Assembly (NCBI GenBank): GCA_022841245.1
Contig: JALHRW010000034.1
Coordinates: 1 to 33,046 of the forward strand
DNA length: 33,046 nucleotides
Direction: 5' to 3'
Source: Planctomycetota bacterium
GTDB lineage: Bacteria; Planctomycetota; UBA11346
Shown: one piece after another, positions 1 through 33,046 of the stretch
Layout of the letters: the number at the start of each line of letters is the position of its first letter
How positions within the stretch are numbered: position 1 is the first letter of the stretch
Translations under genes and position numbers: made by a program
The notes under the pieces: model-generated
The model's database searches: none
What the model was told of the DNA's origin: nothing
Seen by the model: only the letters and a program-made list of their open reading frames with translations

Positions 1-593
1 CGCGCGCCGCGGTCGTCGCTCAGCGACCACGGGGCCCGCGGCCCGGTCGGCGTGAGGGCGACCAGGCAGGTGCGCGCCAGGGCGAGCGGGTTCCACGCTC
101 CGAGCCCTTCGCCGCCACGGCCGGTCAGCGCCGCCACCGGCGGACGGCTGGCATCGTCAGCCCAGCGTCCGGCGGCCAGCAGGCCCTCCCACGCAGCGCC
201 TTCGCCGGCGCCGACGGCAGCGCTGGCGTCCTCCAGGCGGGCGAGTTCGTAGAGCGACATCAGCGGGCCGGCATCCCAGCCGGCGAAGCCGGCCAGCGCC
301 GGCAGGGCGCCGCAATGCAGCACGGCGTCCTCCTCCGCCGTGCCGTCGCCAGGGGCGCGCACCAGCAGACGGGCTCCGCCGGCGCCTTCCCAGCGCAGGC
401 AGGGGCGTGGCAGGCCAGGCATCTCCAGGCCGGAGACCCCGCCGAGGCGCAGCAGGTCGGGCAGCACGTGATTGCCATGCGGCAGCGAGCTGGCAGCCAG
501 TCGCGTCCCGCCGTGGCGCTCCAGCCAGCGCAGCAGCAGCATCGCTGGCGGCAGCGAGCCGTCGGGCATCAGCGGCAGGTTCGGCAGGTCCAC
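1..593 (-). CDS. Partial GH38-like (alpha-mannosidase-type) glycosidase, C-terminal part beyond the window
   Basis: This minus-strand frame is open from the left edge to about 593 and ends almost every codon in G or C, which marks it as coding. Near its start it reads LPDLLRLGG, then a CLRWEGAGGARLLV stretch. These resemble the part of GH38 alpha-mannosidases where the 'WWEGPDGSRVL' segment lies. Later comes AWNPLALART, which resembles the 'FNPLSWxRT' start of the GH38 beta-sandwich. GH38 enzymes hydrolyse alpha-mannosides using zinc. The usual N-terminal HxD metal motif is not seen: the frame begins only about 40 residues before the WEG segment. I chose the GTG at 593; an in-frame ATG at 674 would add 27 residues that do not look coding. 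The gene is either a short or degenerate paralogue or something else with a similar fold. Its other end is outside the window. Divergent from the methyltransferase at 688. Confidence 0.5.
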   Translation of the reverse strand, partial: MDLPNLPLMPDGSLPPAMLLLRWLERHGGTRLAASSLPHGNHVLPDLLRLGGVSGLEMPGLPRPCLRWEGAGGARLLVRAPGDGTAEEDAVLHCGALPALAGFAGWDAGPLMSLYELARLEDASAAVGAGEGAAWEGLLAAGRWADDASRPPVAALTGRGGEGLGAWNPLALARTCLVALTPTGPRAPWSLSDDRGA

Positions 594-687
594 GCCGGCA
601 TGCTCGGGATGGTGGTGACACCGGCAAGACCGGCCCCTGCCCGGACCCTTGCGTCCGGGGTCTCGCGCTGGCATTCTGCATGCTCGC

Positions 688-1269
688 ATGCCCGTCCGTC
701 AGGCGATCCATTTCCTCGGCCAGGCAGCCACCCATTTCCGCCAGACCGGCGCGATCGCGCCCAGCAGCCGCCGCCTCGCTCGTGAGCTGGCCCTGGCGGT
801 CGGCGACGTGCCACCTGGCGGCGTGGTCATCGAACTCGGCCCCGGCAGCGGCAGCGTGACCGAGGCACTGCGCATCTGCCATCCCGCCGCCGCAGTCATC
901 GCGGTGGAGAACAATCCGGCCTTTGCCCGGCGCTTGACCGATCGTCTGCCAGCGGTGCATGTGGTTCACGGCTGCGCCTCGGCCCTGCCCGAGCACCTGC
1001 GCCGTTTCGGCCACGACCGCGCTCAGGTCGTAGCGGTGGTCAGCGGTCTGCCGTTGCTGTCGCTGCCGCCGGATCTGGTCGCGCGCATCTTCGACTCGGT
1101 GCGCGACGTGCTGCTGCCCGGTCGCCGCTTCGTCCAGTTCACCTACAGCGCGCGCGCCTTCCGCCGCCTGATCCCGACCGGATTCCACGCCGAGCCGCGC
1201 CGCCGGGTGTGGTTCAACGTCCCGCCGGCGGTGGTCCTGCCGTTCACGAGGATGGGCGACGCCGCCTGA
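688..1269 (+). CDS. Class I SAM-dependent methyltransferase, PmtA/phospholipid N-methyltransferase-like
   Basis: A 193-residue protein with the layout of the phospholipid N-methyltransferase family (COG3963), which is related to KsgA rRNA dimethylases. The N-terminus reads FLGQAATHFRQTGAIAPSSR, matching the 'FLxxxxxxPxxxGAVAPSSR' opening of that family. Motif I is VIELGPGSGSVTEAL (roughly residues 47-61), followed by AVENNPAFARRL, where the acidic residue should bind the SAM ribose. The family can methylate phosphatidylethanolamine toward phosphatidylcholine, but other substrates are known, so the lipid target is inference. The start is ATG 688; upstream TTG extensions are unlikely, and no clear Shine-Dalgarno is visible. 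The stop overlaps the ATG of the next gene (TGATG), suggesting coupled translation. Confidence 0.75.
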   Translation: MPVRQAIHFLGQAATHFRQTGAIAPSSRRLARELALAVGDVPPGGVVIELGPGSGSVTEALRICHPAAAVIAVENNPAFARRLTDRLPAVHVVHGCASALPEHLRRFGHDRAQVVAVVSGLPLLSLPPDLVARIFDSVRDVLLPGRRFVQFTYSARAFRRLIPTGFHAEPRRRVWFNVPPAVVLPFTRMGDAA

Positions 1270-1649
1270 TGCGCCGCTTGGCCGTCGTCCTGGTGTGGAT
1301 GGCGGCGCTGGCTGCCATCGTGGTCGCGGTGGGCATGCGCTTCCGTGCCCACCGCCTGGCCGATCCAGCCCAGAGCATGGCTGTCTACATCCGCGAGGTG
1401 CCGCCGGAATTCTCGCGCATCGCCACGGTGGTCAGCCGGGACAAGGGATCGCTGCAGGTCGAGATCCGTGCCACGCCGAACTGGGTGCGGACCTTCGCCG
1501 TGCGCAACGGCTTCGCGTCGATCGAGGGCGCCCTCATGGGGATAGCCGCCGAACGCTGGACGCTGCTCAACTCCAAGAAGCCCGGCGCAGTGCTGCATCT
1601 GCTCGCACCGCTCGATGGTGGGCCGGCGTTGTTGACCGTGGTGGAGTAG
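1269..1649 (+). CDS. Small membrane-anchored protein of unknown family
   Basis: A 126-residue protein whose ATG overlaps the stop of the methyltransferase by one base, so the two are almost certainly translated together. Residues 4-22 (LAVVLVWMAALAAIVVAVG) form one hydrophobic segment that could be an uncleaved membrane anchor. The remaining ~100 residues are soluble, with a mixed alpha/beta look and no cysteine. I do not recognise the family. Coupling to a putative membrane-lipid methyltransferase suggests a membrane-associated partner, but that is inference only. It converges with the minus-strand gene ending at 1689, with 39 bases between. Confidence 0.65.
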   Translation: MRRLAVVLVWMAALAAIVVAVGMRFRAHRLADPAQSMAVYIREVPPEFSRIATVVSRDKGSLQVEIRATPNWVRTFAVRNGFASIEGALMGIAAERWTLLNSKKPGAVLHLLAPLDGGPALLTVVE

Positions 1650-1688
1650 GGGAGCCGGACAAGGATTACCCGCAGGTCGAATCTGGGA

Positions 1689-3923
1689 TTACCGCTTCTG
1701 CCCCATCCAGGCGAGCAGCGCACCGCCGATGCACAGCACCGGCACGATCACCGCGAGCAGCGCCACCAGCAGTTCCAGGCCGCGGTCCGAGAGCGTCACC
1801 TGGAACGCGCGGAGTTCGGCCTCGGGTACTTCAGGCGGAGCGTCGCGATGCGCCAGCCAACGGCAGGCACCAGCAAGGAACTGACCATTGGCGAAGGACG
1901 CCTGGCCGACCACGGCGTCTGCGGCGGCCTGCCGGCTGCCCCACACCACCAGCCGGCCTCCGCGTGCCGCCGAGGCCGCATCGGCCGCCGGCTGCCAGGT
2001 CAGCGCCCAGGCCAGCGAGCGCGGCTGGGCCTGCTCGAGCCCGCCGGGGACGGAGAGCGGCTCGCCACGGCTGCGCTCCCACACATCTCCGGGGAGGGTC
2101 GTCAGCAGCAGCGACGGTTGGTAGGGCGGTTCGCCGGTCGCGGCGAGCATCTGCGGCGGCACGGCTTCGCATCCGCCGGTGAACGGCGACAGCAGCTGCA
2201 GCCCGCCGGCGACCAGCGGGGCGGTCAGCGGATGCTGCGGATTGAGGTGCTCGGCCCCGCGCAGCAGCAGATTGTGATGCGGCAGGTCTCGTTCGCCCCC
2301 GGTGACATGGCGGGTCAGGCTGACCAGGTGCCGCGGTGGCAGCACCGGGCTGGCCGGATCGAGCAGCGACTCGGGTTTGCCATCCTCGGCCAGCGCGCGC
2401 GGCACCCCGCCGGCAACCAGCACACCGTGCCGGCGCAACCACAGGGCCAGGTCGCGTGGTCCGCGGTCGTCGGCAAGGACCAGGATGCCGCCGCCATCGC
2501 GCAGGTGGGCGTCAAGCCGGCCGAGCGCTGCGCCGCCCAGCGGAGCCGTCGCACCGAGCACGGCGATGACATCTCCGGGTGGAGGTGCCGCTGCCGCCGC
2601 GTCGAGCGGGGCCGAGCGCAGGCCGCTGGCGGCCAGGGCGCCAAGCAGCTGGCTGCAGCCGTCGTCGCCCTGCGCCTCTGGCCGCAGCTCGCCATGGCCC
2701 TGCAGCAGGCGCACGGTCGGCGGAGCGGGGTCGGAGAGGGTGATCAGGGCACCGGCGACGTCGCGTTGCAGGGTGATGCGACTGGCGCGGTTGAGCGGGA
2801 TGCGGTTGGCGTGCTCGCCGCGCACCACCCACAGCGAAGGCGGCGACGGATCGCCATGCCGGGCGGCGAAGTCGGCCAGGGCGGGACGATGGCGCACCGG
2901 GTCGAGACGCTTCCAGCTCCCGCGCTTGGCCGCCGCCGCCATACCGCGGCCGGCATCGCCGATCGCTCCGAGGGCTCCCTCGAGGCCATCATCCCACACC
3001 CCGACCAGGTCGAGCGGGCCATCGACCGCGGCGAGTTGCTTCACCAGCGGTGGCGAGAGCGAGAAGCGGCGGTCGGCGGAGAGGTCGGCTGCGAGTCCGC
3101 TGCGGTTGGCTGCCGCGGCGGCGACGACCAACAGGATGGCGATGACGGTCGAAGCTCCGCCGATGATGCCGGCTCGACGCCACCACGGCAGGCTGCCGCT
3201 CTGGCGTTGGGCGACGATCGCGCCGTGCGCGAGCAGCAGGAAGATGCCGCAAGCGGCAGCGAACCAGGCAACGTCGGCCAGGGCGACGCGTCCGGAGAGG
3301 AACGGCCCGATGCGGCTGCCCAGGCCGACCGCGCTGGCGACGGCCCCGAGCGGTCCGTCGGCTCCGCCGACTCCGGCCAGCCACAGCACCGCGATGACGC
3401 CGAAGGTTACGACGTAGGCGGCGACCGGCCCCTCGACCATCAGGCCGATCCAGGTGCCGAGGGCGGCAAGGAAGGCGGCGAGCAGCACCAGTCCCGCGTA
3501 GCAGGCCAGGGCGTGCGGGGTCGAGACTTCGCTGACCACAGCCAGCGTGGCGGGCAGACCCAGGGTGGCGATCAGCAGCACCAGCATCAGCCCGAAAGCG
3601 GCCAGGAACTTGCCGAGGACCAGGTCGCGCTCGCGCAGCGGCACCGTCATCAGCAGTTGCCAGGTGCCTTGAGCGCGCTCGGCCGCCCAGGCGTTCATGG
3701 TCAGGGCCGGCGCGAACAGCGCGAGGACCAGGCCGCCCCACCACAGCGCGTCGACATAGAGCGGCGTGGCGGCCGCGCCGGACCGCCCATGCACCTCGAG
3801 CAGCGTCAGGGCGAAGGCGCCATGCACCACGCCGAGCCAGGCAGCAAGGATCAGCCACAGCAGCGGAGCCGAGGCGGCGCTGCGGATGTCGCGGCGGGCA
3901 AGGTGGTACCAGCCGGAGCTCAT
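1689..3923 (-). CDS. GldF-GldG fusion: ABC-2 permease joined to IFT52-like auxiliary domain
   Basis: A 744-residue membrane protein. Residues 1-260 hold several hydrophobic segments of an ABC-2 type permease, including the AERAQGTWQLLMTVPLRERD stretch typical of GldF/NosY-like permeases. Residues 270-700 form an extracytoplasmic GldG-like region: it follows a membrane segment with NRSGLAADLSADRRFSLSPP, close to the 'DLTEDKRYTLS' signature, and includes RLLQGHGEL and a GGGILVLADD stretch. A final membrane helix lies near residues 715-738. GldF and GldG are usually two proteins that work with the ATPase GldA; in Bacteroidota they serve gliding and type IX secretion, while in other phyla the role is unknown. 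No ATPase gene is in the window. I chose ATG 3923, which overlaps the riboflavin synthase stop (ATGA), over an upstream start at 3953. Confidence 0.8.
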   Translation of the reverse strand: MSSGWYHLARRDIRSAASAPLLWLILAAWLGVVHGAFALTLLEVHGRSGAAATPLYVDALWWGGLVLALFAPALTMNAWAAERAQGTWQLLMTVPLRERDLVLGKFLAAFGLMLVLLIATLGLPATLAVVSEVSTPHALACYAGLVLLAAFLAALGTWIGLMVEGPVAAYVVTFGVIAVLWLAGVGGADGPLGAVASAVGLGSRIGPFLSGRVALADVAWFAAACGIFLLLAHGAIVAQRQSGSLPWWRRAGIIGGASTVIAILLVVAAAAANRSGLAADLSADRRFSLSPPLVKQLAAVDGPLDLVGVWDDGLEGALGAIGDAGRGMAAAAKRGSWKRLDPVRHRPALADFAARHGDPSPPSLWVVRGEHANRIPLNRASRITLQRDVAGALITLSDPAPPTVRLLQGHGELRPEAQGDDGCSQLLGALAASGLRSAPLDAAAAAPPPGDVIAVLGATAPLGGAALGRLDAHLRDGGGILVLADDRGPRDLALWLRRHGVLVAGGVPRALAEDGKPESLLDPASPVLPPRHLVSLTRHVTGGERDLPHHNLLLRGAEHLNPQHPLTAPLVAGGLQLLSPFTGGCEAVPPQMLAATGEPPYQPSLLLTTLPGDVWERSRGEPLSVPGGLEQAQPRSLAWALTWQPAADAASAARGGRLVVWGSRQAAADAVVGQASFANGQFLAGACRWLAHRDAPPEVPEAELRAFQVTLSDRGLELLVALLAVIVPVLCIGGALLAWMGQKR

Positions 3924-4513
3924 CGCGGCGTCCCCATCATCGCCTCGACCCACCGTCCGATCGGATCGGTCTCCAGATTCACCGGATCGCCCGGCCGCAG
4001 GTCGGCGAGGGTGGTGCGGGAGAGGGTGTGCGGAATGACCGCGATCGAACAGCGCGCGCCGCGGCAGTCCCAGGTGGTCAGGCTGACCCCATCGATCGCC
4101 AACGAGCCCTTCTCGACCACGCGCACCGCACCGCCGTCGGGCAGGACGATGGTCAGGCGCTCGCCGTCGCCCTCACGGCGGCGCTCGACCACTCGGCCGA
4201 CGCCATCGACGTGGCCCCCGACGAGATGCCCGCCGAGCCGATCGCCGACCCGCAGGGCGCGTTCGAGGTTGAGCCGCTGTCCGGCGCGCCAGCCAGCGAT
4301 GGTGGTCTTGCGCCGGGTTTCAGGCGAGCAGTCGAAGGCGGCCAGGTCGCCATCAAGGCGATCGACGGTCAGGCAGGCGCCGGAGACGCAGATCGAGTCC
4401 CCCAGGCGCGTGCCTTCGGCCAGCGGGCCGAGGGCCACGCCGAGGCGCGAGCCGCCATGGCCGTGGTCGACGGTGACGAGAGATCCGACGTGCTCGATGA
4501 TGCCGGTGAACAC
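3920..4513 (-). CDS. ribE: Riboflavin synthase, alpha subunit
   Basis: The cytoplasmic enzyme that dismutates two 6,7-dimethyl-8-ribityllumazine molecules to riboflavin, the last step of riboflavin synthesis. The 197-residue length is close to the usual ~200. It starts MFTGIIEHVG, the canonical N-terminus, using GTG at 4513. Both lumazine-binding barrels are visible: the first carries GDSICVSGACLTV, the second GGHLVGGHVDGVG and GSLAIDGVSLTT. It lies 41 bases below the propeller lipoprotein gene and overlaps the GldF-GldG fusion by four bases, so it appears to be part of that minus-strand run rather than a rib operon; no ribD, ribBA or ribH is present. No FMN riboswitch was noticed upstream. 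Confidence 0.95.
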   Translation of the reverse strand: MFTGIIEHVGSLVTVDHGHGGSRLGVALGPLAEGTRLGDSICVSGACLTVDRLDGDLAAFDCSPETRRKTTIAGWRAGQRLNLERALRVGDRLGGHLVGGHVDGVGRVVERRREGDGERLTIVLPDGGAVRVVEKGSLAIDGVSLTTWDCRGARCSIAVIPHTLSRTTLADLRPGDPVNLETDPIGRWVEAMMGTPR

Positions 4514-4554
4514 GGGTGCAACGATGCCGCCGTGATCCGGCTCGGCAACCGCGT

Positions 4555-6000
4555 CTACTTGGCCGGCTCCGCTGGCTCGGCAGGCTTGGCTTCCTCGGCC
4601 TTGGGCTTGGCGTCGGCGGGCTTGGACTTGCTCGTCGCCAGGTCGGCGAGGTTGCGCGAGGTCAAGCCAGCCGCCTCTTGGGCGGGGGTCGGGACGAAGC
4701 CGTACATGCGGAAGGCGAGGACGTTGCCATCGCCATCGACGGCGATCAGGCCGCGCAGCTGGTCCGTGCGATCGTGGTAGGGCACGATGTGTTCGACCTT
4801 GCTCGTGCCCTTGGGCCAGCCGGCCGAGACGTCCCAGGTCCACTGCACCTGGCCGGTGCCGCGATGCACTGCCCACACCAGATCCTGGCGGGCGTCGCCG
4901 AGCAGGAGGTGCAGCGGGGTGCTGCCGACCAGGCGGGTGGCGCCTGGGACACGCCATTCGTGGCCGAGGCGTACCACCTCGAGGGCGTACTTGGTGGCGT
5001 CGCTGTGGGCGATGTTGTCCGGCTGCGCCTTCAGCGCGACCAGACCGCCGATGTTGTGGTCGGTGCTGTCAACCCAGACGTAGAGGCGATCAGGCTCACC
5101 TGCATACCAGAAGGGACGGCGGCGTACCGGGCCCTGCAGGTTGTACTGGCCGAGCCGCTCGCCGGTCAGGCGGTTGATCGCGTGCAGAGCATTGCCGTCG
5201 TTGCCGGCGTACAGCGTGCGGCCACGGGTGGTGGCGCCGCCGTCGATGGCGCCGCCGGTCTCGACTTCCCAGACCACCGTGCGGTCGAGCTTATAGCAGT
5301 GCAGGCGGCCGGAGGCGTCGCCGACGTAGGTCAATTCCTCGCTTTCGGCGCCCTGCGCGAGGATCGCCCCGGGTGTGTTCATCTGCCAGACGACGTAGGG
5401 GAACTTGCGCTGCCGTTCGCTGGTCGGCTGATGGATGCCGACGACCTGGAGCTTGTTGTTCCAGTCGCCGATGAACACGCGCAGGTTGCCTTCGGTGGCA
5501 CCGGCGGCCATCGGCCCGGTGCTGGGGGCGAAGGGCAGGACGAGGTGCCAGATGCGCTGGCCGGAACCGATATCGAGGCAGAACAGGGTGTCGTCGACGA
5601 TGACGTAGAGGCGATCGTCGATGATCACCTCTTTCTCGCGCTCGCCCGGCTGGATCTGGCGGTGGACGAAGGCCTCGCCGAGGATCGGGTGGCGGAACTG
5701 CTCGGAGACCCAGCGGGTCTGGCCGCTCTTGGCGTCGACGCAGTGGATCTCGTGCGTCTCGGCGATCTGGAAGAACACCAGGTCGGGGATCTGCTCGCCA
5801 ATCCAGCTGCGCTCGACCTTGCCGGGCAGCTGGAGCTCCCAGGCCGCCTCGAAGGGGACGTTGCCGGTGGTGCGCGGGATCATCGCGGCAACCTCCGGCA
5901 CCGGGGCAGCGGCGCGGTTGGAGGCACTGCCACAGCCGGTTGGCACCAGGCAGGTGGCGGCGACGGCGGCGGCGAGCAGGGAACGGCTCAGAAGGGTCAC
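4555..6000 (-). CDS. PQQ-type beta-propeller lipoprotein
   Basis: A 481-residue protein with a signal peptide ending VPTGC at Cys23, probably lipid-anchored, although the lipobox is not ideal at -3. Blades repeat the pattern of a short strand, a 'D/N-x-x-T/S-G' turn and a tryptophan strand: CVDAKSGQTRWV, CLDIGSGQRIWHL, AINRLTGERLG, AVHRGTGQVQWTW. This resembles BamB and quinoprotein-type propellers, which scaffold other proteins or bind PQQ; no PQQ ligands can be assigned, so a scaffold role is more likely. The tail from about residue 445 is rich in Lys, Ala, Pro and Glu (KPKAEEAKPAEPAEPAK) and is probably flexible. The GTG start overlaps the preceding stop by four bases, so expression should be tied to the two unknown genes upstream. 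Confidence 0.8.
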   Translation of the reverse strand: MTLLSRSLLAAAVAATCLVPTGCGSASNRAAAPVPEVAAMIPRTTGNVPFEAAWELQLPGKVERSWIGEQIPDLVFFQIAETHEIHCVDAKSGQTRWVSEQFRHPILGEAFVHRQIQPGEREKEVIIDDRLYVIVDDTLFCLDIGSGQRIWHLVLPFAPSTGPMAAGATEGNLRVFIGDWNNKLQVVGIHQPTSERQRKFPYVVWQMNTPGAILAQGAESEELTYVGDASGRLHCYKLDRTVVWEVETGGAIDGGATTRGRTLYAGNDGNALHAINRLTGERLGQYNLQGPVRRRPFWYAGEPDRLYVWVDSTDHNIGGLVALKAQPDNIAHSDATKYALEVVRLGHEWRVPGATRLVGSTPLHLLLGDARQDLVWAVHRGTGQVQWTWDVSAGWPKGTSKVEHIVPYHDRTDQLRGLIAVDGDGNVLAFRMYGFVPTPAQEAAGLTSRNLADLATSKSKPADAKPKAEEAKPAEPAEPAK

Positions 6001-6290
6001 AGGCGGGTCTCCGCGGTCTGCAGACGATGGGAGGCGATCGGCTCGCCACGGGCGGCTTCGTAGGTCTTGAGGCGGTTCAGCCAGGCCAGTTCGTCCAGGC
6101 CCGGCACGTCGATACGGTAGAGATACGGTTTGCCGGCGCGGCGGCGGCGCAGGTCCTCGGCGCAGTCGTCCCAGCTTCCGGCGTAGAGCGTGGCGACGAT
6201 CAGCGCAAGCCGACGCACGCCCTCAGGGGCGCCGGACAGCGCCGCCTCGGGTGGCAGGGCCGGGTCGAGCTGGACGTCGCGGTCGCTCAC
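5997..6290 (-). CDS. Small conserved-looking protein of unknown function
   Basis: A 97-residue soluble protein with no signal peptide or membrane segment. It is supported by GTGA overlaps at both ends: its GTG at 6290 overlaps the stop of the gene upstream, and its TGA overlaps the GTG of the propeller lipoprotein gene. Codon third positions are strongly G/C. Readable features are a mid-protein helix-like stretch, RRLALIVATLYAGSWDDC, and a basic RRRRAGKPYLYRIDVPG segment. I do not recognise the family. Placement between a secreted protein and a lipoprotein suggests a shared, unknown envelope task. Confidence 0.7.
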   Translation of the reverse strand: MSDRDVQLDPALPPEAALSGAPEGVRRLALIVATLYAGSWDDCAEDLRRRRAGKPYLYRIDVPGLDELAWLNRLKTYEAARGEPIASHRLQTAETRL

Positions 6291-7447
6291 TGCAGACCGG
6301 CCTTGATGTCGGGCAGCTTGTCGTTGGCCGCGCGCAGCTCGTCGTAGTAGGGCCAGAACTGGTCCTTCACCGTGGCGTTGAGCGCACCCTTCTCGTCGGC
6401 GATGTTGCTGAGGAAGAAGCGTGCGTAGGCGCCGGTACGCTTGATATCGGTGCGCTGGAACGACTCGACCCACTGGTAGCCGTGGCGGGTGAGGTCGAAG
6501 CGGTCGAGATCGCGGAAGAACTCGTCGCCCGGCCGGTCGAAGGTCAGCACCATGGTGCGGCGCAGGACGCGGGTCTGGAAGTAGTTCTCCGGCTTGCCCG
6601 CCTCGATCGCCGGGTGGCGGAAGCGCATCTTGTTGCACAGGCCGTTGATCTGGATGGTGAAGCGATCGCCGTAGTCGGACAGGCGCGGGAACAGCAGCAC
6701 GCCGTGCGCCTCGCCGACCAGCCAGCCGTCGGTGTCGTGCGCCGGGTTGGTGATGTCCTTGGCCTCGATGCGGGTGACGCCATCGAAGGGGGGGAGGGCG
6801 AACGAGCGGAGGGTCTCGGAGGAGAGCAGCTTGCGCCCCTCCTGCTCCTCGACCTTCTCGAGGATGCGCTGGATGACCCGGGCGCTGGTCGGCTCGCCGA
6901 GGTCGGGGAAGGCGTACTGCTCCTGCGGGCCGCTGCCCGGGGGATCGTCGAGCAGGCGGATACGCGTGCCGTCCTCATCGGAGGCCAGCGCGGTCAGCGA
7001 CACGGTGCGGGTGCGCAGCTTGCTTTCGGTGCGCTCCAGAACGACGCCGTCCTGGCCTTCGACGCCGTCGATCTTCAGCTTGATCCCGCCCTCGGTGTCG
7101 ACCTTGGCCATCTCGTACTGCTGGGCGATCGCCTGCAGCACCTCGTTGTAACCCTTGGCGCGGGCTGCGAACTGGGCCTGGTCGATGGTCGCCACGTTAC
7201 GGATGCTGAAGGTCAGGTAGTTGTAGATGTGGTCCTGCCCACGCCGGTCGCGCATCACCACGCGATTGAGCTTGCCGGGGATGAACTGCAGTTCGAACAG
7301 GTCGAGCTGGCGCTTGGAGATCATCTCCTCGAGCTGCGCCTTCTCGGCGAGGAACTCCGGGGTCGGCTGCCCGGAATCGGCTGCGACCAGGGGCGAGCCA
7401 AGGCAGGTAAGACAGGCGAGGCTGAGGCAGAGGCGGCGCAGCGGCAT
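6287..7447 (-). CDS. Secreted protein of unknown family, first gene of a minus-strand run
   Basis: A 386-residue protein with a clear signal peptide (MPLRRLCLSLACLTCLG..., predicted cleavage after SPLVAA near residue 23), so it probably acts in the periplasm. The mature part is hydrophilic with mixed alpha/beta character. It opens with a helical segment (residues 30-50, including EEMISKRQLDLFELQ) and a MRDRRGQDHIYNYLTFSIRN stretch. A later part has QINGLCNKMRFRHPAIEAG and a C-terminal FFLSNIADEKG region. I recognise no enzymatic motif. ATG 7447 is preceded by GGAG five bases upstream. The stop overlaps the GTG of the 97-residue gene. It is the likely promoter-proximal gene for the run to 1689. 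Confidence 0.8.
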   Translation of the reverse strand: MPLRRLCLSLACLTCLGSPLVAADSGQPTPEFLAEKAQLEEMISKRQLDLFELQFIPGKLNRVVMRDRRGQDHIYNYLTFSIRNVATIDQAQFAARAKGYNEVLQAIAQQYEMAKVDTEGGIKLKIDGVEGQDGVVLERTESKLRTRTVSLTALASDEDGTRIRLLDDPPGSGPQEQYAFPDLGEPTSARVIQRILEKVEEQEGRKLLSSETLRSFALPPFDGVTRIEAKDITNPAHDTDGWLVGEAHGVLLFPRLSDYGDRFTIQINGLCNKMRFRHPAIEAGKPENYFQTRVLRRTMVLTFDRPGDEFFRDLDRFDLTRHGYQWVESFQRTDIKRTGAYARFFLSNIADEKGALNATVKDQFWPYYDELRAANDKLPDIKAGLQ

Positions 7448-7471
7448 GACGTCTCCGGGCGGGGAGTTGGT

Positions 7472-7500
7472 ACGCTAGGTCGGGCCAGATGGACCCGCAA
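7472..7500 (-). promoter_or_regulatory. Candidate promoter for the 7447-1689 gene run
   Basis: On the minus strand TTGCGG (7500-7495) and TAGCGT (7477-7472) are separated by 17 bases and lie about 25 bases before ATG 7447. The match to the sigma-70 consensus is moderate, so this is a weak prediction. Confidence 0.3.
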
Positions 7501-7662
7501 GGTGGTCACCCGTCGGGGGTTCGCGATGTATCAGACGCTGCGGTGCGGGGCGAAGCGCTCCGGCAGCTCGGCATTTCGCACGACTTGAATCGACAAACCC
7601 GAAGGGATCCAAACAGCCGCGCGGAGTGCCCGGAAAGGTTGCCTAATTGTTAAGGGACGATG

Positions 7663-7691
7663 TTGACTTTGATTAAGGATGGGAGTAGTTT
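7663..7691 (+). promoter_or_regulatory. Candidate promoter for the first porin
   Basis: TTGACT (7663-7668) and TAGTTT (7686-7691) are spaced by 17 bases and lie 18 bases before the porin start. The surrounding 7640-7695 stretch is clearly more A/T-rich than the rest of the region. A strong Shine-Dalgarno, AGGAGG (7699-7704 area), precedes ATG 7710. Confidence 0.45.
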
Positions 7692-7709
7692 CAAAGGCTA
7701 GGAGGCTAC

Positions 7710-8930
7710 ATGCCACGCTTTACCGCCACTCCCTTACTCCTCGCCCTCGCTGCTGGAGCCCCGCTCGCCGCCTTGGAGGTGGCTGATGACACCGTCAAGC
7801 TCGGCCTCGGCCTGTACATGCAGGTCCGCGCCGAAGTGATCCAGGCTGAGGACAGCGCTGGCGACGCATGGAACGCCACTGAAGGCATGGCGGGACAGAA
7901 CGACACAGCCGACATGTACCTGCGCCGCTTCCGTCCGATCTTCAAGGGCAGCTATCAGGACACCTGGCTGTTCTCGCTGGGCCTCGCCGCCGACAACTGG
8001 GGTCGCACCAATTCGAGCAACGGCCTTACCCTCGACCACGGCTGGCTCGGCGCCAAGTACGACGCCTTCGGCTGGAAGCACCAGACCAGCTGGGGCAAGC
8101 AGCAGTCCGACTTCAACAGCGCTGGCGCCCGCACGGCCGCCTGCCTGTTCCCGACCCAGCGGCCCACCGCCATGATGGTCAACATGAACGCGCTGGGCGT
8201 CTGCCACACCGCCAAGCTCGACACCGTGACGGTCAGCCTGACGGCGATGAGCAACGTCGGCGATGATTCCGCCACCCCCACCACCGAGGGCGAGGGCCTG
8301 TTCTACGCCGCCCGCGTCGAGTGGAACGGCACCGGTGACTTCAAGAACACCAAGTGGCAGGAATCCTACGTCGGCGCCGAGGGCAAGGGCATCACCATCG
8401 CCGCAGAGCTCGGCACCAACATCAACGACAAGGTCGCGGATGCGGACGTGATCACGGCGGGCGTCCAGCCCGGCAGCATCGACACGTTGGTCTATGGCAT
8501 CGAGGCCCTGCTGCACATGGATGCGCTCACCGCGCTGGTCGAATACCGCGCCATGTCCCGTTCGGGCGGGCTGGACTCGGGTTCCGAGGCCGATGATGCC
8601 AAGTCGAGCGCCATCGTCGTGCAGGCTGGCTACGCCTTCCCGCTGAGCGGAGGCACGGTGCTGGAGGCCGCGGCCCGCTTCGCCAAGGTCGACCTGATCA
8701 CCGATATCGATGGCGACACCGCCAACTACGGCGTTGCTCCCACCGGCTTCACCGCCATGCCCGACAACGCCGGTTCCGGCCGGATCATCGACCTGGGCGT
8801 GAACTGGTACATCAAGGGCCACAACAACAAGATGGGCCTGATGGTCGAACTGTGGGAGGGCGAGGAGCCCGCCACCGGCGACAACCCCAGTGCGACCGCC
8901 ATCCGTCTGCAGCACCAGCTGACCTTCTGA
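7710..8930 (+). CDS. Outer-membrane porin, phosphate-selective porin O/P-like
   Basis: A 406-residue protein with a signal peptide (MPRFTATPLLLALAAGAPLAA, cleavage near residue 21) and a C-terminal phenylalanine (HQLTF), the usual end of an outer-membrane beta-barrel. Alternating amphipathic strands run throughout. The C-terminal LGVNWYIKGHNNKMGLMVE matches the 'GLNYYLxGHxxKLQ' strand pair of OprO/OprP-type porins, and YLRRFRPIFKG near residue 71 matches their 'RRARxxxxG' strand. Family members pass anions such as phosphate or polyphosphate; specificity here is not readable. It is a paralogue of the porin at 9016-10251, with which it converges. The start follows a good AGGAGG-type ribosome site. 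The protein is richer in Asp/Glu than Lys/Arg, which does not favour strong anion selectivity. Confidence 0.85.
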   Translation: MPRFTATPLLLALAAGAPLAALEVADDTVKLGLGLYMQVRAEVIQAEDSAGDAWNATEGMAGQNDTADMYLRRFRPIFKGSYQDTWLFSLGLAADNWGRTNSSNGLTLDHGWLGAKYDAFGWKHQTSWGKQQSDFNSAGARTAACLFPTQRPTAMMVNMNALGVCHTAKLDTVTVSLTAMSNVGDDSATPTTEGEGLFYAARVEWNGTGDFKNTKWQESYVGAEGKGITIAAELGTNINDKVADADVITAGVQPGSIDTLVYGIEALLHMDALTALVEYRAMSRSGGLDSGSEADDAKSSAIVVQAGYAFPLSGGTVLEAAARFAKVDLITDIDGDTANYGVAPTGFTAMPDNAGSGRIIDLGVNWYIKGHNNKMGLMVELWEGEEPATGDNPSATAIRLQHQLTF

Positions 8931-8955
8931 TCTCGTCGCACTGACGTGGACAAGC

Positions 8956-8986
8956 ACGCACCCCGCCGGATCCCGGCGGGGTGCGT
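8956..8986. terminator. Bidirectional hairpin terminator between the convergent porins
   Basis: A perfect 14-base-pair stem (8956-8969 with 8973-8986) and a three-base loop (ATC), followed on the plus strand by a short T-rich run (CGTTTCATC). It sits centrally between the two porin stops, so it can serve both transcripts. The minus-strand side lacks a clear U-tract. Confidence 0.8.
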
Positions 8987-9015
8987 CGTTTCATCAACTT
9001 GCCGTCAGGCGCAGA

Positions 9016-10251
9016 TCAGAAGGACAGGCCCCACTGGAAGCGCAGGACGTCGGCCTTGGCGGCGACGTATTCGCTGGGATTGCCGAGCATGACGCCGTCC
9101 TCGGCACGCCAGTGCTGCCAGGAGAGCTGCAGTTTGTTGCTGTGGCCGTGGATGTAGTAGTTGAGGCCGAGATCCCAGCTGTACCCGGAGCCGCCGTACT
9201 CGCTGGTGCCGTAGTTGCCGGTCTCGCCGGTGTCGGCGTCGGCATCCAGCTTGGTCCAGCGGAAGGCCGGCTCGAGGATCTGGTCGCCCATCGGCAGGGC
9301 GTAGCCGATCTGGATCAGGTAGCAGGTGCCGACATTGGTGTCGTCTGCGATGACGCTGTTCTTGGTGCGGGTGATCATCTGGCGCCATTCCGCCAGGGCG
9401 GTGATGGCATCCATGTGGCCGAGGATCTCGAAACCGTAGGCGGTCTGGTTGACCGTCTGGGTGGCCGAGGTGTTGTTGGAGTCGTTGATGCCGTATTCGG
9501 CCGAGACCAGGACGCCCTTGCCTTCCTTGCCGAGGAAGGACTCGACCGTCTTCATGTGGCCCTTCTCGTCCGAGTCGAAGGCGATGACCTGGACGCGGCT
9601 GCCGATGAACAGGCCTTCGCCCTGGTCGGCGGTGCCTTCGCCGGCGGCGTTCTGGTTGTCGCCGGTGTTGTTCTGCGCATCGACGCCCCAGGTGACCTTC
9701 TTGTGGCTCAGCTTGTAGCCGACGCCGACGCCACGCGGACCGACCATGCCGGCGGTGGCGCGCTCGGTCGGGAAGAGGAACGAACTCGAGGAGAAGGCGG
9801 CGGACGCACCGTTGAACCAGGCGTAGTCGAGGCCCATGCGGACGCCGTGTTCGATGCCGAGGTCCTCCTGCTTGATGATGCGTTCGATGAAGGCGTAGTG
9901 GGTCTGCGGGGTGCGGCCAGCCGTGCCGGTGGTGGAGGTCTGGTTGTTCTTGTCCTGGTTGTCGGTGCGCATCAGGTAGGCGAACTTGTATTCGCCCTTC
10001 CAGGTGCCGGCGAAGCCGATGCGGGCGCGGCGGACGTAGAAGTCCATGACGTCCGATTCGCTGTTGGCTGCGCTTTCCGGCACGTTGTACGCCTGGTTGT
10101 CATTGCCCTGGGCCCAGCCCTTCTCAGCGCGGACCTGCAGCTGGAGCTTGAGACCGAGGCTCAGGTCGTCGTCCTTGACCGACAGGGCGTGCATGCCCGG
10201 CGCGGCGGCGAGAGCGGCGATGACGAGGAGGGTGGGGGAGGTGTGCTTCAC
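9016..10251 (-). CDS. Second outer-membrane porin, phosphate-selective porin O/P-like
   Basis: A 411-residue barrel protein with a signal peptide ending near GMHA (residue 22) and a C-terminal WGLSF, the terminal phenylalanine of outer-membrane proteins. It carries DFYVRRARIGFAGTWKGEYK near residue 70, a hallmark strand of the OprO/OprP family, and LGLNYYIHGHSNKLQLSWQ near the end. It aligns in order with the porin at 7710 (shared FPTERATAGMV versus FPTQRPTAMMV, and EGLFIGSRV versus EGLFYAARV), so the two are diverged paralogues. GTG 10251 follows AGGAG six bases upstream. The 98-base gap to the LptE-like gene is long enough for its own promoter and holds an 11-base-spaced direct repeat. Confidence 0.87.
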   Translation of the reverse strand: MKHTSPTLLVIAALAAAPGMHALSVKDDDLSLGLKLQLQVRAEKGWAQGNDNQAYNVPESAANSESDVMDFYVRRARIGFAGTWKGEYKFAYLMRTDNQDKNNQTSTTGTAGRTPQTHYAFIERIIKQEDLGIEHGVRMGLDYAWFNGASAAFSSSSFLFPTERATAGMVGPRGVGVGYKLSHKKVTWGVDAQNNTGDNQNAAGEGTADQGEGLFIGSRVQVIAFDSDEKGHMKTVESFLGKEGKGVLVSAEYGINDSNNTSATQTVNQTAYGFEILGHMDAITALAEWRQMITRTKNSVIADDTNVGTCYLIQIGYALPMGDQILEPAFRWTKLDADADTGETGNYGTSEYGGSGYSWDLGLNYYIHGHSNKLQLSWQHWRAEDGVMLGNPSEYVAAKADVLRFQWGLSF

Positions 10252-10310
10252 GGGGGCTCCTGGAAGGGGCGGTGGGTTGCTCGTGATGAGCGGGCAACCT
10301 CCGGACCTTC

Positions 10311-10328
10311 ATGAAGGAGCGGTGAAGC
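10311..10328 (-). promoter_or_regulatory. Direct repeat with 11-base period upstream of the second porin
   Basis: On the minus strand the sequence reads GCTTCAC, four bases, CCTTCAT, i.e. two 7-base units with a 4-base spacer. That spacing is the architecture of PhoB boxes, although the bases match the enterobacterial CTGTCAT unit only partly. It overlaps a 12-base perfect palindrome, CCTTCATGAAGG (10306-10317). The position about 60 bases before GTG 10251 would suit an activator. Confidence 0.3.
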
Positions 10329-10349
10329 GTTGATGTATCTTTGACGAGC

Positions 10350-10832
10350 CTATGGGGTCGAAGCCAGCCAACGCGCGAGCACGTCGGCCGCATCCTTGGC
10401 CGCGGCCTGCACCGCCAGCTGCTCTTCCGCACGGCTGCCGGCGTAGCCGGTGCCACTACCTTTCCAGGTGCGCGTGCCGGCGCTGGACACCAGCAGGGCC
10501 GAGACGTCCATGCGGTAACGCCAGCGCGAGGCGATGCCGCGGGCGTCGTCGGCGGTGGCGGCGAAGTCGTCCTTGTCGATCGACAACTCGAGGCGGGCGG
10601 CGCCATCGCCGCGCACCTGCCAGCCGGTGCGATACGCGATCGCGTCACCGACCGCGGCCTGCAGGTCGAGTCCGGCGCGCGGCAGACGGCCCTGGTCGGC
10701 GACGATGGCGATCCGCACCGCGCCGGTCTGCGGTGCGGGCGAGGCGACGCGCCACGAGCAGGCCGACAACAGCAGCACTGCCCCCAGGACCGCGGGCTTC
10801 AGCCCGCGTCGAAAAAGCGCTGCTCCGCTCAT
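10350..10832 (-). CDS. LptE-like LPS-assembly lipoprotein
   Basis: A 160-residue lipoprotein with a canonical lipobox, LSAC (Cys25). The mature part follows the LptE layout: a short strand (VRIAIVAD), a helix with DLQAAVGDAIAYRTGWQV, strands ARLELSID and RWRYRMDVSALLV, and a final long helix (EEQLAVQAAAKDAADVLARWL). LptE plugs the LptD barrel and helps place lipopolysaccharide in the outer leaflet. Family sequences are very divergent, so the call rests on length, lipobox, fold order and context. Its ATG overlaps the stop of the BamD-like gene (ATGA), placing two outer-membrane assembly factors side by side. It is the last gene of the 15327-10350 run. Confidence 0.6.
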   Translation of the reverse strand: MSGAALFRRGLKPAVLGAVLLLSACSWRVASPAPQTGAVRIAIVADQGRLPRAGLDLQAAVGDAIAYRTGWQVRGDGAARLELSIDKDDFAATADDARGIASRWRYRMDVSALLVSSAGTRTWKGSGTGYAGSRAEEQLAVQAAAKDAADVLARWLASTP

Positions 10833-11968
10833 CGCCCGAGCTGCCCGGCCGGGGCCGGCAGCTGTTCGGCCAGTTGCTGCGCCTGCGCTGCCTGCAGCGA
10901 AGCGCGGTCCCGCTTGATGACGGCTGCCGCGTAGTAGCGGGCGCCGCTGTCCGGATCGTTGAGTTCAGTCGGCTTCTTCAGCCAGGCCATCCACGACGGC
11001 CGGGTACGGCGGGAATACCATATCGCCACCGACAGGTCGCGGTCCTGCAGCCAGCCGCCGATACGCTTGCGGTAGGCGGCGACCAGCGCGGCGCGGCCGG
11101 GATCGCCGCCGGCTTCGAGCTCGGCGAGGTCGACCAGGTCGCGCGCGTCGAGCAAGGTGCCGACGTCGTAGTCCGACCCCTTGTAGGTCACCAGATGCGA
11201 CAGTGCCTGTTCGAGGATCGCATCGAAGACCATCTGGCTGTCGGGGAAGCGCTCGATGAAGTCCTCGTAGGCGCGACGGGCCTTCCAGCGGTCCTCCTTG
11301 TCGCCGGAGATCAGCAGGGTGCGGGCGAGGCCGAGGGCGGCGCGCGGGGCGATGTCATCGCGATCGCCGTGCTGCGAGAGGAAGCGGAACACGTCATCGA
11401 GGTCGAAGATGAAGCCGCGTCCGTCGATGCTCACCACCTGGCGCGGATCCTCGGCCTCGAGGTTGACCATGGCTTCAAACTGCTGCAGACGCTCGGCCAT
11501 CTCCAGGGTGGTGATCATGGCGGTGCGCAAATCGCCGTAGTCGGGCAGGTAGTGCCACAACCGCTCCAGCTCGTTCAGCGCCCCGCGCACCTCGCCGCGT
11601 TCGGCCCGGCAGTCGAGCATGAAATGGAGCAGCTTGCCGGCGTGGATGCTGTAGGGCTTCTCCTCGAACGCATCATCGGCGATCCATTGGGCGCGGGTCT
11701 GCCGGCTGATCAGCCAGAGCTGGTACCAGGTCCGTCCGCCAGCAGTGCGCATGCGCTCGGCCCGGGCGAGTTCGGCCAGGACCCAGGCGTCGGCGGCCGG
11801 ATCGGGAGTGGCGGTGGCGTGGCCGAGGCGGTAATCGGCCGCCTCGCGCATGAAGGTGCTGGTGCGGCGCTCGTCCTGCTCGGTGGAGTCGAGGGCATCG
11901 GCGCTCTGCAGCTTGGGGTCGGCGGCCAGCGCACAGGTCGCCAGCAGGAGGAACAGGAACCAGCGCAT
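10829..11968 (-). CDS. BamD/YfiO-like TPR outer-membrane assembly protein
   Basis: A 379-residue exported, helix-repeat protein. The N-terminus (MRWFLFLLLATCALAADPK) is a signal peptide; Cys12 sits in LATC, a poor lipobox, so lipidation is uncertain. Central helices pair as TPR-like units, best seen in LARTLLISGDKEDRWKARRA followed by YEDFIERFPDSQMVFDAILE, which resembles the 'AxxxYxxFIxxYPxSxxxxxA' BamD repeat. It ends with RYYAAAVIKRDRASLQAAQA, like the C-terminal helices of BamD-type proteins. BamD supports BamA in inserting barrel proteins. The protein is longer than E. coli BamD (about 245 residues), with an extra N-terminal region, so it may be a relative rather than the true BamD. It overlaps the LptE-like gene by four bases. 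Confidence 0.55.
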   Translation of the reverse strand: MRWFLFLLLATCALAADPKLQSADALDSTEQDERRTSTFMREAADYRLGHATATPDPAADAWVLAELARAERMRTAGGRTWYQLWLISRQTRAQWIADDAFEEKPYSIHAGKLLHFMLDCRAERGEVRGALNELERLWHYLPDYGDLRTAMITTLEMAERLQQFEAMVNLEAEDPRQVVSIDGRGFIFDLDDVFRFLSQHGDRDDIAPRAALGLARTLLISGDKEDRWKARRAYEDFIERFPDSQMVFDAILEQALSHLVTYKGSDYDVGTLLDARDLVDLAELEAGGDPGRAALVAAYRKRIGGWLQDRDLSVAIWYSRRTRPSWMAWLKKPTELNDPDSGARYYAAAVIKRDRASLQAAQAQQLAEQLPAPAGQLGR

Positions 11969-11987
11969 GGCCGGGCAGTCTGCCGGC

Positions 11988-12335
11988 TCAGGTCCGCCGC
12001 GCCACCCGCCAGATCAGGCGGGTCGCCCCGGTCCCGCCGGCGGCCAGGGCGTCCAGGATCCGTCGCGTGCAGGTGGTGCGCAGCTCGGCCAGCAGCACGC
12101 CGTCGGCGACCTCCAGGGTCAGCGTCCCGGCGCGCATGGCGATGGCCTTCACCTTGCCGTGGGCGCCATCCGGCAGGGCCGCCTTGAGCGCGGTGTTCAC
12201 CCGGGTGAAGCGCCGCATGGCGGCGAACTCGGGGCTGTGGCGGAAGTCCTCGACCACGTTGCCCAGCGGCGCGGCGCGGCGCCAGCCGTCGCGCGGCCTG
12301 GCCGCCAGGGCGCGATCGCGCTCGGGCGTGCTCAC
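11988..12335 (-). CDS. DUF721 / DciA-like protein
   Basis: A 115-residue small basic protein. The C-terminal half (ALPDGAHGKVKAIAMRAGTL, then TLEVADGVLLAELRTTCTRR and ILDALAAGG) has the KH-like pattern of DUF721: a 'xxLxVxVxxxxWxxELxxxxxxLLxxLN' sequence in which the usual Trp is replaced by Leu. DUF721 proteins include DciA, which helps load the replicative helicase DnaB where DnaC/DnaI are absent. The N-terminal half is short, with a possible helix around FRHSPEFAAMRRFTRVNTAL. GTG 12335 overlaps the stop of the HAD gene. The conserved region is convincing, but the loading function is by family analogy. Confidence 0.65.
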   Translation of the reverse strand: MSTPERDRALAARPRDGWRRAAPLGNVVEDFRHSPEFAAMRRFTRVNTALKAALPDGAHGKVKAIAMRAGTLTLEVADGVLLAELRTTCTRRILDALAAGGTGATRLIWRVARRT

Positions 12336-13072
12336 AGGCGCTCCGCGATCCCCGCGATCTCGTCCAGGCGCAGGATCTCGGCGTCGGGAGCGCAGGCGTC
12401 GAGCAGCTCTTCGGGGTAGATGCGTTCGGTGCGGCGCAGGCAGGTGCGCAGGCCGAAGCGCCGGCCGCCTTCGACGTCGCGCATCGGATGGTCGCCGACA
12501 TGGAGGATCTCGGCGGGGGCGCAACCGGCTTGGCGGATGGCGTCGTGGTAGTGGTCGGGGTGCGGCTTGATCCGTCCGACCTCGCAGGACAGCGAGTAGA
12601 AGTCGAGGTGCGGCGCCAGGCCGTGGCGCTGGAACCAGCGGCGCACGGCGAAGCCCGGCCATGGCACGTGCGAGAGGATGCCGATGCGGTAGCGGCCGTG
12701 CAGCGCGGCGAGCGCCGGCAGCGACTCGTCGAGGGGGATGACCGTGTCGGTCATGCGGTCCCAGGCGCGCTCCAGCGCACCGGCCAGGCGCGGATCGTCG
12801 ACCGACAGGCCGGTGGCGCTGATCCAGCCGCGCATCAGCGCGGGGAAGTCCATCTCGCGCTGCTCGGGATTCCTCGCCGCGTCGGCGGTGAGGTTCCATT
12901 CCGCCTGCAGTTCGCGCAGGCAGGCCTCGACCCAGGCCAGGTCGGCGCGTCCGCCCAGCACGGTGATGTCGCCGGCCAGCCGGCGCAGCAGGCGGCGCTC
13001 GGTGGCGATGTAGGGCATGCCCCAGTTGACCGCCAGGGTGTCGCCCCAGTCGAAGGTGATGACCTTGATCAC
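12332..13072 (-). CDS. HAD-superfamily hydrolase
   Basis: A 246-residue cytoplasmic phosphatase-like protein. Motif I is FDWGDTL (Asp8 as nucleophile, then a second Asp at +3 instead of the common +2). Motif II is ILSHVPWPG with the serine, motif III lysine is in GRIKPHPDHYHDAI, and motif IV is VGDHPMRDVEGGRRFGLRT. A helical cap lies between residues 20 and 110, so this is a subclass I enzyme. Substrates of such proteins are small phosphoesters; none can be assigned. It overlaps PlsY upstream (GTGA) and the DUF721 gene downstream (GTGA), so all three should be co-translated. GTG 13072 is the only reasonable start, since MIKVITFDWGDT begins right at the first strand. Confidence 0.85.
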   Translation of the reverse strand: MIKVITFDWGDTLAVNWGMPYIATERRLLRRLAGDITVLGGRADLAWVEACLRELQAEWNLTADAARNPEQREMDFPALMRGWISATGLSVDDPRLAGALERAWDRMTDTVIPLDESLPALAALHGRYRIGILSHVPWPGFAVRRWFQRHGLAPHLDFYSLSCEVGRIKPHPDHYHDAIRQAGCAPAEILHVGDHPMRDVEGGRRFGLRTCLRRTERIYPEELLDACAPDAEILRLDEIAGIAERL

Positions 13073-13674
13073 GTCCGCTTCTCACGCATCTGACCGACGA
13101 ACTTGGCGAAATTGCTGCGGTGCTTGACCAGCACGAGCGCGGCGAGCAGGGCGAGGAAGCCGAGGGTGGGCCATTGCCACGGCCGGGCGGTGACGAGGTA
13201 GGCCGGTACCGCCGAGATCGCCGCGATGATCGAGGCTGGCCCGACCGCGTCGCTGCGCTTCAGCCGCAGCATCAGCCAGCACAGCAGCCAGGCGGTCAGC
13301 CAGCAGCCGAAGATCATGCCAGCGGCGAGCGGGGCGAGGCCGATCAGGACGCCCAGGCTGGTCGCCACCGCCTTGCCGCCCTTGAAGCCATGGAAGCAGG
13401 TGAAGACGTGGCCGAGCACCGCCGCGGTGGCGACCGCGATCGGCAGCCAGGGATCATGCGCCTGATGCGAGGCCAGCACCGGCAGCGTGCCCTTGGCGAT
13501 GTCGAGGACGAAGACGGCGGCGAACCAGTGCCAGCCGAGGACGCGCCCCGCGTTGGTCGCGCCGAGGTTGCCGCTGCCTTCCTTGCGCAGGTCCTTGCCC
13601 TTGATGCGGCCGGCCCAGTAGGCGAAGGATACGGAACCGAGGAGGTAGGCGGCGGGGACGAGGAGCCACCACAT
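13069..13674 (-). CDS. plsY: Glycerol-3-phosphate acyltransferase PlsY
   Basis: An integral membrane enzyme that moves an acyl group from acyl-phosphate to glycerol-3-phosphate, the first committed step of phospholipid synthesis in bacteria using the PlsX/PlsY route. The 201-residue length is typical. The three conserved loops are present: GSGNLGATNAGRVLG (about 33-47), GHVFTCFHGFKGGKAVATS (about 88-106) and VLVKHRSNFAKF (about 181-192). Five or so hydrophobic helices separate them. The second loop reads FHGFKGGKA where FLxFKGGKG is usual. It starts three bases after the der stop and overlaps the HAD gene. plsX is not in the window. Confidence 0.95.
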   Translation of the reverse strand: MWWLLVPAAYLLGSVSFAYWAGRIKGKDLRKEGSGNLGATNAGRVLGWHWFAAVFVLDIAKGTLPVLASHQAHDPWLPIAVATAAVLGHVFTCFHGFKGGKAVATSLGVLIGLAPLAAGMIFGCWLTAWLLCWLMLRLKRSDAVGPASIIAAISAVPAYLVTARPWQWPTLGFLALLAALVLVKHRSNFAKFVGQMREKRT

Positions 13675-13677
13675 GGC

Positions 13678-15327
13678 CTAGCGCCTCTTGCCCTTGCCCT
13701 TGCGCTGCCTCTCCGGCGATTTGCCGAGGCGCACGTTGGGTACGGCCTGCTTGTGCTCGCCCAGGGCGAGGTCCTGGTCCTCGTCGTTCTCGTCCTTGCC
13801 CGAGCGCCGCGCCAGCGCCTTGCGCGCCGGGCCGATCAGCTCGACGTCGTCGAGCGCGCCGGCCGCGTCCATGCGGCGGTGGCGGTCCTCCTTGCGCTTG
13901 TCGATCGCCATGCGCACCGGCAGGACCAGGCCGGCGTTGCGTTCGGCCTTGTTGCGGCCGCGCACGACGCGGTGCTTGTCCTCCTGCTCGTGGAAGCGGC
14001 TGTCGCGCGCCTTGAACAGGATGCGCAACGGGACGCGGGCGAACTCCGGCACCTGGGCGCGGATGAAGTGCTCGAGGAAGCGCGAGTAGCCGGGCTCGAT
14101 CCAGTCGGTGCGGTTGACGAAGACGATCAGGGTCGGCGGCTGGGTTTCGGCCTGGGTCGCGTAATAGATCTTGGTCGGTGCCGGGCCGACCTTCCTGGGC
14201 CGGCGCTGGCGCACCGCCGCCTCGACCACCTCGTTGAGGCGGCTGGTGATGATGCGGTGCTTGGCCTCCTCCTTCAGCTCGACCGCGATGGTCAGCAGCT
14301 GGTCGACGTCGAGGCCGGTGAGGGCGCAGGTGAACACCGCCGGGGCGTAGCCGAGGCCGGGCAGGCGGTCCTTCAGCCAGGTCAGGTAGGTCTGCTTGCT
14401 GGCGTGCGACAGCTGGGCTATGTCCCACTTGTTGACCACCAGGATGGTCGGCTTGCCTTCGACCTCGACGAAGCGGGCGATCTTCTTGTCGACCGCGGCG
14501 ATCTCGTCGCTGGCGTCGATCACCAGCAGCACGACGTCGGCGCGGCGGATGGCGCGCTCGGTGCGGCAGGCGCTGAAGAACTCGAGGTCGTCCTCGATCA
14601 TCTGGGTGCGCTTGCGCAGGCCGGCGGTGTCGATCAGGGTGAAGGCGGCGCCGTCCTTCTCCAGCGCCACGTCGACCGCGTCGCGGGTGGTGCCGGGCAG
14701 GTCGGCGACGATGACGCGCTGGTCGTGGCACAGGGCGTTGGTCAGCGAGCTCTTGCCGACGTTGCGGCGGCCGACCAGGGCGAGCCGGGTCCGCCCGTCC
14801 TCGGCCTCCTCGGGCGAGCCGTCGTCGCGCATCGCCGGCAGGTCCTTGGCCAGGCGTTCGAGCAGGCCGTGCAGGCCGGTGGCCTGCGCCGCGCTGATGG
14901 TCAGCGGCTCGCCCAGGCCGAGGTTCATGAACTGGAAGGCCTGCGGCTCGAGCCCGTCGTGGTCGACCTTGTTGACCACCAGGATGACGCGCTCGTGGTG
15001 CTTGCGCAGGGTGGCGGCGATGTCCTTGTCGAGCGGCAGCAGGCCGTCGCGCACGTCGACCAGGAAGATGATGCGGTCGGCGGTGGCGATGGCGCGCTCG
15101 ACCTGCTTGTAGACGTCGCTCTCCAGCTTGCGCTCGTCGACCACGCCGATGCCGCCGGTGTCGACCAGGTCGAAGCGCACCTCGTCGCGCCGCACCTGGT
15201 GCAGGATGCGATCGCGCGTGGTCCCCGGCGTGGGGTCGACAATGGCGATGGGCTGACCCACCAACCTGTTGAATAGACTGGACTTGCCGACATTCGGCCG
15301 ACCGACGATAGCTATGGTGGGGCGCAT
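13678..15327 (-). CDS. der: Ribosome-biogenesis GTPase Der (EngA)
   Basis: An essential GTPase with two tandem G domains that assists 50S subunit maturation. First G domain: P-loop GRPNVGKSS (9-17), TPGTTRD, DTGG (56-59), NKVD (119-122). Second: GRRNVGKSS (186-194), LPGTTRD, DTAG (233-236), NKWD (299-302). A KH-like domain follows to about residue 455 (TLIVFVNRTDWIEPGYSRFL, then RVPLRILFKARD). Bacterial Der usually ends near 440-490 residues; this 549-residue protein has an extra ~90-residue charged tail that begins KHRVVRGRNKAERN and ends RQRKGKGKRR. ATG 15327 starts directly at the first strand. It heads the run down to the LptE-like gene. Confidence 0.95.
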   Translation of the reverse strand: MRPTIAIVGRPNVGKSSLFNRLVGQPIAIVDPTPGTTRDRILHQVRRDEVRFDLVDTGGIGVVDERKLESDVYKQVERAIATADRIIFLVDVRDGLLPLDKDIAATLRKHHERVILVVNKVDHDGLEPQAFQFMNLGLGEPLTISAAQATGLHGLLERLAKDLPAMRDDGSPEEAEDGRTRLALVGRRNVGKSSLTNALCHDQRVIVADLPGTTRDAVDVALEKDGAAFTLIDTAGLRKRTQMIEDDLEFFSACRTERAIRRADVVLLVIDASDEIAAVDKKIARFVEVEGKPTILVVNKWDIAQLSHASKQTYLTWLKDRLPGLGYAPAVFTCALTGLDVDQLLTIAVELKEEAKHRIITSRLNEVVEAAVRQRRPRKVGPAPTKIYYATQAETQPPTLIVFVNRTDWIEPGYSRFLEHFIRAQVPEFARVPLRILFKARDSRFHEQEDKHRVVRGRNKAERNAGLVLPVRMAIDKRKEDRHRRMDAAGALDDVELIGPARKALARRSGKDENDEDQDLALGEHKQAVPNVRLGKSPERQRKGKGKRR

Positions 15328-15385
15328 GCGGGGGGCGCGCAGGCTAGCCGTCGGCCCAGGAAGGCCAGCCCGGGCCGCGTCCGGC

Positions 15386-16099
15386 TCAGCGCTGCTGCAT
15401 GGCCTGGCGCAGGGCGGTGCGCAGGGCCTCGGCCTCGGCCCCGTCGATGCCGGCGAGGCCGTCGAGCGCGGCCTGCAGCGAGGCCTGCCGGGTGGCGGGG
15501 GTCAGGCGGGTGCCGTGCGCCGCTTCGAGGACCAGTTGGGCGACAACCAGATGCCCTTGCGGCGAGGGGGCCGCGACGCTGTCGAGGGCCATCGCTGCAG
15601 CCGGAGCGGCCACCATGCGGCCAGCACGGGGCTCCGCTGCGCCGGCTTCGCTGCGCATGGCATTCGCGGCGCCGTCGGCCTCCAATGCGGCAGCCGCAGC
15701 CAGCGGGGCCGGTGCTGCGGCTGGTGCGGGCGGTGCGGTGCTCTTGGCCATCGCCACAGGCTCGGCGGCCCGACGCAGGTCCTTGCGCTCTGCCGGACGT
15801 TCGGCCACTTCCGCCGGGCGCTCTGCCACTTTGCCTGGGCGTTCGGCCACAGCCATCGTTGGCGGGGCCGTCTGGACCGGGCTGTCGACCAGGCTGCGGA
15901 TGGTCCAGCCGGCTATGGCGGCGGCGAATACCGCCGCGGCGGCGAGGCCGAGGAGGTTGCGCCGGCTGCGCGCGCGCTGGCGGAACCAGGCCTGGCGGGC
16001 GGCGAGCAGCACGGCCTGGCGGTGCGCCTCGTCGAGCGCGGCCGGTGCGACCGGAGCACGGCGCAGCAGGGCGGCGAGTTGCGGATCGAGCTCGTTCAT
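15386..16099 (-). CDS. Membrane protein, likely anti-sigma partner of the adjacent ECF sigma factor
   Basis: A 237-residue protein whose ATG at 16099 overlaps the sigma-factor stop (ATGA). Residues 1-45 are cytoplasmic and helical (LDEAHRQAVLLAARQAWFRQ, then basic RARSRR), residues 48-68 form one membrane helix (LLGLAAAAVFAAAIAGW), and the remaining ~165 residues would be periplasmic and very rich in Ala, Pro and Glu. Three tandem VAERP repeats lie near residues 84-102. The single-pass layout and coupling to an ECF sigma gene fit an anti-sigma factor; there is no recognisable zinc-binding HxxxCxxC motif, so the call is by context. The Ala-rich low-complexity region makes family assignment hard. 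Confidence 0.6.
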   Translation of the reverse strand: MNELDPQLAALLRRAPVAPAALDEAHRQAVLLAARQAWFRQRARSRRNLLGLAAAAVFAAAIAGWTIRSLVDSPVQTAPPTMAVAERPGKVAERPAEVAERPAERKDLRRAAEPVAMAKSTAPPAPAAAPAPLAAAAALEADGAANAMRSEAGAAEPRAGRMVAAPAAAMALDSVAAPSPQGHLVVAQLVLEAAHGTRLTPATRQASLQAALDGLAGIDGAEAEALRTALRQAMQQR

Positions 16100-16623
16100 G
16101 GCGCGATCCCCGCGAGTCCGGCGTCGGCCCGCAGCCGCGCGACGCCCTGGTGCAGGATCACCCCGACATGGTTGGCGGTCTTGCCCAGGCGGACGCCGAT
16201 CTCGTCGTAGGCCAGGCCGTCGCGGTAGCGCAGCAGCACGGCGGCGCGCTCGAGGTCGGGCAGGCGCGCGACCGCCGCCCACAGCAGGCTCGCCTCATCG
16301 ACTGCCGTACCGCTCGGCGGTGTCGGCTGCCGCACCTGCTCGGGCAGGGGGGCGGCGCGCTTGCGCCGCAGCATGTCGAGGGCGGCGTTGCGCACGACGG
16401 TGCACAGCCAGCCGCCGACCGAACGGCGCGAGCCGGCGCCGGCGAGCACGCCGGCGGCGTCGCTCCACAGGCGGACGAAGCCCTCCTGAACGGCGTCCTG
16501 CGCGGCTGACGCCTCGCCGAGCAGGGCGTGCGCCGTGCGCAGCAGGTCAGCTTGATGGCGATCGACGAGGACGGCTACCGCCGCCTCGTCGCCGCCTTCA
16601 AGATACTGCTGCAGCAGGGCCAT
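16096..16623 (-). CDS. ECF-type RNA polymerase sigma factor
   Basis: A 175-residue sigma-70-family factor. Region 2 shows LLQQYLEGGDEAAVAVLVDR at the start, AQDAVQEGFVRLW, then GWLCTVVRNAALDMLRRKR, the core-binding and -10-recognising helices. Region 4 shows LPDLERAAVLLRYRDGLAYD and EIGVRLGKTANHVGVILHQG, the HTH for -35 recognition. Region 3 is absent, which defines the ECF group. I prefer ATG 16623, preceded by AGAGGA at a suitable distance; a GTG at 16656 would add 11 residues and lacks a clear ribosome site. It overlaps the membrane partner gene. Such pairs respond to an envelope signal; the regulon is unknown. Confidence 0.88.
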   Translation of the reverse strand: MALLQQYLEGGDEAAVAVLVDRHQADLLRTAHALLGEASAAQDAVQEGFVRLWSDAAGVLAGAGSRRSVGGWLCTVVRNAALDMLRRKRAAPLPEQVRQPTPPSGTAVDEASLLWAAVARLPDLERAAVLLRYRDGLAYDEIGVRLGKTANHVGVILHQGVARLRADAGLAGIAP

Positions 16624-16709
16624 GTCGTCCTCTGCTGACTCTACGTCCTGGCTCACGGGGTCTTAGCCTGCACCCCGGACGTCGCGATCAACGACGACTG
16701 GGCCGCGAA

Positions 16710-18566
16710 CTAGAAGTTCGCAGGGGGGACGCTCACCCCGAAGCCGTAGCCGCCGATGTGCTGGCTGATCTTGACCAGGATGCGGTTGACGCCGGCCTTC
16801 AACTGCACCGTCACCTTGTCGGCCTCGGGGTTGTAGCCGCGGCCGATCTCGTGCTCGTGCACCACCTTGCCATTGAGCCACAGCTTGATGCCGTCGTCCG
16901 AGCCGCAGGAGACCACCACCTCGCGGGCGTGGACCGACTCGACCTCGGCATAGCCCCAGCAGACGCACCAGCTGAGCGGGCCGTAGACGCCGGCTAGGTC
17001 GACGAAGCCGCGCTTGGCCGCCTTGACCGCCTTCCACTTCACCCCGCCGACCGCCGCCTTGAGATCGACCGAGCCATCCGCGGCGACCAGCGCATCGAAC
17101 GGGGTCCTGGTGGCGATGGTGGTCTTGCCCGACGTGCCGGGGAAGGCGCCGAGGACGTGCCAGTCCTTGATGTGGTGCGATTCGGCCGACTCCTGCACCT
17201 TGTCCCAGCTGGCGCGCAGCACGCGGCTGTCGACCTTGGGGAAGCGCTTGCCGCTGGTCGGCACCAGCGTCCGTGCGGGCAGGGGCGGCAGTTCGTCGCC
17301 GTAGGCGGCGATCATCTCGTCGCACATCTCGACGATCTGATCGGTGCGCAGGGTGGCGCCGGCCAGCGGGTCGAACATGCAGGCCTGGTAGACGTGGTCG
17401 CGGCGGCCTTCCTGGGCGGCGCGGATGAACAGTTCGTGCTGGTTGACGTGCGGCGTCATGTAGGCGACCAGCTGCGGCGGCAGCTCGCCGACCTGGGCGT
17501 GGTGCATGCCGGTGCGGTCGACCAGGGTCGGGGCCTCGACGATGGCGGTGCGCGGCAGGTTGCTGATGGTGCCGCCGTTGACCAGGTTGCCGTAGACCAC
17601 CGCCGGCTTGCCGGTGACGATCGAGTGGATGATGGTCGAGCCGTATTCGTGGCTGCGGCAGACCTCCTTGATCGGCTCGCGGCCGGCGCTGAACTTCTTC
17701 AGCCGCGCGAACTCGTCGACGATGCCGTCGCAGCGGCGCAGGTACTCGTCGATCGGGATGTCGAACTCGGCGATGGTCTGCTTGCCGCGCGGGATGAACC
17801 ACGGGTTGTACTCGGCGTTGTGCTCCGAGCTCTCGGTGATGAAGTGGCCGAGCCGCTTCATCAGTTCGAAGCGCACCTTGTTGGTGCTGCGGATCTTCTC
17901 GTCGGCCATCGCCTTGAACAGGCGCGGATAGAGGTCGACGCCGTCCTTCTCGATCTTCAGGTAGAAGGCCATGTGGTTGATGCCGGCGCAGGTGAAGGCG
18001 ATCTTCGACGGGTCTTCACCGATGTAGCCCATCAGCTGATCGAAGGTGCCCTGCACGCTGTGGCACAGGCCGACCGCCTGGATGCCAGCAGTGCGGAACA
18101 CGCTCTGCATGTTCATCGACATCGGGTTGGAATAGTTGAGCAGCACGGCGCGCGGGCACAGCTCGGCCATGTCCTTGGCCATACCCGACAGCATCGGGTA
18201 GGTGCGCAAGGCGCGGAACAGGCCGCCGGGTCCGGTGGTGTCGGCGATGGTGAAGTTGAGGCCGAACTTGCGCGGGATCTCGAAGTCGACCAGGGTCGAG
18301 TTGAAGCCGCCGATCTGCACCATGTTGATGACGAAGTCGGCGCCCTTGAGCGCCTTGCGACGGTCCATCGTCGTTTCGATCTTCGGCTTCGCGCCCAGCG
18401 CCTTGGCCACCTTGCGGCACAGGTTGCCGGCGACGGTCAGGCGCTCCTTGTCGATGTCCATGTAGCACATGGTGGCATCCTTGAATTCGGGCATGCCGAG
18501 GATGTCACCGGTGAGGTTGCGGGAGAAGACGACGCTGCCGGCGCCGATCATGGCGATCTTGGTCAC
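16710..18566 (-). CDS. GH4-family glycosidase (alpha-galactosidase/alpha-glucosidase type) with extra C-terminal domain
   Basis: GH4 enzymes cleave glycosides by an NAD-dependent, divalent-metal redox mechanism in the cytoplasm. Visible here are the Rossmann start KIAMIGAGSVVFSRNL (residue 3 on), DTTGPGG (109-115), NYSNP (144-148), the metal Cys168 in GLCHSVQG and His198 in GINHMAF, all fitting the MelA/AglA branch. GH4 proteins are about 430-480 residues; this one is 618. The added part from about residue 470 (IKDWHVLGAFPGTSG ... SDDGIKLWLNGKVVHEHEIG ... VKISQHIGGYGFGVSV) is a beta-rich domain also found on glycosidases and other secreted proteins of PVC bacteria. No signal peptide is seen. 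GTG 18566 follows AGGAG at seven bases; a longer start at 18635 is unlikely. Divergent from the secreted protein at 18732. Confidence 0.88.
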   Translation of the reverse strand: MTKIAMIGAGSVVFSRNLTGDILGMPEFKDATMCYMDIDKERLTVAGNLCRKVAKALGAKPKIETTMDRRKALKGADFVINMVQIGGFNSTLVDFEIPRKFGLNFTIADTTGPGGLFRALRTYPMLSGMAKDMAELCPRAVLLNYSNPMSMNMQSVFRTAGIQAVGLCHSVQGTFDQLMGYIGEDPSKIAFTCAGINHMAFYLKIEKDGVDLYPRLFKAMADEKIRSTNKVRFELMKRLGHFITESSEHNAEYNPWFIPRGKQTIAEFDIPIDEYLRRCDGIVDEFARLKKFSAGREPIKEVCRSHEYGSTIIHSIVTGKPAVVYGNLVNGGTISNLPRTAIVEAPTLVDRTGMHHAQVGELPPQLVAYMTPHVNQHELFIRAAQEGRRDHVYQACMFDPLAGATLRTDQIVEMCDEMIAAYGDELPPLPARTLVPTSGKRFPKVDSRVLRASWDKVQESAESHHIKDWHVLGAFPGTSGKTTIATRTPFDALVAADGSVDLKAAVGGVKWKAVKAAKRGFVDLAGVYGPLSWCVCWGYAEVESVHAREVVVSCGSDDGIKLWLNGKVVHEHEIGRGYNPEADKVTVQLKAGVNRILVKISQHIGGYGFGVSVPPANF

Positions 18567-18626
18567 GGGAGGCTCCTGTGGGAGGCGCAGCCTACGCTCG
18601 GGGGTCGCCCGGCGCATGAGCGTTGC

Positions 18627-18657
18627 GTGACACATCGTGTGCAGGATGTGATATGGT
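18627..18657 (+). promoter_or_regulatory. Candidate promoter with internal inverted repeat, upstream of the secreted TIM-barrel-like gene
   Basis: GTGACA (18627-18632) and TATGGT (18652-18657) form a -35/-10 pair with 19 bases between; TGA before TATGGT gives an extended -10. Between them lies a perfect inverted repeat, CACATC-N8-GATGTG (18631-18650), a plausible operator. It sits in the divergent region between the GH4 gene and the gene at 18732, so it could affect both. Confidence 0.4.
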
Positions 18658-18731
18658 CGGCGCTCTGGTCGTCCCTGGCAGGCGAGTCACGACGGGCGCG
18701 TTGCCCGTTTGAAGCAGCAGATGGAGGAAGA

Positions 18732-19862
18732 ATGAGCATGTCCTGGACAGCATCACGCCTCCATGCGGACGCGGTCATCATGATATTGACGCGGATGTCC
18801 GAGGCTCTGCTGCAGATGAAGAGGGCTCTGATCCTGCGGCTGATCCTCGTGAGTCTTGTCGGAGGTGCGTTGGCGGAAGCAGCAGACGTCCTGAAGGTGA
18901 CGGCCAGTTGGAACCTTCCCAGCTCGGAGAAGGGGATCAGGCAGGCGGTGGGCAAGGCCAAGGAACTGGGGTTCAACGCCTACGCCTTCACAGGCTTCCA
19001 TCGCAGCGCCATCCTCGCGGACGAGTGCCGCAAACAGGGCCTGTTCAGCATCCGGGTGATCGAACCGCTGCGCAAACAACCGGACGCTCGCCTGCAGGTG
19101 ATCGAGAAGGGCGAGGAGACGTGGCCCGGATTCGTCCCCGTCGGCAGCGACTCGCTCTATCAGCACGGTGGCGAACCGCTGCCCCAGCACCCGGAGATAT
19201 CCACCCACGAACTGGTCTGCCCGCGTGACGCCGGCGTGGTCGAGTACGCCGTGTCCGAGGTGAGGAAGGCCAGTTCGAACGGGTTCGACGGCGTCTGCTG
19301 GGATTTCCTCGGCTACCGCAACTACCGCTCCTGCGCCTGTGCGGACTGCCTCGCAGCGTTGGCCGAGTACCAGGCGAAGCATTCCGATCTGCCCGCCGAC
19401 CAGGCCAAGGCGGCCTTCTACGAGGATGGATTGGTCGATCTCTACGCGAAGCTCTACGCTGCGACCAAGGAGGTGAATCCGAAGATGACCGTGCTCAGCC
19501 ATGTCCTGCCTCCGTATCTGCCCAATCTCTTCTACGGGCGCCGGGTCAAGGTGGACTACTGCGCCATGACGGTCTGCTGGTTCCTCCAGCCTCATTGGCC
19601 ATTGGACAAGGTGACGGAACGCACGCGCATCACCGTGCAGGGCCCGTACGCCAACGCCGGCACCATCGGCATGCCGATGATCGGCTACTACAACTCCGGT
19701 GAGATGGCGCCCCACCGTCGCAGCGCCGAACGCGTGCTGCAGGAGCTGCAGATCGTGGCGGAGCAGGGCGCAAGATCGGTGATGATCTGCGAACTGGGTG
19801 ACATCCTGGCCGACCCCGCCGTCAGCGAAGCGGTGCGGAAAGGATTGGCCGCCATCCGCTGA
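18732..19862 (+). CDS. Secreted TIM-barrel glycosidase-like protein of unknown specificity
   Basis: A 376-residue exported protein. The start at 18732 follows GGAGGAAG closely; this puts 28 residues before the likely signal peptide (MKRALILRLILVSLVGGALA, from internal ATG 18816, which lacks a good ribosome site). The mature part has a barrel-like strand rhythm: VLKVTASWNLP, GFNAYAFTGFH, LFSIRVIEPL, GFDGVCWDFLGYRNY, MTVLSHVLPP, VDYCAMTVCWFLQ, RITVQGPYANAG, MIGYYNSG, ARSVMICELGD. The acidic residues in CWDFLGY and CELGD fall at the strand ends where retaining glycosidases keep catalytic carboxylates, but this is inference. A CACADC motif after strand four (YRSCACADCLAAL) also occurs in some bacterial glycosidase-like proteins. 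It is divergent from the GH4 gene and converges with the AraC-type regulator. Confidence 0.65.
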   Translation: MSMSWTASRLHADAVIMILTRMSEALLQMKRALILRLILVSLVGGALAEAADVLKVTASWNLPSSEKGIRQAVGKAKELGFNAYAFTGFHRSAILADECRKQGLFSIRVIEPLRKQPDARLQVIEKGEETWPGFVPVGSDSLYQHGGEPLPQHPEISTHELVCPRDAGVVEYAVSEVRKASSNGFDGVCWDFLGYRNYRSCACADCLAALAEYQAKHSDLPADQAKAAFYEDGLVDLYAKLYAATKEVNPKMTVLSHVLPPYLPNLFYGRRVKVDYCAMTVCWFLQPHWPLDKVTERTRITVQGPYANAGTIGMPMIGYYNSGEMAPHRRSAERVLQELQIVAEQGARSVMICELGDILADPAVSEAVRKGLAAIR

Positions 19863-19895
19863 TGCAGGGCGCCAGTTCAAGCGCGATGCGGCGCT

Positions 19896-20717
19896 CTACC
19901 CCACCGCCCCGCGGCATGCCATCCGGTAGGCGCGCGGGCTGCGTCCGTGGCGGAGGGTGAAGAGGTGGCCGAGGCGGGCGCGGCCGATGCCGCAGCCGGC
20001 GGCGATCGCGCTGATCGGCGTGTCGGTGAGAGCGAGCTGGCGTTCGGCCCAGCGCAGCCGCATCTCGGTGAGCAGCGCGGTCGGCGTGTCGCCGGTAGCG
20101 GCGCGGATGCTGCGGCTGATATGCTCGCGCGAGCGCTTGCTCAGCCGGACCAGGGCCGAGAGGCCGGCGGACAGCAGCGGCGGTTCGGCACAGCGCGACA
20201 GCGGGCCGGCCAGCCAGGCCGGGGCGTTGCGCCACAGGTCGGCCTGACGCGGGCGCAGTCGGTCGAGCAGCGTGGTGAGGAACGCGTCGCGCGCGAGGCG
20301 GTCGTCGGGGCCGGTGCGCAGCGTCTCGATGCGCCGGCCGAGGGCAGCGATGTCTTCGGACGAGAGGCGGCGCACACGCGGCTCGTGCTCGTCGCCCCAC
20401 AGCCCGGCGCAGTCATAGTAGGATTCGAGGGTGTTCAGCACGTTGGCCGGGAAGGCGATGTTGACGATGACGCCGATCTGGTCGTCGACGCCGCGGATAT
20501 CGTGTTGGTGGTGCGGCCGGACCAGGACGATGTCGCCGGTGGTCAGCAGCCGCACGCTGCGGCCGGTGTCGTGGCGCACGGCGCCCATCTCGACCCACAT
20601 CGCCTCGGCGAAGTCGTGGCCGTGGCGCCCGCTGCCGTGGCCGGGATGGTAGAAGCTGCGTGCGACATGGCAGCCGGCCGACAGCGGAAGCAGATCCTTG
20701 AAGCGCAGGCGGCGCAT
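19896..20717 (-). CDS. AraC-family transcription regulator, ChbR-like
   Basis: A 273-residue regulator. The N-terminal cupin-like sensor shows GRHGHDFAEAMWVEMGAVRH and LTTGDIVLVRPHHQHDIRGV, close to the pattern in ChbR, the E. coli chitobiose regulator. The C-terminal ~100 residues hold two helix-turn-helix units: LSKRSREHISRSIRAATGDT and the second one in ALTDTPISAIAAGCGIGRAR, followed by LGHLFTLRHGRSPRAYR, the conserved end of AraC proteins. In E. coli, ChbR controls an operon that includes a GH4 enzyme (ChbF), so proximity to a GH4 gene here is suggestive. It probably senses a sugar and controls the GH4 and secreted genes. ATG 20717 begins MRRLRFKDLL. The palindromic element lies just upstream. 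Confidence 0.88.
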   Translation of the reverse strand: MRRLRFKDLLPLSAGCHVARSFYHPGHGSGRHGHDFAEAMWVEMGAVRHDTGRSVRLLTTGDIVLVRPHHQHDIRGVDDQIGVIVNIAFPANVLNTLESYYDCAGLWGDEHEPRVRRLSSEDIAALGRRIETLRTGPDDRLARDAFLTTLLDRLRPRQADLWRNAPAWLAGPLSRCAEPPLLSAGLSALVRLSKRSREHISRSIRAATGDTPTALLTEMRLRWAERQLALTDTPISAIAAGCGIGRARLGHLFTLRHGRSPRAYRMACRGAVG

Positions 20718-20759
20718 GCCGTAGCGTATCGGGAATTGGCGGGTCCGCCAGCTTGGGAG

Positions 20760-20920
20760 CTAGCAGGCTGCGGGAAAAACTCCGTTTTTCTCGCAGCCTG
20801 CTAGCCTCGATTCCCCCGGGGGCGACCTGCGGTCGCTATTTTCCCCGGAAGAATCGAGGTCTGCTTTTTTGCCATGGGGACCAGACGGCCCCGCAGGCTG
20901 CTTTTTCCGCAGCCTGCTAG
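20760..20920. mobile_element. MITE-like composite palindromic element
   Basis: A 161-base non-coding unit with inverted ends CTAGCAGGCTGCG (20760-20772) and CGCAGCCTGCTAG (20908-20920); the match continues inward as GGAAAAA/TTTTTCC apart from one extra G. A second copy of CGCAGCCTGCTAG at 20792-20804 closes a fully paired left hairpin with loop TCC. A middle structure pairs CCTCGATTC (20805-20813) with GAATCGAGG (20851-20859) and contains GCGACC-TGC-GGTCGC. A right hairpin pairs GCAGGCTGC (20893-20901) with GCAGCCTGC (20909-20917). No ORF is inside. It could also be a REP/BIME-type repeat; no target-site duplication is clear beyond the palindromic CTAG ends. Confidence 0.7.
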
Positions 20921-21627
20921 TGCACGAAGTCGGGGGCCGCCTCGTCGAGCTGCGACACGGTGATGCGCAGGATGGTGCCGAGGTGGTTGTTCAGGCTGTC
21001 CTGGATGAAGGTCAGGGTGCCGCCGATCGAGGACGAGCACGAGCCGCAGGCCCCGTGGTACTGCACGATCAGTTCGTCGCCCTGCAGGTCGACCAGATCC
21101 AGCCCGCCGCCGTCGCTGGCCAGGGCGGGGCGCACCTGCTGGTCGAGGACCAGCTCGATACGCCGCACCTTCTCGAACAGGCCGACCTCGCTCCACGGCA
21201 GCTGGTCGGAGGTGGTCGGCGATTCCTTCGGCTTCTCCAGCGCCTGCACCGCCTTGGTCAGGACGAAGAACGGCTTGTCGCCGTCGAGCGCGACGTCGAA
21301 GGCCGGCGTCGTGCCGCTGCCGCGCAGCACCGCCTCGACTCGGCGGGGCGTGATCGTCGCTGCGTCGACCAGCAATCCGCCGAGCAGCATCTCGGTCATG
21401 GCGTCGTAGGCCGCCAGCAGTTCGTCCTTGGCGTTGGAGCGGAAGCGCGCGTCGGCGACCACGCCACCGGCATCGACCAGCACGGTCAGGCGGATGTGCT
21501 CGGGAGCGGCATCGGCGCCGTGGGTGGCGACGATCAGACGGCAGCCGTGAGCCGCAGCGTCCCCTTCCGTAAGGTCGCCGACGAAGCGCAGGGCGGAGAG
21601 GCGGGCACGGACGACATCGGAGGGCAC
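20917..21627 (-). CDS. NifU-like protein: degenerate IscU-like domain plus Nfu iron-sulfur domain
   Basis: A 236-residue protein. The N-terminal ~110 residues have the IscU scaffold pattern (IRLTVLVDAGGVVADARFRS, then AYDAMTEMLLGGLLVDAATI), but the three scaffold cysteines are missing; the only cysteine in that half is Cys29. The C-terminal part (about 148-236) is an Nfu domain: VRPALASDGGGLDLVDLQGD and HGACGSCSSSIGGTL, with CxxC at Cys194 and Cys197, which holds a bridging 4Fe-4S cluster in a dimer for delivery to target proteins. It probably acts as a cluster carrier rather than an assembly scaffold. GTG 21627 is the only start in frame after an upstream stop. Its TAG stop lies inside the right end (CTAG) of the palindromic element. 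Confidence 0.82.
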   Translation of the reverse strand: MPSDVVRARLSALRFVGDLTEGDAAAHGCRLIVATHGADAAPEHIRLTVLVDAGGVVADARFRSNAKDELLAAYDAMTEMLLGGLLVDAATITPRRVEAVLRGSGTTPAFDVALDGDKPFFVLTKAVQALEKPKESPTTSDQLPWSEVGLFEKVRRIELVLDQQVRPALASDGGGLDLVDLQGDELIVQYHGACGSCSSSIGGTLTFIQDSLNNHLGTILRITVSQLDEAAPDFVH

Positions 21628-21972
21628 AGGGGGGTCGTAGCCATCGGGCGGTGGGCGTCCATGTCGGCAGGCCTCCGGATTCGACGGCCGCGGCTGCCAC
21701 GGCGTCGGTCATAACCTGCACGCATGGCTGCACGTCAGCTGCTAACGACCAGACCAGGATGACCGACACAACGCATTGTCGCATTGACCGTTGGCACCTC
21801 GGGCGCATTGCCGGTTGAGGCGCCGTCCCCGTCGGTAGTGTGCTACCTTCGCGCGCGGGACGTCCGCGGCGATGGCGGTTGCGTTGCGGCCGTTGCATGC
21901 CCCCGGTGAGATGTCTGCCCGCAGGGGTTGATGCCACCCCTTGTATGGAAGACCTCGCATGGATCTCTGCGG
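21628..21972. other. 345-base divergent intergenic region
   Basis: Lies between the starts of the NifU-like gene and the nitronate monooxygenase gene. I see no gene in it. It holds a short inverted repeat GGTAG-TGTG-CTACC (21834-21847) and possible but unconvincing promoter hexamers (TTGACC at 21785, TTGAGG at 21815). A minus-strand ATG near 21710 opens a frame that continues antisense through the NifU gene and does not look coding. Confidence 0.5.
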
Positions 21973-23442
21973 ATGAGCGACTGCCCGGACGCGAAGCCCA
22001 CTGCCGCTGCCTTGGCCCGTCGGCTGCCCGCCGTCATCCAGGGTGGGATGGGTGTCTCCATCTCCAACTGGCGTCTGGCCAAGGCCGTATCGCAGGCCGG
22101 CGGCCTCGGGGTGATCTCCGGCACCGGTCTCGACCGGGTCGTCGCCTACCGCCTGCAGGAGGGTGACGCGGGCGGCCATCTGCGCCGCGTCATAGCCCGC
22201 TTCCCCATCCCTGCGGTCGCCGAACGCATCCTCAACCGCTGGTACGTCGCAGGCGGCATCACCCGTCCGGGCGCTTACCGCGCGACCGCCATGGTCGAGC
22301 ACGAGCCGCGCATCGACACCCTCGAACTGCTGGTGGTGGCCAACTTCGCCGAGGTCGCCCTGGCCAAGGAAGGGCACGACGGCGTCGTCGGCATCAACCT
22401 GCTGGAGAAGGTGCAGTCGCCGAATGTGGCCTCGCTCTATGGAGCGATGCTTGGTGGAGTCGACGCCGTACTGATGGGCGCCGGCATCCCGCGCGAGATC
22501 CCCGGAGTGCTGGACCGGCTCGCTGCGCACCAGGAGGCCAGCCTGATCCTCCGCGTCGAGGGCGCCCTGCCTGGCGAGACGACGCGCATCCGCTTCGATC
22601 CGCGGTGCATCGTCGGCGACATCCCGCCGCCGGTGTTCCGCCCGCCGTTCCTCGCCGTCATCACCTCCGATATTCTCGCCCAGGCGCTGCTGCGCTCGAC
22701 CGATGGCGGCGTCGACGGCTTCGTCGTCGAAGGTCCGACCGCCGGCGGCCACAACGCCCCGCCGCGCAACCATAACGAACCGCTCAACGCCCGTGGCGAG
22801 CCGGTCTACGGACCGCGCGACCACGCCGATCTGGTCAAGCTGGCCAAGCTCGGCCGTCCGTTCTGGCTGGCTGGTGGCTTCGGCACCCCCGAAGGTCTGG
22901 CCAAGGCGCAGGCCGCCGGCGCGCAGGGCGTGCAGATCGGCACCATCCTCGCGCTGAGCGAGGAGTCGGGTCTGCGGCCCGACCTCAAGGCGCAGGTCCT
23001 CGGCCTGGTTCGCGATGGCAAGGCCGGGGTCTTCACCGACCGTCTCGCCTCGCCCACCGGCTTCCCCTTCAAGGTCGCCGAGGTCCCGGGCACGTTGTCG
23101 GATCCCGCGGTCTACGCCTCGCGCACGCGCATCTGCAACCTCGGCTACCTGCGCATGCCCTATCGTCTGGAGAACGGCAAGCTCGGCTGGCGCTGCGCTG
23201 CCGAGCCCGAAGCCGCCTTCATCGCCAAGGGCGGCGACCCGGCCGAACTGGTCGGGCGCAAATGCATCTGCAACGCCCTGATGTCGACTGCCGGCATGCC
23301 GCTGATCACCCCCGAGGGTGGCCGCGAGCTGCCGCTGGTGACTGCCGGCGACTGCGTGGCCAAGCTGGCCGACGCGGTGCCCAGCCTCGATGGCTACAAG
23401 GCCGCCGACGTCTGCGGACTCGGGACGCCGGTCCGGACCTGA
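21973..23442 (+). CDS. Nitronate monooxygenase-family (2-nitropropane dioxygenase-like) FMN protein
   Basis: A 489-residue cytoplasmic TIM-barrel flavoprotein. It starts with VIQGGMGVSISNWRLAKAVS followed by QAGGLGVISGTGLD, the standard N-terminus of the family. Later come GVDAVLMGAGIPREIPG, VEGPTAGGHNAPPR (with the His of this motif), WLAGGFGTPEGL and GAQGVQIGTILALSEESGL, the FMN phosphate-binding part. Typical members have 310-360 residues; the extra C-terminal ~130 residues (LENGKLGWRCAAEPEAAF, GRKCICNALMSTAGM) with several cysteines mark a longer subgroup common in environmental bacteria whose reaction is not known. FabK-like enoyl reductase activity is an alternative. Start ATG 21973 gives MSDCPDAKPT; an earlier start at 21928 adds unlikely sequence. 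It converges with the esterase gene, three bases apart. Confidence 0.85.
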   Translation: MSDCPDAKPTAAALARRLPAVIQGGMGVSISNWRLAKAVSQAGGLGVISGTGLDRVVAYRLQEGDAGGHLRRVIARFPIPAVAERILNRWYVAGGITRPGAYRATAMVEHEPRIDTLELLVVANFAEVALAKEGHDGVVGINLLEKVQSPNVASLYGAMLGGVDAVLMGAGIPREIPGVLDRLAAHQEASLILRVEGALPGETTRIRFDPRCIVGDIPPPVFRPPFLAVITSDILAQALLRSTDGGVDGFVVEGPTAGGHNAPPRNHNEPLNARGEPVYGPRDHADLVKLAKLGRPFWLAGGFGTPEGLAKAQAAGAQGVQIGTILALSEESGLRPDLKAQVLGLVRDGKAGVFTDRLASPTGFPFKVAEVPGTLSDPAVYASRTRICNLGYLRMPYRLENGKLGWRCAAEPEAAFIAKGGDPAELVGRKCICNALMSTAGMPLITPEGGRELPLVTAGDCVAKLADAVPSLDGYKAADVCGLGTPVRT

Positions 23443-23445
23443 CGG

Positions 23446-24555
23446 TCAGCCGGGCAGTTCGGCTGCGGTCGCCGCGAAGATCGCGCTCCAATCCGCCGGG
23501 CAGAGGCAGTGCGGCCCGACCCGATACGCGTAACGCAGCACCTTGCCATCCGGACCCGAACCCAGTGCCGGCATGGCCGCAGGCGGCGTAGCTCCGCTGC
23601 CGAGCAGCCGCCACGCCGGGGCCGCGGCCTGCAGAGTGCGCAGCTGCCCGCACTGATCCGCCCAGTCATCGTCCTCGGCGTTGGTCAGCAGCACGGGGCG
23701 CGGCGCGATGCAGGCCAGCAGCTGATGCATGTCGACCGGCACCGCCTGCGCGTCCGGGCCGAGGCGAGGATGGAACCAGTGGGTGAAGGACAGGATTTGC
23801 GCCAGCGTTTCAGCGCCTGGCGAAGTCTCGCGGAAGGTGCCAGCGCCGCCGCTGCCGCTGCCGTTGGCCACCACCATGGCCAGGCGCGGATCGCGCGCCG
23901 TGGCCAGCAGTGCGGTCTTGCCCAGGCGCGAGTGCCCGACCGAGACCAGTCGCGACGCATCGACGCGGCGGTCACGCACCAGCAGGTCGACCAGGCGCGA
24001 GAGCAGCCACGCCCAGGCCGAAATGGCACCGGCATCGGCGGCGAAGCCGCCATCGCGCCACGTCCGTGACAGCGCCGGCCCGTCCGCGGTGTCGGGTTCG
24101 AGCTCGCCATAGAAAGCGGTGCACAGGCCCCAACCGCGCTTGAGGATGCCCTCAACGCACCAGCTGTAGCCAGCGCGGCCACGGTCGGATTGCAGGGTCG
24201 CGCCGCGGGAGCTGATCCCGCTGGGCTGCGGCACCTCATTGGCGCCGACGATCGAGTGGTTGCCAAGAAAGTTGAGGCCGACGTAGCACGGCGCCGCCGC
24301 CACGCCGCGTGGCAGGCAGAGCAGCACCGCCAACGGCTTGACGCCTGGCCACACCGTGATCCGCCAGTGCTCCCAGGTCCCGTGCTTCAGCTCGCCGCCG
24401 GCCAGGCGTTCGGCGCTGATCGCCGGCGCCGCCGGAGCATGGCCGTAGACATGGCTGGCGAGCAGCTCAAGCAAGGCGGGGCGGAAGACCTCGCGCCAGG
24501 TGGTCGGATCGACGGCACGGCGGCCGTCGGGCAGGGTCAGGACGTCGGGTAGCAT
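23446..24555 (-). CDS. CE15-like glucuronoyl esterase / alpha-beta hydrolase
   Basis: A 369-residue alpha/beta hydrolase without a signal peptide. The nucleophile lies in VSVGHSRLGKTALLA (Ser about residue 209), the 'GxSRxGKxAL' motif of CE15 and related acetyl-xylan esterases. It also has GLNFLGNHS, an oxyanion-side motif, NGSGSGGAGTFRE after the nucleophile, FTHWFHPRL, and a C-terminal His in YRVGPHCLCPADW. CE15 enzymes cleave the ester between glucuronoxylan side chains and lignin; members without export signals may use other esters. ATG 24555 has GGAGG eight bases upstream, whereas the in-frame ATG 24570 touches it, so the shorter form is preferred. Beside it lies the copy of the metH 3' end. 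Confidence 0.82.
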   Translation of the reverse strand: MLPDVLTLPDGRRAVDPTTWREVFRPALLELLASHVYGHAPAAPAISAERLAGGELKHGTWEHWRITVWPGVKPLAVLLCLPRGVAAAPCYVGLNFLGNHSIVGANEVPQPSGISSRGATLQSDRGRAGYSWCVEGILKRGWGLCTAFYGELEPDTADGPALSRTWRDGGFAADAGAISAWAWLLSRLVDLLVRDRRVDASRLVSVGHSRLGKTALLATARDPRLAMVVANGSGSGGAGTFRETSPGAETLAQILSFTHWFHPRLGPDAQAVPVDMHQLLACIAPRPVLLTNAEDDDWADQCGQLRTLQAAAPAWRLLGSGATPPAAMPALGSGPDGKVLRYAYRVGPHCLCPADWSAIFAATAAELPG

Positions 24556-24575
24556 GCCGGCATCCTCCAACCTGC

Positions 24576-24619
24576 GCTCACGGATTGAAGCGCTTCGCCC
24601 CGGGTGATGCCCGATCAGG
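24576..24619 (+). repeat. Left copy of the metH 3'-end direct repeat
   Basis: These 44 bases align to 26827-26871 with four mismatches and one deleted base (40 of 45 columns identical by hand). The right-hand copy is the last ~14 codons of metH plus its stop. In this copy a one-base deletion breaks the frame, although the last residues still read PGAKRFNP-stop, against PGAKYFNL-stop in MetH. Weaker similarity may continue to about 24660. Confidence 0.8.
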
Positions 24620-24681
24620 CCTTGGCCGGTTCTGCGACTGCGTGCCGAGGACGTCTTCGTCGACGGGTCGCCACGAACGCG

Positions 24682-26625
24682 CTACTTAGGTCCAAGCACT
24701 ACGGCATTGCCGAGGATCGCAGTTTCCCATTGCCAATAGGGCGTCTTCAGATTGGCGAATTCGAAGCGGAGCTTTTTCACATTGGTCAGGTCGAGATCAA
24801 TGGCATCCGCCTTCTGCCCCATATCGCGCTGAGAGTTGTCCGCCTTGGTCACGGCGACCTGCTTGCCATCAAGAAGGATTTTCACCTCGATGCGGGCCCA
24901 GGCTCCGCTACGCACGCCGACATCCAGCAGCAGACGGGTGAATTTCTGGTCGATATCGTATTCGAGGACGCCCAGCTTCTGGGTGTTCTTGAGGCGGACG
25001 CCGAACCCGTACGGCACAGGCAGGTGCACGCGCCGAGTCTCCGGATTCGGTTCATAGCCATCCACATGGAGCATCAACGGTGCCCCTCGCTTGTCCGGCA
25101 CCGTGCTGGTGTTGGTCACGAGTTCCATCGGCGCATCATCGATCGTGGCGATGGAGCTTTTCAGGTCCGACAAGAGCGTGGCCGCGGCAGGCTTGGCGCC
25201 CATGCGAACCGCCTGTTCGACCACGGCCGAGCGATTCCCCCAGGCGTCCACAGCCTGAACGCCGACTTTCAGCTGCTGATCCCAGGAGTAGTTCGACAGG
25301 ACGATTTCAGGTTTCTCGGTGCGGTATTGCAGGTCGCCATCGACATACACGTAATAGGAGTAGATGCCGCTCGCATCGTTCGACGGCTTCCAGCTCAATT
25401 CAGCGCAATTTCCGGCACGCACGACCTTCGACTGGACATCCGTCGGAGCCGACGGTGGCACCTGCTCGACCTTGCCCCAGCGATTGAGCGCCAGGCGGCC
25501 GAACAGGTATGGCCCGCAACCATGTTGCATATTGCTGCTGAACAACACATCACTGATCGGGTCGTAGGTGAAACCATGGGCCCATACCATATCGTTGAGC
25601 GTTATGGGCAACTGGGCCAGCACATGCCAGGTCTCACCCCCGTCCAGCGTTTCCACAACCCTGTCCAAGCACAGCAGCAGCATATGCTTCTCGTCCTTGC
25701 CGAACACCGGCCCCGAGCGCACGAGCCGCTTCGTCATCCATTCGGCATCGGCGGGGAAGGGCTTGCCGACGACGGTCCACGTCAGGCCTTTGTCTGCGCT
25801 GGTGTAGATGCCGGTGGAATGCAGCCAATAGACCTTGTTCTTGAAACGCACGCTCATGCCGTCGAATCTGCCGGGTTTCCCGTCGGCTCCGAGGCGCGTC
25901 GGCTGCGGTACCTCCGTAAACGTCTTGCAGGAGTCCTCGGTACGCACCAGCTTCGGGCCTTGGAACAACATGACGTCATCGTCCATCACGGCGATGCTCA
26001 GCGTATTGATCTGCTGGTTGATCTCATCCGGGAATTTGGTGAAGCTGTCTCCGCCGTCGCGACTGATATGCATCGCCGGACGCGAGCAATGATGCCGGCC
26101 CACGATCAGCTTCCCATCCCCATCCCAGTTGATTTGACCATCTTCGAATCCATATGGGATATTGAACTTCAGATGCTTCCAGGTCGCACCGCTGTCCAAT
26201 GTGTATCCGCTCTGGTTCGATGAGAAGACCCTCACTTTCGAACCATCGGGGTGGGCGAAGATGGCGGTGGTCGATTCATTGAAGCCCCACACCAGCGCCT
26301 CCTTGTCGATCACCTCGTACGTCTGCCCGCAATCCGTGCTGACCCACACCATGCCCGACAGGACATACAGCCGGCCATTGGTCCGATCGACGCTGAACTT
26401 CGGAGCCGGAATTGCTCCCCCATCGAGCCGCTTGCCGGGGAACTGCTTTTTGGCCTGCTCATACGCCGCCGCCAAGCGCGGGGCCAGGGCGGTCCATTGG
26501 GCGGGCGCCGGCGGAACCCAACCCTGCATCGAGAATGGTTGTTCGCCGCCGTGCAATGCGAGCGGCATGAGCGAGAGGCATGCTGCGCTGCTGACCAGAT
26601 GGCGCAGAGATAGGTTCCAGAGCAT
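24682..26625 (-). CDS. Secreted BNR/Asp-box beta-propeller protein with Fn3 and NPCBM-like domains
   Basis: A 647-residue exported protein. The signal peptide covers about residues 1-27 (SAACLSLMPLALHGG). The propeller (about 70-390) shows at least six Asp-box motifs of the form SxDxGxTW: STDCGQTY (96-103), TLDSGATW (142-149), SRDGGDSF (188-195), and later TEDSCKTF, SADKGLTW and TLDGGETW. This is the fold of sialidases and Vps10-like proteins; sialidase arginines cannot be confirmed. A fibronectin-type III domain follows (PPSAPTDVQSK to VQAVDAWGNRSA), and the last ~130 residues resemble NPCBM carbohydrate-binding domains (LGVLEYDIDQKFTRLLLDVG, VKILLDGKQVA, KKLRFEFAN). It probably binds or trims glycans outside the cell. 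Base composition is clearly less GC-rich than all neighbours. ATG 26625 follows AAGGA at a good distance. Confidence 0.8.
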   Translation of the reverse strand: MLWNLSLRHLVSSAACLSLMPLALHGGEQPFSMQGWVPPAPAQWTALAPRLAAAYEQAKKQFPGKRLDGGAIPAPKFSVDRTNGRLYVLSGMVWVSTDCGQTYEVIDKEALVWGFNESTTAIFAHPDGSKVRVFSSNQSGYTLDSGATWKHLKFNIPYGFEDGQINWDGDGKLIVGRHHCSRPAMHISRDGGDSFTKFPDEINQQINTLSIAVMDDDVMLFQGPKLVRTEDSCKTFTEVPQPTRLGADGKPGRFDGMSVRFKNKVYWLHSTGIYTSADKGLTWTVVGKPFPADAEWMTKRLVRSGPVFGKDEKHMLLLCLDRVVETLDGGETWHVLAQLPITLNDMVWAHGFTYDPISDVLFSSNMQHGCGPYLFGRLALNRWGKVEQVPPSAPTDVQSKVVRAGNCAELSWKPSNDASGIYSYYVYVDGDLQYRTEKPEIVLSNYSWDQQLKVGVQAVDAWGNRSAVVEQAVRMGAKPAAATLLSDLKSSIATIDDAPMELVTNTSTVPDKRGAPLMLHVDGYEPNPETRRVHLPVPYGFGVRLKNTQKLGVLEYDIDQKFTRLLLDVGVRSGAWARIEVKILLDGKQVAVTKADNSQRDMGQKADAIDLDLTNVKKLRFEFANLKTPYWQWETAILGNAVVLGPK

Positions 26626-26826
26626 ACGCGGTTCCTTGTACGTGATTCGTGGTCGTCGTACTCGAATGTGGCGATGGCCTGTTTGTGACTTCCGAAGACT
26701 CAACTCGCAGCGTGGCGTTCGGCGTGGGATCGGAAATGAATAAATAGGTTTATGGACCGCAAGAAAACCACATCGTGGATTGGAGCCGTGCTCTCGCTCG
26801 CGGCTCGGCGCGGCCGAGTCAACACA

Positions 26827-26871
26827 GCTCACAGATTGAAGTACTTCGCCCCGGGATGATGCACGATCAGG
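26827..26871 (+). repeat. Right copy of the metH 3'-end direct repeat
   Basis: This is the native 3' end of metH on the minus strand, including the stop at 26829-26831 and encoding IVHHPGAKYFNL. It is repeated in the same orientation at 24576-24619, on the far side of the low-GC segment. Confidence 0.8.
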
Positions 26872-29800
26872 GCACTGGTGCTCTGCTCGGGCACCAGCTG
26901 GTGTTCTTCGCTGAGCTTGATGCCGGCCTCCTCCCACTGCAGCAGGCGCTGCAGGATGAGCTGGTCCTCGAGGCGCGGGCAGGCGGGATAGCCGAAGCTG
27001 TAGCGGCTGCCCTGATACCCCTGGGTGAACAGGTCGGCGATGTCCATGGCGTCGTCGCCAGCGATGCCCAGCTGCTGGCGCACGCGCTTGTGCCAGTATT
27101 CGGCCAGTGCCTCGGCCATCTCGACGCTGAAGCCGTGGGCGTAGAGGTACTCCTGGTAGCTGTCGGCGGCGAACAGCCGCTCGGTCCAGCGCGAAGCCGC
27201 CTCGCCCATGGTGACGACGTGGAAGGCGATGACGTCGCGGGCGCCATTGGCCCAGGCGGCGGCCGGGATGAAGGCCTGCTCGTCAGCAAGCGGAGCGGCG
27301 CCGCGCGGACGGAACCAGTCGGCGATGCACAGGTGGCGGTTGGAGTCGTCGGTCTGCCGCGGCAGGTGGAAACGCGCGGCTTCGGCGCCGCTCACCGGGT
27401 CGAAGAGGATGACGTCATTGCGCTCGCTGGCGCAGGGCCAGTAGCCGTAGACCACCGCCGGCTGGAGATGCCCGTGCTTGGCCGCCTCGGCGATCAGCCG
27501 CTTGAGCACCGGCGTCGCCTCGCGGTCGACCATCTCCTGCCACTGCGCTTTCGACAGGGTCTGGCCCTGGCGGAAGCCCCACTGGCCGCGGAACAGGGCG
27601 TTGGGGTTGAGGTAGTTGGCGATCGTCGCCAGTTCGAGCTCGTCGGCGCGGACGATGCGGCGACCCCAGAACGGCGGCTGCGGGATGCGCGGCGGCGGCG
27701 GGGTGTTGGTCGGGACGTAGGCCTCGCCGGCCTTGAGCTTGGCCTCCATCTCCTCGAAGGCGGTCAGCCTGGTGCGTTCACGCGGCGCACGGGTGGTCAG
27801 GGTGCGCTTCTCCTCCGGCACCTGGCCGCACAGCTCCTCCATCAGGTTGAGGCCCTCGAAGGCGTCGCTGGCGTACCACACCTGGCAGTCGTCGCGCGCG
27901 CGCTGGCCGCGGCGGTAGGAGGCGCGCAGGTCGTGCTCGACGTAGGCGCGGTTGAGCGCCGCGCCGCCGCACACCACCGGCAGGCGGTAGCCGCGCTCGC
28001 ACATCCACTCGAGGTTCTCCTTCATCACCACCGTCGACTTGACCAGCAGGCCGGACAGGCCGATGGCGTCGGGGCGATGCTTCTCGACCGCGGCGACGAT
28101 GTCCTCGATCGGCTGCTTGATGCCGAGGTTGATGACGCGGTAGCCGTTGTTGGTCAGGATGATGTCGACCAGGTTCTTGCCGATGTCGTGCACGTCGCCG
28201 CGCACCGTGGCCAGGACCAGGGTGCCCTTCTGGCTGCCGGCGACGCGCTCCATGCGCGGTTCGAGGTGCTTCACCGCCAGCTTCATCGTCTCGGCCGACT
28301 GCAGCACGAATGGCAGCTGCATCTTGCCTGAGCCGAACAGTTCGCCGACCGTCTTCATGCCGGCGAGCAGGAACTCGTTGATGATCTTCAGCGGCGGGTG
28401 GCTCAGCAGCGCCTCGTCGAGATCCTTGTCGATGCCGACCTTCTTGCCGTCGATGATGCGCTTGGCCAGCCGCTGCTCGATCGGCAGGGCGGCGATCTCC
28501 GCCTCGGACTGCACCGGGCCGGTGGCCTTGGTGAAGTGGTTGACGAAGACGTGCAGCGGATCGTGGGTGGGCGTGCGCCGGTCGTAGATCAGGTCGCGCG
28601 CCATCGCCACCTCGTCGGCGGGGATGCGCTCGATCGGGATGATCTTCGAGGCGTTGACGATGGCGGAGGTCAGGCCGCGCTTGATCGCCTCGTCGAGGTA
28701 GACCGAGTTGAGCACCTGGCGGGCGTAGGGCTTCACCCCGAAGCTGATGTTCGACAGGCCGAGGATGTAGCCGGCGTCGGGCAGGCGCTGCTTCAGCAGC
28801 TCGATCGCCTCCAGCGTCCACAGGCCGAGCTTGCGCGTATCCTCGTCGCCCTGGGTGATGGGGAAGGTCAGCAGGTCGAAGAGGATCGAACTGCCGGGGA
28901 TGCCGTGGCGTTCGGTGATCAGCTTGTAGAGGCGCTCGGCGATGGCGAGCTTGCGCTCGACCGACTTGGCCATGCCGGCCTCGCGGTCCTCGTCGATGGT
29001 CAGCGCGACCAGCGCGGCGCCGTGGCGCTTGGCCAGCCGGCAGACCTTGTCGAGCTTCTCCTCGCCGTCCTCCAGATTGACCGAGTTGATGATGGCGCGG
29101 CCACCGAGGCGCTTGAGCGCGATCTCCATCACGTCGCTCTGGGTCGAGTCGACCATGATCGGGATCTGCACGGCGGTGGCGAAGCGGCCCATCACCGCGT
29201 CCATGTCCTTGCGCTCGTCGCGGCCGGTCCACGCCACCGACACGTCGAGCACATGGCAGCCTTCGGCGACCTGCTCCTGGGCGAGGTGGACCATGCCGTC
29301 GAAGTCGTCCTTGAACAGCAGTTCGCGGAAGGCTTTCGAGCCGGTGGCGTTGGTGCGTTCGCCGACGATGAGCAGGCCGGTGTCCTGCTTGATCGTCGCG
29401 GCGGTGTACAGGCTGGAGAGCTGGGCCGGGAAGCTGTCGCGGCGCTTCTGCCCGGGGGCGGCGCCGTGCAGGCGGTCGGCTACCGCCTTGATGTGCGCCG
29501 GCGTGGTGCCGCAGCATCCACCGATCAGATTGACGCCGTAGTCCTTGACGAAGCGCTCGTGCCAGTGCGCCAGCTCGTCTGGGGTGAGGTCGTAGACCGC
29601 CTTGCCGCCTTCGTTGCGCGGCAGCCCGGCGTTGGGCAGGCAGGAGACCCAGCGCGTGGCGCCGGCCGCCAGCGTGCGGATGTGCGAGTCCATCAGGTCG
29701 GGGCCGGTGGCGCAGTTGACGCCGACGATGTCGACCGGGAGCGACTCCAGTGCGGTCAGCGCGCCGGCGATGTCGGTGCCGGTCAGCATGGTGCCGAACG

Positions 29801-30509
29801 CCTCGATCGTCACCTGGGCCTGGATCGGCACCTCGCGGCCGAGGTCGGCCATGGCCGCGCGGGCGCCGAAGATGGCGGCGCGCACCTGCAGGATGTCCTG
29901 CGCCGTCTCGATCAGGATGAGGTCGACGCCGCCGCGCAGCAGGCCGCGGGAGCCGACCCGATAGCTTTCGACCAGCGCATCGAACGCGATGTGGCCGAGC
30001 GACGGCATCTTGGTGCCGGAGCCCAGCGCTCCGGCGGCGAAGCGCGGCCGCTGCGCAGTCGAGAAGTCGTCGCAGGCGGAGCGCGCGGCGCGGCCGGCCA
30101 GCTCGGACAGCTGCTCGGCCTGGTCGGCGAGGGCGAACTCGGCCAGGGCGTGCGGGACGGCATTGAACGAGTGCGTCTCGACCACGTCGGCGCCGGCTTG
30201 CAGGTAGCGGCGGTGGATGGTGCCGGCGATCTCCGGCCGGGTACGATGGATCAGCTCGACGCAGCCGTCCTGGGCGCCGGTGCCGAGGTCGCTCGGCGCG
30301 AGATCGAACTTGAACAACTCGGTGCCGAAGCCGCCGTCGTAAATCAGCACCCGCTCGCGCAGCGCGGCGAGGAAGGGGAACTTCGCGGCCCGCGCGTCGC
30401 GGCGGTAGCCGAGGTGGTTGACGACCTCGCGGGGGTCGAGGCGCGGCACTCCGCCGTGGTGCGGGCAGAGGGGGTCGCAGATGTGGCCGGGCTGGTCGTG
30501 GGAGATCAT
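26829..30509 (-). CDS. metH: Cobalamin-dependent methionine synthase
   Basis: A full-length 1226-residue cytoplasmic enzyme that transfers a methyl group from methyltetrahydrofolate to homocysteine through cobalamin. All four modules are present in order. The homocysteine module (about 45-345) has the zinc cysteines in VGVNCATGPD and LIGGCCGTTPAHI. The folate module (about 370-630) has LIVGERTNATGSKAFRELL and PIMVDSTQSDVMEIALK. The B12 module (about 650-900) has the DVHDIGKNLVD motif, whose His ligates cobalt. The reactivation module to the C-terminus has RYSFGYPACPRLEDQ, which binds SAM, and ends HHPGAKYFNL. A short N-terminal extension contains CDPLCPHHGG. ATG 30509 overlaps the regulator stop (ATGA); a longer frame to 30731 is antisense-like noise. 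Part of the 3' end is duplicated at 24576. Confidence 0.97.
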   Translation of the reverse strand: MISHDQPGHICDPLCPHHGGVPRLDPREVVNHLGYRRDARAAKFPFLAALRERVLIYDGGFGTELFKFDLAPSDLGTGAQDGCVELIHRTRPEIAGTIHRRYLQAGADVVETHSFNAVPHALAEFALADQAEQLSELAGRAARSACDDFSTAQRPRFAAGALGSGTKMPSLGHIAFDALVESYRVGSRGLLRGGVDLILIETAQDILQVRAAIFGARAAMADLGREVPIQAQVTIEAFGTMLTGTDIAGALTALESLPVDIVGVNCATGPDLMDSHIRTLAAGATRWVSCLPNAGLPRNEGGKAVYDLTPDELAHWHERFVKDYGVNLIGGCCGTTPAHIKAVADRLHGAAPGQKRRDSFPAQLSSLYTAATIKQDTGLLIVGERTNATGSKAFRELLFKDDFDGMVHLAQEQVAEGCHVLDVSVAWTGRDERKDMDAVMGRFATAVQIPIMVDSTQSDVMEIALKRLGGRAIINSVNLEDGEEKLDKVCRLAKRHGAALVALTIDEDREAGMAKSVERKLAIAERLYKLITERHGIPGSSILFDLLTFPITQGDEDTRKLGLWTLEAIELLKQRLPDAGYILGLSNISFGVKPYARQVLNSVYLDEAIKRGLTSAIVNASKIIPIERIPADEVAMARDLIYDRRTPTHDPLHVFVNHFTKATGPVQSEAEIAALPIEQRLAKRIIDGKKVGIDKDLDEALLSHPPLKIINEFLLAGMKTVGELFGSGKMQLPFVLQSAETMKLAVKHLEPRMERVAGSQKGTLVLATVRGDVHDIGKNLVDIILTNNGYRVINLGIKQPIEDIVAAVEKHRPDAIGLSGLLVKSTVVMKENLEWMCERGYRLPVVCGGAALNRAYVEHDLRASYRRGQRARDDCQVWYASDAFEGLNLMEELCGQVPEEKRTLTTRAPRERTRLTAFEEMEAKLKAGEAYVPTNTPPPPRIPQPPFWGRRIVRADELELATIANYLNPNALFRGQWGFRQGQTLSKAQWQEMVDREATPVLKRLIAEAAKHGHLQPAVVYGYWPCASERNDVILFDPVSGAEAARFHLPRQTDDSNRHLCIADWFRPRGAAPLADEQAFIPAAAWANGARDVIAFHVVTMGEAASRWTERLFAADSYQEYLYAHGFSVEMAEALAEYWHKRVRQQLGIAGDDAMDIADLFTQGYQGSRYSFGYPACPRLEDQLILQRLLQWEEAGIKLSEEHQLVPEQSTSALIVHHPGAKYFNL

Positions 30510-31423
30510 GGCTTGTCCGCGGTAAGCAGGATCGATTGGAAGCGCGGGGCGCGCGCCTCGGGCGGGAGGTGGACCAGGCGCGGCTTGGCGCACCACGGCT
30601 TGAGCCAGGCGCGCAGGTCGGCGTCGCGGAAGCCGCGGTGGCGGTGGCCGTAGCGCGCCGCCTCGTCGTGGTCGTGCTCGGCCAGGGTCAGCAGCAGCAG
30701 GCGGCCGTGCGGGGCGAGCACCCGGCCGCATTCGCGCAGCACGTCCTGCGGCGCTTCGACGTACTGCAGCGACTGCAGCAGCAGCACGGTGTCCTGGCTG
30801 GCGTCCTTGAGCGGCAGGCGCTCGCCGGCGGCCTCGATCCAGGTGACGTTGCCCAGCCCCGCTTCGCTGCAGCGTGAACGTCCAGCGGCGATCATCGCCG
30901 GCGATGGATCGATGCAGGTCAGGTTGGTGGATGCGGATGCCAGCAGCCCGGCCAGCGCGCCGTCGCCGGCGCCGATGTCGCAGCAGCGGCCGAAGCGACC
31001 GGCAGCGGCGAAGGCGTGCGCCAGGCTGTCCCAGGTGCGGCCGGGTGCGTATTCGCGGTGCAGCTGGCCGGCGACGCGCGCGACCCAGTCCTGGCCGGTG
31101 GCGGCGCGGTGGCGTTCCAGCGAGCGCTGGTCGGCGCCGATCGCCGGATCGTTCTGCGACAGCTGGCGGGCGGCGGCCCAGGCCAGGCGGAGGGTCTCCG
31201 GCGCGTCATCGCGCAGGCGGTAGCGGTGGGCGCTGCCCTCGGCGACATCGTGGACCAGGCCGGCCTGCTTGAGCTTGGCGAGGTGCCCGCTGATCGAACT
31301 CTGGCCGAGATCGAGGACGGCGGTCAGTTCGGCAACGGTCAGGGGCTCGTGCTCCAGCAGGTGGAGCAGGCGCAGGCGCGTCTCATCAGCGAGGAGGCGG
31401 AGGGATCCAGCACAGGCGGGCAT
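30506..31423 (-). CDS. ArsR-family regulator fused to a SAM-methyltransferase-like domain, SahR-like
   Basis: A 305-residue protein. Residues 5-75 are an ArsR winged helix: LADETRLRLLHLLEHEPLTV, AELTAVLDLGQSSISGHLAK (recognition helix), LKQAGLVHDVAEGSAHRYRL. Residues ~125-300 are a class I methyltransferase fold with motif I CCDIGAGDGALAGLL (148-161), TCIDPSPAMI and the motif IV-like LLLQSLQYV. This architecture and overlap with metH match SahR, described in Proteobacteria as a regulator of the methyl cycle that senses S-adenosylhomocysteine. The likely role here is to relieve repression of metH when SAH rises. ArsR-type metal cysteines are not evident. It is co-translated with metH (ATGA), and a perfect palindrome overlaps its predicted promoter. 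Confidence 0.85.
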   Translation of the reverse strand: MPACAGSLRLLADETRLRLLHLLEHEPLTVAELTAVLDLGQSSISGHLAKLKQAGLVHDVAEGSAHRYRLRDDAPETLRLAWAAARQLSQNDPAIGADQRSLERHRAATGQDWVARVAGQLHREYAPGRTWDSLAHAFAAAGRFGRCCDIGAGDGALAGLLASASTNLTCIDPSPAMIAAGRSRCSEAGLGNVTWIEAAGERLPLKDASQDTVLLLQSLQYVEAPQDVLRECGRVLAPHGRLLLLTLAEHDHDEAARYGHRHRGFRDADLRAWLKPWCAKPRLVHLPPEARAPRFQSILLTADKP

Positions 31424-31429
31424 TCAACC

Positions 31430-31457
31430 ATCATTGCATCGCGATGAAGCGATGCAA
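31430..31457 (-). promoter_or_regulatory. Promoter and autoregulatory operator of the sahR-like - metH operon
   Basis: A perfect inverted repeat TTGCATCGC-GATGAA-GCGATGCAA occupies 31434-31457; inside it CATCGCGATG (31437-31446) is a second palindrome, so CATCG half-sites recur. On the minus strand TTGCAT (31457-31452) and AATGAT (31435-31430) form a -35/-10 pair with 16 bases between, so the operator covers the promoter. Only six bases separate the -10 from ATG 31423, and there is no Shine-Dalgarno, which predicts a leaderless or nearly leaderless mRNA. The whole site fits in the 40-base gap after the upstream gene's stop. Confidence 0.65.
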
Positions 31458-31463
31458 GCCAGA

Positions 31464-32534
31464 TCACGTGGGCAGGCGCTGCCAGGCCAACTCGGCGAGC
31501 ATGGCGGCGATGGCCGAGGCGTCGTCCATCGAGACGGTGCCATCATCGGCCCGCCAGCGTGCCGAGTCGAGCACGGTGAGCAGTCGCAGCAGGCTCCGCT
31601 GGTCGGAGGGCAGCCATTCGCCCACCGCCTGCCAGGCCGCGCTCCAGAACGCCCCGGGCTGCTGGCTGACCAGGGCGCGCGCCGCGCGCTGCGCCAGGGT
31701 GATGTCGCCGGTGGCGATGGCCGAGGCGAGGGGGCGCTGGCTCTGGTCGAGGCTCTTGCGGATCGGCCGCAGCCGACCGTGGGCATGCAGATACCACAGG
31801 CGGTGGTTGAGCTGCGAGATCACCGTGACCATGGCTTCGGTCGGCACCAATGGGACGAGCCGTTCGCAGGTGGTGGTGCCGATGAGCAGCCCGGCGAGTT
31901 CGCCGCGGAAGTCGTGGTTCTCGTGCAGCAGATGCACGGTCAGCGAGCCGAGCACCCAGCACAGCGTCTCGAGGTCGACCTGCATGCCGAGGTGCTCGGC
32001 GAGCAGCAGATAGGCGGCGAGGGCGTCGTCGCTGCCGATGACGCCGCGCAGGCTGGCGACGCTCGGCGTCAGCGTTCCATAATGGGTCGGCACCTTCTTC
32101 TGCCACTCGCGCAGCTGGAAGCTGGTCAGGGCGGCAGCGTCCTCGCCGCGACGCGCGGCGATGCCATTGAGCAGCCTGGTGCGCAGCAGGGGCCGTTCGT
32201 CGGCTCCGCAGTGCGGCCACAGCTGGACCAGGCTCCACAGCGCGGTCGCGTTCAGCGCCTGGTCGGCGGGGTGAGCGATGAGCGCCGGGATGAGCTGCGC
32301 GCACAGCCCGGCTTCGTCCTCGGGGACGGCCTGCTGGTTGAGCGGGTGGGAAAAGGCCGCGGCAACGTCGGGTTCGGCCGCCAGGCAGCGCTCGAGGATG
32401 CTCCGTCGCAGCTCGTCCGGGCAGTCCGGATCGTTGTGCAGGCGGCAGGCGAGGACCAGGGCAGTCGCATTTCCGGCCAGGCCACTGCCGGTCAGGATGC
32501 GCGCGATGGCGAGCCGGGCGGTGGCGTGGTGCAC
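31464..32534 (-). CDS. Alpha-helical protein of unknown family beside eboE
   Basis: A 356-residue soluble protein with no signal peptide or membrane helix. Almost the whole length reads as paired amphipathic helices, e.g. ALNATALWSLVQLWPHCGAD, DDALAAYLLLAEHLGMQVDL, LETLCWVLGSLTVHLLHENH, RLVPLVPTEAMVTVISQLNH and DITLAQRAARALVSQQPGAF. The HENHDFRGELAGLLIG segment and the NHRLWYLHAHGRL segment look like the most constrained parts and contain several His and Asp/Glu. I do not recognise the family; it does not match EboA as I know it. The GTG start at 32534 has no clear ribosome site. It is divergent from eboE by 85 bases and ends 40 bases before the sahR-like gene. Confidence 0.75.
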   Translation of the reverse strand: MHHATARLAIARILTGSGLAGNATALVLACRLHNDPDCPDELRRSILERCLAAEPDVAAAFSHPLNQQAVPEDEAGLCAQLIPALIAHPADQALNATALWSLVQLWPHCGADERPLLRTRLLNGIAARRGEDAAALTSFQLREWQKKVPTHYGTLTPSVASLRGVIGSDDALAAYLLLAEHLGMQVDLETLCWVLGSLTVHLLHENHDFRGELAGLLIGTTTCERLVPLVPTEAMVTVISQLNHRLWYLHAHGRLRPIRKSLDQSQRPLASAIATGDITLAQRAARALVSQQPGAFWSAAWQAVGEWLPSDQRSLLRLLTVLDSARWRADDGTVSMDDASAIAAMLAELAWQRLPT

Positions 32535-32619
32535 GGTGCGGGACCGTAGGGCGGGGATGATGGGCGCAAGAACTGCGCACTCCGGCGCTTCCGTTCAGCG
32601 CAGCTGCCGCCAGCCTGCC

Positions 32620-33046
32620 ATGGTGACCGCACCGCTCGCCTACTCGACCAATCTGCACGCAGCCGAATCGGCGGAGGAGATCGGCGCCGCGCTCGAGCGC
32701 TTCGCCGGCCCGTTGCGCCAGCGTCTCGGCTGGGACCGGCTCGGCGTCGATCTGCGCCTGGGCAGCGCGGCGCTGCGCGGGGATCTCGGCCGCCTGCGCC
32801 GCGTGCTCGAGGCGCAGCGGCTGTCGGCGCACACGCTCAATGGCTTCCCCTTGCGTCCCTTCCAGGCCAAGCGGGTCAAGGAGGACGCCTACCTGCCGGA
32901 TTGGAGCGAGCCGCAGCGCCTGGCGGACAGCCTGCTGCTGATCGACGCCGCGCTGCTGCTGTGCGACGATGCCGAGATCACCGTCTCGACCTGCCCCGGC
33001 TCGTTCCGCCCGCTGGGGCCGGGCCGCAACGACGCTTGCGCCTTCG
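32620..33046 (+). CDS. eboE: EboE-like TIM-barrel metabolite-traffic protein (partial, runs off right edge)
   Basis: The first 142 residues of a gene cut by the window end. The start, PLAYSTNLHAAESAEEIGAA, matches the 'LTYCTNIHPGESWxEVxxNL' opening of EboE. Further matches are LGVDLRLGSAALRGD, SAHTLNGFPLRPFQAKRVKE, DAYLPDWSEPQRLADSLLLI and ITVSTCPGSFRPLGPG. EboE is a xylose-isomerase-like TIM barrel encoded in ebo clusters with a UbiA-type prenyltransferase, a dehydroquinate-synthase-like protein and others; such clusters have been linked to export of secondary metabolites such as the scytonemin precursor in cyanobacteria. The rest of the cluster, if present, would lie to the right. ATG 32620 begins the conserved region almost at once. 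A GCGCA-N5-TGCGC inverted repeat lies upstream at 32564-32578. Confidence 0.85.
   Translation, partial: MVTAPLAYSTNLHAAESAEEIGAALERFAGPLRQRLGWDRLGVDLRLGSAALRGDLGRLRRVLEAQRLSAHTLNGFPLRPFQAKRVKEDAYLPDWSEPQRLADSLLLIDAALLLCDDAEITVSTCPGSFRPLGPGRNDACAF

Follow-up and report, generated by a model that had tools for sequence, protein, structure and literature searches.

The window examined here is a stretch of 33,046 nucleotides from a Planctomycetota bacterium (GCA_022841245.1, contig JALHRW010000034.1). Between a downstream AraC-type gene and a NifU-like gene, whose end enters it, the window holds a 161-base segment dominated by inverted repeats. The question raised by this locus is whether the segment is a mobile element, a repeat of the REP type, or a regulatory RNA or terminator. 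The initial annotation, made from the sequence without database searches, proposed a composite palindromic element, either a miniature transposable element (MITE) or a REP-type repeat. Comparison with related genomes makes it very probable that the unit is a non-autonomous MITE of IS5 type with an unusual covarying core.

Architecture of the unit

The unit is arranged in the order CTAG, end repeat, hairpins H1, H2, H3 and H4, end repeat, CTAG (Table 1), and the interval first proposed (20760-20920, 161 bases) coincides precisely with one unit. The 13-base inverted ends described there are contained in terminal repeats of 19 nt (20760-20778 and 20902-20920; 95% complementary). A third copy of the arm, at 20793-20804, does close an internal hairpin, H1, although this is nearly perfect rather than perfect (arms 20759-20780 and 20784-20805; 22 nt, 95% complementary). 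The other hairpins are H2 (arms 20805-20821 and 20843-20859; 17 nt, 88% complementary), H3 and a short H4. The 12-mer GCAGCCTGCTAG occurs three times in the window when one mismatch is allowed, all three copies being exact, against 0.17 expected; no exact copy was found elsewhere in the same genome. Folding bears out the impression of far more structure than an ordinary spacer possesses: 171 nt fold as DNA at -61.2 kcal/mol (z -9.6) and as minus-strand RNA with z -10.4, and in neither case were any of 200 shuffles as good. The size of 161 bp, the lack of coding capacity and the 19-nt inverted repeats fall within the ranges for MITEs (70-300 bp, non-coding, repeats of 15-30 bp). The statement that the segment is free of ORFs has to be narrowed, since the minus-strand NifU-like gene ends within it (stop at 20917-20919) and it is entered or crossed by long mechanical ORFs.

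Table 1. Features of the unit and its flanking genes in the window
Feature	Position	Strand	Basis or remark
Whole MITE-like unit, H1-H2-H3-H4, 161 bp with target tetranucleotides	20760..20920	+	R1 hit at G000:C34:20760-20920 (120.9 bits); 145-163 bp in the 19 full units gathered
CTAG target tetranucleotide, left	20760..20763	.	Relatives with CTAG/CTAA/TTAG 4-bp direct repeats at both ends
Terminal inverted repeat, left, CAGGCTGCGGGAAAAAC	20764..20780	+	Resembles IS5-type ends CAGGCTGCTGAAAAAC / CAGGCTGTTGAAATAC
Hairpin H1, 45 nt, two end repeats head to head	20760..20804	+	H1 of about 31-33 nt in other aligned units
Hairpin H2: 17-bp variable outer stem; 6-bp apical stem GCGACC/GGTCGC with TGC loop	20805..20859	+	Fold, covariation
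H2 bulge TATTTT, 6 bases	20837..20842	+	Retained (single-base variants) in copies with replaced apical stem
Hairpin H3, GGGGACCAGACGGCCCC, short G-rich stem	20876..20892	+	Fold, aligned copies
Hairpin H4, short, approximately the reverse complement of H1	20893..20917	+	Inverted-repeat search, fold, aligned copies
Terminal inverted repeat, right, CAGGCTGCGGAAAAAG on the minus strand	20901..20916	-	Inverted-repeat search, end-pattern scan
CTAG, right, in which the NifU-like gene has its TAG stop	20917..20920	.	ORF 20917..21627, minus strand; orthologues stop at the same residue
NifU-like gene entering the unit	20917..21627	-	Pfam NifU, NifU_N
AraC-type regulator, downstream of the unit	19896..20717	-	Pfam HTH_18, AraC_binding

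Distribution among related genomes

The genome containing the window (G000; 5.73 Mb in 548 contigs) holds the window copy, a degenerate copy in contig C114 (82% over 113 bp) and a third match in C63. A DNA search gave matches in 10 of the 23 genomes of the same Planctomycetota family, which also make up the class-level set. A full-unit covariance model (R1) matched 12 of the 23 genomes, the best 128 candidates being scored per genome: at least 72 matches in G012, 55 in G011, 25 in G013, 16 in G014, 11 in G004, 10 in G021, 4 in G001, 3 each in G000 and G020, 2 each in G007 and G010, and 1 in G019, counts which hold a few both-strand duplicates yet may miss copies. A model of the H2-H3 core (R2) gave at least 167 matches in 10 of the 23 genomes (best 150 candidates scored per genome), none of them in a family genome beyond those matched by R1. 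From the phylum, 246 genomes were drawn, at least 16 of which belong to the family; under stricter filters (E <= 1e-6, best 12 candidates) eight were matched, none outside the family. When named genomes were scanned with a single form of the H2 core, 25 stretches were returned, of which 22 are labelled Planctomycetota, two Candidatus Kuenenia and one "bacterium". Plasmid and phage collections gave no match in distant search mode.

The idea of a repeat spread through the genome is true of the relatives, with up to 72 model matches, and hardly of the host of the window, with three; many copies with variable flanks are present in G011, G012 and G013. In G000, from which the family has nearly vanished, the window copy appears to be a survivor, and the unit is classified as a MITE because of the evidence from the family in relatives, not because of its copy number in G000. 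No description of this miniature-transposon family was found among open-licence full texts; it is a new family of a known kind, with a variant architecture.

Ends, target duplication and likely partner insertion sequences

The end pattern CTAGCAGGNTGNNGAAAAA occurs at 29 places in 7 of the 23 genomes, and its reversed control at none. In G013:C654 two such ends face each other 1.28 kb apart and delimit an insertion sequence (IS) with CTAG-CAGGCTGCTGAAAAAC at either end, the first 20 bases of the ends being alike at 17 positions. Its transposase, of 362 amino acid residues, matches Pfam DUF772 and DDE_Tnp_1 as well as NF033581 (NCBIfam IS5 family; 256 bits, cut-off 140). A second IS, in G005:C43, possesses the ends CTAG-CAGGCTGTTGAAATAC and CTAG-CAGGCCGTTGAAATAG, alike at 15 of the first 20 bases, and a transposase 55% identical to the G013 protein, its IS5 assignment being by identity only. 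Both elements are bounded by CTAG on either side, and the features sought in an IS5-family partner, a DDE transposase and a 4-bp repeat of the CTAG/CTAA type, are both present. E. coli IS5 is reported to make 4-bp CTAA/CTAG repeats (PMC11677980, PMC10379815). The search for a transposase with matching ends, which the initial annotation recommended, succeeded in these two relatives and not in G000. None of the draft contigs of G011, G012 and G000 yielded a complete IS bearing these ends; the transposase matches comprise two partial ones in G012, none in G011, and a partial one in G000 that lacks such ends. A missing IS is weak evidence because draft MAGs lose multi-copy IS. IS and unit track poorly across genomes, G005 having the IS and no R1 unit, and a pattern scan for the H2/H3 module inside the two IS found none. 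An IS630-family transposase gene (L081:2344-3474; NF033545, 270 bits) directly adjoins the IS5-type element of G013:C654.

Because CTAG is its own reverse complement, the window copy by itself does not distinguish a target duplication from longer inverted ends. The outer tetranucleotides were therefore compared in 82 copies: 31 carry CTAG, five CTAA and three TTAG at both ends, and 43 have unequal ends. In 33 copies, decayed ends included, the left tetranucleotide is not self-complementary; the right one repeats it directly in eight, in inverted form in one and in neither form in 24, and the sole inverted case is a tandem junction (L115). This excess of direct over inverted tetranucleotides is predicted by target duplication and not by an extended inverted repeat. 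The 82-copy set includes L115 926-1086. It leaves out reverse-strand echoes of palindromic copies, L012 (contig end), two core matches in L027, lower-scoring or partial matches (L002, L014, L020, L021, L025, L163, L164) and weak ones in L030, L082, L083, L089, L142 and L150 (second matches). At L083 (G004:C51:51307-51325 and adjoining bases) a solo 33-nt palindrome of H1 type stands between CTAGs without H2-H4 sequence.

Covariation and modularity of the core

In 40 copies, picked by a pattern on the apex and freed of two chance matches (L021:1467, L025:77), the outer stem of H2 includes each of the four Watson-Crick pairs at 7 of 20 counted positions, and the apex is nearly fixed. An alignment of 19 sequences, mostly full units, reveals both-sided changes at 26 of 49 pairs and a covariation score of 0.330; shuffled alignments give 0.115 (0 of 500 as high), slid partners no more than 0.121, and none of the five observed measures was reached in 500 shuffles. 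For the core alone (17 sequences) the score is 0.443, compared with 0.132 after shuffling (0 of 500) and a maximum of 0.184 with slid partners; the count of further pair types was reached by 5 and the both-side changes by 1 of 500 shuffles. These values are somewhat inflated, sequences and structures having been picked in part for pairing. The apical stems are swapped as a whole (GCGACC/GGTCGC; GCTCC/GGAGC in G011; GGCGC/GCGCC in G014; GCAGCC/GGCTGC in G000:C63), and the bulge is kept across these swaps except for its first base.

At two adjacent positions of the G011 apical stem, the new bases stand in the 5′ arm only in three copies, which keep the old 3′ arm, and in both arms in seven. Such half-converted copies are the footprint expected of template-switch correction, although selection could produce the same. 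The two-base swap separates L133, L139, L145-L148 and L150 from L151-L153, a possible template-switch series. Hairpins maintained by template switching are reported to show multi-base compensatory stem changes (PMC8794818), a likeness to the present case; those described there are in RNA genes, whereas here the DNA is repeated and mobile. With dozens of dispersed copies the stepwise compensation of a stem can be traced, which makes the family a data set for weighing template-switch correction against structural selection.

Tandem repeats of H1-H2-H3 are found in G004:C50 and G012:C461, and H2-H3 arrays devoid of IS5-type ends in G012:C464, G013:C642 and G013:C8, two of which reach contig ends. 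The tandem cores of L027 (G012:C464), L016 (G013:C642) and L022 (G013:C8) lie about 90 bp apart, without H1. A lone core lacking IS5-type ends and having a wholly different apical stem is located at L163:925-1057 (G000:C63:21824-21956), between stretches that resemble tRNA genes. The core possibly has a history of its own, because H2-H3 occurs without IS5-type ends. It could be a palindromic module in its own right, mobile or selected, captured between such ends, a tentative reading, compatible with a MITE, which we judge somewhat less probable than not. The lone core and the core-only arrays speak for it; these copies may nevertheless be decayed units minus their ends, and the core model, as given above, adds no family genome to those found with the full unit.

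Stop codons as probable insertion sites

The coincidence of the unit with gene ends was counted in 81 copies, one tandem copy of L115 being left out. Of 73 coding-like ORFs entering a copy, 33 end on a terminal tetranucleotide (TAG/TAA), 35 before it and five inside the unit; 31 of the 54 copies with such an ORF have a stop on a terminal tetranucleotide on at least one side. A looser count places 39 of 119 ORF ends on a tetranucleotide, 22 on the left one and 17 on the right one. The NifU-like protein of the window ends at the same residue as the proteins of G020, G021 and G022, three congeners in which the unit is absent after this gene, and the native stop in G021 reads CCCTAG. Likewise, the gene to the left of the G021:C343 copy stops where its orthologues do, none of which adjoins a unit; those of G020 and G000 (79% each) have a native TAG, that of G022 (57%) TGA. 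The genes at the insertion ends are untruncated in both loci compared. At both, the gene on the far side differs in the relatives; the comparisons are one-sided, and no two-sided empty site was seen. The IS of G013 sits at the stop of ORF 7..1035, which resembles uvrC.

As a control, 67 CTAG outside copies were classified, 11 being at called stops, 17 inside called genes and 39 elsewhere. Copies lie at stops in 31 of 81 cases, compared to 11 of 67 for all control CTAG (p 0.004) and 11 of 50 for non-genic CTAG (p 0.06), the latter a modest, marginal enrichment. Given the control proportion at stops, a special preference of the insertion machinery for gene ends is not needed; target choice together with the loss of harmful insertions may be sufficient for most of the coincidence.

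A different explanation of the same location is a cis-acting RNA or terminator at the 3′ ends of genes, selected copy by copy, with covariation reflecting RNA structure. This we regard as unlikely. The very stable fold, the strong covariation, the position at gene ends and two matches to a stem plus T-run pattern (0.3 expected) would suit it. Against it, the three congeners have no unit at the end of the orthologous gene, and the unit has no fixed strand, since ORFs end on either tetranucleotide. Nor is G-T favoured over A-C among mismatches in H2 (15 vs 33, in copies of at least 95 bits); over all four hairpins the numbers are 58 and 96 (p 0.003), the opposite of what plus-strand RNA would predict, and RNA-level selection by way of G-U tolerance was rejected on this ground. 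Rfam models matched 20500-21200 only as three weak microRNA-model hits, far below gathering. The initial annotation had reserved a cis-regulatory RNA or terminator for a sequence both unique in the genome and conserved at this position; the unit is nearly unique in G000, yet the three congeners lack it behind the orthologous gene. A unique cis-regulatory hairpin was rejected on the family-wide copies and the orthologue comparison.

Comparison with known systems

The other proposal of the initial annotation, a REP/BIME-type palindrome, here mobilised by a Y1 HUH transposase (RAYT) able to read hairpins and the flanking tetranucleotide, did not stand up and is in our view very improbable. Nested hairpins, the H1-H2-H3 tandems of G004:C50, the core-only arrays and the gene-end location are all reminiscent of REPs, and PF01797 matches are present in 20 of the 23 family genomes. 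Yet the 20 Y1 loci examined contain only scattered weak single matches (arm or core with two to three mismatches, and one G/C hairpin) and no assembled unit, and the two distributions disagree, PF01797 being unmatched in G013, with its 25 R1 matches, and matched 13 times in G015, which has no unit. The ends, moreover, are IS5-type inverted repeats with 4-bp duplications, those of a DDE element. GTAG/CGTC-tagged REPs are likewise reported as palindromes near gene ends, single and grouped, with GTAG-ended ones often supplying TAG stops; they differ in being 20-40 bp long, tagged at one end and linked to IS200/IS605-type transposases (PMC3733652), whereas the present unit is two-ended, about 160 bp long and flanked by CTAG-type tetranucleotides.

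Bacterial MITEs such as RUP, NEMIS, Bcr1, ERIC, YPAL, Nezha and EFAR are described as 70-300 bp long, non-coding, bordered by terminal inverted repeats, located near genes, robustly folded, and mobilised by transposases recognising their ends (PMC3733652). The unit is unlike those listed in combining an IS5-type YTAR target, head-to-head ends forming a terminal hairpin, and a separate covarying core of two hairpins. We know of no listed MITE with that combination. With the IS5-family elements of the two relatives it shares end sequence and CTAG target; it differs from them in its length of about 160 bp, the absence of a transposase gene and the H2/H3 module. As the initial annotation first suggested, a miniature transposable element is indicated, by variable-flank copies in relatives, 4-bp target duplications and two IS with matching ends.

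Proposed mechanism

The ends and duplications suggest that an IS5-family DDE transposase like those of the relatives would recognise CAGGCTGY..GAAAAAC-like ends and move the 153-bp body, and that a 4-bp target, mostly CTAG, would be duplicated on insertion. Insertions inside genes would presumably be lost. Insertion at a CTAG holding the TAG stop of a gene would leave the protein unchanged, since the junction restores the tetranucleotide; gene ends would thus be safe sites, as the coincidence of ends and the two orthologue comparisons support. Stop codons could thereby serve a CTAG-targeting element as harmless landing sites. The pairing of the H2-H3 core has most likely been kept through coordinated change, by template-switch correction of near-palindromes with some selection for the fold. 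In the window genome the family would be nearly gone, leaving one near-intact copy, two degenerate matches and, as far as found, no IS with these ends. The family of miniature transposons described here, with its likely partner IS, belongs to an uncultured lineage of Planctomycetota.

Base of the terminal hairpin

Hairpin H1 pairs across the left target tetranucleotide. Ends were readable for this count in 65 of the 81 copies. In all 18 readable copies of G012 the internal H1 base complements the tetranucleotide base adjoining the end repeat (11 G-C, 4 A-T, 3 T-A), seven of which are matching copies with a base other than G (L105, L107, L110, L112, L115, L121, L123); the probability is 3e-5 within G012 with copies treated as independent, though they are not. 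One further non-G matching copy is L032 in G021, and in G011 the match fails in five of five non-G copies. For L105 and L110, with CTAA on both sides, the base is target-derived; in the other non-G copies the right end differs, is decayed or is a tandem junction. Post-insertion correction and pairing-based target choice would both explain the G012 match. That the terminal hairpin reads its target seems to us quite doubtful; were an internal guide to choose the target, this would be a DDE-type miniature element with guide logic, a logic otherwise known to us only from IS200/IS605. If correction after insertion is rapid, the family would be a natural recorder of template-switch repair, differing between genomes. 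The H1 apex GAAAAACTCCGTTTTTC is common to the window (20760-20804) and to L011 near 1489-1531 in G010, and the stems beneath it differ.

Follow-up and report, generated by a model that had tools for sequence, protein, structure and literature searches.

A relic copy of the metH 3' end flanks an apparently acquired secreted-protein gene in a Planctomycetota genome

Gene content of the metH locus

The window analyzed here is a complete 33,046-nt contig (C34) of a Planctomycetota bacterium, from an assembly of 5.73 Mb in 548 contigs (88% complete, 5.6% contamination). As can be seen in Table 1, it carries metH, whose start we place at the M of MISHDQPGH, and, on the same strand, a BNR gene, a short second copy of the metH 3' end and a CE15-type gene, beyond which lies an NMO-type gene on the opposite strand.

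Table 1. Features between the NMO-type gene and metH (window coordinates)
Feature	Coordinates	Strand	Evidence
NMO-type gene, genus-conserved, left edge of the non-conserved stretch	21928..23442	+	71-72% DNA identity in G001 and G003
CE15-type (glucuronyl esterase-like) gene without N-terminal signal peptide region	23446..24555	-	GCE_fung; alignment with 16 homologues
Left repeat copy: relic of the metH tail, carrying a 1-nt deletion and non-synonymous substitutions	24576..24619	-	BLAST, tail comparison
Spacer of 62 bases from BNR stop to relic	24620..24681	-	No significant metH similarity
Apparently acquired gene: 647-aa BNR/sortilin-like + Fn3-like + NPCBM protein, probably secreted	24682..26625	-	Pfam, GC, codon data
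BNR upstream region; just past the metH stop it includes the hairpin-like CTCGGCCGCGCCGAG	26626..26826	-	Sequence
Right repeat copy: functional metH 3' end and two bases past the stop	26827..26871	-	BLAST
metH, cobalamin-dependent methionine synthase, functional copy	26829..30512	-	Pfam S-methyl_trans, Pterin_bind, B12-binding, Met_synt_B12

The final 42-43 bases of metH, stop codon included, together with the next two bases, occur twice in the same orientation, 2.25 kb apart. The two copies are identical in 40 of 45 aligned columns (88.9%, one gap, E = 5e-7 by BLAST), which is exactly the count that an earlier note on this DNA had obtained by hand for the last ~44 bases of the gene. A chance origin of this repeat is excluded; the left copy has a local score of 32, the highest in the window, the next best place scores 15, and the maximum among 60 shuffles is 17. 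Misassembly at the repeat is unlikely, the longest exact stretch common to both copies being ~12 bases. A gapped pattern of the metH end, searched against the whole 5.7-Mb assembly, returned only the two known copies, and a genome search with a 28-mer of this end, allowing up to three mismatches, returned the functional end only.

The functional metH gene shares 86, 75 and 73% full-length identity with its counterparts in three genomes of the same genus. It has a GC content of 69.2%, a GC3 of 0.948 and a CAI-like score of 0.79, the last of which is inflated since metH is itself one of the three window genes that make up the reference set; its last 20 codons, too few to be used, have a GC3 of 0.80. 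Because the genus signature EHQLVPEQ is present just upstream of the repeat, and comparison with the metH genes of relatives reveals no identity break approaching the end of the gene, the functional metH end looks native, and a foreign origin for it was rejected. As a separate observation, the metH gene of one relative (G003) looks mosaic, with a DNA identity to the present genome of ~0.56-0.77 over the first ~400 codons and ~0.9 over the next 200, a step that is absent from G001 and G002.

The enclosed BNR gene and its paralogue

The only intact ORF between the repeats encodes a protein with Pfam matches to Sortilin/BNR (Asp-box-like repeats) and NPCBM, a Fn3-like stretch that matches chitinase A1 (1k85) and, as read by eye, a likely signal peptide. 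The longest ORF in this frame would encode 751 aa from a GTG at 26937 and begins within metH but in another frame; translation likely starts at the ATG at 26625, which has AAGGAA ahead of it. The region between this ATG and the metH stop displays neither an intrinsic terminator nor a convincing sigma-70 site, and no RNA family matched above its curated threshold around the locus. The composition of the gene departs from that of metH, with a GC content of 59.8%, a GC3 of 0.767 and a CAI-like score of 0.44, and in 500-nt windows the GC fraction is 0.57-0.62 within the segment versus ~0.70-0.72 on either side. The description in the earlier note of a single secreted BNR/Fn3/NPCBM gene, less GC-rich than its surroundings, is confirmed by these measurements.

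No full-length counterpart of the BNR gene was found in the 22 other genomes of the family that were searched, and 392 genomes of the phylum yielded a single full-length relative, a paralogue that belongs to this very assembly. A search for a viral or plasmid source yielded no relative in IMG/VR or PLSDB. The earlier note had allowed that relatives might carry the gene at the same place with normal composition, which is not the case, as they lack it there. Because of its foreign composition and the lack of any full-length counterpart in the family and phylum genomes, apart from its own paralogue, the BNR segment looks acquired.

The paralogue (C9:43771-45738) is 65% identical, and comparison of the two genes (dN 0.24, dS 0.87) points to purifying selection. 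At the DNA level the two are similar only within the gene; common flanks were sought and rejected, since only short, chance-level matches occur outside it. The paralogue lies in a tract (C9:42100-57000) with a GC fraction of 0.54-0.65 versus 0.70, which begins directly after tRNA-Val/tRNA-Asp, and it adjoins a divergent AraC-type regulator, followed by pseudopilin-like (N-methylation) genes. No displaced tRNA end was found downstream of the tRNA-Asp up to the end of that contig. Judging from these comparisons, the gene family seems to have been acquired and then maintained, the window's copy being the more GC-adjusted of the two. Both paralogues have the motif GCAA(N)AAAACCACATNG upstream of them (window 26759-26775, + strand; C9:43690-43709, + strand), in opposite orientation relative to the BNR genes, and it has no other occurrence in the genome. 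It is possibly a regulator site, although the pattern was built from these two sites, which are therefore not independent evidence.

The left copy and the breakdown of synteny

The left copy reads GLIGHHPG before a 1-base deletion shifts the frame. Relative to the functional end, it shows V>G, Y>R (two bases) and L>P replacements, one change in a bordering codon and one silent change, and the majority of its differences raise the GC content. It is thus a relic and not a second functional metH end. When compared with 18 metH ends from the family, the relic fits that of its own genome best (alignment score 33, the next best being 22), which probably dates the separation of the two copies to after the split of the lineage from the nearest relative compared. 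The earlier note had considered that the left copy might belong to a longer, decayed second metH, and a piece of metH tail in the correct orientation is what the loss of such a gene by deletion could leave behind. This origin is extremely improbable: similarity to metH upstream of the relic's 45 columns is not significant (p = 0.18 and 0.37), which rules out a longer decayed metH in any detectable form, and genomes of the same genus possess one full-length metH only, their further matches being short domain matches.

On the other side of the relic, the ATG of the CE15-type gene is 22 bases past the relic's stop. The encoded protein retains GHSRLGK and other core motifs, and lacks both the signal peptide and the NYDExxVP start that are found in most of 16 homologues, its head being missing precisely at the end of the relic. 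The 1-base deletion leaves the CE15 reading frame uninterrupted across the relic as far as the BNR stop codon (window 24555-24681, - strand), in frame with GLIGHHPG, the first part of the metH tail.

Gene order is not conserved across this stretch. In the two closest relatives (G001 and G003), similarity stops at the end of the NMO gene, which has no CE15 gene beside it, and metH is followed by a lipoprotein gene that in the present genome is found on another contig (C3), beside tRNA-Leu. The two genes between NMO and metH, CE15 and BNR, are lineage-specific, with no close orthologue in the genus. The suggestion in the earlier note that metH would directly abut CE15 in relatives without the segment was consequently not borne out, the lipoprotein gene being found after metH instead. 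No such empty site was seen in relatives, which is a weak test with four genomes of the genus. From these comparisons, the locus is a synteny breakpoint that has undergone at least two changes, and a single event would not account for both the headless CE15 and the relocated lipoprotein gene.

One reading of this breakpoint is that the relic and the BNR insertion have nothing to do with each other, an earlier rearrangement having fused part of the metH end with the headless CE15 before the resulting block landed by the metH-BNR pair. That CE15 lacks its signal peptide and N-terminal motif right where it meets the relic would fit, as would the broken synteny on both sides of the CE15-BNR stretch. 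We nevertheless consider it very unlikely, as it requires two independent events at the same gene end and neither intermediate is seen in any relative.

Possible origins of the arrangement

A local duplication during break repair represents the other serious rival to the account that we favor: the end of metH would have undergone a staggered break or a template switch in which BNR was captured and the last 45 bases were copied on both sides, much like a long target-site duplication. That the two ends have the most recent common ancestry of all the tails compared is in keeping with this, and duplication at a metH end does occur, since in another genome of the family (G012:C468) the last ~12 bases of metH plus downstream sequence are duplicated 125 bases on (54 columns, 96%). 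That repeat, however, encloses no gene and for the most part lies beyond metH, which makes it a different event, and the 45-base length of the repeat in the window, far above that of ordinary transposase target duplications, counts against this origin as well. It is possible, if on balance unlikely.

The earlier note had interpreted the segment as an integrative element that targets the metH 3' end, and this stands in part. The geometry fits, with a direct repeat of the target end flanking the segment and the target restored. As described for Islander (PMC4383910), tDNA islands likewise have a restored target gene and a displaced fragment that marks the far end of the foreign DNA, a hallmark of islands at gene 3' ends, among which are also trmE islands such as SGI1 (PMC8409611). 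The segment could thus be the remnant of an integrase-type element that rebuilt the metH end from its own att and whose integrase has since been lost, or a non-autonomous islet that was mobilized in trans, a role open to any of the 22 matches to the tyrosine-recombinase family (PF00589) in the genome. The rest of the interpretation is not supported. The sole enclosed gene encodes no recombinase, as the earlier note had recognized, and neither an integrase (no PF00589 match) nor a tRNA is present on the 33-kb contig. In contrast to the 3'-end islands, the metH locus has a single gene in just 2.25 kb and a diverged repeat, and it is a single case for which no empty site was found. Other islets flanked by metH ends, which the earlier note had proposed to look for, were found neither in the genome, where the searches returned no further copy of this end, nor at the other metH loci of the family that were examined, where no gene-enclosing metH-tail repeat, and hence no recurrent use of the site, was seen. 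Since the functional metH end also looks native, an integrase remnant is improbable, and there is only a slight chance that the segment is a non-autonomous single-gene cassette with the metH 3' end as its attachment site, rebuilding that end and moved in trans by a resident tyrosine recombinase.

The account that we favor, and to which we give an even chance, is that a single gene was acquired through illegitimate recombination, one-sided and anchored by homology, which restored metH and left its old tail behind as a scar. The incoming DNA, most likely from a close relative, would have carried the low-GC BNR gene behind a metH 3' end. Its metH end would have paired by homology with the resident metH, the obvious anchor, and its other end would have joined illegitimately ~42 bases before the resident metH end. 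The new end would then have replaced the old one, keeping MetH intact, and the old 45-base tail, displaced 2.25 kb downstream, would have lost selection and decayed. The repeat itself, the decayed condition of its left copy, the deviant composition of the BNR gene, the lack of that gene in the relatives searched and the loss of synteny are observed; in which direction things happened, from which donor, and by which one-sided mechanism (homology-facilitated illegitimate recombination, or a repair process equivalent to it) is our inference. One-sided recombination needs no integrase and would leave a native, short relic and a functional end continuous with the rest of metH. What is found at the locus is indeed an orphan, native relic of a gene end with an abrupt non-homologous border, similarity stopping 45 columns in, next to a lineage-specific, low-GC gene on a contig with no tyrosine integrase, and with a CE15 that is headless at the relic junction. 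On the other hand, the four genomes of the genus include none with metH directly before CE15, nor one with metH-BNR and no relic, and the signs of more than one event at the breakpoint also count against this account. Taken alone, the 45-base relic is equally compatible with one-sided recombination, local duplication and integration by an integrase.

Events of this kind are already known. At Vibrio T6SS effector loci and at Rhs loci, incoming modules leave displaced 3' ends, which have been attributed to homology-facilitated illegitimate recombination (PMC5361080). As in C-terminal displacement in these loci, the metH locus would combine a homology anchor in a conserved gene and a new 3' part with the orphan relic found downstream, with no integrase. 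Here, in contrast, a housekeeping gene was restored unchanged, the cargo is a separate secreted-protein gene, and the donor and recipient states are reconstructed. Most likely, then, this is an ordinary acquisition scar beside metH and no new kind of mobile element. It would mean that an accessory secreted-protein gene can be added beside a core gene in Planctomycetota without a recognizable mobile element, a short gene-end relic being the sole trace. A single case does not establish that such relics are common, but if they are, displaced tails, sought by scanning core genes, would mark acquisitions that escape integrase-based island finders.
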